Virus record (IMG/VR): IMGVR_UViG_3300010373_000062 | Location: 1-47,747 of that record | Reading direction: 5' to 3' (one strand) | Length of the DNA stretch: 47,747 nt | Origin: a virus | Part shown: positions 1 through 47,747 of the stretch, one piece after another | Position numbering within the stretch: position 1 is the stretch's first letter | How the letters are laid out: the number at the start of each line of letters is the position of its first letter | Notes under the pieces: generated by a model | Told to the model about the DNA's origin: nothing | Databases searched by the model: none | What the model saw: the letters and a program-made list of their open reading frames with translations, nothing else | Translations under genes and position numbers: made by a program

Positions 1-703
1 CATCCCAATCCAGCCCAGGCGGTGAAATTCCCCTGGCGTCGAGCCAAGTGCGGGACACGATGACGTTGATCGCGACGCAATAGGCCCGCAGGAACGCCTC
101 ATCCATCGGCACGTCGATGCCCCAGGTCCGAACCCAGAATGTGTTTCCGCGGTACTTGCCGGTCATGCCCTGGTGGTAGCCGTAACCTCCGGGCAGCCAA
201 ATGCCGGTCAGCGGCCCCGGTGGCGCCGGCCATTCATTCGCAGTCTCGATCGCGCGAGGTAGCGCAAAGGACAACTGCACCCCGCAGAAGGTCGCAATGG
301 CCTTTTTCAAGTTCGGGATGTCGCCGAGCTGCACAGTCGCCCACAGCGGAACATCCTCGATTTGGATGCCGTCCGGTTTCAGGCCGCTACGGCAATAGTC
401 GGCCATCGCCGTATTGACATCCGTGCCGTCGCTGCCGCCCCAGCGCGCGAGCAGACGAAGCGCCTGATCCTTGGTGGGCTTCCAGGCAGAGTGCATCGAG
501 TTCGCCATGCGCATTTGCAAGTTGCGCAGGAACGCGGCCTCGACGCAGTTCGGATTCTGATCGTTGCCCAGCGGGTCGCCGTCCGCTGGGCAGCGCGCGT
601 GCCAATCCACCGCGTCAGCAACCGGGACCGCCCCCAGACGCATGCGCGCGTCCAGGGGGGCCACTGCCTCCGGTGTTGGCGAGTGGATCAGGCCGAGGCG
701 CAT
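1..703 (-). CDS. papain-like cysteine peptidase-like protein (C-terminus cut by window edge)
   Basis: An open frame of 234 codons runs leftward off the window with no stop. Its ATG shares one base with the stop of the lipoprotein gene upstream (TGATG). I see Cys53 in NPNCVEAAF, His177 in GYGYHQGMTG and, about 15 residues later, a TWG motif at 193-195 (VRTWGIDVPM). This Cys, then His, then (N/x)WG order recalls papain-fold peptidases, so I infer a peptidase or peptidase-like fold. It follows the endolysin and holin-like genes and could act on the envelope or be a late virion protein. No signal peptide is visible. The family is not firmly identified. The reading frame is secure, because the plus-strand alternatives lack protein-like character. 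Confidence 0.7.
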   Translation of the reverse strand, partial: MRLGLIHSPTPEAVAPLDARMRLGAVPVADAVDWHARCPADGDPLGNDQNPNCVEAAFLRNLQMRMANSMHSAWKPTKDQALRLLARWGGSDGTDVNTAMADYCRSGLKPDGIQIEDVPLWATVQLGDIPNLKKAIATFCGVQLSFALPRAIETANEWPAPPGPLTGIWLPGGYGYHQGMTGKYRGNTFWVRTWGIDVPMDEAFLRAYCVAINVIVSRTWLDARGISPPGLDWD

Positions 704-1053
704 CAGGGCGTCACGGCCACGCGCAGCAGCGCCATGGCGGCTTCCAGCTCGGCGGCGCGGGCCGGGTTCACGATCCGCTCGGCCGTCAGTGCCGCCTGCA
801 CCGCATCGAGCAGCGTCGGAACGTCGATGGCGCCGGCCTGGAACGCCGCGTTGGCCGCGTCCACGCCCGCGACGATCTCGGGCTTCAGGTCGCCGCTCGT
901 GCCGGCGACATCGACCAGCGCGGTCAGTGCCGCGGCCTCGGCCTTGATCTTGGCCGGCGACTGCACAGGAAGGGTGGTGCCGGTGCAGCCGGCGAGCGCC
1001 AGCACGGCAATCAGGGCGACGGCGCACGCACAGATGGGGCTCAGGTAGCGCAT
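703..1053 (-). CDS. small lipoprotein of the lysis region
   Basis: A 116-residue protein with a lipoprotein signal: a hydrophobic N-terminus ending in the lipobox LALAGC (Cys23). The mature part is alanine-rich and probably helical. The lipobox predicts a lipid-anchored protein of the inner leaflet of the outer membrane or of the inner membrane. It lies behind a holin-like gene and a muramidase, so an outer-membrane spanin role is possible. However, it is not embedded in an Rz-type partner, and another lipoprotein at 2542-2718 fits o-spanin geometry better. Its stop overlaps the start of the next gene by one base, which suggests translational coupling. Function is unknown beyond lipid anchoring. 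Confidence 0.75.
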   Translation of the reverse strand: MRYLSPICACAVALIAVLALAGCTGTTLPVQSPAKIKAEAAALTALVDVAGTSGDLKPEIVAGVDAANAAFQAGAIDVPTLLDAVQAALTAERIVNPARAAELEAAMALLRVAVTP

Positions 1054-1080
1054 GGGTTCGATTCTCCGGTGTGTGAGGGG

Positions 1081-1512
1081 TCAGACGGCGGGTGGAGCGG
1101 GAGGCGCAGCGGGAGATTCGGCCTGCTGGCCTGGAACCACCGTCCCGACCCGAACTCCCGCGTTCGGAAACCACATGCTGGGGATGGTGGCCTGCGGCAC
1201 AATGGCAGGCTGCGCCGCCATCGCCTGCATCGTCGCGATAGCATCCGCGATCAGCAGCGGCGCTGCGGCGGCGATCTTCTTGGTGAGGATGGCTTGCAGC
1301 GCATCGGTCGCCAGCTTGCCGGCCGCGCTCGGCGCCGCGCTGTTGTCCGGCAGCGCGACATGCACCGCCGCGCCGACCAGCAGGCCGAGCGTGACGGTCA
1401 GGGTGGTGTCATGCGTCGCGTAGTGGGCAATCAGGCCGACTGCGGTTGCGGCGAAGCCGGCCAGGCCCGTGATCGTGCTCGGCTGCTTGAGCCAAGCGCG
1501 CAGCTTGTCCAT
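1081..1512 (-). CDS. holin-like membrane protein
   Basis: A 143-residue protein. After a short basic N-terminus come two hydrophobic stretches, at about residues 14-29 and 36-55. A long alanine-rich segment and a proline/alanine-rich tail (residues 126-143) follow. The ATG at 1512 has a good ribosome binding site (AAGGA). Its position between the muramidase and the lipoprotein, and its size and topology, suit a holin or holin accessory, but the long C-terminal half is atypical. No family name can be assigned from sequence alone. Confidence 0.6.
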   Translation of the reverse strand: MDKLRAWLKQPSTITGLAGFAATAVGLIAHYATHDTTLTVTLGLLVGAAVHVALPDNSAAPSAAGKLATDALQAILTKKIAAAAPLLIADAIATMQAMAAQPAIVPQATIPSMWFPNAGVRVGTVVPGQQAESPAAPPAPPAV

Positions 1513-1872
1513 TGGATCAGTCCTTGGTTTGTGGTAGGAAAGGTGCGCCGGTAGCAGCGGGTCAGGCGCCAGCTCAGCTATCGTGGCAGACGCCTGGCTA
1601 TGTCGATCTATGGTTGTGCCTAGAGCACAATAGGTGGATTGGTACGATGGCGGCGGCCGGTGGAAGCCCGGCCACTACCCAGCACGGTCGGCATGTGCTA
1701 CAAAGGGTGTGCTGCGGCGGCATTTGGCTAATGCTGAACCAGCGGGGATAAGCGAGTATCCAAGCCCCGGACGGGACTGATGATCCTGCCTGATCTGGCG
1801 CACGCCAGCGACGAAGGAGGAGGTCAACCGTGAAACAAACTCGCCGCCGGGGTAGCGTCCGGCCCGCAGCAC
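1513..1872. other. 360-bp gene-free stretch in the lysis cassette
   Basis: No frame on either strand looks coding here. It separates the muramidase (stop at 1873) from the holin-like gene (start at 1512). It contains a 17-bp inverted repeat at 1614-1630 (TTGTGC, five-base centre, GCACAA) and a second copy, at 1812-1826, of the 15-bp sequence that encodes the first codons of the muramidase (2472-2486). A regulatory leader for the holin-like gene is plausible. No clear promoter or terminator is seen. Confidence 0.5.
1614..1630. promoter_or_regulatory. palindromic operator-like site in the lysis intergenic region
   Basis: TTGTGC and GCACAA face each other across CTAGA. The perfect 6-bp arms with a 5-bp spacer suit a dimeric regulator or a short RNA hairpin in the leader of the holin-like gene. 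No matching site was noticed elsewhere. Confidence 0.3.
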
Positions 1873-2487
1873 TTAGCCCGCAGTCACCCACGCCAGCTCC
1901 GCCGCATTCAGATCATCCGCCGAGGGCGTGACGGACGAAGGCGCCATGTCGGCCGCCAGCGCTAGCGCCGCGCTCCATCGCAGCGCGGAGCGGGCCAACT
2001 CTCCCTTTCCGAACGTCGCGAACGTTGGCCGCGTCCGGTAATACCCGTCCTGCGCGGTCCGCAGCTTGCCGATCAGGGTTCCGGCCCCGCCCCGGCCGCA
2101 GCACGCGATGCCGACCAGGCCCAGCGTCTCCGGGCCGATCGAACCATCTGCCGTGGCGCCGACCGCCTGCTGTAGCAGGATCGCGCTCCGCCGCGGCGAG
2201 GCGGTCACGCCGAAATCGAACACCGCCAGATTGACCCCGGGCAACAGCCGATCGCCGCGCACCACGTTCCAGAACCACGCGCCATAGATCGCCGAGGCCT
2301 CATCGCGCGACAGGTGCAGCAGATCGTTTACGTCCGGCGCTTCGTCGCCATGATCTTCGCGCCAGGCGCGCAGGGTGGTGAGCGTAATCCCCATGTTGGT
2401 GGCCCCGCCGGGGTCGGCCGGATTCTGGACGAAGCCGCCCTCGCGCGCGAGCGTGAAGGCGAGACAGCGGTCGAAGGAGGAGGTCAT
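1873..2487 (-). CDS. endolysin, GH108 family N-acetylmuramidase
   Basis: A 204-residue lysin. The N-terminal domain carries the GH108 signature: REGGFVQNPADPGGATNMGIT at about residues 15-35, where the glutamate of the EGG motif is the expected catalytic acid. The C-terminal half (about residues 110-190, with GATADGSIGPETL) matches the peptidoglycan-binding domain usually paired with GH108. The enzyme would hydrolyse the MurNAc-GlcNAc bond of the cell wall at the end of the lytic cycle. No signal peptide or signal-anchor is present, so export needs the phage holin. A gene-free gap downstream separates it from the holin-like gene. Family assignment is confident; start is ATG. Confidence 0.92.
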   Translation of the reverse strand: MTSSFDRCLAFTLAREGGFVQNPADPGGATNMGITLTTLRAWREDHGDEAPDVNDLLHLSRDEASAIYGAWFWNVVRGDRLLPGVNLAVFDFGVTASPRRSAILLQQAVGATADGSIGPETLGLVGIACCGRGGAGTLIGKLRTAQDGYYRTRPTFATFGKGELARSALRWSAALALAADMAPSSVTPSADDLNAAELAWVTAG

Positions 2488-2541
2488 GGGCGGCTCCGCG
2501 CTATACGGGGATAAACTCGCTATAGATCAGCGTTGCCGGCA

Positions 2542-2718
2542 TTAGACCCGCGTCCGCGACCCGGTGTGATACGCGCTCCCGCCCGGCCGCGCCCCGAACG
2601 CCGGGGTCAACACCATCGGGTCTGCGGTCGGCGCCAGGACGTGCCGCACCATCGGCCGAGCCGGCCCGGCGCAGCCCGCCAGGGCCAGCGCCAGAATCAG
2701 AATGCCGAGCGCAGCCAT
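2542..2718 (-). CDS. Rz1-like small lipoprotein overlapping the upstream gene
   Basis: A 58-residue protein. It has a hydrophobic signal of 15 residues with lipobox LALAGC (Cys16), then a proline-containing mature part of about 42 residues that includes GPARPMV and TPAFGARPGG. Its ATG lies inside the last 22 bases of the membrane-protein gene at 2697-3110, in another frame. Small size, lipobox and overlap with an upstream lysis gene are the marks of outer-membrane spanin subunits (Rz1 type). The upstream partner, however, has its membrane segment at the C-terminus and not the N-terminus of a typical Rz. I chose this ATG because longer versions of the frame start with an arginine-rich, non-protein-like stretch. 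Confidence 0.65.
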   Translation of the reverse strand: MAALGILILALALAGCAGPARPMVRHVLAPTADPMVLTPAFGARPGGSAYHTGSRTRV

Positions 2719-3110
2719 GCCCACGCCTGACCGGCCAGCCATTGAACGTGCGTCGAAAGCAGTCCTCCCACCCCGGCCCCGAGCCCGGAGCCGATCAGCA
2801 GGGTCCGCAGCGGGCGGGAAATCAGGAAGTTGGCGACCCGGCCGGCGATGACGATATTCGCGATGGTCGGCCGCATCCGCTCCACGCAAGCCTTCACATC
2901 CCGCATTTCCTGAGTGAGCAGCCCGAGCGCCAGGCGATCCGTGTTCCGGTCATCGCCGAGCTGCTTCAGGTCGGCCTTGATTTCGCACACGTCGGCGCGG
3001 GTGTCCGTCATCTGCTGCGCGATTTGGCCCTGAGCCGCAGCCGAATCCCGCTGCGCCTCGGCCATGTCCCGCATCATGGCGACCAGCCCGGCTTCCTCGG
3101 CGGCGGTCAT
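2697..3110 (-). CDS. coiled-coil protein with C-terminal membrane segments (XhlA-like holin accessory)
   Basis: A 137-residue protein. Residues 1-80 are polar and heptad-like (MRDMAEAQRDSAAAQGQIA, then TRADVCEIKADLKQLG). Hydrophobic stretches follow at about 84-96 and 103-120. A cytoplasmic coiled coil followed by a C-terminal membrane anchor recalls XhlA-type holin accessory proteins. It heads the lysis cluster and overlaps the lipoprotein gene by 22 bp. It could also be a noncanonical inner-membrane spanin partner of that lipoprotein. Topology is clear; the family name is tentative. Confidence 0.65.
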   Translation of the reverse strand: MTAAEEAGLVAMMRDMAEAQRDSAAAQGQIAQQMTDTRADVCEIKADLKQLGDDRNTDRLALGLLTQEMRDVKACVERMRPTIANIVIAGRVANFLISRPLRTLLIGSGLGAGVGGLLSTHVQWLAGQAWAWLRSAF

Positions 3111-3229
3111 GTCATGGGGATTCCTTTTCGGACTTGCCGGGCCTCGCGTGGCGTGAGACGGTGCGCGGCCGGGTCAGCCTTGGCCGCCGCGCTTGCGACG
3201 GTCCCTGCGATCAGTCGGACGCGCGGGTC

Positions 3230-4354
3230 ATGAACAGGTCCACATCTCTCTACTTGGACGCGACACGCTTCATCGCGGCCCTGCTGGTGTTCGCGGACCA
3301 TGCCTGCGGCAGCCGGATATCGGGTGGGTTCGGCTGGCAACTCGCGGACTATGGGCCGGAAGCGGTGGCGGTGTTCTTCGTCCTGTCCGGCTTCGTGATC
3401 GCCCACGCAACCGCCTCGCGCGAATTGTCGCCGCAGTCCTATGCGGTGGCGCGCGGCGCCCGGATTTACTCGGTGGCGCTCCCGGCGCTGGTGTTCACCG
3501 CGATAGCCGACGCGATTGGCCGGTCCGTGAGCCCCGCCCTGTATTCCGGCCCCTGGCACGCCGCCCTCGATTGGCACTTCCTCGGGGCCGCTGCCTTCGT
3601 CAACGAATTATGGACGGTCAGCTTCAACCCGGGGTCGGACTGGTCCTATTGGTCGCTGGGCTACGAGGTCTGGTACTACGCGATCTTCGGGGCGCTGGCG
3701 TTCGCGCCGCGGCGCTTCGGGTTGCTGGCCGCCGCCGGGCTGCTGCTGTTGGTCGGGCCCAGCATCGCTGCGCTGTTCCCGCTTTGGCTGGTCGGCGTTG
3801 GCGCCTATCGGGTGTGCACGCGCCATCCGATGGGGCGAACGGCCGGCCTGCTGCTGTTCCTCGGCTCGCTCGCGGCATGGGGCGCCTACGAGGTCATGGC
3901 CTGGCGCCACGGGCGCTTCCTGCTACGCCAGCCCGAAATGCTGGTCTGGCTGAAACGGCCCGAGTTACCACAGTACTACGTCGTGGGGCTGGCCTTCGCG
4001 GGCAGCCTGATCGGGTTCCGCTCGGCATCCGAGTGGATCGAGCCTTTCGCTGCGCGCCATCGTTTCGCCGCCCTGCGCTGGGCCGCTGGCGCGACGCTCT
4101 CGATCTACCTGTTCCATGAACCGCTGCTTCGGCTACTCGCGACGTTGAATCCGTGGCCGCCCGGTTCCTGGCGCGGTCGGACGCTGGTGCTGGGCGGGAC
4201 GCTGATCGTGGTGTTCGCGCTGGCCGAGCTAACCGAGCGGCGCAAGGGCGCGTGGCGGCGCGGCATTCTGGCCTTGGTCGAGCGTGCCAAGGTCGGCGCA
4301 CATTCCCGTGCGGTAGCGAAATTGTCCTCCCCAGCGAGCGAAACGGGCGTTTAG
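3230..4354 (+). CDS. OafA-type membrane O-acyltransferase (acyltransferase 3 family), moron
   Basis: A 374-residue polytopic membrane protein with about ten hydrophobic segments. Arg13 and His24 form the R-X10-H motif of acyltransferase-3 enzymes (ATRFIAALLVFADH), and FFVLSGFVI follows at residues 49-57, another hallmark. Known relatives move acetyl or other acyl groups onto O-antigen, exopolysaccharide or peptidoglycan; the phage-borne ones alter O-antigen of lysogens. The gene runs against all neighbouring late genes and is followed 34 bp later by a PEP-CTERM gene, so the two look like a moron transcribed from the prophage. The ATG at 3230 is chosen because it puts the first helix at the N-terminus; an upstream ATG at 3134 would add 32 residues unlike the family. 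The SD is weak and no promoter is obvious. Acyl donor and target are unknown. Confidence 0.88.
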   Translation: MNRSTSLYLDATRFIAALLVFADHACGSRISGGFGWQLADYGPEAVAVFFVLSGFVIAHATASRELSPQSYAVARGARIYSVALPALVFTAIADAIGRSVSPALYSGPWHAALDWHFLGAAAFVNELWTVSFNPGSDWSYWSLGYEVWYYAIFGALAFAPRRFGLLAAAGLLLLVGPSIAALFPLWLVGVGAYRVCTRHPMGRTAGLLLFLGSLAAWGAYEVMAWRHGRFLLRQPEMLVWLKRPELPQYYVVGLAFAGSLIGFRSASEWIEPFAARHRFAALRWAAGATLSIYLFHEPLLRLLATLNPWPPGSWRGRTLVLGGTLIVVFALAELTERRKGAWRRGILALVERAKVGAHSRAVAKLSSPASETGV

Positions 4355-4388
4355 ATGCGTAGCCGGCTCTGAACCCGGAGAACCGTCC

Positions 4389-4931
4389 ATGCCCCGCCTG
4401 ATCCCGCTCGCCGCCGCCGTCGCCTTGTGGTTTGCGCCAGGGGGTGCGAGGGCGGATGTCGTCAGTTACACGGCAGCAGTGGTCTCAAGCTCGATGGGGC
4501 CGCAGGAATTTGCTTTCGCGTTGCCGGACGGTCCGTTGGCCGACGCCGCCGTGACGCTGGACGGAGATTTCGGCCCGTTTCACTACAACGGGACGGTGGA
4601 GCTCGGGACGGATCGCCCCTTCGCCTCTGGCGGAGACGGCGGGGGACAGGTCGGCGCAGTCGTCTATAACCTATACGAGACCATCGCCGAATCTGCTAGC
4701 CAGCTTATTGTCGATGTTCTTGGGAACTACTATTTCCCATCCGCTCCGTTACCGGAGTTCGACGGCTTCTTTTCCGGCAGCCTCACAGTCACATACTCTT
4801 ACAATCAGGTGGCCGCGGCGCTGGCTTCGTCCGACCCTTCCGCTCCGCTGCCCGAGCCTTCAACCGTACCGTTACTCGCGGCCGGCCTGCTCGGCATCAT
4901 CCTGATCCGGCACGCTAGGGCTGGATATTGA
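4389..4931 (+). CDS. PEP-CTERM secreted protein, exosortase substrate, moron
   Basis: A 180-residue protein with a clear signal peptide (residues 1-22, ending GGARA before DVVSY). The body is glycine-, serine- and tyrosine-rich. The C-terminal sorting signal comprises the motif PEPS near residue 155, a hydrophobic helix (TVPLLAAGLLGIILI) and a basic end (RHARAGY). This tripartite signal is recognised by exosortase (EpsH/XrtA) in bacteria that make exopolysaccharide or biofilm, where the protein is cleaved and anchored outside. A good ribosome site (CGGAGAA) precedes the ATG. The gene follows the acyltransferase by 34 bp, probably in one transcript. Its last 17 bp overlap the tail of the convergent spike gene. 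The phage part seen encodes no exosortase, so the host must supply it. The body matches no domain I can name. Confidence 0.85.
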   Translation: MPRLIPLAAAVALWFAPGGARADVVSYTAAVVSSSMGPQEFAFALPDGPLADAAVTLDGDFGPFHYNGTVELGTDRPFASGGDGGGQVGAVVYNLYETIAESASQLIVDVLGNYYFPSAPLPEFDGFFSGSLTVTYSYNQVAAALASSDPSAPLPEPSTVPLLAAGLLGIILIRHARAGY

Positions 4932-7900
4932 ACTGGAACGAGCCGCAGCCGTTCACGCTGCCATCGCTCACGGAATAGAGCGGCCCTGGCGTCGTCAGGA
5001 AGCTGTTCTTCGCCGCACGGGACGGGAAGTAGAGCGGGTTGCGCCGCCGCGCGTCCAGACGTAGGCACAGTTTCAGCGCATCGGCCGGCGCGCCAGGCAC
5101 CTTCGACCATTGCGCCAGCGCCGCGATATGAACGGTGGTGTAATAGGTCGGATCAGGTCCACCGGACCCGCTCGGCAGTCCCGACCAACTGTTCTGGCAA
5201 TAGGGCTGCTGATTGAGCGGGTTGGCGAACGATTTGACGCTTGGATTTGTCTGTTGTGGCGCCGTGCCGCCCTCCGGGATTGGCGCGTACGGTGTCGCGC
5301 CGAGCAAAAGGCCGAAGCCCGCCGCAACTGGCGCGTTGTTTGCCCCGTTGGCGAGTGCAAGCCAATTCGGATAGGTGTTCGCTTCGGTGCGGACCGTGTT
5401 GCTCGATCCCGCCGCGGCGGTGCTATCGGTCTCGACGTGATAGAGGTCGCTGTAACCCTCCGAGCCGCCATAGTCACTGTCGAACCATTTGTAGAAATTG
5501 ATCGGGACGCCATTAAGCCATGCGGCGAATCCTGGCGGCGCATCGTCCTGTGAGGCGGGGTGCGACGTGAACAAGACCTGGTGCCCGAGCATCCACGGCG
5601 CGAGGTCCGATCCCTGCGATCCGGCTGGTGGGTAATCCCATGTTCCGAGCCCATACCCCTTCGGATAGGTCGCGGCATACCAGGGCGTGAAATCGCCCAA
5701 CCACGCCGCGGTATCCGCAAAGCAATCCGTGATGAAGGGCCGCAGCGGGTGACCTGGCGGCATCACCTGATTGACCTGGGTCAGGTTCTTCAGGCAGAAC
5801 GCCGCGGCGCGCAGTTGAGTATCGGCCGAAGGCACGCTGGCGATGCCGGCATAGGTCTTCCCGTTCCCGAACGGGTTGACCTGATTGCGATACGCCGGAG
5901 CGGTGCTGGCGATCTGTGTGCACCACAGTTCCAGCATGTCTTCCCGGAATATCTCGCGCCCGGTTTTCAGGAACGCAGGGAACCCAGGATTGGGAATGTG
6001 AGAGCTGTTGGCGATGCCGACATAGTTATCCCAGCGCCACGCCCCGTCGGCGCGATTCACCTTGGGCCGATCGGCGATCCCCGTGCCGTTCACGGTATAG
6101 AACTTCACGGTGGACTTGGTGCTCCCGCTCGGCAGATTGGGATACGTGCCGCCGGCGCGGTCAGGCCCAAGATTGCTGATGATCGGATAGCCCGTCGTCT
6201 CATCGTGGAACGTGTGCGGCTGGTCAAACCACTGGCACGCGTGGATCAGCATCTCTTGATGCGAGTTCGGGTCATCGAACTTGTAGAAGCTGTGGAGCTG
6301 ATCGCCGACAAATCCGCCATAGCGATTGTCGATCGAGCCGTCGCCGAATTGCTGCAACACGTTCCACGGCGTGCCAATGCCCACCAGCGCCGCATTCGGA
6401 ATATAGTTGTGTGTCACCGATGGGTTGCGCGCGAACGGCACCGCATCATTCTGCGAGTAGTGTGGCGTAGCCCCCGACTTCTGGAACAGATAGGTGAAGT
6501 CATGGCCCACCCCGATGTTCGGGCGCGCCGTGCCGGCGACGGGATCATACCAAAAGGCGCGACAGTCTGATCCGACACCGAGTATCTTGCTGTTGGCGAA
6601 GGTCATCGCCGCCGGGATCATCGTGATGGTCCCGGTGCCCTGATCGGTAAACGGCACCGATATGGACTGCCAGTCGGTCACGCCGCCGTCGCTGATATTC
6701 GTCCCCGTTCCGGTCGGGGCGGTGCTGCCGCTCACGCCCCCGGCTCGGGTCATGTAAAGCACGCCGTTGGACTCGACATACGTGCGCCCGGCCGCGTAAT
6801 TCGTTCCCGTAAGCCAATGCGTCATCGCGCTTTGGTCGATCGCTGGCCCCAAGAAAATCCCGCCCGAGTTGAGATACCGTTCTGCCGCGAGATACACGGT
6901 ATGGTCCGGTGGATCGCTGGCGCCGAAGTGCGGCACCACCGGGAAATACACCTGCGGCGCCGGCGAAAGTCCGGCAGGAAGCGTTCCGGTGGACGTGAAC
7001 ATCACCCCGATTCCACCGGTGATCGCCGTGGGCGTCGGGTTGGGCGGCGAGCCTGTCCAGAACGCATCATTGGGCGCGCCAAGTGCGGTCGGAATGATAA
7101 TGCGCCCGTGCGTCACATCGAAATTGGCATTGGGGATCGTGGTATTCCCCACCCAGCGCGGATCGTTCGGACCGCCGGCTGCGCCGATCAGCGCATCCCC
7201 GTTGGCGCGGTCGCGGCACTCATAGATGCCGGCGTGGCGGTCCTGCTGGCCGGTGGTAAGATAGCCGGGCAGCGATCCGGGAATGGTGCCGCCGGCGAAC
7301 GGGCCGGCCGTGTTCGGCTCTAGGCCAACAAATTCGACCAGATACGGTCCCGTGCCAGGCCCCGTCGCGGAGAGTGCGGTAACGTGCAGGCGAGGCTTGA
7401 TATACTGGTGCACGGCCCCATCGCTGTGCCGGGTCGCATAGGCGATGACATCCCACTTCGTAACCTTCGGCGAGGCGCGCAGCGTGGTCCACATGCCGGC
7501 AGGGTTCGTGCCGATCGAGCCTGCCATGTAATCGCTGAACGTCGCCAGCACGTGGTTGACGTTGACCTCAAACCAATCGACCGCCGGATTCGTGCTGGTA
7601 AGCTGCGCCTCGAAATCGCCGCCGTAGATTTTCAGATAGATGTTGCTGTGCGCCGCGAGTTGCGCCGGGGTCGCGCCACCGGAATGACTCGGTGCACCTG
7701 ATGCGGTGCGAATGCTGAAAACGTGCTGGTCATAGGTGCTGCCGCTCGCCGCCGCGAATGTACCATCGGCGGTGAATGACAGAACCGCCAGCCGCAGGCT
7801 GCCATCCGAATAATAGACCTCGCCGTCCGTCTGACACGCCGATACCGGCACTCCGCCAGGCGTATAGACGACGGCACGAGTTCCGGCCGGCACGTCGCCC

Positions 7901-8085
7901 TTGGCGAAGGGCTGTGCCATCTCGATCATCGGGCTGGTCGCGCTGAACGTCGAGAAGTTGGTCAGGGTCAGCGGAACATTGAGCGGCCCCGGCGGCAGAG
8001 GATCAGTGCTGGTGGCATCGGTCAGCAGCGCACCGGAGGCTGATGACAGCATCAGCCGGCCATTGAATGTGAGCGCGTGTGCCAT
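4915..8085 (-). CDS. large tailspike with RIFT-barrel polysaccharide-lyase-like domain
   Basis: A 1056-residue protein. Residues 1-25 (MAHALTFNGRLMLSS and GALLTDA) match the start of the neighbouring esterase spike and probably form the shared virion-attachment module. Residues about 50-120 (MAQPFAKGDVPAGTRAVVY, then YYSDGSLRLAVLSF) resemble the N-terminal RIFT barrel of PcRGLX/YetA-like proteins, a family linked to pectin-type lyases. The rest is aromatic- and Asn/Gly-rich with many WF and HxxxH-like patches, as expected of a catalytic carbohydrate-binding fold. I infer a receptor-binding depolymerase; its substrate is unknown. The 3' end overlaps the convergent PEP-CTERM gene by 17 bp, and its start lies 2 bp after the esterase gene. 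The coding frame is certain, the enzymatic role is not. Confidence 0.8.
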   Translation of the reverse strand: MAHALTFNGRLMLSSASGALLTDATSTDPLPPGPLNVPLTLTNFSTFSATSPMIEMAQPFAKGDVPAGTRAVVYTPGGVPVSACQTDGEVYYSDGSLRLAVLSFTADGTFAAASGSTYDQHVFSIRTASGAPSHSGGATPAQLAAHSNIYLKIYGGDFEAQLTSTNPAVDWFEVNVNHVLATFSDYMAGSIGTNPAGMWTTLRASPKVTKWDVIAYATRHSDGAVHQYIKPRLHVTALSATGPGTGPYLVEFVGLEPNTAGPFAGGTIPGSLPGYLTTGQQDRHAGIYECRDRANGDALIGAAGGPNDPRWVGNTTIPNANFDVTHGRIIIPTALGAPNDAFWTGSPPNPTPTAITGGIGVMFTSTGTLPAGLSPAPQVYFPVVPHFGASDPPDHTVYLAAERYLNSGGIFLGPAIDQSAMTHWLTGTNYAAGRTYVESNGVLYMTRAGGVSGSTAPTGTGTNISDGGVTDWQSISVPFTDQGTGTITMIPAAMTFANSKILGVGSDCRAFWYDPVAGTARPNIGVGHDFTYLFQKSGATPHYSQNDAVPFARNPSVTHNYIPNAALVGIGTPWNVLQQFGDGSIDNRYGGFVGDQLHSFYKFDDPNSHQEMLIHACQWFDQPHTFHDETTGYPIISNLGPDRAGGTYPNLPSGSTKSTVKFYTVNGTGIADRPKVNRADGAWRWDNYVGIANSSHIPNPGFPAFLKTGREIFREDMLELWCTQIASTAPAYRNQVNPFGNGKTYAGIASVPSADTQLRAAAFCLKNLTQVNQVMPPGHPLRPFITDCFADTAAWLGDFTPWYAATYPKGYGLGTWDYPPAGSQGSDLAPWMLGHQVLFTSHPASQDDAPPGFAAWLNGVPINFYKWFDSDYGGSEGYSDLYHVETDSTAAAGSSNTVRTEANTYPNWLALANGANNAPVAAGFGLLLGATPYAPIPEGGTAPQQTNPSVKSFANPLNQQPYCQNSWSGLPSGSGGPDPTYYTTVHIAALAQWSKVPGAPADALKLCLRLDARRRNPLYFPSRAAKNSFLTTPGPLYSVSDGSVNGCGSFQFNIQP

Positions 8086-8087
8086 GC

Positions 8088-9785
8088 TCAGGTCACCGCG
8101 ATGGAGCCGTCGGTCGGCTGCAAGGGCAACCCGAGCGGATCGCTTGTGGTGTACAGCAGCGGATACGGCGGGAGCGCGCCGTTGTCATAGATGCAGTTGG
8201 TGATATCCGGGAACGTCGAAGCATTGTGCGTCCCGTCATAATTCTGGCCGGTCGTATTCGGGGTGCCGCCGAGATACTTCACATAGACGGTGCCACCGGG
8301 CCATGTGCCGAGGTCGATCAGCACGTTGGTCCCACTGAGCGTGACCGATGCCGGCGTAAGGTAGGCACCCGTGCCAGGCCCGCATCCCGTTGCGAAATTG
8401 TCCGTGGACACATAGAACCCGGTCGGATTGCCGCCGGCGGCGGTTTGCAGCGCGGTGCCGCCGTCCTGGACGATCGGCAGCGTGATGACCGCGCCCGCGC
8501 GAGACACACCGACCGCATTGATCTTCGGTCCGGCGGAGCCGTGCGGATAGGTGGCCGGAACAAGCCAGTGGAGCAAATCCTGCGTGACGCGGCGCAGCGC
8601 GCGCACCGCCGAAGTCGGCGTGCTGGTGCTGCCGGAATTGTCCATGTGCAGCGTGTCGCCAGTGGCGCGCACCAGATCGGTCGTCATCTCGCCGGTGGTG
8701 ACCGCCCATCCAAGCGCCTGCTTCGCCGCGGTCCATTCGATCTGCGCCTGTCGTACCATCTCGATATTCGGCGCGACGGTCGGATCGACGTTGCCGATGA
8801 TCGGCATGCAGATGTGCAGTGTGGCGTGCGTGCGGCCAAACGGAGACACCAGCGCAAGCCACCCGTTATACCAAGTGTCAAGTTCGGTCAGATAGGTCGA
8901 GAGAGTGGTGGCGGGCGTTCCCGCGCCGCTATCATTCTCGCCCTGGTGCCAGCAGACCGCTTCTACGTCGCCGGGATAGATCGTGCTGAGCAAGCCGGAA
9001 ACGTCCGTGCCGCTGGTGCCCCCGCCGGTTGCTGCGGTGTACTTCGTGTAATTGGTGCCACCGGGGGACCATGTTCCGATCCCCACGCCACTGATCGCCA
9101 GCGGCAGGATCGCGACAGGCACGTTGCCGCCGAGGCCAGCCACCAACTCCCGGATGAAGGCGTATCCGGGGTCGGCCACCAGCAGATCGCCGCCGACCGC
9201 GCTGCCGCCGGGGTAGCTGCCGAAGCCATTGTAGGCCCAGCCCAGGTCGGCATAGATGCGGCCGTGCTTGGTGGTGTGCGCCGCGGTGTACTGTTCCGTG
9301 CCCACACCGCCGCCGACCAGTCCCTGACTCGACATGGTGGCGACCATGTTCGATTGCCCGGACATGACGATGCAGACCCCGACGCCCCACATATGGGCGC
9401 CAGACCATGCGACGCCCGGGGTGAGTTTGTCCCGCACGCGCAGCCGGTAATTGTCGCCTTGCGGGATAGCGAGCGCGGTGCCGGTCGCACTACCCCCGCT
9501 CGCGGTGAACGAGGCGAAGTCGGACCAGTCCACCACCGTTGCGGCCGAAGTGAAGTCCTCGACGCGCCACTGGAACATCGTCGGATCGGCGCCGGTGTAG
9601 CTGGCGGTGAAGGTCAGCGCGCGCGTGGTTCCGCCGGCCGCGCGCTGCGCCACCGCCAGATTCGCCGGCTCGTTGACCGATGCGATGGATGACGCGCTGC
9701 TGCCGCCACTGCTCGACGCTCCATCGGTCAGCAGCGCCCCTCCCGCCGTCAGCAGGCGTCCGGCGAAGGTGAGGGCGTGCGCCAT
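8088..9785 (-). CDS. tailspike with SGNH sialate O-acetylesterase-like (SASA) domain
   Basis: A 565-residue protein. After an attachment module shared with the next spike (MAHALTFAGRLL, GALLTDG) and a beta-rich segment, an SGNH esterase domain spans about residues 135-420. Block I is MSGQSNMV with Ser145, block III is WHQGEND at 279-285, and block V is DTLH with Asp377 and His380, so the full Ser-Asp-His triad is present. Relatives include sialate O-acetylesterases and other carbohydrate acetylesterases. The C-terminal part is beta-rich. I infer that it deacetylates a host surface glycan during adsorption. The ATG at 9785 is used because it aligns with the paralogous N-terminus; a frame extension of 20 residues upstream overlaps the preceding gene. 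It lies one base after the fibre gene. Confidence 0.88.
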   Translation of the reverse strand: MAHALTFAGRLLTAGGALLTDGASSSGGSSASSIASVNEPANLAVAQRAAGGTTRALTFTASYTGADPTMFQWRVEDFTSAATVVDWSDFASFTASGGSATGTALAIPQGDNYRLRVRDKLTPGVAWSGAHMWGVGVCIVMSGQSNMVATMSSQGLVGGGVGTEQYTAAHTTKHGRIYADLGWAYNGFGSYPGGSAVGGDLLVADPGYAFIRELVAGLGGNVPVAILPLAISGVGIGTWSPGGTNYTKYTAATGGGTSGTDVSGLLSTIYPGDVEAVCWHQGENDSGAGTPATTLSTYLTELDTWYNGWLALVSPFGRTHATLHICMPIIGNVDPTVAPNIEMVRQAQIEWTAAKQALGWAVTTGEMTTDLVRATGDTLHMDNSGSTSTPTSAVRALRRVTQDLLHWLVPATYPHGSAGPKINAVGVSRAGAVITLPIVQDGGTALQTAAGGNPTGFYVSTDNFATGCGPGTGAYLTPASVTLSGTNVLIDLGTWPGGTVYVKYLGGTPNTTGQNYDGTHNASTFPDITNCIYDNGALPPYPLLYTTSDPLGLPLQPTDGSIAVT

Positions 9786-9786
9786 G

Positions 9787-12117
9787 TCAGAATTGCACGC
9801 CGATCCAGGGCAGGAACCCGCTGTTTTCCGTCGCGCCGCTGGCATTGGCCGGCAGGGTTCCGGTATAGGTTCCGGTCAGAAGCCATCCCAGCTTGAATCC
9901 CGTTGTCGTGTTATTCAGCGTCGAGGCACCCATGAGGGTTGAGCCGTAAATGCTGTTGGTCGGGCTGATGGCGAGAAGAGATGTAGAGCCCACTGTATCG
10001 GCCTGGAATGCCAGCCAGTACCACTTGTTGGGTGTGAGAGTGAGCGCGAGCGCCGCGGTCTGATCGCCGGTCGCCGACGATGCGATGCTGGAAAACACCA
10101 CCTGACCGAGCAGTGATGTACCAGTGGTGCCAGGCGACATGCTGCCATTGTCAGAATAGACGCCGACCACGGCATTCCAGGCCGTCGATCCGTTGGCGAC
10201 GGAAATATGGAAGCCAACATTTACCGTGGGGAGCGACCCGGTGTAGAGGAACGGAACCCACGTGATGCGGCCGGCGACAGGTGCAGCAACATTGCTCCCC
10301 GCGATGAAGGAAGGGCCATACCATTTGCCGGTGATGTAGTTCGGAAGCGGAAGCGCCGATCCAGCCGCCTCCGCACCCCATGACGGGTTTGCGGACGGCC
10401 CTCCGGTGTGCAGCGCATACCCCGCCGTGCCCGGCGCCAGCACGGCCCATCCACTTGCACTGCGATACAGGATATCGCCCTGTGCCGAGCCCAGCATGGC
10501 ATCGAGTGCCGCCGAGACACTGGTGGCAGTCGGCGCCGCGGAGCTGCCCGAAACATTCGCCAGAAGCGTGTTATTGGCGACGGGCGCCAGGCCGCCGCTC
10601 GCCGCGATCTGCCCCACCGTGATGGCGGTCGTGCCGACCGTCACGCTGCCCGGCGCGTTGGTGCACTGCCAGAACGTGTTCGCCAGCGTCGAGCCGGCCC
10701 GCACCCCGATCAGCGCCCCGCCGAACTCCCCGGCCTGATCCATCGAGGGGTCGCGGGTCAGGATGTAGGGGTGCGTCCCGTCGCCGGCCTGCGTGACGAG
10801 ATACAGCCCGTTGTTGGCCCCGGTCGCCTCGTTCTTCACCAGCACGCGCTGCCCGGCCGCCGGGCCGCCGCCGTCCACGGCCAGCGCAGCATTCGCGGTC
10901 GCGGTCAGGGTCGCGCCGACCCCCGCCGTGCCGTTCGCGTAGGTATTCGCGGCGAGCGCCGCGGTAGTGGCATAGTCGGCCGAGGGGCGCGACGCCGCGG
11001 TGTTCGCCAGCACGCCGAGGCCGGCACCGCCCGACGAATAGCCGAGCGCGCCGGAGAAGGTCGGACCGCCGGGGATGACGTTCCCCGTGCTGTCGTTCGC
11101 CAACAGGATCGTCGCGGTGCTCACCGGGCTCCGGCCCGCCCCGCCGCGCTGCGTCGCATAGTTGGTCCCGTCCGACACGAGGCGAGCGCCGGAGTTCGGC
11201 GACAGGACCAGCGTGGCCGCGCCGTCGATCGTGCTGGTGGCCGGCGTGATCGTGACCGTTCCGGTGCTGACATTCTCCACATCGATATACCATGTCGCGC
11301 CGAACCCGGTGGTTCCGGCCTGCGGCAGCGACACCGCGACCGCGCCGGAATTGGAGAAGGTGATCAGCTTGGCTAGGTCGCCGGTCACGATCGCATAGGA
11401 CGTGCCGGACTGCGCGTTGATGGTGACCGCGGGCGTGCCACTGCCGGAAGGTGCAGCCCAAGTCGGGTCCGCACCGGCGCCGCCCGAGGTAAGCACGTTC
11501 CCGGATGTGCCCGGCGCCAGCACGGCCCATCCGCTCGCACCACGCTCCAAAAGGGCGCCACGGGTGTTGCCCAGCGCCTCATCGAGCAGCGCCGAGACCG
11601 TGGTGGCAACCGGAACCGCGCTCGCGCCGGACGTGTTCGCCAGCAGGTTCTTGTCGGCGATCGGAGACAGGCCGGCGCCAGCCGCCGCCCACGTCGGGTC
11701 GGCGCCCGCGCCCCCGGAGGTCAGCACGTTGCCGGACGTACCTGGTGCGATGATCGCCCATCCGGACGCGCCGCGTTCCAGGATGGCGCCGCGCGTGTTG
11801 CCCACGGCGGCATCAATCAGCCCCGTGAGCGTTGTATCGCCGGCCGCGGCCGTGGCGCCAGTGGCGTTGCCGACGAGATGCCCGTTCGCGATGGTAGGTG
11901 CGGGGCCGGCTGGACCGGTCGGGCCGGCTGGACCGGTCGGGCCGGCGGCACCAGTCGGCCCCGTCGCACCAGTCGGGCCAACGAACGCGCTCGATGGCAC
12001 GCGCGACGGCACCGCGTTGAACGTTGTCCCGCCATCTGGCGACGTGAACACCGGAATCTGCGAATTGGCGGCTGGCGTGCCGGCCGGCGTGAAGTCCTGG
12101 AACTTGGTGCCGCTCAT
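9787..12117 (-). CDS. tail fibre with collagen-like stalk and internal repeats
   Basis: A 776-residue fibre. Residues about 47-73 are collagen-like Gly-X-Y triplets (GPTG, GPAG), predicting a trimeric stalk. Three long repeats follow: NLLANTSG, ALLDEALGNTRGALLERGAS, GWAVLAPGTSGNVLTSGG. They centre near residues 95-150, 160-225 and 520-590, the last diverged. The C-terminal 170 residues (GKWYGPSFIAG to the end) look like a globular beta-sandwich receptor-binding tip. It starts with MSGTKFQDFTPAG, unlike the attachment modules of the other spikes. It is probably a structural fibre on the short tail. The recent or concerted nature of the repeats is visible in the DNA at about 10374-10530, 11460-11600 and 11690-11820. 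Confidence 0.85.
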   Translation of the reverse strand: MSGTKFQDFTPAGTPAANSQIPVFTSPDGGTTFNAVPSRVPSSAFVGPTGATGPTGAAGPTGPAGPTGPAGPAPTIANGHLVGNATGATAAAGDTTLTGLIDAAVGNTRGAILERGASGWAIIAPGTSGNVLTSGGAGADPTWAAAGAGLSPIADKNLLANTSGASAVPVATTVSALLDEALGNTRGALLERGASGWAVLAPGTSGNVLTSGGAGADPTWAAPSGSGTPAVTINAQSGTSYAIVTGDLAKLITFSNSGAVAVSLPQAGTTGFGATWYIDVENVSTGTVTITPATSTIDGAATLVLSPNSGARLVSDGTNYATQRGGAGRSPVSTATILLANDSTGNVIPGGPTFSGALGYSSGGAGLGVLANTAASRPSADYATTAALAANTYANGTAGVGATLTATANAALAVDGGGPAAGQRVLVKNEATGANNGLYLVTQAGDGTHPYILTRDPSMDQAGEFGGALIGVRAGSTLANTFWQCTNAPGSVTVGTTAITVGQIAASGGLAPVANNTLLANVSGSSAAPTATSVSAALDAMLGSAQGDILYRSASGWAVLAPGTAGYALHTGGPSANPSWGAEAAGSALPLPNYITGKWYGPSFIAGSNVAAPVAGRITWVPFLYTGSLPTVNVGFHISVANGSTAWNAVVGVYSDNGSMSPGTTGTSLLGQVVFSSIASSATGDQTAALALTLTPNKWYWLAFQADTVGSTSLLAISPTNSIYGSTLMGASTLNNTTTGFKLGWLLTGTYTGTLPANASGATENSGFLPWIGVQF

Positions 12118-12129
12118 GCGCGCTCGCCT

Positions 12130-12351
12130 TCAGCTAAGGAGGAACGGGGTGCCGTCTGGCAGCAGGAATTGCGTGCCGTCAGACAGCAGGAATTCCGAGC
12201 CGGTCGGCCCAGTGTCGATTTCGAGCGAGTCCGCCGATGCGGTGACGGAGACCGCCATCGCGACGCCGTTGCGGATCACCACCACGATGTCATCGGGCAG
12301 CACCGATCCGCCGCTGGGCAGCGACGTGCCGAATTGCGGGAAGGTTGGCAT
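12130..12351 (-). CDS. small virion-cluster protein with C-terminal FLL repeats
   Basis: A 73-residue protein of unknown function between a fibre and a beta-helix spike. The N-terminal part is beta-like (DDIVVVIRNGVAMAVSV). The last 24 residues are three eight-residue repeats of the pattern (D)GT-x-FLL-(S/P), as in GSEFLLSD, GTQFLLPD and GTPFLLS. It sits in the same tight minus-strand series as the spikes and may be a connector or small tail accessory. Start is ATG with the frame ending at 12130, and it does not overlap its neighbours. Confidence 0.7.
   Translation of the reverse strand: MPTFPQFGTSLPSGGSVLPDDIVVVIRNGVAMAVSVTASADSLEIDTGPTGSEFLLSDGTQFLLPDGTPFLLS
12137..12208. repeat. three tandem 24-bp coding repeats
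   Basis: Units start at 12137, 12161 and 12185. Each contains AGCAGGAATT-like and GTGCCGTC-like parts, and the second and third units are the most alike. They are in frame and encode the FLL repeats of the small virion-cluster protein. Slippage at this site would add or remove eight residues without a frameshift. Confidence 0.75.
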
Positions 12352-12385
12352 TGGGGAATCCTGGTGAGGGGGCGCGCCGGAAAGG

Positions 12386-13960
12386 CTAACTTAGCGCGAC
12401 CGATTTCCATGCCGCAGCGATGTTGTCATAGGCCCACAGCTTATGCGCCGTCGTGTCATAGACGACCGCGATGCCATTGCCCGCGTTTGCAGGAACGCCG
12501 GTCGGTGTGCCCGCCATGAAGGGGATCAACAGAAAGTTGGCGGTCGAATTGGTCCCCAGCGAAACCGCCGGCCCAACCCGAAGTCCGAAGTCCAGGAAAT
12601 TCTCTTGCGCCGTGTCGGCCGACAACTGCACATGCGGCGTGCCAGTGGTCAGCAGGTTCAGCGTGCCCTTGTCGTTGCTCGGGCTGGTGCCGTAGAACTT
12701 GGCAACCGCATCGGTGCCATTCTCAAGGATGAAGCCATCGAACTGACTGGCCGATCTGATCTGCATCTGGCCGGACAGCGCCAGGCCGCCGGTGCCAGGA
12801 TTGCCCACCACATACAGCCCGGTCAGCTTGGTCACATCGCTGATGACGTGTGCGCCGCCGATCGCGCCCGTCTCAAACGTCGTGGCCGGGTCGAGCATGA
12901 CCGGCGTTGCGGCGCCCGTGTTCCAGAAGATGTGCCAGTTGGGTGTGAAGTTCGGCGCGAACGGATTCGGCGGCCCTTTGAAGTCACACCCGATCAGCGA
13001 GATGGTGCCGGCCGAGCTCGCCTCGTTGAAGATGTCGCAATAGGTCTGGTTGACCGACTGCGAGGACCAGCGGAAGTGACAGCCGATGAAGGCGGCGCGC
13101 GACGCGCCGGACATCTGGTTCCAGACACCGTTGCGGCCCGCGAGGTCGAAATAGCACTGCACGAACACCGCATCGACATTCGGACCGAATAGCTGCACGT
13201 TGTTCTGCGCCGGAACGTAGAAATTCGTCCCGATGAGCTGCATTCCGGCACCACCGGAGATGACGATATTGTCGATCCCGGCGCCTGCGACCTCGCCGCC
13301 GAACCATCGCCAATCCGAGACGCTGTTGGCGTAGATGCCGTAGCCGTTCGGGTAAAGGATGTAATTGCCGCGGCCCTCGACCCAGCCCTTCGCGTTGGCG
13401 GCGTGCAGCCCATCGCCCGGAACCCCGGTAATGGTGACGCGCTCCATGACAAGCCGTGTCGCAACGGTGCTCAGGAACGCGATGCCGTGCGCCACTCCCT
13501 GGCCCGGTGCATCGGTGCGATCCGGCGCGGTGATCATGAGGTCCCCCAACGACACTTCCGCCGCAATGCCGGGCTGCGGCGATGTGTAGCTGTCCACCGC
13601 GACGGTGATCGCCGGGGCCGCCGTGCCGGAAAGCAGATTGAGCCGCGTGCCGTTGTTGTAGGCGCCACGAATTGCGATCGGCTTGGAGATGGTGAGGCCA
13701 GAACCCGCGATATCGAGCACGCCGGCCGGAAGGATGAGCCCCGTCCCCGCCGCTTGCGCTGCATTGATGGCGGCTTGTAGCGCGGCCCTCTGATCGGTGC
13801 CGGTGTTCGCCACAACGCCGAGGTCCATCGCGGCGATCCAGCCTCCGCCGCGCATCTGATCCAGCGTGAGCGCGCGCGTTTTCCCGTCCAACGCCTGCGT
13901 TGCAGGAAACAGGTCTCCGCCTCCCGCGGAGGAAGCGCGAGGCAGGGCCGAGATTTTCAT
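12386..13960 (-). CDS. beta-helix tailspike 2
   Basis: A 524-residue spike. The N-terminus (MKISALPRASSAGGGDLFPATQ, TRALTLDQMRGGG) is nearly the same module as in the next gene upstream and should bind the virion. Residues about 60-400 (TDQRAALQAAINAAQAAGTG, then GLTISKPIAIRGA and repeated short turns such as GVWNQMSG and RAAFIGCHF) have the pattern of a right-handed parallel beta-helix as in pectate-lyase-fold spikes. The C-terminal 90 residues (GNGIAVVYDTTAHKLWAYD) look like a small foldon-like cap. Catalytic residues cannot be assigned. The ATG at 13960 is preferred to a longer frame, since it aligns with the paralogue and lies 8 bp after that gene's stop. Confidence 0.82.
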   Translation of the reverse strand: MKISALPRASSAGGGDLFPATQALDGKTRALTLDQMRGGGWIAAMDLGVVANTGTDQRAALQAAINAAQAAGTGLILPAGVLDIAGSGLTISKPIAIRGAYNNGTRLNLLSGTAAPAITVAVDSYTSPQPGIAAEVSLGDLMITAPDRTDAPGQGVAHGIAFLSTVATRLVMERVTITGVPGDGLHAANAKGWVEGRGNYILYPNGYGIYANSVSDWRWFGGEVAGAGIDNIVISGGAGMQLIGTNFYVPAQNNVQLFGPNVDAVFVQCYFDLAGRNGVWNQMSGASRAAFIGCHFRWSSQSVNQTYCDIFNEASSAGTISLIGCDFKGPPNPFAPNFTPNWHIFWNTGAATPVMLDPATTFETGAIGGAHVISDVTKLTGLYVVGNPGTGGLALSGQMQIRSASQFDGFILENGTDAVAKFYGTSPSNDKGTLNLLTTGTPHVQLSADTAQENFLDFGLRVGPAVSLGTNSTANFLLIPFMAGTPTGVPANAGNGIAVVYDTTAHKLWAYDNIAAAWKSVALS

Positions 13961-13968
13961 GACGAGCC

Positions 13969-15201
13969 CTAGCTCACGCGGGCGCGGAAGATGCCGGCCG
14001 TATCCTGATATGGGCTGCCCACCGGCACACCATTCGCCGCCGCCGCCGCATCGTCGGCATACCTTCCCGGAATGGACGCGGGCGACATGACGAACATCGG
14101 AGTCAGTTCGGATTGCGTGGTGAGGTCGGCGAACACACCGGAATTGCCGGCGGCCGGGAACTCGGCAAAGCATCCGTTGCTGAGAACCGGGGCCGCAAGG
14201 CCATAGGTGAAGCTGGGCACAACTGCTCCGCTGCCATCGTCATTCTCGGCCACGGCGATGTAATTGTTCCCAGCGAACAGGAAGTTTGAGCAAGTGGCTT
14301 CGATCCAGACGTGCCCCGGGAATGCGCCGGCGACTCCGTTCCGGCTGAACGTGTTGCCAAGCACAGAGATATGCGACGAAGAACTGACGTGCACCCCGGC
14401 TTGCGAGTTCCGGTCCATCGAGCACCCGGTCAGGGTGCACGTCCGGGACTGAAAGAACTCGACGCCATGCAGCGTGTTCCACTCGAACGTGCAGCCGATG
14501 ATCACGTGCTTGATGGCATCGAGGAACTGTGCGCCGACCCCAGCATTGCCCGAGAAGTTGGAATTGAGGAACGCGCCATCGGTGCAAGAGGAGAAGCTAA
14601 CCAAACCGTGGCTTGACGCCTCGCAGAACCGGGATGCGGTGATCCGCGGGCCGATCCCGCTTAGGTTCGCGCCATAGCGGCCATAGCGAGTGTAAATCTG
14701 GTGCAGCGTGACGAACCGACCCGGCGCGGCGAGCGCGTCAACCCCGGCCGCCGACTGAATGCCGAAGCCGGAGATGGTCGCCCGATCGGCCAGGGTCAGA
14801 ACGGCGCTCCCCGCCGCAAAGCCGGAGTTGGTGTTATCCGCGACAATCTGCGTGACCGGAACGGAGGCCGGGACGGTGCCCGGGTCTTCGTAGGCATTCA
14901 CCGCTTCGGCGAGGATGATCTGATTGACCGCCGTGGCGATCGGTGACGTGACCCGGTAGGAGCCGGCCGGGATGCGGAGTGGCACGCCGCAGTTGAACGC
15001 GGCCCGGAGTGCCGCCGTGTCGTCATGCGTCCCATCGCCGATCGCGCCGAACTCGCGCGCGTCACGCTGGCCGCCGGCCCGGATTTGGGAGACGGTGAGC
15101 GCCCTGGTGGTGCCGGTTCCCTCGCCGGTAAAGCCTTGAGTTCCGGGCACCATGTCTCCGGCCCCGGCCGAGGGCGCCGCTGGTAGGGCGGAGATTTTCA
15201 T
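13969..15201 (-). CDS. beta-helix tailspike 1 (pectate-lyase superfamily)
   Basis: A 410-residue spike. It begins with the shared attachment module (MKISALPAAPSAGAGDM, TRALTVSQIRAGG). The entry motif of pectate-lyase-3-type helices follows at about 50-70 (REFGAIGDGTHDDTAALRAA), then a long series of beta-helix coils (ISGFGIQS, ITASRFCEAS, VIIGCTFEWN, CTLTGCSMDRN, ISVLGNTFSRN). The C-terminal ~45 residues (IPGRYADDAAAAANGVPVG, YQDTAG) form a separate small module. It would recognise and possibly cleave host surface polysaccharide. Weak SD (AAGG) nine bases ahead of the ATG. A hairpin lies just upstream at 15225-15242. Confidence 0.85.
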   Translation of the reverse strand: MKISALPAAPSAGAGDMVPGTQGFTGEGTGTTRALTVSQIRAGGQRDAREFGAIGDGTHDDTAALRAAFNCGVPLRIPAGSYRVTSPIATAVNQIILAEAVNAYEDPGTVPASVPVTQIVADNTNSGFAAGSAVLTLADRATISGFGIQSAAGVDALAAPGRFVTLHQIYTRYGRYGANLSGIGPRITASRFCEASSHGLVSFSSCTDGAFLNSNFSGNAGVGAQFLDAIKHVIIGCTFEWNTLHGVEFFQSRTCTLTGCSMDRNSQAGVHVSSSSHISVLGNTFSRNGVAGAFPGHVWIEATCSNFLFAGNNYIAVAENDDGSGAVVPSFTYGLAAPVLSNGCFAEFPAAGNSGVFADLTTQSELTPMFVMSPASIPGRYADDAAAAANGVPVGSPYQDTAGIFRARVS

Positions 15202-15224
15202 GCAATTGCCTTGAAACCGGGGAC

Positions 15225-15242
15225 GAGACGACCTATCGTCTC
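15225..15242. promoter_or_regulatory. perfect hairpin between spike gene and plus-strand membrane gene
   Basis: GAGACGA and TCGTCTC flank a four-base loop (CCTA), giving a 7-bp perfect stem. It fills most of the 47-bp divergent gap and ends 6 bp before the plus-strand ATG at 15249. There is no U-run, so a standard intrinsic terminator is unlikely; an operator or a translation-blocking hairpin is more likely. Confidence 0.45.
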
Positions 15243-15248
15243 TGCCCC

Positions 15249-15608
15249 ATGTGGCTGCTCATCATCGCTGGCCTGGTCGTGCTCGCAATGATCGCCCCGC
15301 TCGGCGCCATTCTCATTAGGGCCGGACTGGTCCTATCGGCCTTGTGGATTGCAGCGATGCTTGCCTGGGTTCCGTTCTATCCCGACTCCACGAGTTGGCT
15401 GGAAGTCGGGTTAGGTGGCCCCGCAATCCTAATGGGCGCGATACTCACCCTGATCTGGATTTTCACGGGGAATCGTGGCCGCGAGCCCGGCATCCTGAAT
15501 CGCTCGCCGGGTCGTCTGCCGGAACATCTTCGCGTTCCCCCGACTGGCCCGCATCATCAAGTCCCGAGCAACTTGCGGATCACGCAACGCGGTATCGAGG
15601 AGCTTTAG
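15249..15608 (+). CDS. small plus-strand membrane protein, putative moron
   Basis: A 119-residue protein with three hydrophobic helices in its first 75 residues (MWLLIIAGLVVLAMIAP, then LSALWIAAMLAWVPF, then PAILMGAILTLIWIF) and a basic, proline-containing tail. It opposes the late genes, and its last 180 bp are antisense to the 3' end of the ejection-protein gene. By hand count about three quarters of the codons in the first part end in G or C, which favours real coding. There is no good ribosome site; a hairpin abuts the start. A small membrane moron such as a superinfection-exclusion protein is a guess. Alternatively only the first ~60 codons matter. Confidence 0.5.
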   Translation: MWLLIIAGLVVLAMIAPLGAILIRAGLVLSALWIAAMLAWVPFYPDSTSWLEVGLGGPAILMGAILTLIWIFTGNRGREPGILNRSPGRLPEHLRVPPTGPHHQVPSNLRITQRGIEEL

Positions 15609-17861
15609 GATTTTCTCCTTGGGCGCCTCGTAGAGGCCGCGAAGCGCGCTCGCCGCCTTTTCTCCGGTCATCAGGCCAACGCCTGCGCCAAGCGGCCCTT
15701 CGGTCATGTAGCCCAACACGCCACCAAGCCCGGCACCGGCCACGCGGCCGAACACCCCGCCCAGGAAGGCGTCCACGAAGCGGTGCCCGGCCAGCTTCTC
15801 GTATGTCGTGCTGTTGGTCGATCCGCGTAGATTCTCGGTTCGCGCCGCCATCTGCGCCGCCTTCTGGATGCGTTCCAACATGCCGATCTGCGCCTGATCG
15901 AACAGGCCGGACTTGCTGATCCACCCCTTGTTCTTCTCGATCCAACTATTCAGCCGGTTATGCAGCACGTTGGACTCATCGGCCGCGTCCAGCGTCGTGC
16001 TCTTAGCCGCACCCAGCGCATTCGAGATGATGTAATCTCGCGTGTGCTGAATCAGGGCATCACGCGCGTTGCCGATATCGGCCGCCGTGACCTTGCGTGC
16101 TCCGGTATCGCCGTGAATCTCGGCCTCGTGATTTAGTGCGGTCCACTTGGCCTTAATGCCGTCGAGGAACTGACCGATATCGCGGACGTTGCCGGCGCCT
16201 TCCGGGCCAAGGAAGCCCTTGGCGCCCTCGGAGGCATCCTTGGTATAGACGCCAGCCGCGTTCTTGTGCAGCAGCGCCCGCGCGTCCTGCGTCCCGAACA
16301 AAGTAGCGCGCTGACGGGTGAAATTGCGCGCGGCCTGATAGGCGGCGCTGGCCTCGGGAGACATCGTGGTCTGATCGAGGCCGCGCAGGATGGCGCCCGA
16401 CAGGCGGTTCGCCACAAGGGCAGCCGAGGGATTGTTGTGATCCCGGCCGATATCATTGAGACCTTTTCGGACCGCGTTGATATCCCCGATCGACGCCTTG
16501 GACGGAAATTTCGTCAGGTGCGACACATAGGCCCTGATCTGCGGCGTGAAACTCACGCGCAGGCCAGGGTCCATGCTTTGCAGCTCTTGCGCGATGCTGG
16601 TCTGCACCGCCGGCACGATTCCGGCGATCTTCTCCTTCATCTCCGGCACGTTCCACAGACGGCTTTCTTCCGCTCGCGCCAGCTTGTCCGCCTCGCGAGT
16701 CGCCTTCGTGAAGCCGGATGAGGCGGTTGCGGCATCGGCGCCGGTCGAAAGTGCGGGCGCACCGGCCGCTCCCGTGAAGGCGCCTTTGATGGCCGCATTC
16801 TGCGCGGTGCGCTCGGCCATCGCCCCGCTCTGATCGAGGCTGCTGCGCTGGCGCACCAAGGCCGCCAGGTTTGGATTGCCCGTCGCCTGCGCCAGGTTCG
16901 GCTCAAACCCCTCGATCGGGGGCGGTTGGATTGCCGGCGCGCCACCGGCCGATTCGCTCAGGATGCGGCCGACCGCCATTTGCCGCCCGGCATCGGTGAA
17001 CGGCGCCACGGCACGGGCCACCGGGCGCACCACACCGCCGATCGCGCTTGCCGCAACCGGAACCGCAGCCCCCAGCACGCCGCCGACCTCGGCCGCGCTC
17101 TTGGCACCCTGTAGCCGCTGCTGGGCATCGCCATCGGTCAGGCCAAATCCGGCCGCACCGGACAGGCCCGCGGCCCTGGCGGCATTCAGCGCCAGGTTGC
17201 CGCCACGGGCGAGCACGTTGGTTCCGAGCGACGGCAACGCCGTGGCGCCATCGGCCAGCATGAAGGTCGGCAGCGATCCAGCCGCCTCGGCCACGCCGGA
17301 GATGACTGGATGCGCCTGCGCGAACTGCTGGCGCTGCTGCTGTTCCCAATCGGCGATAGACGGCCCATGCGTCCCTAGCAGCGCATCCATACCCCGGCCC
17401 ACGGTCGCGTCAGCAAGCCGGTTCAGCGGATCATCCAGCCCCATCGAGAGGCCGTGCGTAAAGGCCCCGAGGGCGCCCCCCACGTTGCCCAGCGCGCTTG
17501 CCAGGGCGGACGGCTGCGGGCCGCCTGGGGCCGTCTCTGTGGGCGCGGGGGCCGGTTCCGGCGAAGGGGCCGGCACGGCGCCGAGCGTCGAGAGATCGAA
17601 CCCCGAGCCGCCGGACACCCCACCTTCCTTGCCGCCCGGCGCGCCGGCGGGGCGCCATGCAAACTGCGATCCTGGATCGCCCGGCTTGGCACCAGATGAG
17701 CCGCCCACGTCGATCACCGGCGCGAGCTGCTGGGCTGGCGCTTGGCCCAAACTGCCCTGTGGTGTGCCCATCGTGCCGTCCGGGTTCTGGGCAAGCCCGA
17801 GATTGCCCACGGGAACAGGGGGCGCCGGGACGGCGCCAAGGGCGGAAAGATCGAACGGCAT
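15429..17861 (-). CDS. large internal virion (ejection) protein
   Basis: An 810-residue protein. The first 130 residues are low-complexity (Pro, Gly, Ala) and repeat FDLSALGAVPAP/FDLSTLGAVPAP at residues 3-14 and about 88-99. Alanine/glycine-rich amphipathic segments follow at about 125-320. Residues 370-690 are a charged helical region, and there is a glycine-rich hydrophobic patch near 700-760 (FLGGVFGRVAGAGLGGVLG). Such composition, and its place beside a transglycosylase-bearing protein and upstream of the spikes, is typical of podovirus ejection proteins that enter the envelope with the DNA. It recalls P22 gp16/gp20-type proteins only in style. Its 3' end is overlapped by a plus-strand membrane gene. 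Gap to the previous gene is 3 bp. Confidence 0.72.
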   Translation of the reverse strand: MPFDLSALGAVPAPPVPVGNLGLAQNPDGTMGTPQGSLGQAPAQQLAPVIDVGGSSGAKPGDPGSQFAWRPAGAPGGKEGGVSGGSGFDLSTLGAVPAPSPEPAPAPTETAPGGPQPSALASALGNVGGALGAFTHGLSMGLDDPLNRLADATVGRGMDALLGTHGPSIADWEQQQRQQFAQAHPVISGVAEAAGSLPTFMLADGATALPSLGTNVLARGGNLALNAARAAGLSGAAGFGLTDGDAQQRLQGAKSAAEVGGVLGAAVPVAASAIGGVVRPVARAVAPFTDAGRQMAVGRILSESAGGAPAIQPPPIEGFEPNLAQATGNPNLAALVRQRSSLDQSGAMAERTAQNAAIKGAFTGAAGAPALSTGADAATASSGFTKATREADKLARAEESRLWNVPEMKEKIAGIVPAVQTSIAQELQSMDPGLRVSFTPQIRAYVSHLTKFPSKASIGDINAVRKGLNDIGRDHNNPSAALVANRLSGAILRGLDQTTMSPEASAAYQAARNFTRQRATLFGTQDARALLHKNAAGVYTKDASEGAKGFLGPEGAGNVRDIGQFLDGIKAKWTALNHEAEIHGDTGARKVTAADIGNARDALIQHTRDYIISNALGAAKSTTLDAADESNVLHNRLNSWIEKNKGWISKSGLFDQAQIGMLERIQKAAQMAARTENLRGSTNSTTYEKLAGHRFVDAFLGGVFGRVAGAGLGGVLGYMTEGPLGAGVGLMTGEKAASALRGLYEAPKEKILKLLDTALRDPQVARDLMMRASRGNAKMFRQTTRRAIQDAGLAATIPRENPDQGEYRAH

Positions 17862-17864
17862 GGG

Positions 17865-19988
17865 CTAGGGCGCGGTCGGAACGGCGGCGGCTTGCTGTTG
17901 CGGCGGCGCAGCCTGCGCCGCCTGCGGCATGGTCATCAGGCGCCCGTCCGCCGGGTTCACGATCGGCGCCGTGGGATCGATCCGCCACACGGTCTGCGCC
18001 GCGCGGGCGAACTCCTCGTTAGACTGCAACCCCTTGGCCCAATCCTTGTCCCCGTTCATGGCATTGATCGCCGCCAGATAGACTTGCGGGTTGCGCTGCG
18101 ATTGCCACTGCTCATCGAACTTCTGCGACGGCACGTAGTTCGCGGTGCGGTTCATCCAGGCTTGGCCGTTCTGATTGACGAAGTGCTGCAAGCCCTGGAT
18201 GTAATCAGCCTCGGCCTGCCCTTGCACGAGCTGAAGGTTCAGGATGCGCCTATTGGCGTCGGGCAGAGTTTCGAGCCCGGGATTCATCTTCATGAAGAGC
18301 CCCGTCAAGCCCAAGCTGCCGCGGGCGCCCACCGCCTCCTTTTCTTGAAGTCCCGATGCGGCAAGCTGGTATTTGGCAAACTCCTGCGCCTGCGCCGGAT
18401 TGAGGTTGTCACCAAGCCCTGCAAGCTTCGCCATTGCATCGGCGGCTTCCTTGGGCAGATACGTGGCGGCCCATGTGGCGATTTCCGTGCGCAGCGCGCC
18501 ATTGCTGCCAGTCGGCAGCGAGGCCGCGAGCGCGCGTCGCTTCAAAAGCAGCAGTTGATTCGTTTGAATCTTCCCGAGGTTCTCACTCTCCTCGTCCACT
18601 GATTTCCGATCGGCGGTGTATTGCGCATCCTGCGGAACCTGCGTGGATTGCACGGAGATGCCCCCGCCAGCCGCGCGCTGCACCGCCAGTCCGGGCGTCG
18701 CAACGGCGGCAGGGGCCGGTGCGGACGCCCCTGGCGCCGGTGCCGACGCTGGCGCTGTCCCCGAAAAGCTGGTGCCCGCTCCGAACCGTTGCCGTGCCAT
18801 CTGCACAAACGCGCCCGTGCTGGTGCGCAAGTCCGGATTGGTCTGCACCACGCTGGTCCCCAACACAGCCGCAATCGGCGTGTTCGGATTCCCGCCCGGC
18901 CCGGTCGTGTTGAGCACCTTGATTGCGCCATCCGGGCCGAGGCGGTGCGCGAGATACAGGTTCGCATCCGTGGGCTGAAACCCAGCCGCCATTAGCTTCG
19001 GCGCATTGTCCGCGGCATAGGCCGCCGTCATGACGCGCGACATGTCCGGGCTGTTGCGATAAGCGAGAATCTCCTGCGGGCTCTTGCCCTGCGCCAGGTT
19101 CGGGAACACACGCGGGAACAAGCCGGACCATGTGCTATCGAGGAACTGGCCGTCGCCGGTGGCGTTTGATGCCGGGTTCTTCGCGCCGGGGTCGCCCGTC
19201 TGGTTCTCGTACTGCGCGACACGGTTCGCATAGGGCAGCAGCGGCTCGATCGTGCTGCGGTCCATCGCGCCGGCTGCCGGCGTTCCGGCCGCGCCGCCGG
19301 ACCCGAATGCCGCATCTGCGCTCGGATACGTCACCGGATTGGTGCGCGGCCCGACCGTGATCGGCTTGAGCTGATTGGTGGTCGCGAGCTCGGCCGCCGT
19401 CTTCGCCGCTTGATTGCGCGCGATCACCGCCGGATCAACGTTCCCGCCCGGGACAGGCACGGCATGTGTGCCGGAGCTATCCCACATGTAGCCCGGCTCT
19501 AGGGTATGCCCATACATTCCCGCATAGGTCGAACCCAGACGATCATTGCCCAACGAGCCTTGTAGCAACGACATGCCAAGCATCTGCTGCGGCCCGAACA
19601 GGAACCCGCTGGCGCCGCCACCCGTCGCCGGCTGCGGCGGCCCGTAGGACGCATTCGCCACCGGCCCCGTTGCCGAGCCCGGCTGAACCATCGGAGCGCC
19701 AAACGGGGCGCCCTGACCGCCGCCAAGCAGTGCTGCACCGGCCCGCGCCCCTTGCAGCTTGTACGGCATCATGGCTTGCAGGAATTGGTTCTGCATCTGC
19801 GCGGCCTGCGCCTGCGCGGCCTTGATCCGGTAGTCCTGCGATTGCATCGCGCCCTGCGCCGCGCCGCCCGCGCCCATGCCGAGCGCCGCACCCAACGGCG
19901 TCGGCACACGCGTAGGCATCGCCGCCTGGCCGAAGCCCTGCGCCGCGCCGAGGAGCGCCATCATGTTCGGATCGTCGAAGAACCCCAT
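17865..19988 (-). CDS. internal virion protein with lytic-transglycosylase domain
   Basis: A 707-residue protein. The N-terminal 240 residues are Gly/Ala/Gln-rich. At about 245-400 an SLT-like transglycosylase domain is recognisable: RVAQYENQTGDP with Glu261 as the likely catalytic acid, then NPASNATGDGQFLDSTW, then the helical LYLAHRLGPDGAIKVLN. The C-terminal 270 residues are helical and charged. In the virion it would open the peptidoglycan during DNA ejection, as in T7 gp16-type or other podovirus ejection proteins. It follows the third ejection-cluster gene by 6 bp. Assignment of the domain is good; interaction partners are inferred from order. Confidence 0.82.
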   Translation of the reverse strand: MGFFDDPNMMALLGAAQGFGQAAMPTRVPTPLGAALGMGAGGAAQGAMQSQDYRIKAAQAQAAQMQNQFLQAMMPYKLQGARAGAALLGGGQGAPFGAPMVQPGSATGPVANASYGPPQPATGGGASGFLFGPQQMLGMSLLQGSLGNDRLGSTYAGMYGHTLEPGYMWDSSGTHAVPVPGGNVDPAVIARNQAAKTAAELATTNQLKPITVGPRTNPVTYPSADAAFGSGGAAGTPAAGAMDRSTIEPLLPYANRVAQYENQTGDPGAKNPASNATGDGQFLDSTWSGLFPRVFPNLAQGKSPQEILAYRNSPDMSRVMTAAYAADNAPKLMAAGFQPTDANLYLAHRLGPDGAIKVLNTTGPGGNPNTPIAAVLGTSVVQTNPDLRTSTGAFVQMARQRFGAGTSFSGTAPASAPAPGASAPAPAAVATPGLAVQRAAGGGISVQSTQVPQDAQYTADRKSVDEESENLGKIQTNQLLLLKRRALAASLPTGSNGALRTEIATWAATYLPKEAADAMAKLAGLGDNLNPAQAQEFAKYQLAASGLQEKEAVGARGSLGLTGLFMKMNPGLETLPDANRRILNLQLVQGQAEADYIQGLQHFVNQNGQAWMNRTANYVPSQKFDEQWQSQRNPQVYLAAINAMNGDKDWAKGLQSNEEFARAAQTVWRIDPTAPIVNPADGRLMTMPQAAQAAPPQQQAAAVPTAP

Positions 19989-19994
19989 GATGCC

Positions 19995-20972
19995 CTACAG
20001 GAAGGCCAAAAGTGCGCCGAGTCCGGCGCCGACGCCGCCCGCCGCACCACTCCCCATCAGCCCCAGGCCGCTCGGCCCGAGAAGGAGACTACCAAGCGAA
20101 GCGCCACCAGCCGCCCCTGCCAGCGCATTAGCCCCCTGATTCTGGTAGTAGGGCTGTGTCAACGTGCTGGTGCCGCCATAGCTTCCGTTGATGAAGTTGT
20201 CGTAGAGCCCGAGCTGATTGTACGGCAACATCTGATTATAGTTATAGGCGTTGATCGCGGCGTTGATGACGTTCTGATCCTGCCCCTGATACACGCCGCC
20301 GGCGCCGAGCGCGGTCTGCAAGTTCTGCATGGTCTGCGCGTCGTAGCTCGGCGCGATCAGGTCGGCCTTGATCTCGTTGTTCTGCGCGTTGGCCGTGTTG
20401 CTGCCCGCCAGTCCAGCCGCCGCAAGCTGGTTCTGCTGGCCCTGCATGTAGTCCTGATTGGCGATCGACCCGAGCGCATCGGTCGCGCCCTGGCTTGCCG
20501 CTCGCGTTGCGAGGCCGCTATCCATCCGGCCGCCATTGGTGAAGCTGCCGGTAATCTGCGGCATCACCTGGCCGATGACCTCATTTGCCATCGACTGGAA
20601 ATACGGGTTGCCCGAACTGAGCATGTTGCCGCTAAGATAGTTTTGGATTGTGCCCTGCGACGAGTTGAAATCGTTCAGTGTCGGGTTCGTATAGGCGCCG
20701 TTCGCTGCCGCCGTGATGTTTTGGCTGGCCGCGTTGAACGGATCGGTTCCGTTGGCCGCGGTGTTGAACAGGGTATTGGTCGCATAAACCTGATCGGGGT
20801 TCAGTCCCGCAACCTGATTGTTCGGATAGTACTGCGGGCTGTAATTGTTCTGAAGGTTCTGCGCCTGCGCAAACAGATCGGTCAGATAGGGTTGCTGGCC
20901 GGACCACGGATCGGCCTTCTGAACGGTCGTGGTATTGCCGCTCGACCCGCCGCCGCCAAAAAGCCCCCCCAT
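19995..20972 (-). CDS. internal virion/tail protein, Gln-Asn-rich
   Basis: A 325-residue protein. It starts with a glycine-rich leader (MGGLFGGGGSSGN), contains many Asn, Gln and Tyr residues (YLTDLFAQAQNLQNNY, NQDYMQGQQNQLAAAGLAG) and ends in a hydrophobic Gly/Ala/Leu tail (LLLGPSGLGLMGSGAAGG) that could insert into membrane. It lies between the gp13-like gene and the transglycosylase gene, so I infer a component of the ejectosome (position of T7 gp14). The ATG at 20972 is two bases past the preceding stop; a longer frame would start in the other gene and is rejected. Confidence 0.72.
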   Translation of the reverse strand: MGGLFGGGGSSGNTTTVQKADPWSGQQPYLTDLFAQAQNLQNNYSPQYYPNNQVAGLNPDQVYATNTLFNTAANGTDPFNAASQNITAAANGAYTNPTLNDFNSSQGTIQNYLSGNMLSSGNPYFQSMANEVIGQVMPQITGSFTNGGRMDSGLATRAASQGATDALGSIANQDYMQGQQNQLAAAGLAGSNTANAQNNEIKADLIAPSYDAQTMQNLQTALGAGGVYQGQDQNVINAAINAYNYNQMLPYNQLGLYDNFINGSYGGTSTLTQPYYQNQGANALAGAAGGASLGSLLLGPSGLGLMGSGAAGGVGAGLGALLAFL

Positions 20973-20973
20973 G

Positions 20974-21384
20974 CTACAAGTCCTTCTCGAATACGACGTG
21001 CGTCTCGCGATAATCGCGGAATAGGTGCCGCCACTTGCGCGGCGCGATCGGCTCGGCGCGCCGGCATCCCTTGCCGATCGCAAACCGTTCCACATCGGCC
21101 AGCAGATGTGCCCACCCGCGCCAGTCACGGCCGACGCATCCGACCATCTGAAGCGCCGAGAGACGCGGGTATTGGACGATCCGTGTCAGGAACACCGCGA
21201 GCAGATCGTCTCTGTTCTGCACGGTCCAAAGCTGCAAGTCTCGGCTGCGAATCTCAGCCACCAGATCAGCGGCCCAATAGGCGCCGTGCGTGCTGGCCGC
21301 GATCCTGGCAAGATGTCCCGCTATCCTCGGAAGCCACGCATCGAGGTCCGCGGCGGAAACCCCGACCAGTCGCGGTTCAGACAC
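20974..21384 (-). CDS. GNAT-like internal virion protein (T7 gp13-like)
   Basis: A 136-residue protein with the pattern of the acetyltransferase-like fold found in T7 gp13-type proteins: RDLQLWTVQNRDDLLAVFLT, then RIVQYPRLSALQMVGCVG, RGWAHLLADVERFAIGKGC and a C-terminal ETHVVFEKDL. It probably sits in the head or ejection apparatus; catalytic activity need not be retained. GTG start, overlapping the upstream Met/Pro-rich gene by 8 bp. Relationship is judged by eye and order of genes. Confidence 0.65.
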   Translation of the reverse strand: MSEPRLVGVSAADLDAWLPRIAGHLARIAASTHGAYWAADLVAEIRSRDLQLWTVQNRDDLLAVFLTRIVQYPRLSALQMVGCVGRDWRGWAHLLADVERFAIGKGCRRAEPIAPRKWRHLFRDYRETHVVFEKDL

Positions 21385-21772
21385 CGCCGGTCAGCATGCC
21401 CATCTGCGTGTTGCCGGAAACCGGCGCCGTCATCCCGAGATACTGCTGCATCTGCTGCGGCGTGATGCCGGATTGACCGCCGCCCAGCAGCTTGAGCAAA
21501 CCAGCCAAGCCACCACCCGCGCCGCCCATCCCGCCCAACTGCTGTGCAAGGCCCTGCGGCGGCTGCGCGCCCGGCATCATGGGTGAGAACGGCATCCCCG
21601 CAACAGGGCCTCGCGCCCCATTCTGCAAAAGCTGACTGAAAGGAGGTTGCATATTGGGTGCCACACCGCCGGCCAACACGTTCGGCGCTGCCTGTGGCAT
21701 GCCCTGTGACATCATGCCGGGCTGCGGTAGCATTCCCTGGCCCATCATGCCCGGTGGCATCATTGAAAACAT
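21377..21772 (-). CDS. Met/Gly/Pro/Gln-rich virion-cluster protein
   Basis: A 131-residue low-complexity protein. Its N-terminus repeats PGMM, QGM and MPQ units (MFSMMPPGMMGQGMLPQPGM), and later segments are Gln- and Gly-rich (LAQQLGGMGGAGGGLAGLLK). Function unknown. It is likely a structural or ejection component given its place between tail and ejection genes. The ATG at 21772 lies 4 bp after the preceding stop; upstream codons are not protein-like. Confidence 0.65.
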   Translation of the reverse strand: MFSMMPPGMMGQGMLPQPGMMSQGMPQAAPNVLAGGVAPNMQPPFSQLLQNGARGPVAGMPFSPMMPGAQPPQGLAQQLGGMGGAGGGLAGLLKLLGGGQSGITPQQMQQYLGMTAPVSGNTQMGMLTGGV

Positions 21773-21776
21773 CGCG

Positions 21777-22253
21777 TTACCCCACCAGCGACACGTTGAA
21801 CACGCGATCGCCAATCCCGCTGTTGGAATGGAAGATCGTCACCTGACCATTGCTCGGCACCGCAAAGCACTGCCCACTCGCGATTTCCGCCGCGGCGCTC
21901 CCGGTGATCGGTGCCATATGCGGCGCGGTCCAAACCGATACCCGCGCATCCTCGATGATCGTCTGGCCGGCGAACGGCTGCAAAGTCACCTGGATGTTGC
22001 AATCCAGATTCCCGCGGATCGCCCGGTTGATCGCGTGAGCGAGTTGAAGTCGATGCTGCGCCTCATTCTTGCTGGTCTCCGGCACACGTGGCCGGGAAAT
22101 CGCGTTGACTCGCGTCGCCGTGAGCACGAAGCCCGAACTGCGCCCGGCCGAGTGCCCCACTGCGCGGGCCACGCCGAGTGCCGAGCTGACCACCGCACCG
22201 GCGTTGCCGGCACTGTGCGCACCACCCGTCGCGCTGCCGCTAAGGGTCGCCAT
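21777..22253 (-). CDS. hypothetical tail-region protein
   Basis: A 158-residue protein. The first 45 residues are Ala/Gly/Ser-rich. Then come a helical stretch (NEAQHRLQLAHAINRAIRGN) and a beta-rich end (CNIQVTLQPFAGQTIIEDAR, WTAPHMAPITGSAAAEI, NGQVTIFHSNSG). No family is recognised. It is a soluble protein placed between the gp22255-type tail protein and the Met-rich protein, one base after its upstream neighbour. Confidence 0.7.
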   Translation of the reverse strand: MATLSGSATGGAHSAGNAGAVVSSALGVARAVGHSAGRSSGFVLTATRVNAISRPRVPETSKNEAQHRLQLAHAINRAIRGNLDCNIQVTLQPFAGQTIIEDARVSVWTAPHMAPITGSAAAEIASGQCFAVPSNGQVTIFHSNSGIGDRVFNVSLVG

Positions 22254-22254
22254 G

Positions 22255-22911
22255 TTACGTCAGGGTCAGGATGATATTCGACCCTGGAAACTGGAACTGC
22301 TGGCCCGACGAGACCGTCTGCGGCACCACTTTGCGCAGCAGCGCGCTCCCGGTCGAAGACGTGTTCACGGCCACGCCCGCATTCGTCACGGTGAAGGTGT
22401 CCGTGGTCGGTCCGACCACCGTCAGCAACCCGCTGAAGTTGGATTGCGAGAAGGCCGGATAGGCGCCCCCAAACTCGGTCACGGTCGCAATCGTGTCTCC
22501 CGCGGTGAACCCGTGCGACGGGACCGTCAGAACCGCAGGGGATGCAAGCGAGACCGTGAACGGAACCCAGTTGAAGTTCCCGAGATAATCCCATGCCAGA
22601 AGATTGCCGCCGGTCGGCGCGTCGTAGAGCCCCCAGGCGACGATTGCTCCCCAATCCGCCGACGCTAGAGGATTCGCCAGCACGCCGGCATTCGTAATCG
22701 CCGATGGTCCCGATCCGAACGGCGAGTTCCAGTCCGCTCCCGAGGTCGCGACGCGGGCATAGGAGCCGCCGGTTACCTCGGTAAACCCGGTGCCACCATC
22801 GGTCCCGGCCCCGGTGAACAGCGCCAGATAGGCCGTTGGCATGGCGAAAGCGGTTTTGCCGACGATATGCGCCAGCACGCCATGCGACGTGAAATCGCTG
22901 AACCCAGCCAT
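22255..22911 (-). CDS. tail fibre-like structural protein
   Basis: A 218-residue beta-rich protein. The N-terminus (MAGFSDFTSHGVLAHIVGKT, then AMPTAYLALFTGAGTDGG and GGSYARVATSG) follows the layout of a family of phage tail proteins with LALFT and YARV motifs. A middle segment, SADWGAIVAWGLYDAPTGGN, is also typical. The C-terminal half (VLTVPSHGFTAGDTIATV) resembles ubiquitin-like or Ig-like tail modules. It abuts the gp10-like gene (TAG then ATG). A tail-appendage connector role is inferred. Confidence 0.7.
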   Translation of the reverse strand: MAGFSDFTSHGVLAHIVGKTAFAMPTAYLALFTGAGTDGGTGFTEVTGGSYARVATSGADWNSPFGSGPSAITNAGVLANPLASADWGAIVAWGLYDAPTGGNLLAWDYLGNFNWVPFTVSLASPAVLTVPSHGFTAGDTIATVTEFGGAYPAFSQSNFSGLLTVVGPTTDTFTVTNAGVAVNTSSTGSALLRKVVPQTVSSGQQFQFPGSNIILTLT

Positions 22912-24345
22912 CTAGCGCATTCCCGATGGAACCGCAGTCGCGTCCACGCCCTGCATGTGCGTCCAGGTCACCCCGGCAGGCATCTTCACCAGCGCCTCAA
23001 GAAAGCGCCCCTCGGCGCGCTGCGGGCAGTTCCCGGCATAGGTCATGGAAATGTCAGCCCCCCAAACCTGGGCATCTTCCAACCTGTTGCGCGTGGCAAT
23101 CGCGACAGTCGGACTCGTCCCGTCCACCAATGGTCGCACATTGTTGACGAAAGCCCGCGTGGTCGGAAACGGCTGCAATTCTTGCGAAGAGACTTGGGCT
23201 GCCAGCGGCGGTCCGGTGAACAGGTTCAGCTTGTGCGCAATGTCCACCGCCGCGAACACCGGCCGGTTGGCGAAGTCGCCGGTCAGCCCGACCATCTGCG
23301 TGATCCACTCGACCGTGTTCGCGGCGTGCGACCAGCGGTTGAGCGTCGGGATGAAGATGATCTCCATATCGAAAATCAGATTGCCGACCGTCGAGCCGGA
23401 GGATTTGGACGGGAACACCCATCGGATCGCGCGATTCACCGCGTCATACGAACCGAGCGTATAGAACGCGAAGGTTGGATCGGCATTATCCCAAAACCAC
23501 CGATCGACCGCGCTGAAGCCAATCTGTGTGCTTGTGGCGCCGTCAAAAGCGTAGAACCCGTCCTCGCCGAGATAATAGACGATCGGCCCGACCTGCACGA
23601 TAGCGCCGCTCGCCCGCGTTCCCATCGAGCCTTCGACCTGGTGGAAGTCGAACACGTCCGGCGGCCCGGCATACAAGCCCGACCAGATGCCGTGTGTGAA
23701 GAAAATCCCCACGTCCGCGTTGCCGAGGCCGGCGACCAGCCCGGTGAGCTGCGCATCCGGACCGGCGAAATCGTTGTAGTCCGACTGCTGCGCCTGCGCC
23801 GTCGAACTACCGGGCGCCGGCCAGTTGGTCGGATCATTGACGGCCGGCCACCACACCCGCCACGGCGCGAAGCCGCCCACCGGGTCCCAAGTGTTGCCGA
23901 CCATGCAGAACGCGCCCTTGACGGACGCGATGAAGCGCGCGCGCGGCGCATCCGGCGACAGGTCGGCAAACGTGCCGGACGCCATGTTGAGCGCCTGGAT
24001 ATTGTTCCCGATGTTGGTCGCCAGGACCATGTTCTTGAATTGCAGGAAGCGCCACCACTCCCCGGGCGGCACTGCATATCCATAAGCACTCACGTCGATC
24101 CACGTCGCGGAGTCCAGCCGATACAGCTTGTCCGGTGTTCCGGCGAACAGGTGCGGCGTGACCGCCTGATCCGTAGCTGAGATTGCCCCGATGCACTTCC
24201 CGTCCAGCGCGTTGCTGATCGGCTGCATGCTGGCATACGGACCATAGCTGGTCTTCGTGCGCGGCATGACGTTCAGCGCGATCGTCGTGCCGCCCGACAA
24301 CGGCGCCGAGTCAGGGGACCAGGGCGTGACCGGAAGAATCGGCAT
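22912..24345 (-). CDS. tail hub, P22 gp10-like packaged-DNA stabilization protein
   Basis: A 477-residue protein, close to the size of P22 gp10 (472). It shows the expected N-terminus for laying out the genome-closing hub (GGTTIALNVMPRTKTSYGPY) and repeated beta-blade motifs (DKLYRLDSATWIDVS, FKNMVLATNIGNNIQALN, WRVWWPAVNDPTNW, FFTHGIWSGLYAG, VYYLGEDGFYAFDG, RAIRWVFPS). It would attach beneath the gp4-like adaptor and seal the head. Its ATG overlaps the adaptor stop by one base (TGATG). Confidence 0.8.
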   Translation of the reverse strand: MPILPVTPWSPDSAPLSGGTTIALNVMPRTKTSYGPYASMQPISNALDGKCIGAISATDQAVTPHLFAGTPDKLYRLDSATWIDVSAYGYAVPPGEWWRFLQFKNMVLATNIGNNIQALNMASGTFADLSPDAPRARFIASVKGAFCMVGNTWDPVGGFAPWRVWWPAVNDPTNWPAPGSSTAQAQQSDYNDFAGPDAQLTGLVAGLGNADVGIFFTHGIWSGLYAGPPDVFDFHQVEGSMGTRASGAIVQVGPIVYYLGEDGFYAFDGATSTQIGFSAVDRWFWDNADPTFAFYTLGSYDAVNRAIRWVFPSKSSGSTVGNLIFDMEIIFIPTLNRWSHAANTVEWITQMVGLTGDFANRPVFAAVDIAHKLNLFTGPPLAAQVSSQELQPFPTTRAFVNNVRPLVDGTSPTVAIATRNRLEDAQVWGADISMTYAGNCPQRAEGRFLEALVKMPAGVTWTHMQGVDATAVPSGMR

Positions 24346-25052
24346 CAGAAATACGACGAAGGCCGGATGCGGGCCGGCGCACCGCGCGTTGCGGTCTCAC
24401 GACGAAGCGCCTGCAAGGCTGCCTGTTCGTCCGCCATGGACATCTGCGCCATTGGCATGTCGCGGACGATACGGCGATACAGGATGCCCTCCGCCGCCGT
24501 GCGGATCAGCTCCTCCGCCTCCACCATCCAAGGGTTTGTGTCATCGGTGGTGACCAGCGCGACGAAGCGGCCCGTGCCGAGCAGATAGATCGGATAGATG
24601 GCATCGGGGATGGGATAGAGCCGGATCGTCTCCGCCACGTAGCACCAGTCAGTTGGCATGCCGCGCCAGGAAGTCGAAACGCTGTGATCGTCCATCCATT
24701 GCGGGGTGCGCGACTCAAGCGAGTAGCGGTTCGTCGAGCCCTGCACCAGCACCAGCTTGTCGATGTGGGCGAGCGTGCCCATCGCCGGCGCAAGGTACTT
24801 GTCGTAAAACTCAAGCCCCTGAATGGTCGAGAACGCCGGCTGCGAATCGATGAACGCGCCTGACGAGTCAGTGATCGGGATTCCCGAGGAGTTTTCCAGC
24901 GGCTCCGATCGAAGCAACACCGCGTTGAACCAGAACCGCTGCCGTTCGTATTTCCGAATGGCGTCCTGGATCGCGTTCTGAATCTGCGCCGTCGTGGCGG
25001 CCGACAGCATCTCGTCCGCAATCCGCGCCTGCATGTCGCCATAGGTCGCCAT
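24345..25052 (-). CDS. head-to-tail adaptor, P22 gp4-like
   Basis: A 235-residue, largely helical protein starting MATYGDMQARIADEMLSA and containing IQNAIQDAIRKYERQRFWFN, LEFYDKYLAPAMGTLAHIDK and WCYVAETIRLYPIPDA, the layout of portal-bound adaptor proteins. The C-terminal helix bundle (AEELIRTAAEGILYRRIVRD) is typical. It sits immediately upstream of the gp10-like hub, as in P22-type phages. It is longer than P22 gp4 (166 residues), as many adaptors in related podoviruses are. Confidence 0.77.
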   Translation of the reverse strand: MATYGDMQARIADEMLSAATTAQIQNAIQDAIRKYERQRFWFNAVLLRSEPLENSSGIPITDSSGAFIDSQPAFSTIQGLEFYDKYLAPAMGTLAHIDKLVLVQGSTNRYSLESRTPQWMDDHSVSTSWRGMPTDWCYVAETIRLYPIPDAIYPIYLLGTGRFVALVTTDDTNPWMVEAEELIRTAAEGILYRRIVRDMPMAQMSMADEQAALQALRRETATRGAPARIRPSSYF

Positions 25053-25058
25053 CGGCGC

Positions 25059-25358
25059 TCACTCTGCGGTATAGGTGCGACGGCAGGACCGAATATGGAA
25101 GCCGGCGCCCCGCCCGAGCACGCGCGAGCAGTGCGGGCAGACCACCGGGAGCGGCGACGCCAGGCGATCGGGCGTTGCAACAGGTGGTGCAACAGGCTCC
25201 GGGACCGGAGGCTCCGCCACTACCTGCCCTCGCCTGTCGATCGGCACGTAGTAGTACCGGCCATCATCGCCCAGCGCGGTGGGCCAATCATTCCGCGGAG
25301 CGTCGGCGGACCGCAAGCGGGACAGTGCCCGCCTGCGCCCGGGAAGAACGTCGCTCAC
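25059..25358 (-). CDS. small protein with C-terminal zinc-finger-like motif
   Basis: A 99-residue protein whose GTG start overlaps the upstream stop (GTGA). It is basic at the N-terminus and has a Tyr-rich piece (GDDGRYYYVPIDRRG), a Pro/Val/Ala linker (PPVPEPVAPPVATP) and a final C-x2-C ... H-x3-C group (VVCPHCSRVLGRG, FHIRSC) that could bind zinc. The frame can be extended far upstream, but that part overlaps two real genes. Function unknown; it lies between capsid and adaptor genes. Confidence 0.65.
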   Translation of the reverse strand: MSDVLPGRRRALSRLRSADAPRNDWPTALGDDGRYYYVPIDRRGQVVAEPPVPEPVAPPVATPDRLASPLPVVCPHCSRVLGRGAGFHIRSCRRTYTAE

Positions 25359-25552
25359 TCCTCGCGATACACGCTCATGCCGCGCGGCTTGTAGCCGGCG
25401 GATGCGGGAACCGAGCCCTGATTGTGCGGGGCGACGCTCCGCGCCAGCGGGCCGGAACTGGCCTGCGCCACCACGGGAGCGCCCCGGCCCGGGCTCTTGC
25501 CCGTGCGTTCGGTGTGTCGCGGCGAACCGAGAGACCCACGCCTCTTTGCCAT
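25355..25552 (-). CDS. small basic protein between capsid and adaptor genes
   Basis: A 65-residue basic protein (MAKRRGSLGSPRHTERTGKS, then SVPASAGYKPRGMSVYREE). The ATG at 25552 is preferred over one 6 bp upstream because AGGAG lies seven bases before it. The stop is shared with the next start in a GTGA overlap. Similar small Lys/Arg-rich ORFs are common beside capsid genes, but no function is known. Confidence 0.65.
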   Translation of the reverse strand: MAKRRGSLGSPRHTERTGKSPGRGAPVVAQASSGPLARSVAPHNQGSVPASAGYKPRGMSVYREE

Positions 25553-25605
25553 GTCCATTCTCCTGAAAGGGAAGCGGGGGCCGAAGCCCCCGCGAGTGCC
25601 GATGC

Positions 25606-26031
25606 CTAGGCGTCCATCGTGTAGGAGACCTTGAGGCGGACGCTGCCCGCCGCGAAGGTCGCCGCCACCGCATGCACCAGCACCTGGATGGTGGTCCGCG
25701 CCGCGTAGGTGTAGCCCAGGACACCCTTGACGTTGATCGTCTGCGGCGCCGTCGTTGCGGTCTGCGCGTTGGTCGAAGCGGCGATGAACCGCTGCGCCGC
25801 ACTGGCGTCCCCGACATCAAGCGTCAGGGTCGGCGAGCCGTTGGTGTCCAGCCGATCGCTGTCCAGCGTGACGCCGGTCACGATCGCGCCGGGCGGCAGA
25901 TCGACCACCTGCCACACGTCGTTGATGGTGGGCGCCGACGCAATCGCGATGGTGCGGATCACGTGGATCGCGCCGGTGGGCAGGAACTTCGGCTGCACTC
26001 CGGCAGCGCGGAAGTCAGTGGTGGTTGCCAT
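25606..26031 (-). CDS. putative head decoration/stabilisation protein
   Basis: A 141-residue beta-rich protein (TTTDFRAAGVQPKFLPTGAI, LPPGAIVTGVTLDSD, SPTLTLDVGDASAAQRFI, VKGVLGYTYAARTTIQVLVH). The ATG has a strong site (AGGAGGG, seven bases upstream). It directly follows the major capsid gene, the usual slot for a decoration or capsid-cementing protein, and in other phages of this layout a protein of this size does that. The role is inferred from order and fold pattern only. Confidence 0.7.
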   Translation of the reverse strand: MATTTDFRAAGVQPKFLPTGAIHVIRTIAIASAPTINDVWQVVDLPPGAIVTGVTLDSDRLDTNGSPTLTLDVGDASAAQRFIAASTNAQTATTAPQTINVKGVLGYTYAARTTIQVLVHAVAATFAAGSVRLKVSYTMDA

Positions 26032-26044
26032 GTGTCAGCCCTCC

Positions 26045-27121
26045 TTAGTGCTGGACGGCATAGGACGAGGCGACGATGGTCGCGAAGTCCATCGAGTTGT
26101 AAACCGTCTTCTTCATGCCGTAGATCGCACCGGACGAAACGCCGAGCTCGTTCTCGTAGTCAAAGAGCTCCTCGACCCAGGTGTGGTTCTCCGGGCCGTT
26201 GTCGCGGCCGAAGGCCAGCATGAGCGACTGCGCACCGCAGAACACGTTGCGGCGCACCGTGCTGATCGCCACGGGACCGGAGGGATTGTAGCCCGTGGTC
26301 ACGCGGGTATCGGCATGCAGGATCACGCCGTTGTACACGCCCAGCGCGCCGGTCAGCAGCGGGTTGTCCTTGATCATCCCGCCGGTCATCTCGGCCTTCT
26401 GGATGTCCACCCACTGGCCGGTGTTGGTATTGGAGCGAATGTCCGTCACCACATACGGATGCACGAAGCAGACGTACCAATCGTTGCCGTTCACCCGCAC
26501 CGGCTTGATCGCCGGGGTGAGGGTGCGTGCGCGCTCGACGCACTTGTCCAGCATCGCCAGCGTGAAGGTGTTGCCGGAGCCGAGCCCACTGTCATCGGCC
26601 GTGCCGGCCACGTTGACGTAGTGGGCCGCGTCCGGCGCGACGGGCGCGTTGTTCCCGGTATAGTTGGTCGATCCGGTCGCGAGGTAGGCCGGCTCGGCAA
26701 CGTTCCCGCAGAGCTGATTGAAGAAGACCGCGTCGTAGCGGTTCCTCCACCAGTCCACGAGGCCGTCGAGCGACTCCTGCCGAATGTCGAACGGCACGCG
26801 CTGCTGCGACATGCGGCCCGAGCTGCGCACGGCATGGCGAAGCTGGTTTAGCAGCACGGCATCGCTGTAGGTGGTCAGCGACTCCTCGTTGCCTTCCAGG
26901 GTGCCGTCGCCCTGCACGCCGGCGCCGGTGAGCTGCATGCGCAGGCCATAGGTGATCTTGTCACCAGATGCCTTGCGCAGTTCGTCCTTGACCTGCACCA
27001 GATCATTCGAGGTCTTGCCGACGAACTTGTTGAACCAGGTCTGCTTGAGTGCCTCAACCGAGAGCTTCTTGCTCCACAGCTTGACGGCAAGGGGGTCATT
27101 GACCCCGTAAGTGGTTTCCAA
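26045..27121 (-). CDS. major capsid protein, N4-gp56 family
   Basis: A 358-residue protein with the conserved N4-gp56 family layout: TYGVNDPLAVKLWSKKLSVE, then GDKITYGLRMQLTGAGVQGD, then LLNQLRHAVRSSGRMSQQRV, VFFNQLCGN, and the C-terminal FCGAQSLMLAFGRDN and WVEELFDYENELGVSSG. It assembles the HK97-fold shell. The first codon in frame is TTG at 27121 with only a weak GGGA eight bases upstream; no ATG or GTG lies in frame before it. That is odd for the most highly expressed gene. The homing endonuclease gene sits right upstream and may have altered the leader. Family assignment is confident. Confidence 0.9.
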   Translation of the reverse strand: METTYGVNDPLAVKLWSKKLSVEALKQTWFNKFVGKTSNDLVQVKDELRKASGDKITYGLRMQLTGAGVQGDGTLEGNEESLTTYSDAVLLNQLRHAVRSSGRMSQQRVPFDIRQESLDGLVDWWRNRYDAVFFNQLCGNVAEPAYLATGSTNYTGNNAPVAPDAAHYVNVAGTADDSGLGSGNTFTLAMLDKCVERARTLTPAIKPVRVNGNDWYVCFVHPYVVTDIRSNTNTGQWVDIQKAEMTGGMIKDNPLLTGALGVYNGVILHADTRVTTGYNPSGPVAISTVRRNVFCGAQSLMLAFGRDNGPENHTWVEELFDYENELGVSSGAIYGMKKTVYNSMDFATIVASSYAVQH

Positions 27122-27223
27122 AGGAGTGATCCCATCGTCATGGATTGCGCGATGCGGCCTTTCGGGCCGAAGCGCTCCGATGACGCAGGAGCGAACGCGA
27201 ACTCCCGAGTTAGCGTGCCGGGA
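27122..27223. promoter_or_regulatory. leader of the capsid gene with a small hairpin
   Basis: This 102-bp gap separates the capsid gene from the homing endonuclease. It has a 5-bp GC stem (CGGCC/GGCCG, 27155-27169) with a five-base loop and no U-run. It could structure the capsid mRNA leader; no promoter is clear. Confidence 0.3.
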
Positions 27224-27784
27224 TCACGAACGGCGTTTCCCTTGTCGAATTAGGGAGACCATCGCGGGGGAAATGCCGAATGTCCGCGCAATCTCAACGC
27301 CGGCTGCCGTTGAAGCCTTAACCAACGCTACGTCGGCAGCAGAAAGGCGAGCGTTCCTTCTATTCCTTTCGGTCAAGTCGGGCCGCTTTTGTCCGGCCTT
27401 GGCCGTGGCGATTTTTAAGCGCGTTTCCGCGCTGTAGAAGCGGCCCTCGCTTGCTCGGCTCAACCGACTCTTCGTTGCGTCGGTATGCTTAAATCCAGGC
27501 GCGCCGGTACCACCGGAACACACATTGAATAGCCGAGCTCCCGCAGACCGAAAGGCGGCAATCCACCTGGCCTCAGCCTGCATACCATCGGCTGGATCAC
27601 GTTCTAGAATGACGATCGTTGGCCGCTTGTTATGAAGCCATTGATGAAGGCGTGGATTGCGAGCGGCCATTGACGGGACGGATAGTTGACTAAGCCGCTG
27701 TCGCGGAGATTGCGTGGTGACTCCTATGTAGCGGACCACACCAGATTGCGGGTCAGCAAAAGCGTAAACGGTCCAGGCTTTCAT
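27224..27784 (-). CDS. GIY-YIG homing endonuclease with NUMOD3-like region
   Basis: A 186-residue protein. The catalytic domain has VYA at 6-8, YIG at 19-21, a possible arginine in SPRQR, Glu71 in QAEARW and Asn87 in LFNVCSGG. A NUMOD3-type DNA-binding repeat follows (PGFKHTDATKSRLSRASEGR, then YSAETRLKIATAKAGQKRP). A C-terminal HTH-like end contains GVEIARTFGISPAMVSLIRQ. Such free-standing nucleases cut a site in or near the gene they border and spread with it. It is wedged between the capsid and scaffold genes, with base composition lower in GC than its neighbours. It is probably mobile and selfish and not needed by the phage. Confidence 0.88.
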   Translation of the reverse strand: MKAWTVYAFADPQSGVVRYIGVTTQSPRQRLSQLSVPSMAARNPRLHQWLHNKRPTIVILERDPADGMQAEARWIAAFRSAGARLFNVCSGGTGAPGFKHTDATKSRLSRASEGRFYSAETRLKIATAKAGQKRPDLTERNRRNARLSAADVALVKASTAAGVEIARTFGISPAMVSLIRQGKRRS

Positions 27785-27829
27785 ACCCGGAATTTACACC
27801 GTAATTCACTCCATGTGCAAGCGGCGTCT

Positions 27830-28759
27830 CTAGCCGCCCATCAGCGCCCGATATTCCTCGGGATTTTCGTGCTCCCACTTGGCGAATTGCGCGGGAGACA
27901 TTTCAAGCAACCGCTGCGGCGTCATCTTCGTGGGAGGCGCCGCGCCCGCACCGCCGATCCCGGCAGCCTTGGCCTGCCCGCGCGCGATGCGGTCCGCCTG
28001 TTCCACAAGGTTCGGTGCCGGAGTAGCGGCCGGGGCGGCCTTCTCGGCCGGCTTGTCCTCGGCCTTCGTGTAGCCGCGCGCCTTGGCCGTGTCGTAAATC
28101 ATCTTCGCGAAGTTGCCGTTGTTGCGCACGGCATGGATTGCGATGCCAAGCACGTCCTGCGTCAGTGCCGGGATGATCTGATGCTCCGGCATTCCAAGCG
28201 CCCTAAGCTCAGCGGTGCGGCGCTCGCGCAGGAACTCGCTGGCCGCGGCGTAGTCCGGCGTCTCGCGCTGGAACTCGACCTCATGCGCCCGGCTCAGATT
28301 GGCGATCTGGTCCATCTGCGCCCGCTGCTGGGCCTGCGCGTCCTGCGCATCCTTCCACGCCTTGAGGTCTGAGATTTCCTTCGCGGTGACGCCAAACTTG
28401 GCCTTGACGAACCCTTCCGGGTCCTGGCCGAACTCCGGCACCGCCGGATCAGCCGGCTTGGCCTCCGGCGCGGGCTGCTTACCGGCGAGAAGGCCCTGTA
28501 GCTGGCCCTCGATCAGCCGCAGCTTGTCGGCAATTTCGCGCCGCTTGGTGCGCTCCTCGTGCAGCGCCGACAGGGGAACGTATTTCTCGGGCTCCTGCGC
28601 CTTTTCCGGTGCGGCGGCTGCCGGAGTGGCCCCTGCCGCCCCCGCGCCTTCGGCGGGCGCCTCCGGGGTCGCTACGGGGTCCTTTTCGGGCGCCGGGATC
28701 GCGGCCTCGCCGCGAGACTCAAAATAGGCCGTTTCCTCTTTGGAGAGGGTTTCGCTCAT
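27830..28759 (-). CDS. scaffolding protein
   Basis: A 309-residue acidic, highly charged and Ala/Pro/Glu-rich protein (EGAGAAGATPAAAAPEK, KYVPLSALHEERTKRREIA, LIEGQLQGLLAGKQ). Its coiled-coil centre and helical C-terminus (TPQRLLEMSPAQFAKWEHEN) match scaffolding proteins that lie next to the capsid gene in P22- and N4-gp56-type heads. It precedes the capsid gene in transcription order, with the homing endonuclease inserted between them. No protease motif is seen. Confidence 0.82.
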   Translation of the reverse strand: MSETLSKEETAYFESRGEAAIPAPEKDPVATPEAPAEGAGAAGATPAAAAPEKAQEPEKYVPLSALHEERTKRREIADKLRLIEGQLQGLLAGKQPAPEAKPADPAVPEFGQDPEGFVKAKFGVTAKEISDLKAWKDAQDAQAQQRAQMDQIANLSRAHEVEFQRETPDYAAASEFLRERRTAELRALGMPEHQIIPALTQDVLGIAIHAVRNNGNFAKMIYDTAKARGYTKAEDKPAEKAAPAATPAPNLVEQADRIARGQAKAAGIGGAGAAPPTKMTPQRLLEMSPAQFAKWEHENPEEYRALMGG

Positions 28760-29064
28760 GGATCACCAGTGGAATGCCAGCGAACGGCGCTGGCGACCGT
28801 AACCCCGCTAGCCGGCGGGGGCGGGAACGTATGATGGCAAAGATGAGCAGTTTATTATTTCACCTCGGTCATGCTCAGGACCGGTAGGGGCCATTAAGTG
28901 GTCCAATCGGCCAGAGGACTGACCAGTCTCAGCCACCGCAGCAGCCTTGACCTATCCTCCACCCTCCCACGCCCGCGCACCCCACATTGATGCGCAGTAT
29001 CATTTCCCCCTCGACTCGTGCCGCCATCCCACGGCGGCAATCCTATTGCGCAGATGTTCCCGTC
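28760..29064. other. 305-bp gene-free stretch between portal/scaffold blocks
   Basis: It lies upstream of the scaffold gene and downstream of the small gene at 29065. It contains an inverted repeat at 29020-29038 (GCCGCC and GGCGGC, seven-base loop) without a U-run, and an AT-rich patch near 28850-28862. A promoter for the scaffold and capsid genes is likely here but I cannot place one. Confidence 0.45.
29020..29038. terminator. possible hairpin after small gene, weak terminator
   Basis: Six-base GC arms with a seven-base loop (ATCCCAC on the plus strand). It lies 27 bp beyond the stop of the minus-strand small gene. It lacks a U-tract, so it might slow rather than end transcription. Confidence 0.25.
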
Positions 29065-29247
29065 TTACTGCATCGTCGCGACCCGCGCAATGAACCGCTG
29101 TGCTTGTTCGATCGGAATACCGCAGTCCTCTACCGTCACCGCCCGAAAGCGGCTTCCGTCATCGGTGCGCTCCGTGGCTCCATCTCGGATCATCAACGCG
29201 AAGTGGCGTCCTGCCTCATCCCGGAACGCCATGACAAGGCATGTCAC
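29065..29247 (-). CDS. small protein after the portal gene
   Basis: A 60-residue protein. The GTG start overlaps the portal stop (GTGA); an in-frame ATG five codons later (29232) is possible. Sequence is RDEAGRHFALMIRDGATERT, then FRAVTVEDCGIPIEQAQRF. It looks like a small soluble alpha/beta protein of unknown role. It is the last gene before the gap ahead of the scaffold. Confidence 0.6.
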   Translation of the reverse strand: MTCLVMAFRDEAGRHFALMIRDGATERTDDGSRFRAVTVEDCGIPIEQAQRFIARVATMQ

Positions 29248-31445
29248 TGCGCCGCCCCCGCTTGCTGCGGCTGGTTCAGCGCGGTGTGGGCCTGCACCGC
29301 AGCGCCCATGTCATTCCGAGCCGCGTCCTGCTGCGCCATCGCCTGATCGTGCGACTGCCCAGCGGCATCGAGCATCGCGCCATGCACGTCCATCGCTTGG
29401 TCATGCGCCTGTTGCTGCGCGCCCAGCAGCGCGTCCACGGCCTGCATAAGCTGCTGATACCTCACGTCGTCAGCCTGCACCCCAGCATCTTGCAGCGAGT
29501 TCAGCGCTTCGGCCCGAAGCTGCTCAATCCGCGCCGCCTGTTCCTGCGCGTCAAGCTGCATCTTGGCCGGAAGCAACTGCGTCTCGGCCGATACCTTCGC
29601 GGCTTGCGCCTGATGAAGCTGCGCCTTGGCCTGCTCGGTCCGCACCCCAGCCTGAATGCGAGGATCGGACTGCTGACCCTGCTGCGCCTGCTGCATCTGA
29701 CTCTTGAGCTTGGAAATCAGCGTGACCGGCAGCGGTGCGAACTCAAGCAGCGTCATCATCACCTGGGGCGGAATCTGCATCCGCGCCAGGATCGGGAATA
29801 GCGTCGTCAACGCAGCCCAGGTCCGATCCTTCATGTTCGGCGAGGTCGGGGTATCGTCCACGATCACGTCGTACTCGCCGAGCGTCTTATCCCGGCTCAA
29901 CGGCACATATTGCGCCTCGTCATCGCCACCGATGCGGATCAGCCGATCGTCGGAAATGTATTCCTGGATCAGCCATAGCATCAGCCGGCCTTGCTCTTTC
30001 CGGTATCGGCGCAGCGCGTTGAACAGGTCCGCAAAGATCGTCATGGCCGACTGCTTGCGCTGCATCTCGACGATGCCAGGCTGCATCCGGTCGGCCTGCC
30101 CCATCATCTCGGGATTGGCCCCGATCACGCCAGGGATGCTCTCGATCGCAAACTGCATGAGCTGCTGCAAGCCGGTCGGGAACACCATCGGCGGTTTAGG
30201 CTGCACCTTCCCGCTGGCGCCCTCATTCACCCAACTCACCGCATCGGAATCGGCCCACGAATCCTCAAACTCGCGCGGGTTTTCGACCGCGCCGATCTCC
30301 ACCACAACGCCACCCTTGGCGTTGGTATTGATGATGTGCAACACCTGAGACAGCCACTTGTTGGCCCAACTCTGCGGGTCGCGCATCGGCCTGACGAGGC
30401 CGTAGTAGCACCGCTTCTTATGGTCGCGCTTGCCGGTGATCGCCTTGAAGCTGAAGCCTCCCTTTTCGTTACCGTCCGACAGCGACAGGATTTCGTTGCC
30501 CAGAATCGCCCGGCGATAGATACGACGCCGATCCTTGATCGCCTTGACCTCTTGCCCCTGCGCCTCGGCAATGGCCTCATAAATCTTGAACCGCTCCGGG
30601 TCGAGCTGCACCATGCGCTGCGTCTGCGGATCGGGCACGCGGTAGGCCACCGCATATTCCCACCATTCCGCCTCGACCATTCGCACATAATGCCGGGCGC
30701 GGTCGGTCCGATTGGACTGATCATTGCGATAGAACGGCGCCTCGCGCGCATTGTGCGGACTATCGGCATTCTCGGCAGCGTCGCGCGCCCACGCCGCATC
30801 CAATTCATCATCTGACCGGGCATCTGGCGCCAGGGCACGCGCCGCATCGATCGGCACGTCTTGCGCATAGAAGATGATCCGCGCATCGGCATAATTCGCT
30901 CGCCGCGCGGCCGGATCGGGATATATGCCGAGCACGTCGCGACGCTCGATCTGGATCATCCCGTCCGGGTCTAGCTCGTAGTTGAGCTTGGTCTGTGTCC
31001 ACCCCTCTCCGGTGATCACGCAATCGCGAAACGCCTCGCTCTCCTCGTCCTCAGCATCGGTTTCGTCGCGGACCCACATCGCGGCCGAAGTCAGCAATTC
31101 GTTCACACCCGACTTGCCAAGCGTGCGCGGAATGTAACGGACTTCCTGGCGATTGTTGATTTCCAGGCCCGACACGCCATCCACGAACGGGCCGACCCGG
31201 TTGAACGTCACGCTCGGCCGCCCCTGACGAGTCAGAACCTCAGTATCCTCGCTCGACCATTGATGGCCGGCAACGAAGGCAAAATCCTGCTCGGCTTCCT
31301 CGCGCCACGGCGTCCGGTGATCGCGGGCCGCCTTGAACTGCTCAATCAGCCAATCCAGCAGCGCGGAGTTTCGCCCGGACGCGGCGCGCGGTTCCTCGTC
31401 AGGTGCACCGTCGTTTGGCGTCTGCTGCGGGAGCGCGTCGGACAT
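29244..31445 (-). CDS. portal protein, P22 type
   Basis: A 733-residue portal. It starts with a region rich in helices (LLDWLIEQFKAARDHRTPW, REEAEQDFAFVAGHQW) and has the conserved SVTFNRVGPFVDGVSGLEIN and the core RCYYGLVRPMRDPQSWANKW. It ends in a long Gln/Ala-rich coiled tail (LHQAQAAKVSAETQLLP, DALLGAQQQAHDQAMDV) like the barrel/crown of P22 portals. It forms the dodecameric ring that carries the terminase and later the adaptor. Its length is close to P22 gp1 (725 residues). ATG start, just past a TAG with a three-base spacer. Confidence 0.9.
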   Translation of the reverse strand: MSDALPQQTPNDGAPDEEPRAASGRNSALLDWLIEQFKAARDHRTPWREEAEQDFAFVAGHQWSSEDTEVLTRQGRPSVTFNRVGPFVDGVSGLEINNRQEVRYIPRTLGKSGVNELLTSAAMWVRDETDAEDEESEAFRDCVITGEGWTQTKLNYELDPDGMIQIERRDVLGIYPDPAARRANYADARIIFYAQDVPIDAARALAPDARSDDELDAAWARDAAENADSPHNAREAPFYRNDQSNRTDRARHYVRMVEAEWWEYAVAYRVPDPQTQRMVQLDPERFKIYEAIAEAQGQEVKAIKDRRRIYRRAILGNEILSLSDGNEKGGFSFKAITGKRDHKKRCYYGLVRPMRDPQSWANKWLSQVLHIINTNAKGGVVVEIGAVENPREFEDSWADSDAVSWVNEGASGKVQPKPPMVFPTGLQQLMQFAIESIPGVIGANPEMMGQADRMQPGIVEMQRKQSAMTIFADLFNALRRYRKEQGRLMLWLIQEYISDDRLIRIGGDDEAQYVPLSRDKTLGEYDVIVDDTPTSPNMKDRTWAALTTLFPILARMQIPPQVMMTLLEFAPLPVTLISKLKSQMQQAQQGQQSDPRIQAGVRTEQAKAQLHQAQAAKVSAETQLLPAKMQLDAQEQAARIEQLRAEALNSLQDAGVQADDVRYQQLMQAVDALLGAQQQAHDQAMDVHGAMLDAAGQSHDQAMAQQDAARNDMGAAVQAHTALNQPQQAGAAQ

Positions 31446-31448
31446 CCA

Positions 31449-31697
31449 CTAGGCCGACAGTTGCCGGCGCATCTCCGATCCGAGGGCCGCGGCGACTTCG
31501 GGCCAGTGCTGCGGGGGCGCGCTCGCCTTGACCAGCGCGCACAGCACGGTGCCGAGCGCCGCGATCATGTCGCCCGGCTTGCTGCGGCCCGTGTCAACCT
31601 CCGTGATGGCGCGCGCATAGGACGCGACCAGATCGGCGCTGTTGCTGGTTCGCATGTAGGTGCTGAACCGCTCGGCTTCGCGGGAGAGTTCGGTCAC
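31449..31697 (-). CDS. small protein between portal and coiled-coil gene
   Basis: An 82-residue helical protein (MTELSREAERFSTYMRTSN, SYARAITEVDTGRSKPGD, AALGTVLCALVKASAPP, WPEVAAALGSEMRRQLSA). GTG start overlapping the upstream stop (GTGA). Function unknown; packaging-cluster position only. Confidence 0.65.
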   Translation of the reverse strand: MTELSREAERFSTYMRTSNSADLVASYARAITEVDTGRSKPGDMIAALGTVLCALVKASAPPQHWPEVAAALGSEMRRQLSA

Positions 31698-32236
31698 TGG
31701 TCGCCGCCATGCGGCTTGCGCGTGGCGATAGAACCAAATGCATTTGCAAACTGGTTCTGCTTCATGTTCTGTATATACTCGCGATTATACGAGTTGATGT
31801 CGGACACCTGGGCGTTGCTCCACGCAGCGCCATGGGCCGGATAAGACACACACTGCCTCTCCAACGCCTTGACACGCTGCCGCAGCTTCTCAATCTCTGC
31901 AAGCGCATCCGCTGTCGCACGGGCATTGCTGTTAGTCTTTTCCGAAGCGGCTCGGGCAGCGTTTTCGGCCGCTTGAATCTTGAGGGCCGTCAGCCGAAGT
32001 GCGCGAGCAGACTCCTCATTGATTCGTGCGACTGCCCTGCGAGCGATTGCGGCCGCGGTCGGCTTCCTCTTGGGCTTTTTCGCATCCTGATCGACGGCTG
32101 CCAAAGCGGCTTCCAAAATATCTTCCGCGGCCTCGTCTGGCGTCGTCCAGCCATCATAGAGGCGATTGATCAGCTGTTCGATTACGCCACTGGCAGCATC
32201 CACCATAACCTGCGTAACTTCGATCTTCTCGCTCAT
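31694..32236 (-). CDS. coiled-coil protein of the packaging cluster
   Basis: A 180-residue protein. Residues 60-140 are a long charged coiled coil (RAVARINEESARALRLTALK, AENAARAASEKTNSNARATA, LAEIEKLRQRVKALERQCV), following an acidic N-terminal helix. The ATG at 32236 overlaps the terminase stop (ATGA); a start four codons earlier at 32248 is also in frame. It may be a head-assembly accessory. No domain recognised. Confidence 0.65.
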   Translation of the reverse strand: MSEKIEVTQVMVDAASGVIEQLINRLYDGWTTPDEAAEDILEAALAAVDQDAKKPKRKPTAAAIARRAVARINEESARALRLTALKIQAAENAARAASEKTNSNARATADALAEIEKLRQRVKALERQCVSYPAHGAAWSNAQVSDINSYNREYIQNMKQNQFANAFGSIATRKPHGGDQ

Positions 32237-33666
32237 GCAGCCATCCATGTGGTTCCCCGCGGCGCGCGCCAGGACCGCCGGTAGCGATCGGGCGGCAACT
32301 CGCCGCCCCGCGCAAACCGCAGCATCATCAGGCCATAGCGCGTCGCGCTGATCAGATCGTCACGCTCTTTGACAAGCTTGCCATCATCGCGGTGATACAG
32401 GTCGAACTCGTCGAACCAGTCTTTCAGGTGCGCGAATACCTTGAGCCGATTGGTCTGCATCCGGTCGAGCATCTCGTAAACGCCGGCCTCAACACCGCTC
32501 CCGCGATCATCGACGAACTGCGCCCGATCGGCCAGCATCTTGAGGCCCTGGCGCTTGTAGAGGTCGGCAAGCTGCTCGCCCGAGCCCTTGTCGTGCTGCA
32601 AGCCGTCGTGCGGCCAGGCCCACGGCAGATCACCGCCCCAGGCTTTGAGCGCGCCGGCATGCACGGCCGGGGTCTGCTCGCGCACCCGGTAGGCGTGGGT
32701 CACATAGACCGTATCAGACTCCCGATCGTGCGCCAGGCGCACCGCGGCGAAGGGATGATCCCACCCGAAATCCATTCCGCCGATCCGCGCCCAATGCTGC
32801 GGGATCGGGATAGGCGCACATTCTATCATCGTGCGAGGGAACGGGAACACACGCCCCGAACCCAAGATCGGAATGCCGCGGGTGCGCGCCTCGCGCTCAT
32901 GCGCTGGGTAGCTGTCGATGATCCGCTGGCGCTCAGCCACTGGAATATGCTCGGCATCGTCAATCGTCATGACGATATCGGAGCGGTCCGGCGATAGCTC
33001 CTTCAGGAACCGCATCACGACATCGGACACGCCGAGAAGCGGCGTAAAGGTCAGATAGACCATGCCGCCGGTCGCGTTGGTCCTGCTCAGCGCCTCGGTG
33101 TAGAGCGAGATATCCGGCTCCTCGTCGACCCAGATGCAGTCGAGCGTGTCACCATGCCAGCGTTCGCGGCCCTGATCGTAGCTCTTGAACGTCAAGTGGC
33201 TGAGCCCGCCGTTCACGTTTCGGACCCGGAGGCTTTCCACGGCATCCGGTACACCGCGCGCCGCGCTCAGACCGTCGATCGCAGCCTTGGGGACCATCCC
33301 CGTGCCGTGCGCGCCAGGCGGCCCGACAAGCACGCGCTGGACAGTATCGCGCACGGCCTGCCCAGACGGGCCGCCAGCCCAAGCCCGGATCGGCCGTTCC
33401 CATCGGCGCCCGGTCCACCACTGCGGATAGTCGCCCGTCAGATGATACGAAAGCTCGGCGCCGCCGCTCCAGGTCTTGCCGAGCTGATTGCCGGCCCGAA
33501 GCAGTCGCTCGCGATGGATTTTGCCGGCCGCATGGAATGCAAGCTGCTTGGGATAGGGCCGATACTCGCTAATGCGGTTTTCCGACCGCTTCCGCGCCAG
33601 TTCCAGCCTCGCCCGCGCCAGGAAATCCCCCGGTGAGATGTTCTGCAAGGGCCACAAGTCGCTCAA
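32233..33666 (-). CDS. terL: terminase large subunit
   Basis: A 477-residue packaging motor. The ATPase part has a Walker A GNQLGKT at 59-65 and a Walker B DCIWVDEEP around 176-184; the nuclease part has GGMDFGWDHP (Asp299) and later DDLISATRYGLMMLRF. It is P22/Sf6-like in length and order. It would cut concatemers and package DNA by a headful mechanism, though I cannot show pac behaviour here. The first codon in frame is TTG at 33666, which overlaps the preceding terminase-small-like gene by 98 bp; TTG or later starts are possible, so the N-terminal few residues are uncertain. Confidence 0.92.
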   Translation of the reverse strand: MSDLWPLQNISPGDFLARARLELARKRSENRISEYRPYPKQLAFHAAGKIHRERLLRAGNQLGKTWSGGAELSYHLTGDYPQWWTGRRWERPIRAWAGGPSGQAVRDTVQRVLVGPPGAHGTGMVPKAAIDGLSAARGVPDAVESLRVRNVNGGLSHLTFKSYDQGRERWHGDTLDCIWVDEEPDISLYTEALSRTNATGGMVYLTFTPLLGVSDVVMRFLKELSPDRSDIVMTIDDAEHIPVAERQRIIDSYPAHEREARTRGIPILGSGRVFPFPRTMIECAPIPIPQHWARIGGMDFGWDHPFAAVRLAHDRESDTVYVTHAYRVREQTPAVHAGALKAWGGDLPWAWPHDGLQHDKGSGEQLADLYKRQGLKMLADRAQFVDDRGSGVEAGVYEMLDRMQTNRLKVFAHLKDWFDEFDLYHRDDGKLVKERDDLISATRYGLMMLRFARGGELPPDRYRRSWRAPRGTTWMAA

Positions 33667-33931
33667 GCTGATCCACCGTTAGTTCCGAAAACGCGTCCTT
33701 GTGTGTCAGGACAGTCGAAGCGAGGCGTGGCGTGGTATAGGGGAGGGCCACGTTCGCCATTTCCGAGGCAAGCTTGTAGTCTTTGCCTTCCCAAGCCTTG
33801 CGCATCACGGTCAGAACTACCTCGATTGGCGAGATACCCTCGGCCGCGACTTGCAGCGCCTTTTCCGCCGTCTTCTGGATTTTGCTGCCCTTGGGGCGTC
33901 CGACTGGCTTCCCGGTTGGCCGATACGGCAT
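33569..33931 (-). CDS. terminase small subunit-like protein
   Basis: A 120-residue protein with a basic N-terminus (GKPVGRPKGSKIQKTAEK) and helices (PIEVVLTVMRKAWEGKDYKL, LTVDQLERLVALAEHLTGG). It lies directly upstream of the large terminase and its end overlaps that gene. Size and position suit a DNA-recognition subunit, but the sequence is more like small terminase-associated proteins than a clear HTH. ATG at 33931 begins two bases past the upstream stop. Confidence 0.6.
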   Translation of the reverse strand: MPYRPTGKPVGRPKGSKIQKTAEKALQVAAEGISPIEVVLTVMRKAWEGKDYKLASEMANVALPYTTPRLASTVLTHKDAFSELTVDQLERLVALAEHLTGGFPGAGEAGTGAEAVGKPH

Positions 33932-33932
33932 T

Positions 33933-34400
33933 TCAGCGGCCCGGCTTGCCCTTGACGCGGCCGAGGCGCGGGTTCGCTCGCTTCGCCTTGGCACCCGCGT
34001 TCCGGGCACCGGCCGCCAGGATCGCGCCGGCGCTCTTGGCGCTCACGCCTTCCTTGCGCTCGAGGCTGCCCTCGCCGGCCCGCGCCTCGGCCTCGCGCCG
34101 AATGGACCGCTCGATCCGCGCCATCACGCCCGGCGGGCACTGGCCGAGGCGGGTGAGCGATCCACCGCCAGCTACGGCACTGCCGCACCGGATCAGCCAA
34201 CAGCCGCCCGGCAGGCCCATCGCGGCCAGATCGGACCAATCGGTTACGCGCACATCGGAGCGGAGCAGCGGCAGGCTCTGGCCCCTGACCGGCAGGAGGG
34301 CCCGACCCCAAACCACGGCGCGGTCATGACCGACCAGCACCACCGCGCCATGCGCAACGGGCCGCTCGCCCGGGCGGGCGTCGGATCGGAAGTATGCCAA
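33933..34400 (-). CDS. hypothetical protein upstream of terminase
   Basis: A 155-residue protein. N-terminal beta-rich part (AVVLVGHDRAVVWGRALLP, VRVTDWSDLAAMGLPGG), then a basic helix/coil tail (MARIERSIRREAEARAGEGS, AKAKRANPRLGRVKGKPGR). No family is recognised. Starts ATG at 34400 and is the first gene of the late minus-strand run after the 34515 gene. It may bind nucleic acid given the basic C-terminus; that is a guess. Confidence 0.65.
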   Translation of the reverse strand: MAYFRSDARPGERPVAHGAVVLVGHDRAVVWGRALLPVRGQSLPLLRSDVRVTDWSDLAAMGLPGGCWLIRCGSAVAGGGSLTRLGQCPPGVMARIERSIRREAEARAGEGSLERKEGVSAKSAGAILAAGARNAGAKAKRANPRLGRVKGKPGR

Positions 34401-34451
34401 ATGTGGGGTTCCCGGCGCCGGCTCTGGCGCAAATCTGGTAGGGTGACGATT

Positions 34452-34480
34452 TGCTACCCCCCGACCCGCCCCGATGTCAA
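34452..34480 (-). promoter_or_regulatory. putative promoter upstream of the terminase/late operon
   Basis: On the minus strand TTGACA (34475-34480) is followed by 17 bases and GTAGCA (34452-34457). The -35 is perfect; the -10 is poor. It would start transcripts just ahead of the gene at 34400 and could drive terminase and late genes. Confidence 0.35.
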
Positions 34481-34514
34481 GCGAAAATCACGAGTCCGGG
34501 AACATTGGGAACCG

Positions 34515-35057
34515 TTACGCCCGCCCCGACCGCACCCGCGCGCTGCCCTGCCGCCCGACCTGATCCACCGCGTCGTAGTGCAGCAGGAGCCGGACCAGCG
34601 CGGCGCAGGTCCAGCTCCGGCTCGTGTGCCGCCTGACCCCAGCCTGGCGGTCCAGCTCATCCCAGGGCCGGTCCTGCCCGACGCACCGGATCAGGTGCCC
34701 CGCGGCCTCGCGTCCGATCGCCTGCTCCGCGGCCCGCAGCCGCCCGAGCGCGTCCAGCCTGGCATCGGTCACACCGCCCGGCCCCGGCGCCTCGTCCACC
34801 CGCACCGCCTCTCCGCCCTGGCGCGCGCCGCACGCGCCGGCCTCGTAGTCCGCCTGCCAGCGGAGCCCGGCCTGATACTCGGCCGCGCCGATCAGGCCGG
34901 CGTCGAGCAGCCCGTAGAGGCGGGTATTGACCCGCCAACCCTCGATCCACCGCTCCCGCGTCAGCTCGGGCGGCAGCGTGTCGTGGTGCGCCTGGAACTC
35001 CGGCGTGGGGCCGGCCCCGGACACGGGCGGAGCCGGGGCGCGCTTGCGGTTGCTCAC
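34515..35057 (-). CDS. hypothetical protein, HTH-like C-terminal half
   Basis: A 180-residue protein. The C-terminal half (DARLDALGRLRAAEQAIGRE, LIRCVGQDRPWDELDRQAG) resembles a helix-turn-helix region in small phage regulatory proteins of alphaproteobacterial elements. The N-terminal part contains HHDTLPPELTRERWIEG. GTG start at 35057, with GAGG nine bases ahead. It is divergent from the plus-strand small genes, and the operator-like repeats lie in between. It may regulate early or late transcription; not established. Confidence 0.65.
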   Translation of the reverse strand: MSNRKRAPAPPVSGAGPTPEFQAHHDTLPPELTRERWIEGWRVNTRLYGLLDAGLIGAAEYQAGLRWQADYEAGACGARQGGEAVRVDEAPGPGGVTDARLDALGRLRAAEQAIGREAAGHLIRCVGQDRPWDELDRQAGVRRHTSRSWTCAALVRLLLHYDAVDQVGRQGSARVRSGRA

Positions 35058-35089
35058 GGGATGGACCTCATGGGTATGTGATACAAACT

Positions 35090-35171
35090 ACGCGGCGGGC
35101 CGCGTGATTTCTCTGGACACCACGCGACGGGCCGCGTAGTGTGCTGGACATGCCGAGGCGACGGGCCGCGG
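35090..35171. repeat. three operator-like direct repeats in the divergent region
   Basis: Three copies of a GCGACGGGCCGCG-like core occur at 35090-35105, 35122-35137 and 35156-35171, about 32-34 bp apart (close to three helical turns). The first is a perfect palindrome: ACGCGGC, GG, GCCGCGT. The second differs by one base; the third is more diverged. They lie between the minus-strand gene at 35057 and the plus-strand gene at 35193, as operators for a regulator controlling both would. Confidence 0.7.
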
Positions 35172-35192
35172 CACAGACGAGGAGATGCAGAG

Positions 35193-35492
35193 ATGAGCAA
35201 GCCAGTTTACCCACTTCCGAGCCTCTTGCATGCTTCGGCCACTGATGCCGCCAACATGCAAATGCGCAAGGAAGGTCGAAGCAAGTGGAATCGGCGCGAC
35301 TACAACCTTGCTGCTGAAACCCAAGAACGCCTGACCCGCGCCTGCTATACTCTCCCCGGCGATACTGACGACAAGATGTGCTTCATTCGCTCGCAGATCG
35401 CGTGGTGTTGGGAAGGAGCCGGTCAGATCGGACTCTATTCTGACTGGAAACATGTCATGGCGGAAATCGAGCGCGTGCTGAGCGCCCCATGA
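35193..35492 (+). CDS. small plus-strand protein 1
   Basis: A 99-residue protein (MSKPVYPLPSLLHASATDA, RKEGRSKWNRRDYNLAAET, LPGDTDDKMCFIRSQIAWC). No family recognised. The start is preceded by GAGGAGATGCAG, the same 12-base unit that precedes the next gene. It lies behind the three-copy operator array, on DNA less GC-rich than the flanks. Probably an early phage or host-takeover protein. Confidence 0.7.
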   Translation: MSKPVYPLPSLLHASATDAANMQMRKEGRSKWNRRDYNLAAETQERLTRACYTLPGDTDDKMCFIRSQIAWCWEGAGQIGLYSDWKHVMAEIERVLSAP

Positions 35493-35520
35493 CCGTGAAC
35501 CGCGCATAGAGGAGATGCAG

Positions 35521-35697
35521 ATGAACGCACCTAGCGAAAAGCAACTCTCATATATCGAAACGCTGCTCGGGAAGAAAAACAATGGCTTCCACAGCGATGC
35601 GTGGGCGGCGATCCAACGCATCGCGCGGGTGAGCGAGAAAAAAGCAACATCCAGAGATGCATCGATCACAATAACCGGTCTTCTAAGGCAGAAATAG
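35521..35697 (+). CDS. small plus-strand protein 2
   Basis: A 58-residue protein (MNAPSEKQLSYIETLLGKK, AWAAIQRIARVSEKKATS). The ATG at 35521 follows GAGGAGATGCAG. Pattern SEKQLSYIETLL is found in small phage proteins of unknown role. Probably one operon with its neighbours. Confidence 0.7.
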   Translation: MNAPSEKQLSYIETLLGKKNNGFHSDAWAAIQRIARVSEKKATSRDASITITGLLRQK

Positions 35698-35698
35698 G

Positions 35699-35905
35699 AT
35701 GTCCAAACACACCCTAGACAACGCACGGCCTGGATACTCATTCTGGTCGATGTCGAAAACCAACGCCCCAGCGTGGGGCGAATATGAAATACCAGACAAT
35801 GAGGCAGCATGGACCGCAACAGATAGAAAAAGAGCTGTATCCATGACCGAACAAGCCGAGATGCACTGCTGTCACATTGTGCGATCGGCATACCGACGCG
35901 GCTAG
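35699..35905 (+). CDS. small plus-strand protein 3
   Basis: A 68-residue protein (MSKHTLDNARPGYSFWSMSK, YEIPDNEAAWTATDRKRAVS). Its ATG starts one base after the previous stop, so translation is probably coupled. No family recognised. Confidence 0.6.
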   Translation: MSKHTLDNARPGYSFWSMSKTNAPAWGEYEIPDNEAAWTATDRKRAVSMTEQAEMHCCHIVRSAYRRG

Positions 35906-36028
35906 GAGAGTGGCCTACCCGGTAAATATTTCGCTGCTTATGACGCGAACTACGACTTGCGCACAGCTTCAATGAGGCCGGGTAGGCTCGGCACGATAAT
36001 CCCAAAGCGATACAGGACGCAAGAAAGC

Positions 36029-36244
36029 ATGACCCCCCCAGAGTTCCGCGCCGCCCTCGCCGGCCTGGACCTGTCGCAGGCCGAGTTCGCCCGGACCCTG
36101 GCCCAGCTCGGCCGCGACCCCCGGCCGCCGGCCACGATCTACCGCCAGATCCAGGGCTACGCGCTGGGGGAGGTCCAAATCCCCTCCCCGCTCGCCGCGC
36201 TGCTGACCGTGCTCGGCCGCGTCCCGCCGGAGGTGTGGCGGTAG
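36029..36244 (+). CDS. small XRE-like HTH protein
   Basis: A 71-residue protein. LDLSQAEFARTLAQLGRD followed by PATIYRQIQGYALGEVQIP reads as a short helix-turn-helix of the XRE type. The ATG at 36029 follows a weak site (AAGAAAG); longer frames upstream are less likely. It could regulate the plus-strand operon or act on the repeats at 35090. It converges on the minus-strand gene at 36245 with abutting stops. Confidence 0.65.
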   Translation: MTPPEFRAALAGLDLSQAEFARTLAQLGRDPRPPATIYRQIQGYALGEVQIPSPLAALLTVLGRVPPEVWR

Positions 36245-36493
36245 TCACGGGGCGAACGTCAGGGCTTCGAGCCGGGCTAGCGACTTGCGCAGCGACGCAA
36301 TCTTCGCGGCCCGCATTTGCTCAGCCTTCGCTAGCGCCGCCGCGGGCGTTGAGTGCCACTGATCCTTGAACAAATACTTCCTGTAGCCATCGGCTCTTTG
36401 AACCCACACCATGTGGGCAAAATCTGCGCATCGCTCCCCTTCCATCTCCTCGATGCCGAAGGTCAGCGCCCGGATTGTAACCCATACCTTCAT
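36245..36493 (-). CDS. small protein at the end of the replication operon
   Basis: An 82-residue protein (MKVWVTIRALTFGIEEMEGE, DGYRKYLFKDQWHSTPAAA, KIASLRKSLARLEALTF). The ATG has a good site (GGAGAGAGG). Function unknown; it ends against the convergent HTH gene. The C-terminal part looks like a helical pair. Confidence 0.65.
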   Translation of the reverse strand: MKVWVTIRALTFGIEEMEGERCADFAHMVWVQRADGYRKYLFKDQWHSTPAAALAKAEQMRAAKIASLRKSLARLEALTFAP

Positions 36494-36821
36494 CGCCTCT
36501 CTCCATCAGACATGCCGCGCGCGCGGCGTTTGCGGGGGCTGGACGGCCGATCTGCACTCCGCCGCCACCTCCCCTACCGCCCGAGCGCCAGGATGCCCCA
36601 CGCCTCGGCGCTGTCGGGATTTGGGGCGGTTTGAAATGGAGGTCCCCGGAGGGGCTTTCCAACGCACCAACACGTCCAACCCCTCATTCGTACTCTCCGT
36701 ATAGGGCCCTGATTCCCTATCTCTTTATCCTCTGTTGGAACTGTTGGAAGTGTAGGAGGTAGATATATCAGGGGGTTAGGTCCAACGTGTCCAACACTTC
36801 CAACGCTTGTCCTTCCAACAC
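36494..36821. other. gene-free stretch holding the origin-like array
   Basis: About 330 bp between the helicase gene and the small gene at 36245. No credible gene is seen. It contains most of the TCCAAC/GTTGGA array, AT-rich patches near 36710-36732 and 36760-36770, and a GC-rich segment at its lower end. Confidence 0.6.
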
Positions 36822-36831
36822 TCACTCCAAC
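36658..36831. repeat. TCCAAC iteron-like array, candidate replication origin
   Basis: Nine exact TCCAAC hexamers: seven on the plus strand (starts 36658, 36675, 36781, 36790, 36799, 36814, 36826) and two as GTTGGA (36734, 36743), with a near-copy ACCAAC at 36666. Several are phased by exactly 9 nt (36781/36790/36799; 36734/36743; 36666/36675), giving a TCCAACNNN repeat. The array flanks AT-rich DNA and overlaps the last codons of the helicase gene. I infer binding sites for a replication initiator, or a regulator array. Confidence 0.7.
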
Positions 36832-38096
36832 ACATCCTTCCGCCACACGCGGCGTCCATTTCCTACCCGGCCCGCGACCGTCTGCTTCCAGCCTAGCTTG
36901 CGCAGGCATTCACAGACCCGCAGCGTGGCCCTTCGGTCCTGCTTCTCGCGCTGCACTCCGATCCCATTCAGCAGCGCATCGGCCGTGGTGGTTTCGACCC
37001 GCGAGTACAGCCAATCTTCAAGCGCGTCCTGCCAGGTGTCCTCGGTCAGGCGACTGGTTTGGACCTCAACGGCGGTTGCGTTTAGTTCATGCTCTTGCAA
37101 CCATAGAACATCCCCTTGAGATTCCCGCTGTGCAGCCTCGGCCCATAGCTGCTCCCGGTTCAGCGTGACCCACTCGGCATCCGCGGCTCGGCACTCGATC
37201 GGCCAGAACCGGCGATTGCCGCTTGTGTCGCGCAGGTAGTCGCTGCTGTTGCTGGTGCCGACCAGGACGCATTGGCGGGGCGCGTCCACGAAGCTGCGGC
37301 CGTAGGGCGGTCGGTAGCGGTCCACCGGACGGGACAGGAATGCTTTGACCGTCTCGACCTCGGCTCGGATCACCTGGTCAATCTCGGCTAACTCGACGCC
37401 CCACACACCAAGGAGTGCGAGGGCCGCGTCACGGGAGCCCACATCGGCTGGCAGGCTATCGGTGAACCACGCATCTCCGAACAGCGCGCGGAGTGCCGTG
37501 GATTTGCCGATGCCCTGCGCGCCCTCAAAAATCGGCATGTGGTCGAACTTGCATCCGGGCTGGCGCACCCTGCGCACCGCGGCGATCAGGAAGCGGGCGC
37601 CGACCGCGCTGGTGTAGGGATTGTTCGGCGAGTCAAACGCGGCTTGCAACCACCTGTCTATCCGAGGAGTTCCGTCCCATTGCAGGGCGGCAAGCCAGTC
37701 CCGGATCGGATGGAACCGGTGCGCGTCGGCCGTGGCGAGCATCGCGCCCTCGATTACGGATTGCTTGAATCCAGAGGTCCAGGCGCGCTGCATGTAGGAC
37801 AGAAGGAGCTGGATATCGGCGTCATCCCAGGGCCGAGGATAGGGGCCTGGCCTGGCACGAATGCCGGTATGCGCAGTCGGCGGCGAACGATTGATGACCC
37901 CGCGGCAATAGAGTTCGTCGTAGCTTAGGAGGCCGATCAGCTCGGGATCGAGGTCGAGCAGGATCAGCGCGTTAGCTGTGGTGGAAAGGATTTGGTTCTT
38001 GTCGCCGCGCGCGAGCAGCTCCAGGAACGCCAGGTTTGGCCCGCTGGGGCCGGAGGGTGGCGCCCCACTGAATGGCACAATGTTTGCCATGCTCAT
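36822..38096 (-). CDS. VapE/VirE-type superfamily 3-like helicase
   Basis: A 424-residue protein. The ATPase domain has a Walker A GAQGIGKS at 192-199 and an acidic Walker B-like VWGVELAEID at 231-240, then FVDAPRQCVLVGTSNSSDY and TSGNRRFWPIECR, typical of virulence-associated E proteins. These act as replicative helicases with primase-polymerase partners in phages and mobile elements. It is overlapped at its 5' end by the primase gene (ATGA). Its last codons run into the TCCAAC array, the expected position for an origin. Confidence 0.86.
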   Translation of the reverse strand: MSMANIVPFSGAPPSGPSGPNLAFLELLARGDKNQILSTTANALILLDLDPELIGLLSYDELYCRGVINRSPPTAHTGIRARPGPYPRPWDDADIQLLLSYMQRAWTSGFKQSVIEGAMLATADAHRFHPIRDWLAALQWDGTPRIDRWLQAAFDSPNNPYTSAVGARFLIAAVRRVRQPGCKFDHMPIFEGAQGIGKSTALRALFGDAWFTDSLPADVGSRDAALALLGVWGVELAEIDQVIRAEVETVKAFLSRPVDRYRPPYGRSFVDAPRQCVLVGTSNSSDYLRDTSGNRRFWPIECRAADAEWVTLNREQLWAEAAQRESQGDVLWLQEHELNATAVEVQTSRLTEDTWQDALEDWLYSRVETTTADALLNGIGVQREKQDRRATLRVCECLRKLGWKQTVAGRVGNGRRVWRKDVLE

Positions 38097-38902
38097 GTTG
38101 CCGGGAATCGCTGCGCGGCCCGGAACGCGCTGCGCAACGTGGCGGTCGCCTCGAATCGTGCGAGCCCGGCCTGCATCGCGGCATGCAACAGCGTGTTTTC
38201 CGCCTCGGTCCGTGTCAGATGGCCCGCGGCAATCAGTGTGCCGATGTGAAACGCGGAGCGATTCAGCGTGTCATTGCGTCCGCCTTCGCCCGTCGTCCTG
38301 ATCCGATCCACGGCGCGATACAGGGCGCGATGCGCGCGCTCCGGCGTGACAGTGTAGGGCACCGGAGGCAAGGGCGGCTCGGGCAGCGGAGCGAGGAGCG
38401 CCGTCAGCCATTTGGGGGCCGGCGGAGGGGTCAGTTCCCAGGGCGGCGTGATCCACCGATAGGTGCGACCAGTGGCATGGTGCAGCGTTGGCGGCAGCGT
38501 GATGGTCTGTGCGCCGCGGCGCGGGTCGAGCCCGGGCGCGGGGAGGCCGGAGCAGCCGCGGAGCGGTTCGCCGGCGTGGGCGAAAATCAGCGCGTAGCCG
38601 CCACCGCCGGTGCGGATCATCGGGCGCTCGGGGATCGGGCCATGCTTGGCGGTCAGGGCTTGCAGCGCCGCGATGCCATCCTTCTTCGGTGGCGCGTCCA
38701 CGTCGAGCGCGAATATGCGGCTTGGGCCGGTCACGGCATACCAGCCGCAGTCGGGATACTCGCGAGCCCACTGCGCCAGGGTGTCCAGATCGGAGGTCGC
38801 GACGGCCGACGCGCCCTCGAATGCGGCGGCGCGGTGCTTGGCGGCGCGCGGATACACTGTCCAGCCGAGTAGTGCGACGCGCTCGATCACATCGGGCAGC
38901 AT
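38093..38902 (-). CDS. primase-polymerase (prim-pol) N-terminal domain protein
   Basis: A 269-residue protein with the archaeo-eukaryotic primase/polymerase signature: ALDVDAP (Asp67, Asp69) and PMIRTGGGGYALIFAH. It ends in a helical part (RAHRALYRAVDRIRTTGEGG). It would make primers for phage replication with the VapE helicase encoded next. Stop and start overlap (ATGA). ATG at 38902 is chosen because a longer frame begins inside the upstream gene. The upstream stop overlaps the start by one base (TGATG). Confidence 0.85.
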   Translation of the reverse strand: MLPDVIERVALLGWTVYPRAAKHRAAAFEGASAVATSDLDTLAQWAREYPDCGWYAVTGPSRIFALDVDAPPKKDGIAALQALTAKHGPIPERPMIRTGGGGYALIFAHAGEPLRGCSGLPAPGLDPRRGAQTITLPPTLHHATGRTYRWITPPWELTPPPAPKWLTALLAPLPEPPLPPVPYTVTPERAHRALYRAVDRIRTTGEGGRNDTLNRSAFHIGTLIAAGHLTRTEAENTLLHAAMQAGLARFEATATLRSAFRAAQRFPAT

Positions 38903-39087
38903 CAGAACAGCACCTTGGCCCGCAGCTTCTCGACCCGCCGCACTTCCGCCAGTTCGGCCCTGGTCCGATCCTTCGGCGCAGCTCGGCGCCGGCGCGGGGC
39001 GGGCAGGATTGCGCCGCAGCGGAGACACTGGCGCTGGTACGGAGGGACATCTCCGCCGGTCAGGAACGGGCCGTGCTTGCAGGTCAT
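38902..39087 (-). CDS. small zinc-ribbon-like protein
   Basis: A 61-residue basic protein. CKHG near the start and CLRCGA later (C-x-H and C-x2-C) form a zinc-ribbon candidate; the C-terminal half is basic (RRRRAAPKDRTRAELAEVRR). ATG overlaps the nuclease stop (ATGA). It may bind DNA or the replication complex. Confidence 0.65.
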   Translation of the reverse strand: MTCKHGPFLTGGDVPPYQRQCLRCGAILPAPRRRRAAPKDRTRAELAEVRRVEKLRAKVLF

Positions 39088-39440
39088 GCGGCGATCCGCC
39101 CGCGCGTCGGAATACCGGCTGCTTGCACCGCCGCAATCGCATCGTCGAGCGAGCGGCACACCGCGACCGGAAAGCCGTTGTGCGCGAGCCTGGCGTGCAT
39201 CTCGGCTTGGTTCGGGCTGACGCGGCCCGTGTCGGTTTTCCACTCGATCAGCACTATAGTTTTGCGATACCAGATCGACATGTCAGGCCAGCCGGAGGAT
39301 ACGCCGCGCGCCCGGCGTCGCGCGCCTTCCATCTGCCCGACGCCACGCGATTCCCATGACGTGACTACGGCATCGGCCGGCACGAGGCGCTTGATCGCCA
39401 CGTAGCCGGCCTGATGCAGGCGATCTTCGTCGCGCTTCAA
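39084..39440 (-). CDS. VRR-NUC domain nuclease
   Basis: A 118-residue protein with the VRR-NUC layout: WESRGVGQMEGARRRARG, SSGWPDMSIWYRKTIVLIEW (motif D...ExK), then TGRVSPNQAEMHARLAHNGF. The family contains Holliday-junction-type and flap nucleases in phages. The first codon in frame is TTG, overlapping the upstream stop (TTGA). It lies in the replication/recombination operon. Confidence 0.85.
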   Translation of the reverse strand: MKRDEDRLHQAGYVAIKRLVPADAVVTSWESRGVGQMEGARRRARGVSSGWPDMSIWYRKTIVLIEWKTDTGRVSPNQAEMHARLAHNGFPVAVCRSLDDAIAAVQAAGIPTRGRIAA

Positions 39441-39631
39441 ACACTCCCTCCCCGCATCTCAAACATCTGCCGCATGACGCCCGGCACCGTCTCGATCCAC
39501 TCCACGGCCTGCGCCGCGGTCAGATGCGGCAGAGCGGTGCGATAGGCGCACAGGAATGCGTTGGCCGCGGTCTGTACCGCGTCGTACGGGGATGGAGTCG
39601 GGCGGACCATGGGGGGATCGAGGCGGGTCAT
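39437..39631 (-). CDS. small protein between nuclease and methyltransferase
   Basis: A 64-residue mostly helical protein (PSPYDAVQTAANAFLCAYRT, LTAAQAVEWIETVPGVMRQM). Function unknown. Starts ATG in a four-base overlap (ATGA) with the methyltransferase stop. Confidence 0.6.
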   Translation of the reverse strand: MTRLDPPMVRPTPSPYDAVQTAANAFLCAYRTALPHLTAAQAVEWIETVPGVMRQMFEMRGGSV

Positions 39632-40509
39632 GCCGCGTCACCAAATAGTGGCGCGTCACCGACGATGCGCTCCCTCGCGTGCGCGGCGTGGCCGGAAGAT
39701 AATTCGATGCCGATGCACTCACGCCCAAGCCGATCAGCGACAAGGCCGGTGGTGCCGACTCCGAAGAATGGATCAATCACGGTGTCTCCGGTGCGAGTGC
39801 CGGCACGGATGCACCGCTCGGCAATCTCTGGCGGCATCGTCGCGAAATGCTGATCAACGTACGGCGACGGACTGACGGACCAAACCGAGCGCGCGCGGCG
39901 GGTATCGCGCACGATGATTGTTCTGTCCGCCGACGGTCGCTTTCTAGCCGAGTTCGGATCATGAGTGGCTGGGTCGCGGAACGCTTTTCCGGCCTTTCTT
40001 GCCAATCCAGGATAAAGCGACGGCTCCTCGATAGCCTCCCAATCAAAATAATATGACGGTTGCTTCGATAGAAGATAAATCATTTCGTGGGAGGTCACGG
40101 TGCGATCTTTGACTGGCGCGGGCGTAGTGCGAGGCTTGTTCCACACTATTTCGTCTCTCAGCCACCAGCCGTCCCCGCGCAGCGCAATGGCGACCATGGC
40201 CGGGATCATCAGTCTATCCTTGACCTTGTGGTCTCCAACGCCTGCGGAATAACTGTCGCCCAGGTTCAGCCACAACGTTCCGTCATCGCGCATCACCCGG
40301 CGCAATTCATGAAACACAGCAACCAAATTCGCGACATACTCGTCCGGATGCCGCTCTGTGCCGATCTCTTTGTGTTTATCCGGATGGCCCTGTGGCAAGT
40401 AGGAGCGAAGGCCGAAATACGGCGGCGAGGTCACGCAACACTGCACGCTGCCATCGGGCAACGTGCAGAGCACAGTCCGGCAATCGCCGTGGATCACCCG
40501 GACGCTCAC
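39628..40509 (-). CDS. DNA methyltransferase, TSPPY class (N4-cytosine or N6-adenine)
   Basis: A 293-residue enzyme. TSPPY at 27-31 is the catalytic motif, and DPFFGVGTTG at 246-255 the AdoMet-binding loop, placed after the catalytic motif (beta-type order). NLGDSYSAGVG and WNKPRTTPAPVKDRTV are further family features. It could protect phage DNA from host restriction; the target base is not deducible by eye. GTG at 40509 is chosen because it overlaps the upstream stop (GTGA); a GTG nine bases earlier is also in frame. Confidence 0.85.
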   Translation of the reverse strand: MSVRVIHGDCRTVLCTLPDGSVQCCVTSPPYFGLRSYLPQGHPDKHKEIGTERHPDEYVANLVAVFHELRRVMRDDGTLWLNLGDSYSAGVGDHKVKDRLMIPAMVAIALRGDGWWLRDEIVWNKPRTTPAPVKDRTVTSHEMIYLLSKQPSYYFDWEAIEEPSLYPGLARKAGKAFRDPATHDPNSARKRPSADRTIIVRDTRRARSVWSVSPSPYVDQHFATMPPEIAERCIRAGTRTGDTVIDPFFGVGTTGLVADRLGRECIGIELSSGHAAHARERIVGDAPLFGDAA

Positions 40510-41036
40510 GGCAGCCACCCGATCACCGGCGAACCGGAATGTCCGTGTTCAAATACGAACCACGCGTATGCGATGGAGCCGCCCTTCGCCGGAACGTCCG
40601 TATCGCCCGGCGGCATCGAGACGCGGCGGCTGCTTACCCATACGCGCGCGAGCGGCGTGGTCTGGAGCAGGGTGCGCCGCTTCTGGCCTTCCAACAGCGC
40701 GAGGCGGGCGAGGATGGCGACCTTGTAAGTCGCCTTAGTGAGCGCGTGCCGAATGAAGGGCTCGATTAGCCTGTAAGGCGGGTTGGAAATGATGTTGTGT
40801 ATATCGGCGCACTCGGTTGAGAAGAAGTCCGCTGGCTGGCCGTAGCCGCGATCGGCAATATCGGAGCCGACGCAGTGCTGTCCCCACAGGGCCATGATCC
40901 TAGGGATATTGCCCGCTCCGCAACACGGGTCCCATGACCGGCCATCGAACGACTCGACAGCCAGCAGCGCGTCCACAACCCAAGCAGGCTCTACGTACCA
41001 ATCTGCCGCCGCGCGCTCGTATCCCGAAGCTCTCAC
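40506..41036 (-). CDS. second DNA methyltransferase-like protein (NPPY class)
   Basis: A 176-residue protein. Motif I WDPCCGAGNIPRIM at 35-48 comes before motif IV IISNPPY at 82-88, the order of gamma-type N6-adenine methyltransferases. The N-terminus (YERAAADWYVEPAWVVDALL) is a small helical part, and no target-recognition domain is evident, so it is short. GTG at 41036 (GTGA overlap with the small membrane gene) is chosen; an ATG-started longer frame begins in another gene. It could be a solitary methylase or part of a two-subunit set with its neighbour. Confidence 0.78.
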   Translation of the reverse strand: MRASGYERAAADWYVEPAWVVDALLAVESFDGRSWDPCCGAGNIPRIMALWGQHCVGSDIADRGYGQPADFFSTECADIHNIISNPPYRLIEPFIRHALTKATYKVAILARLALLEGQKRRTLLQTTPLARVWVSSRRVSMPPGDTDVPAKGGSIAYAWFVFEHGHSGSPVIGWLP

Positions 41037-41167
41037 CACCACCCCGCCACGCACCCGAGGATCGCCGCCCATCCGGCGCCGGACACCCCGAGCCAGATCA
41101 CGACGCAGACCGCGAGGGGGAGACGGCGCGGGCAGCACGGGGCCTCCGTGATGCTGAGATGCGTCAC
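41033..41167 (-). CDS. 44-residue single-pass membrane protein
   Basis: A very short protein with one strong hydrophobic helix (LPLAVCVVIWLGVSGAGWAA) and a C-terminal GCVAGWW. GTG start overlapping the upstream stop (GTGA), and a GTGA overlap with the methyltransferase start. Length is exactly 44 codons plus stop. Function unknown. Confidence 0.55.
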   Translation of the reverse strand: MTHLSITEAPCCPRRLPLAVCVVIWLGVSGAGWAAILGCVAGWW

Positions 41168-41436
41168 GCCCGCATCCCCACGCGCTGCACCGCGGCGCGC
41201 ATCCGAGCGGTCTGCCCGGCCATCTTCTCGATCGCCCTGGCCCGCACCCGCTCGGACGGAATGCCGGCCATGTCGCACCACAGATCGCGCGCCTGCGCCC
41301 ACGCGCCGCTGCGATTGGTCAGGAACGCGACGGCATTCGAGATGGCGGCGGGTCCGGTCTTTCCCTCCGGCCGGATCGCATCATCCCATGCCTGATGGAT
41401 CACCGCGGCGGCGAGGTCGCACGGCCGGCCGCTCAC
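41164..41436 (-). CDS. 90-residue protein of unknown function
   Basis: Reads VSGRPCDLAAAVIHQAWDD, then NAVAFLTNRSGAWAQARDL, CDMAGIPSERVRARAIEKM. Helical, with a pattern seen in small proteins of alphaproteobacterial phages. GTG start overlapping the upstream stop (GTGA). A longer frame upstream overlaps another gene and is rejected. Confidence 0.6.
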   Translation of the reverse strand: MSGRPCDLAAAVIHQAWDDAIRPEGKTGPAAISNAVAFLTNRSGAWAQARDLWCDMAGIPSERVRARAIEKMAGQTARMRAAVQRVGMRA

Positions 41437-41690
41437 GCGCGCCCTCCCATCGAATGCAGCGTTCTGCACCGGGTCACGATCGCGGTGCGCGACACGCCGA
41501 GCTGCGCCGAGGCGATATCGAGGAGCGCCAGCAGCGCGGCATCCTGATCGGCGGACCACGTTCGTCGCGACGCGTTGCTGCACGCCGAGGAGCACCACAG
41601 CCCGGCGCGCGGCCTTCCAGCGACTCGACACCGCTCCGCCAGGAACTCGGCGCCGCAGTGCGCGCAGGTGCGGCGCAGGAAGGCGGTCAT
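41433..41690 (-). CDS. small zinc-finger plus HTH-like protein
   Basis: An 85-residue protein. CAHCGAEF, then CSSACSNAS, give a four-cysteine zinc-binding knot; SADQDAALLALLDIASAQLG and VSRTAIVTRCRTL form an HTH-like end. ATG at 41690 overlaps the previous stop (ATGA). Possibly a DNA-binding regulator. Confidence 0.65.
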   Translation of the reverse strand: MTAFLRRTCAHCGAEFLAERCRVAGRPRAGLWCSSACSNASRRTWSADQDAALLALLDIASAQLGVSRTAIVTRCRTLHSMGGRA

Positions 41691-41872
41691 GGGTGAAAGT
41701 ACGCCATTGCGGCGAATGGTGTCATCGCAGAACACAATGCCAGCCACACGCCCAATGCCCATCGGTTAGTGGCGAAGGCTTCAACCGAGAGGGCGGCGAA
41801 TAGCCCCATGCAAGCGATCATGATTACCACGAAAAATATCAGGACGATTTTCATTATCAGGAACTCATTCAT
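41687..41872 (-). CDS. 61-residue two-helix membrane protein
   Basis: Starts MNEFLIMKIVLIFFVVIMIA with a strong first helix, then a second (WALGVWLALCSAMTPFAAMA). ATG overlaps the DUF1194 stop (ATGA). Could be a membrane-acting moron or a helper; unknown. Confidence 0.65.
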   Translation of the reverse strand: MNEFLIMKIVLIFFVVIMIACMGLFAALSVEAFATNRWALGVWLALCSAMTPFAAMAYFHP

Positions 41873-42492
41873 CGCCCGGCCCACTCCATCCCCGGCACAG
41901 CCCCAGCAATCTCTGCCGCGAGCTTGCGCCCCATGGCCCGCGCCACGTCATCGAACCCGTGCGCCTCGACCACGAACCCGTCAGGCGTCACCACGGACTT
42001 GCGGTAGTAGTCCGCCACGGTGGGCTCGCCCTCGGTCACGATCGGCAGGCCATTGATGGTGATGCCGGCGTTGATGGCGGCCTGCCGGGCCGGCTCGGGC
42101 TCGGCCCCGGTGTTGCTGGCGCCATCGCCCGATATGTCGATCACCTGGCGATCTGCGGCGCATGGCATGGTGGCGAATGCGGACACCCCGGCCTGGAGCG
42201 CATCGCCGAGCCCGGTCAGGCCGGACTCTTCGCGGGAATGCGCGGCCAGCGCGGTATCGGCCGCAGCGAGGTCCGCCGCGTCGCGCAGGATGCGCCACGG
42301 CAGCACGGTGTGTTGGGATGATGCCCATTGGATCGCGGTCACGGCAACCGGGCGGTCGGGCGAGATGAAGGCCGCGACGCGCGGATTCGCGAACGCATGG
42401 GCCGTGCCGTCACGTTGGAGCGCGAAGCGTTCGGTGCTGACGCTGCCCGACACATCCATCAGCAGGACGAGGGCGAGGGCGCAGGCGGTCAT
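41869..42492 (-). CDS. VWA-domain protein of the DUF1194 family
   Basis: A 207-residue protein. A MIDAS-type motif DVSGS at 13-17 begins the domain, followed by RVAAFISPDRPVAVTAIQWA, LGDALQAGVSAFATMPCAAD and VIDISGDGASNTG, the DUF1194 pattern found mostly in Alphaproteobacteria. Here it has only a short hydrophobic lead (MTACALALVLLM) that runs straight into the first strand, so whether it is exported is unclear. It lies in the early operon between an HTH gene and a two-helix membrane protein; ATGA overlaps on both sides. A protein-protein interaction role is inferred. It could be a host-derived gene. Confidence 0.8.
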   Translation of the reverse strand: MTACALALVLLMDVSGSVSTERFALQRDGTAHAFANPRVAAFISPDRPVAVTAIQWASSQHTVLPWRILRDAADLAAADTALAAHSREESGLTGLGDALQAGVSAFATMPCAADRQVIDISGDGASNTGAEPEPARQAAINAGITINGLPIVTEGEPTVADYYRKSVVTPDGFVVEAHGFDDVARAMGRKLAAEIAGAVPGMEWAGR

Positions 42493-43286
42493 CCGATCGC
42501 CCTCGCCCGGCCACCGGCTTGCGCCCCGCGTCGCTGTGAGTGCTGCATCCGTAGATACGCCTCGCTCGCGACGGGCTGATGCGCCCGCAGCGCGGCCCGA
42601 TCCGCCTCGGGTATCTGCGCCGTGGTGATCGCGACCGCGGCGGCTGGGCAGCGCGTGACAGGATGCGTGGCGATCCACGCGGCGATTTCCTCGTCGGCAT
42701 CGGGGGGAATCGGGTGGATCGACACGAAGCCCCGCGACGTGATGGCGCGGCCGAGCGAAGGCGCTGGTTTCGGCTCAGGTTTCGGCTCAGGTTTCGGTGG
42801 CAGCGGTGGGGCCGCCTCCGGGCAATATCGCCGCCACAACCGGATGACTTGCGTGCGACCAAGCCCGGTTGCCTTGGCGATCTCGCTCACGTCGCACCCG
42901 CGCGCCACCATTGCGCGGACCGTCTCGACGTGCGGGGATTGGAAATAGCCCGAGCGGAGCCCGAGTGCCATCATCTGCTGTTTGACCGCGGCCGGAGTCT
43001 TACCGATCATGACCGCGATCTGTCGGACGGTCAGTTTGCCGATATTAAAGCGCAGCGTGGCCCGCTCGCCCACGGTCCACTTGCCGTCATCCCGCGCCGG
43101 CAGCCCTAGCTTGCGGGCGCGGATCGAGAATGTGTCCTTGCTCGCGCCGGTCGCCCGGAACATCGCGCTGACGCTGACTCCGGCGCCCCACGCTGCGGTC
43201 AGCGCCGAGTCAAATTCGGCGGTCCACTTGATGCGCCCGTTTACGCGCGGCTGTGCCAGGAACGCCGCAGCGAGTTGCTCGATCAT
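42489..43286 (-). CDS. protein with three HTH/Myb-like repeats
   Basis: A 265-residue protein. Three related units follow one another: WTAEFDSALTAAWGAGVSVS (about 18-65), WTVGERATLRFNIGKLTVRQ (69-112) and ETVRAMVARGCDVSEIAKAT (117-155). Each is a short helix-turn-helix of the SANT/GcrA type. A Lys/Glu/Pro tail (KPEPKPEPK) and a C-terminal part of unknown fold follow. ATG at 43286 overlaps the upstream stop (ATGA). It is probably a DNA-binding regulator acting with or after the GcrA-like protein. Confidence 0.75.
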   Translation of the reverse strand: MIEQLAAAFLAQPRVNGRIKWTAEFDSALTAAWGAGVSVSAMFRATGASKDTFSIRARKLGLPARDDGKWTVGERATLRFNIGKLTVRQIAVMIGKTPAAVKQQMMALGLRSGYFQSPHVETVRAMVARGCDVSEIAKATGLGRTQVIRLWRRYCPEAAPPLPPKPEPKPEPKPAPSLGRAITSRGFVSIHPIPPDADEEIAAWIATHPVTRCPAAAVAITTAQIPEADRAALRAHQPVASEAYLRMQHSQRRGAQAGGRARAIG

Positions 43287-43912
43287 CCCGCGGTCCTCGC
43301 GCTCGCCCTGCCAGGAGGCCGCAGCACGACGCTGCCGTCGTCTAGCGCCTGCGCATGGGGAAGCAGGCGGATGGCGGTCAGTGCCAGCAGTCCGCGTTGC
43401 CGGAGCGCGGTGACGGCCGCGACTTCGGCCGGGGTCCACCCAGGGGCACGGCGGATCAGGTAGCGAGCCTGACGTACAGCGTCGATGGTGATACCCGCCG
43501 CTGCGGCCAGGTCGCGGTCGCTCATGTACCGCTCGCCGAGCGCCGCCCGGCGCGCCGCCCTCGCCGCCACGACGCGCGGGCGCTCGCGATAAGGCGAAGG
43601 CGGCATCCCTGGTACGGGATGGCGGATCGGGCTCGGCCGAGCCGGCAGATGCAGCCGATGAGCCTTCCCGATCACCGTATTCTTCGACACGCCGAGTCGA
43701 GTTCCGATCTCCGCTGTGCTCAGCCCTTCGGCCCATAGCGCGCGGAGTGCCACGATGCGTTCGGCAGGCCAATCGCCATTCCGTGACCCGCGCTCGCGCG
43801 TCCGTGCATGGAATTCGGAGGCCGGCGCTGCGATGTTCGGGTCTGCAAGGACTTCCGAACCTGCGGGCCGCTCCGGTGTTGGCGCACCGGGCGGCTCGTT
43901 TTCTGCGGTCAT
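43283..43912 (-). CDS. GcrA-like transcription regulator
   Basis: A 209-residue protein. Residues 48-92 (DWPAERIVALRALWAEGLST, then EIGTRLGVSKNTVIGKAHRL) match the N-terminal DNA-binding domain of GcrA, the alphaproteobacterial cell-cycle regulator that works with GANTC methylation. A second HTH-like segment is near 130-180 (SDRDLAAAAGITIDAVRQAR and WTPAEVAAVTALRQRG). Phages of these hosts carry GcrA paralogues that may redirect sigma70 holoenzyme; I infer a similar role. ATG at 43912 overlaps the upstream stop (ATGA). Confidence 0.85.
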   Translation of the reverse strand: MTAENEPPGAPTPERPAGSEVLADPNIAAPASEFHARTRERGSRNGDWPAERIVALRALWAEGLSTAEIGTRLGVSKNTVIGKAHRLHLPARPSPIRHPVPGMPPSPYRERPRVVAARAARRAALGERYMSDRDLAAAAGITIDAVRQARYLIRRAPGWTPAEVAAVTALRQRGLLALTAIRLLPHAQALDDGSVVLRPPGRASARTAG

Positions 43913-44136
43913 TTCGTGCGCGCCTCCGCCGGAACATACACCACGTCGCCATACGCGCCGCCCGGAACCGCAGGCGCATCTCGCAGCGCGATATACGCCA
44001 CTCGCAGCGCGGCTTCCGACATGCGCAGATGTCCGATCAGCGACTCGCGGATGCGCCTGACGCTGATCCAGCCGAGCCGCAGCGTGCCGGGACCAATTCC
44101 CCATCCGCAGGCACCCGTTTCAATGATGAGAGACAC
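43909..44136 (-). CDS. small protein overlapping an HTH gene (possible frameshift partner)
   Basis: A 75-residue frame starting GTG at 44136 (WGIGPGTLRLGWISVRRIRE, then MSEAALRVAYIALRDAPAVP). It overlaps the 3' end of the HTH gene by 100 bp in another frame. By hand count its third codon positions in the overlap are about 74% G+C against about 59% for the other frame, so this frame looks coding. A shorter product could begin at ATG 44022. One fused protein through a frameshift with the HTH gene is possible. ATGA overlap with the GcrA-like start. Confidence 0.55.
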   Translation of the reverse strand: MSLIIETGACGWGIGPGTLRLGWISVRRIRESLIGHLRMSEAALRVAYIALRDAPAVPGGAYGDVVYVPAEARTK

Positions 44137-44372
44137 CGCCGTCGTTCCACTTCCCTGTTGATGGCGTCCACCAATTCCGGGCTGTTCGCCATGAGTGTGA
44201 GCACCGCATCGGTGTCCGGCACGTAGCGGCCGGTCAGCCATCCCATCGCGGTGCGGTGCGAACACCCGGCGAGGCGCCCAAGAATCTTCGCTGCGTTCGG
44301 CAGGTTGCCGAATGTGTCGCGTATCCACACCCGCAGGATAGTGCGGCAACTCATGGGCGCGATGGCGTGCAT
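44037..44372 (-). CDS. small HTH protein
   Basis: A 111-residue protein. LPNAAKILGRLAGCSHRTAM, then GWLTGRYVPDTDAVLTLMAN and SPELVDAINREVERRR, make an HTH region like those of small phage DNA-binding proteins. The last 30 residues (SAGSASGASASR end) are low-complexity and may be a wrong frame after a frameshift. ATG at 44372 has a good site (GGAGAA). Role unknown. Confidence 0.65.
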   Translation of the reverse strand: MHAIAPMSCRTILRVWIRDTFGNLPNAAKILGRLAGCSHRTAMGWLTGRYVPDTDAVLTLMANSPELVDAINREVERRRCLSSLKRVPADGELVPARCGSAGSASGASASR

Positions 44373-44572
44373 GTCGGTTCTCCGGGGGTTGTGAGCAATC
44401 GAGATGCTTCCCTCGCCGCCCCCGGCAGGGCATGGTCCGCAGAGATGCAGACCACGACGGCAAGGAAAGGAAGGCGCCGGGAACGCGGCGTACGGGCGAA
44501 CCGTGCGGCCCCGCGCTCCCGGCTGTGACGCCACCGCCTCCGGGACACATGGATGTGGTGGCGTATTTCATG

Positions 44573-44797
44573 TCAGGCGTGCCCCGCCGCCGGCTGGTAG
44601 ACTCGCGGGTCAGGCATCGGAGCCGTGATGCCGGCGAGGAAGATCGCGAGCAGCGTGGGCCGCATCTCGATCGGCGCTATGTCGAGCTCGGCCGAGAGCG
44701 TCGCGGCCAGCAGCGCGAGCCCGTTCGTGCGCGCCATGCCGTGCATCACCGCCGCCATTGCGGGAGCGCGATCCTCGATGCTCGGGGGCTCGGTCAT
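44573..44797 (-). CDS. small hypothetical early protein
   Basis: A 74-residue helical protein (PAMAAVMHGMARTNGLALLA, LSAELDIAPIEMRPTLLAIF). No family recognised. The ATG at 44797 has no strong ribosome site. Divergent from the plus-strand gene at 44881 with a palindrome between. Confidence 0.6.
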   Translation of the reverse strand: MTEPPSIEDRAPAMAAVMHGMARTNGLALLAATLSAELDIAPIEMRPTLLAIFLAGITAPMPDPRVYQPAAGHA

Positions 44798-44844
44798 GCG
44801 GCGCTCGGGGGCGGATCGTTGCTGACCCGCCCCCTTCCGCCTAC

Positions 44845-44858
44845 CGTTGCGATTGCAA
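44845..44858. promoter_or_regulatory. palindrome between divergent small genes
   Basis: GTTGC and GCAAC around GATT in the 83-bp gap between the minus-strand gene at 44797 and the plus-strand gene at 44881. TTGCTG (44819) and CAGCAA (44861) flank it as a wider inverted pair, and TTGCTG with TACCGT 17 bases later could be a plus-strand promoter. Weak evidence. Confidence 0.3.
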
Positions 44859-44880
44859 CATCAGCAACGGAAGCGAGACC

Positions 44881-45216
44881 ATGGACAGGCCGAGCTACGA
44901 AGCGCGGATCAAGCCGATCGGCGGGACCAAATCCCAATCCATCGACATCATCATCCGACCACTGGAAATGCGGGCTCGGGAGGAAGGCCAAGCCGACCCG
45001 GCGCAAATCTGGGTGCGACTGGTGGTGTATCTCGACGAAATGCGAACTGAGAACGGCATCACTCGTCCCGCCGCGAACCCTAACGATCATCGCTATATCC
45101 TTCGGGAGGCGCGGCGGATTCTTCGTGAAGCGGCAGGCGCCGTGTGGTCACAGCAAAACAGTCGGACCATTCATCCTCCGACAGATGACGCGGAGCATTC
45201 ATCGGGTCCGTGCTGA
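44881..45216 (+). CDS. plus-strand protein set against the early operon
   Basis: A 111-residue protein (MDRPSYEARIKPIGGTKSQS, IIIRPLEMRAREEGQADPAQ, IWVRLVVYLDEMRTENG, YILREARRILREAAG). Third positions of the first 66 codons are about 73% G+C by hand count against about 55% in the antisense frame, so I take this strand. A ribosome site GGAAG precedes the ATG. Its last 137 bp are antisense to the 3' end of the gene at 45080. No family recognised. It interrupts the minus-strand run between 44797 and 45080. Confidence 0.55.
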   Translation: MDRPSYEARIKPIGGTKSQSIDIIIRPLEMRAREEGQADPAQIWVRLVVYLDEMRTENGITRPAANPNDHRYILREARRILREAAGAVWSQQNSRTIHPPTDDAEHSSGPC

Positions 45217-45343
45217 CGATGCCGGTCAGCACCACCGGATCACCGGCCACATCGTGGTGCGCCACGATCTCCACCCGGTCCGCAAACGGGCGATACCCGG
45301 GCGGCAGCGCGACAGAGAAGATCGAGGGGATTTCGACGGCCAT
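45080..45343 (-). CDS. small protein after the Cro-like gene
   Basis: An 87-residue protein (MAVEIPSIFSVALPPGYRPF, ADRVEIVAHHDVAGDPVVLT, HLSEDEWSDCFAVTTRRLP). Beta-rich; unknown family. ATG lies one base past the Cro-like stop, and the two are surely cotranscribed. Its 3' end is overlapped by the plus-strand gene at 44881. Confidence 0.65.
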   Translation of the reverse strand: MAVEIPSIFSVALPPGYRPFADRVEIVAHHDVAGDPVVLTGIVSTDPMNAPRHLSEDEWSDCFAVTTRRLPLHEESAAPPEGYSDDR

Positions 45344-45344
45344 C

Positions 45345-45584
45345 TCAGGCGGCCTCGCCCGGGTGGGCGGTTCGGCTGCGCCGCACGGATTCGGCGATTT
45401 CCTCTAGCAACCCGAAGCTAACCTCGGGATGCCCCAAATCCTCGGCGCGAGCGACGATGCGATGCCAAAAGCGAGCCGGGATGCCGTTGTGGCGCCATTC
45501 GTTAACAGCCTTGGTATCGGCGCCGGTCAGGGCAGATGCGCCCCGCTTCCCGCCGATCAGCTCGATGATCTGCGACGTGTCCAT
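45345..45584 (-). CDS. Cro-like/CII-like HTH protein, first gene of the leftward operon
   Basis: A 79-residue protein. IIELIGGKRGASALTGADTK followed by AVNEWRHNGIPARFWHRIVA is a short HTH of the Cro/YdaS-like type used by temperate phages against CI. It is divergent from the repressor, with paired operators between. It lacks a clear ribosome site; the suggested promoter places the start of transcription at or near the ATG, so a leaderless message is possible. Confidence 0.72.
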   Translation of the reverse strand: MDTSQIIELIGGKRGASALTGADTKAVNEWRHNGIPARFWHRIVARAEDLGHPEVSFGLLEEIAESVRRSRTAHPGEAA

Positions 45585-45590
45585 ACACCA

Positions 45591-45619
45591 GCGGTAACAG
45601 AAAATCTGACGGCTTGCAA
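45591..45619 (-). promoter_or_regulatory. putative leftward early promoter with near-leaderless start
   Basis: On the minus strand TTGCAA (45614-45619), 17 bases, then TACCGC (45591-45596). Transcription would start about at the A of the ATG at 45584. The -35 hexamer is itself palindromic. One CAGAAAA operator lies inside the spacer. Weak -10 box. Confidence 0.35.
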
Positions 45620-45636
45620 CACAGAAAAACTCTCTG
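45598..45636. promoter_or_regulatory. repressor operators O1 and O2 in the divergent region
   Basis: CAGAAAATCTG (45598-45608) and CAGAAAAACTCTCTG (45622-45636) are two palindrome-like sites whose centres are about 26 bp apart. Both carry the half-site CAGAAAA that recurs over the rightward promoter at 46264-46287. They sit between the Cro-like and repressor genes and should bind the repressor or Cro-like protein. Confidence 0.6.
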
Positions 45637-45671
45637 GCCGGGATATCCCCGCCGAGGGCAGCGTTTGCCTA

Positions 45672-46067
45672 GTGGACGAGGTAACCCCCAAGCGCGTGGC
45701 GGCTCGGTTGCGCGCCTTTATGGCTGAGCGTGGTCTAGAGACCGTGCAGGCTCTTGCTGACGCGGCGGGGGCCGAGAGGAATGCCGTCTCAAATTGGTTG
45801 AACGGCTACAACCTGCCCAGGGTCCCTGAAATCGCTCGGTTGTGCGAGCGGACTGGCCTGACTCTAGATTGGGTTTACCGGGGGATTCCGGACAATCTGC
45901 CGCTCACGCTGGGTATCCGGCTGGCCGCCAGAATGCAGGGAGAGAGCGTTCCGCCGGCATCTTCGGCGGCTTCGGGCGCGGCCGGGACGGAAGCTGCTTC
46001 GGAGGCTCGCCGGTCATCTCCTCGCCGGTCATCGGCAAGGGCGCGTAAACGGGAATCGGCCACTTAG
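45672..46067 (+). CDS. CI-like repressor, short form without cleavage domain
   Basis: A 131-residue protein. The HTH is clear: RVAARLRAFMAERGLETVQA, LADAAGAERNAVSNWLNGYN, then LPRVPEIARLCERTGLTLDW. The remainder is a linker and a Ser/Ala/Arg-rich tail (SSAASGAAGTEAASEARRSS); no S24/LexA-type Ser-Lys domain is present, so RecA-driven self-cleavage is unlikely. GTG at 45672 is used; an ATG at 45721 would cut into the HTH. It should keep the prophage silent by binding the CAGAAAA sites. Induction would need another route, such as an antirepressor. Confidence 0.78.
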   Translation: MDEVTPKRVAARLRAFMAERGLETVQALADAAGAERNAVSNWLNGYNLPRVPEIARLCERTGLTLDWVYRGIPDNLPLTLGIRLAARMQGESVPPASSAASGAAGTEAASEARRSSPRRSSARARKRESAT

Positions 46068-46115
46068 CGGCGGACATCTGGCCTCCCCTCCTCCTTTTCT
46101 AAGATCGACCAGGCG

Positions 46116-46150
46116 CGACTCATAACGGATCGTGAGTCGATCATTGATCG
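46116..46150. promoter_or_regulatory. inverted repeats after the repressor gene
   Basis: CGACTCA (46116-46122) and TGAGTCG (46133-46139) across ten bases, then CGATCA-T-TGATCG (46138-46150). The first could be a hairpin ending the repressor transcript or a protein site. There is no U-run. Confidence 0.4.
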
Positions 46151-46263
46151 GCCATCACAGTTGCGTCAATTCAACATCGCACAACCGAAACGTCATTTAT
46201 GCGGGATTTTGGCGTGAAAGACGCCTGAGCCCTCGCGAGGCTCGTTCCGCCGATGGTGACATA

Positions 46264-46298
46264 TTTTCTGTTGACGTTGCCAGAAAACCTGTTATGCT
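46264..46298 (+). promoter_or_regulatory. rightward early promoter with overlapping operator
   Basis: TTGACG (46271-46276), 16 bases, then TATGCT (46293-46298): a good sigma70-type pair. TTTTCTG (46264-46270) and CAGAAAA (46281-46287) are inverted arms that straddle the -35 box and share the half-site of the operators at 45598-45636. Repressor binding there would block polymerase. The start point would leave a leader of about 22 nt before the ATG at 46327. Confidence 0.7.
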
Positions 46299-46326
46299 CC
46301 TCCCCGTCACCCAGGGAGCAGCCCCC

Positions 46327-46707
46327 ATGCCAGCCCAGCCCCTCGCCTACCGCGACCCCCTGACCGGCTACCGCCCGCCGACTGGCGGCTCCGATACGAG
46401 CCGGCGCGGGATCAGCGCGGCGGAGCAGTGCGCCATCGCGACGCTGCGGGTCGTGCAAGCCACGCTGCGCCGGCAGGCTGCCGAGCTGCGGACCCTCCCG
46501 CCGACCGGGCTGGACGCAACCTGGATCGAGGAAGCGACGGACCACGCGGCGGAGCTGGACGATCGCGCGAAGTGGCTGGACGACACGATCGAGGATATCC
46601 GGCGCGGCCGGATCGATGAGGACGCGGATGCGGACCTGGCCTGGCGGGACACCTGCACCGAGGCGGACCGGCGCCGGCAACTGGCGGCCGAGGAGGCGGT
46701 GCGATGA
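46327..46707 (+). CDS. first gene of the rightward operon, helical protein
   Basis: A 126-residue acidic, helical protein (CAIATLRVVQATLRRQAAEL, RAKWLDDTIEDIRRGRIDED). The ATG at 46327 follows a purine-rich site (GGGAG). Function unknown. It opens the rightward chain and overlaps the next gene by four bases (ATGA). Confidence 0.65.
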   Translation: MPAQPLAYRDPLTGYRPPTGGSDTSRRGISAAEQCAIATLRVVQATLRRQAAELRTLPPTGLDATWIEEATDHAAELDDRAKWLDDTIEDIRRGRIDEDADADLAWRDTCTEADRRRQLAAEEAVR

Positions 46708-47018
46708 GCGCGAAGCACACGCCGGGACAATGGGTAGTGAATGCTGCCGATCCATACGAAGTGCTCTGCTGCGGTGTCCCCGTCGCTTACGCCGAAAGTG
46801 CCAGCACCAAGAGTCGTGACGAGCGCAGCGCCAACGCCCACCTGATCGCCGCGGCGCCTGAGCTGCGGAAAATGCTGTGCGACCTGCGGGCCGAGATCGA
46901 GGTAGTGCGCGACTCGTTGGGCCAGATTGGCGCCTACGCCGAAGTCGATCGCTACACTGCACTACTGGCGCGCATCGATGCCCTGTTGGACCGCGCGGAC
47001 GGGAGGGTGTCAGCATGA
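46704..47018 (+). CDS. SAKHTPG-type small phage protein
   Basis: A 104-residue protein beginning MSAKHTPGQWVVNAADPYEV with SANAHLIAAAPELRKMLCDL. This leader and the ANAHLIAAAPEL motif recur in many phage proteins of unknown function. ATGA overlap at both ends. Confidence 0.75.
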   Translation: MSAKHTPGQWVVNAADPYEVLCCGVPVAYAESASTKSRDERSANAHLIAAAPELRKMLCDLRAEIEVVRDSLGQIGAYAEVDRYTALLARIDALLDRADGRVSA

Positions 47019-47290
47019 CCACTTTCGACTTCCGCGCCCTGGCCGAGACCGCCGCCGCATCTGCGCCGCGCCCCGCGCCGTTCGTGCCGGGCCGCGCTGC
47101 GCTGCACCTGCTGCGCGTGGCGCAGCCGCACGGCACGGCGTACGTGCCGGACTGCTGGCGCGCCGATGCGGTGCAGCTCGTGCAATTCGGCCTGGCCGCT
47201 TGGCGCTACGAAACGAGCCGCGGCCAGATCGAGATTACCCCGCTCGGGGATGCGGCGGTGTGGCGTGCGGATCATGGGGTGCGGTCGTGA
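47015..47290 (+). CDS. 91-residue protein of the rightward operon
   Basis: Reads MTTFDFRALAETAAASAPRP, then LHLLRVAQPHGTAYVPDCWR, RADAVQLVQFGLAAWRYETS, RGQIEITPLGDAAVWRADH. Winged-helix-like end is possible. ATGA overlap at the start and GTGA at the stop. Confidence 0.65.
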   Translation: MTTFDFRALAETAAASAPRPAPFVPGRAALHLLRVAQPHGTAYVPDCWRADAVQLVQFGLAAWRYETSRGQIEITPLGDAAVWRADHGVRS

Positions 47291-47520
47291 ACGTCATCCT
47301 CGCCAGCGCCACCGATACCCGCGACGCGACGGCCCGCATGAAGGCCGCCGCGCTCTATGCCGCGCGCCAGGACTACGCCGCGGCGGTGGACGCGCTGCGC
47401 CAGGCGCGGGCCGTGGTGGACTGGCGCCCGCATGTGCGCGAGCGGGCGATCCGCGCGGCGGAGCTGGAGATTGTGCGGGCCTCGCAGGTGCTCGATGGAA
47501 TCCAAGGGAGAGTCGGATGA
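47287..47520 (+). CDS. 77-residue protein of the rightward operon
   Basis: Begins at GTG (VNVILASATDTRDATARMKA), and is helical throughout (ALYAARQDYAAAVDALRQAR, AIRAAELEIVRASQVLDG). The GTGA overlap with the previous stop and ATGA overlap with the next start fix the frame. Confidence 0.65.
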   Translation: MNVILASATDTRDATARMKAAALYAARQDYAAAVDALRQARAVVDWRPHVRERAIRAAELEIVRASQVLDGIQGRVG

Positions 47521-47705
47521 GCGTGTTCAAGAACGTCCAAATCAATCGTGCGCCAGGCATCAGTGTATTTGGTGCAAGTGCTCCTCACCCGTCTATCTTG
47601 CCGCCGCTGATCTGCATGAATATCGAGGTCTGGGCCACGATCGAAGAAGCCGAGGCGCTCGCCGCGGCGCTGCGCGACGCGGCGGACGTGGAGCGGGCGG
47701 TATGA
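47517..47705 (+). CDS. 62-residue protein of the rightward operon
   Basis: Reads MSVFKNVQINRAPGISVFG, NIEVWATIEEAEALAAALRD. ATGA overlaps on both sides. Function unknown. Confidence 0.6.
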   Translation: MSVFKNVQINRAPGISVFGASAPHPSILPPLICMNIEVWATIEEAEALAAALRDAADVERAV

Positions 47706-47747
47706 CCGAGGCAACGAAATCCGAAAGCTGGATTGCGGGCTACTACG
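47702..47747 (+). CDS. start of next rightward gene (cut by window edge)
   Basis: ATG at 47702 overlaps the previous stop (ATGA) and the first 15 codons (MTEATKSESWIAGYY) are open to the window end. Nothing more can be said. Confidence 0.5.
   Translation, partial: MTEATKSESWIAGYY

Follow-up and report, generated by a model that had tools for sequence, protein, structure and literature searches.

An acyltransferase-3 gene followed by a PEP-CTERM gene among the late genes of a phage

The two genes and their surroundings

We analysed the viral record IMGVR_UViG_3300010373_000062 of IMG/VR over its whole length of 47,747 bp (hereafter the window). Family matches show that the window encodes a capsid protein (phrog_334), portal (phrog_156), terminase, helicase, primase, methyltransferase and endolysin. 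The locus of interest consists of two plus-strand genes that are separated by 34 bp and, as the earlier note had described, stand alone within minus-strand late genes (Table 1). The first encodes an acyltransferase-3 protein and the second a secreted protein with a PEP-CTERM tail; with capsid, portal, terminase and endolysin genes in the same record, the acyltransferase-3 gene is located inside a phage genome. The immediate flanks, both on the minus strand, are the genes for a 137-aa protein on one side and for a 1056-aa protein on the other. The latter is convergent with the pair, and its gene is overlapped by the 3' end of the PEP-CTERM gene for 17 bp; profile searches with the 1056-aa protein gave no informative family match. 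Both frames of the pair have coding-like codon-position GC, with third-position values of 0.85 (gene 1) and 0.72 (gene 2), while the codon-position GC of the antisense shadow ORFs is not coding-like. The spacing of the genes, together with a good ribosome-binding site, had been read previously as a sign of a single transcript. This holds for gene 2, which is preceded by a GGAG, but the start of gene 1 has no good ribosome site, and a consensus search detected neither a promoter nor a terminator for the pair.

Table 1. Features in and around the pair, and the repressor-like gene (window positions).
Feature	Position	Strand	Basis
Endolysin, glycosyl hydrolase 108	1873..2487	-	PF05838; phrog_315
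Possibly holin-like protein of 137 aa with a hydrophobic segment at the C-terminus	2697..3110	-	Sequence, family search
Divergent intergenic region, likely site of the pair's promoter	3111..3229	.	Position; no sigma-70 consensus match
Gene 1, acyltransferase-3, 374 aa, predicted membrane O-acyltransferase	3230..4354	+	PF01757, phrog_3333, RX10H and RXXR
R13-X10-H24 motif of acyltransferase-3	3266..3301	+	Translation; invariant columns; motif definition PMC9558356
RXXR motif (R75, R78)	3452..3463	+	Translation; alignment; PMC9558356
GGAG ribosome-binding site of gene 2	4377..4380	+	Sequence; 8 nt before ATG
Gene 2, 180 aa, secreted PEP-CTERM protein, predicted substrate of an exosortase	4389..4931	+	TIGR02595, PF07589 borderline, composition, codon-position GC
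Sec signal peptide, residues 1-22	4389..4454	+	Read from sequence, hydropathy
PEP-CTERM tail, residues 155-180: PEP, hydrophobic stretch, R/H-rich end	4851..4928	+	TIGR02595, PF07589
Late gene for a 1056-aa protein, convergent with the pair; product probably of the tail or for host contact	4915..8085	-	Position only
Probable tail enzyme of 585 aa with a SASA acetylesterase domain	8088..9845	-	PF03629, 34.3 bits, over cut-off
Repressor-like regulator	45429..46067	+	phrog_2328, E=6e-13; sole hint of lysogeny

Gene 1 matches PF01757 at 68 bits (cut-off 31) and the O-acetyltransferase family phrog_3333 at E=3e-22, and has a remote similarity only to the O-antigen acetylase family phrog_6705 (E=2e-5). 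The R-X10-H and FFVLSGF motifs that had been assigned to it are both present, the latter at residues 49-55, and in an alignment of nine acyltransferase-3 proteins R13, H24, R75, R78, W141 and E146 are invariant. An R/K-X10-H motif in TM1 and an RXXR motif in the first cytoplasmic loop were found to be essential in OacA and OafA/OafB (PMC9558356). The homologues are 30-38% identical over the full length and have the same start residue, so that the start at 3230 agrees between the window (MNRSTSLYLDATR), L170 (MNKATSVYLDAVR) and L171 (MDKTTSLYLDVLR). Hydropathy analysis gives several merged hydrophobic segments, the family having about ten transmembrane helices. An SGNH domain was not matched in gene 1, a wide acyltransferase alignment gave no scannable stretch, and the collections searched contained no close bacterial relative.

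For gene 2, both the signal peptide and the PEP-CTERM tail that had been proposed were confirmed. By inspection and hydropathy, the N-terminus, MPRLIPLAAAVALWFAPGGARA|D, resembles a Sec signal, while the C-terminus, PEPSTVPLLAAGLLGIILIRHARAGY, scores 19.9 bits against TIGR02595 (cut-off 16). The match to PF07589 is borderline, with 19.9 bits for the protein (cut-off 20.7) and 22.3 bits (E=1.2e-5) in a genome scan in which 2 of 50 records matched; PF07589 detects only 22% of TIGR02595 proteins (PMC1569441). The composition of the mature part is distinctive, since its 130 aa include a single K or R and no Cys, compared with 9.1% K+R in the other proteins of the window. PEP-CTERM proteins are typically low in basic residues and Cys (Haft 2006, PMC1569441), with N-terminal signals and no homology beyond the tail (PMC1569441). 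Close relatives of the gene 2 protein were not found among viral contigs, genome contigs, phages or plasmids, as expected given the diversity of PEP-CTERM ectodomains. Comparison of its ectodomain with those of other viral PEP-CTERM proteins gave nothing convincing, solved structures included no convincing relative, and a single-sequence structure prediction reached a pLDDT of 42. We rejected a role as a virion component, since neither tail nor capsid proteins would be expected to have a signal peptide and a membrane-spanning tail.

The phage, its relatives and its possible host

Many viral contigs from metagenomes encode capsid proteins with 34-71% identity to that of the window. Named relatives are Rhizobium phage RHph_Y1_10 (49%), a Paracoccus phage (44%) and, at approximately 33%, Burkholderia phages such as BcepIL02 and DC1; judged by the nearest of these, the host may be alphaproteobacterial. 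No prophages of this lineage were found in reference genomes with the capsid protein as query. The window contains no tyrosine integrase (one relative, G016, has one) and only one repressor-like gene, so that lysogeny of the phage is uncertain. Two DNA methyltransferase genes lie side by side in the early region (39628-41138).

Among 48 capsid relatives, most of which are fragments, acyltransferase-3 genes are absent and PEP-CTERM genes are present in G026 only. This record (L073 4958-11768) is a decaying prophage of the window lineage, next to which host-like DNA carries two PEP-CTERM genes and response regulators. We did not count it as a second PEP-CTERM phage, because it has a broken capsid gene and no portal, and because host-like genes surround its PEP-CTERM genes. 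G026 suggests that hosts of the window lineage use PEP-CTERM proteins.

Each half of the pair in other viral records

The ACYLTRANSFERASE half of the pair, i.e., the acyltransferase-3 gene alone, is an already known kind of phage cargo. Sf6 Oac and similar phage acyltransferase-3 enzymes acetylate the O-antigen and block superinfection (PMC9558356). Like Sf6 Oac, Sf101 OacB and the phiV10 enzyme, all O-antigen acetyltransferases, gene 1 is acyltransferase-3 phage cargo with RX10H and RXXR motifs; it differs from them in that a PEP-CTERM gene follows and in that the similarity is remote. A lone antisense acyltransferase-3 gene at the tail/lysis end is present in at least five other phages. One parallel in layout is Bradyrhizobium phage ppBdUSDA122-1 (OP596612), whose acyltransferase-3 gene likewise runs opposite to its neighbours, a tail fibre gene and a lysis amidase gene, but the two acyltransferases are 24% identical and that record has no PEP-CTERM gene. 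In G001, each of the two phages likewise has an antisense acyltransferase-3 gene flanked by tail and lysis genes; the antisense gene adjoins endolysin or tail genes in L170 and L171 and tail-fibre genes in SEN34 and AH07. In TL-2011b the gene is upstream of the endolysin. G001 is a single 86-kb record that holds two related phages (L094 and L096), each with its own integrase; these have different acyltransferase-3 genes at the same antisense site.

PEP-CTERM genes were collected by sweeps of IMG/VR with generic PEP-CTERM tails and one match as queries, which returned at least 31, then 13 further and then 5 records. PEP-CTERM genes are therefore present in at least 49 other viral records and, in several, plainly within phage modules, while some of the contigs may include host flanks. 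The layout of the window, apart from the acyltransferase, recurs in a group of four near-identical prophage records of isolate genomes (IMGVR_UViG_2931122664_000002 and three others; the L128 group). As in the window, an antisense gene for a 180-aa PEP-CTERM protein has holin-like and endolysin genes on one side and a large gene on the other; the large gene, here of 1241 aa and beside baseplate J, is overlapped at its 3' end by 37 bp. The L128 group differs from the window in lacking an acyltransferase-3 gene, in having tail genes of the baseplate-J type and in an ectodomain without detectable homology to that of gene 2. Of the groups in which the PEP-CTERM gene, as in the window, converges on a large late gene, one also has the endolysin alongside; in L134, L159 and L163 it overlaps genes of 749-1680 aa by 20-58 bp. 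Since these large convergent genes, including the 1056-aa gene of the window, have no informative family match, the label "tail" for them is inferred from position. The PEP-CTERM gene faces a tail-fibre operon in L173 and L176. In L126 (4003-6150) and L154 (1182-3566) it is away from tail genes, directly 3' of a phrog_62 helicase gene in the former and downstream of a related DNA helicase gene in the latter. In L140 and L141 it lies in a helicase/exonuclease/Sak4 region. In L160 the gene (7479-8102) is located between an integrase-like gene and a gene for a 2586-aa protein with DarB-like antirestriction matches. Tandem pairs of PEP-CTERM genes occur in L136 (5398-7266), L127 (3935-5641), L173 (3595-5090) and L176 (3584-5090), which are from different metagenomes.

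Exosortase (PF09721) was absent from all 37 viral records tested, window included. Compared with the bacterial PEP-CTERM/exosortase (EpsH) system defined by TIGR02595/PF07589 (PMC1569441), gene 2 has the same signal peptide, PEP motif and hydrophobic stretch, and an ectodomain with few basic residues and no Cys. It differs in being phage-borne and the second of two genes rather than a single-gene operon, and the window record differs in having no exosortase.

The recurrence of the pair in other phages, on which the earlier note had placed weight, was not found: none of the 49 PEP-CTERM viral records listed has an acyltransferase-3 gene, and none of ten acyltransferase-3 phage records has a PEP-CTERM gene.

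Interpretation of the pair

Surface-modifying phage genes determine which phages a lysogen resists, and the well-known cases mostly alter sugars. We consider it probable that the pair is lysogenic-conversion cargo, with two morons in a single hot spot: one for a glycan O-acyltransferase of the acyltransferase-3 type, the other for a surface protein that the host exosortase would sort. Their products would alter adsorption. The hot spot would lie between the tail-region and lysis genes of a podovirus-like phage. Expressed in a lysogen, the acyltransferase-3 would transfer acyl groups through the inner membrane to an envelope sugar of the host and so alter a receptor. The gene 2 protein would cross the inner membrane via its signal peptide and be retained by the PEP-CTERM helix, after which cleavage by a host exosortase would release it to the outer surface or the exopolysaccharide. 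Given that the phage records have no exosortase, any processing of the tail would presumably be done by the host's enzyme. Jointly or separately, the two products would change which phages adsorb to the cell. The earlier designation as a surface-modification moron thus stands by analogy, as each half recurs in phages and Sf6 Oac provides a precedent, but it does not extend to the pair as a unit, which was not seen again. The further proposal that the two genes together coat or modify the surface was a guess and is not supported as stated, the pair not having been found elsewhere. The finding would be a surface-modifying moron of a known type plus an under-described, recurring PEP-CTERM component.

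How far the two genes belong together can be read in two ways. The chances are about even that they are independent morons in the same insertion hot spot, mere neighbours without a shared pathway or target: each half occurs alone at such sites elsewhere, and both occur together only in the window among about sixty records examined, though the common strand, the 34-bp gap and the ribosome site of gene 2 suggest one transcript. Joint action, in which the target of the acyltransferase would be a glycan attached to or surrounding the PEP-CTERM protein, or else an exopolysaccharide that this protein retains at the surface, appears rather unlikely. The tandem arrangement argues for it, as do the requirement for both PEP-CTERM proteins and exopolysaccharide in Zoogloea floc formation (PMC9012009) and the link of the PEP-CTERM system to exopolysaccharide loci (PMC1569441). 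Against it, no other record examined contains the pair, so that a shared function gains no support from conservation.

Two further readings would deprive gene 2, or the whole pair, of the proposed role. It is improbable that the C-terminus of gene 2 is an ordinary membrane anchor with a chance likeness to PEP-CTERM, as in a membrane-anchored superinfection-exclusion protein that is not processed by exosortase. The PF07589 score at the cut-off and the short basic end would fit such an anchor, but the TIGR02595 cut-off is exceeded, the match has E=1.2e-5 in the whole record and is rare among relatives, and the ectodomain composition fits PEP-CTERM proteins. Less credible still is that the pair is passive host DNA or an assembly artefact, i.e., bacterial genes in a viral contig without phage function. 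G026, with its broken capsid gene and its PEP-CTERM genes in apparent host DNA, provides a precedent for this, but in the window phage late genes lie on both sides of the pair, one of them overlapping it by 17 bp, and the collections searched yielded no close bacterial relative of either gene.

In the literature on PEP-CTERM/exosortase and phages we found no description of phage PEP-CTERM cargo, which is weak evidence as most subscription journals were outside its scope; it seems that recurrent phage cargo of this kind, a surface protein with an exosortase tag, has not been described before. We suggest, tentatively and with somewhat more doubt than confidence, that PEP-CTERM proteins constitute a widespread, overlooked class of lysogenic-conversion proteins in phages whose hosts have an exosortase. 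The host enzyme would display them, their genes would often lie antisense where the tail genes end, and the version in the window would also modify a surface glycan. If phages do supply substrates to the host exosortase, they would reach the cell surface by a new route. The setting is that of soil, floc and biofilm bacteria, in which most PEP-CTERM proteins have no known purpose. Phage-borne PEP-CTERM genes, which can be deleted or expressed singly, would offer a handle on that purpose, and could show whether phage adsorption or aggregation is governed by surface proteins that depend on exosortase.

The SASA-domain protein encoded beyond the 1056-aa gene may be relevant to the receptor. Removal of acetyl groups by a tail enzyme and addition of acyl groups by a moron would be consistent with control of a single receptor, since acetylation blocks the tail enzyme of Sf6 (PMC9558356). 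In L163, the neighbour that corresponds to the SASA gene of the window has a GDSL-lipase match at the cut-off.
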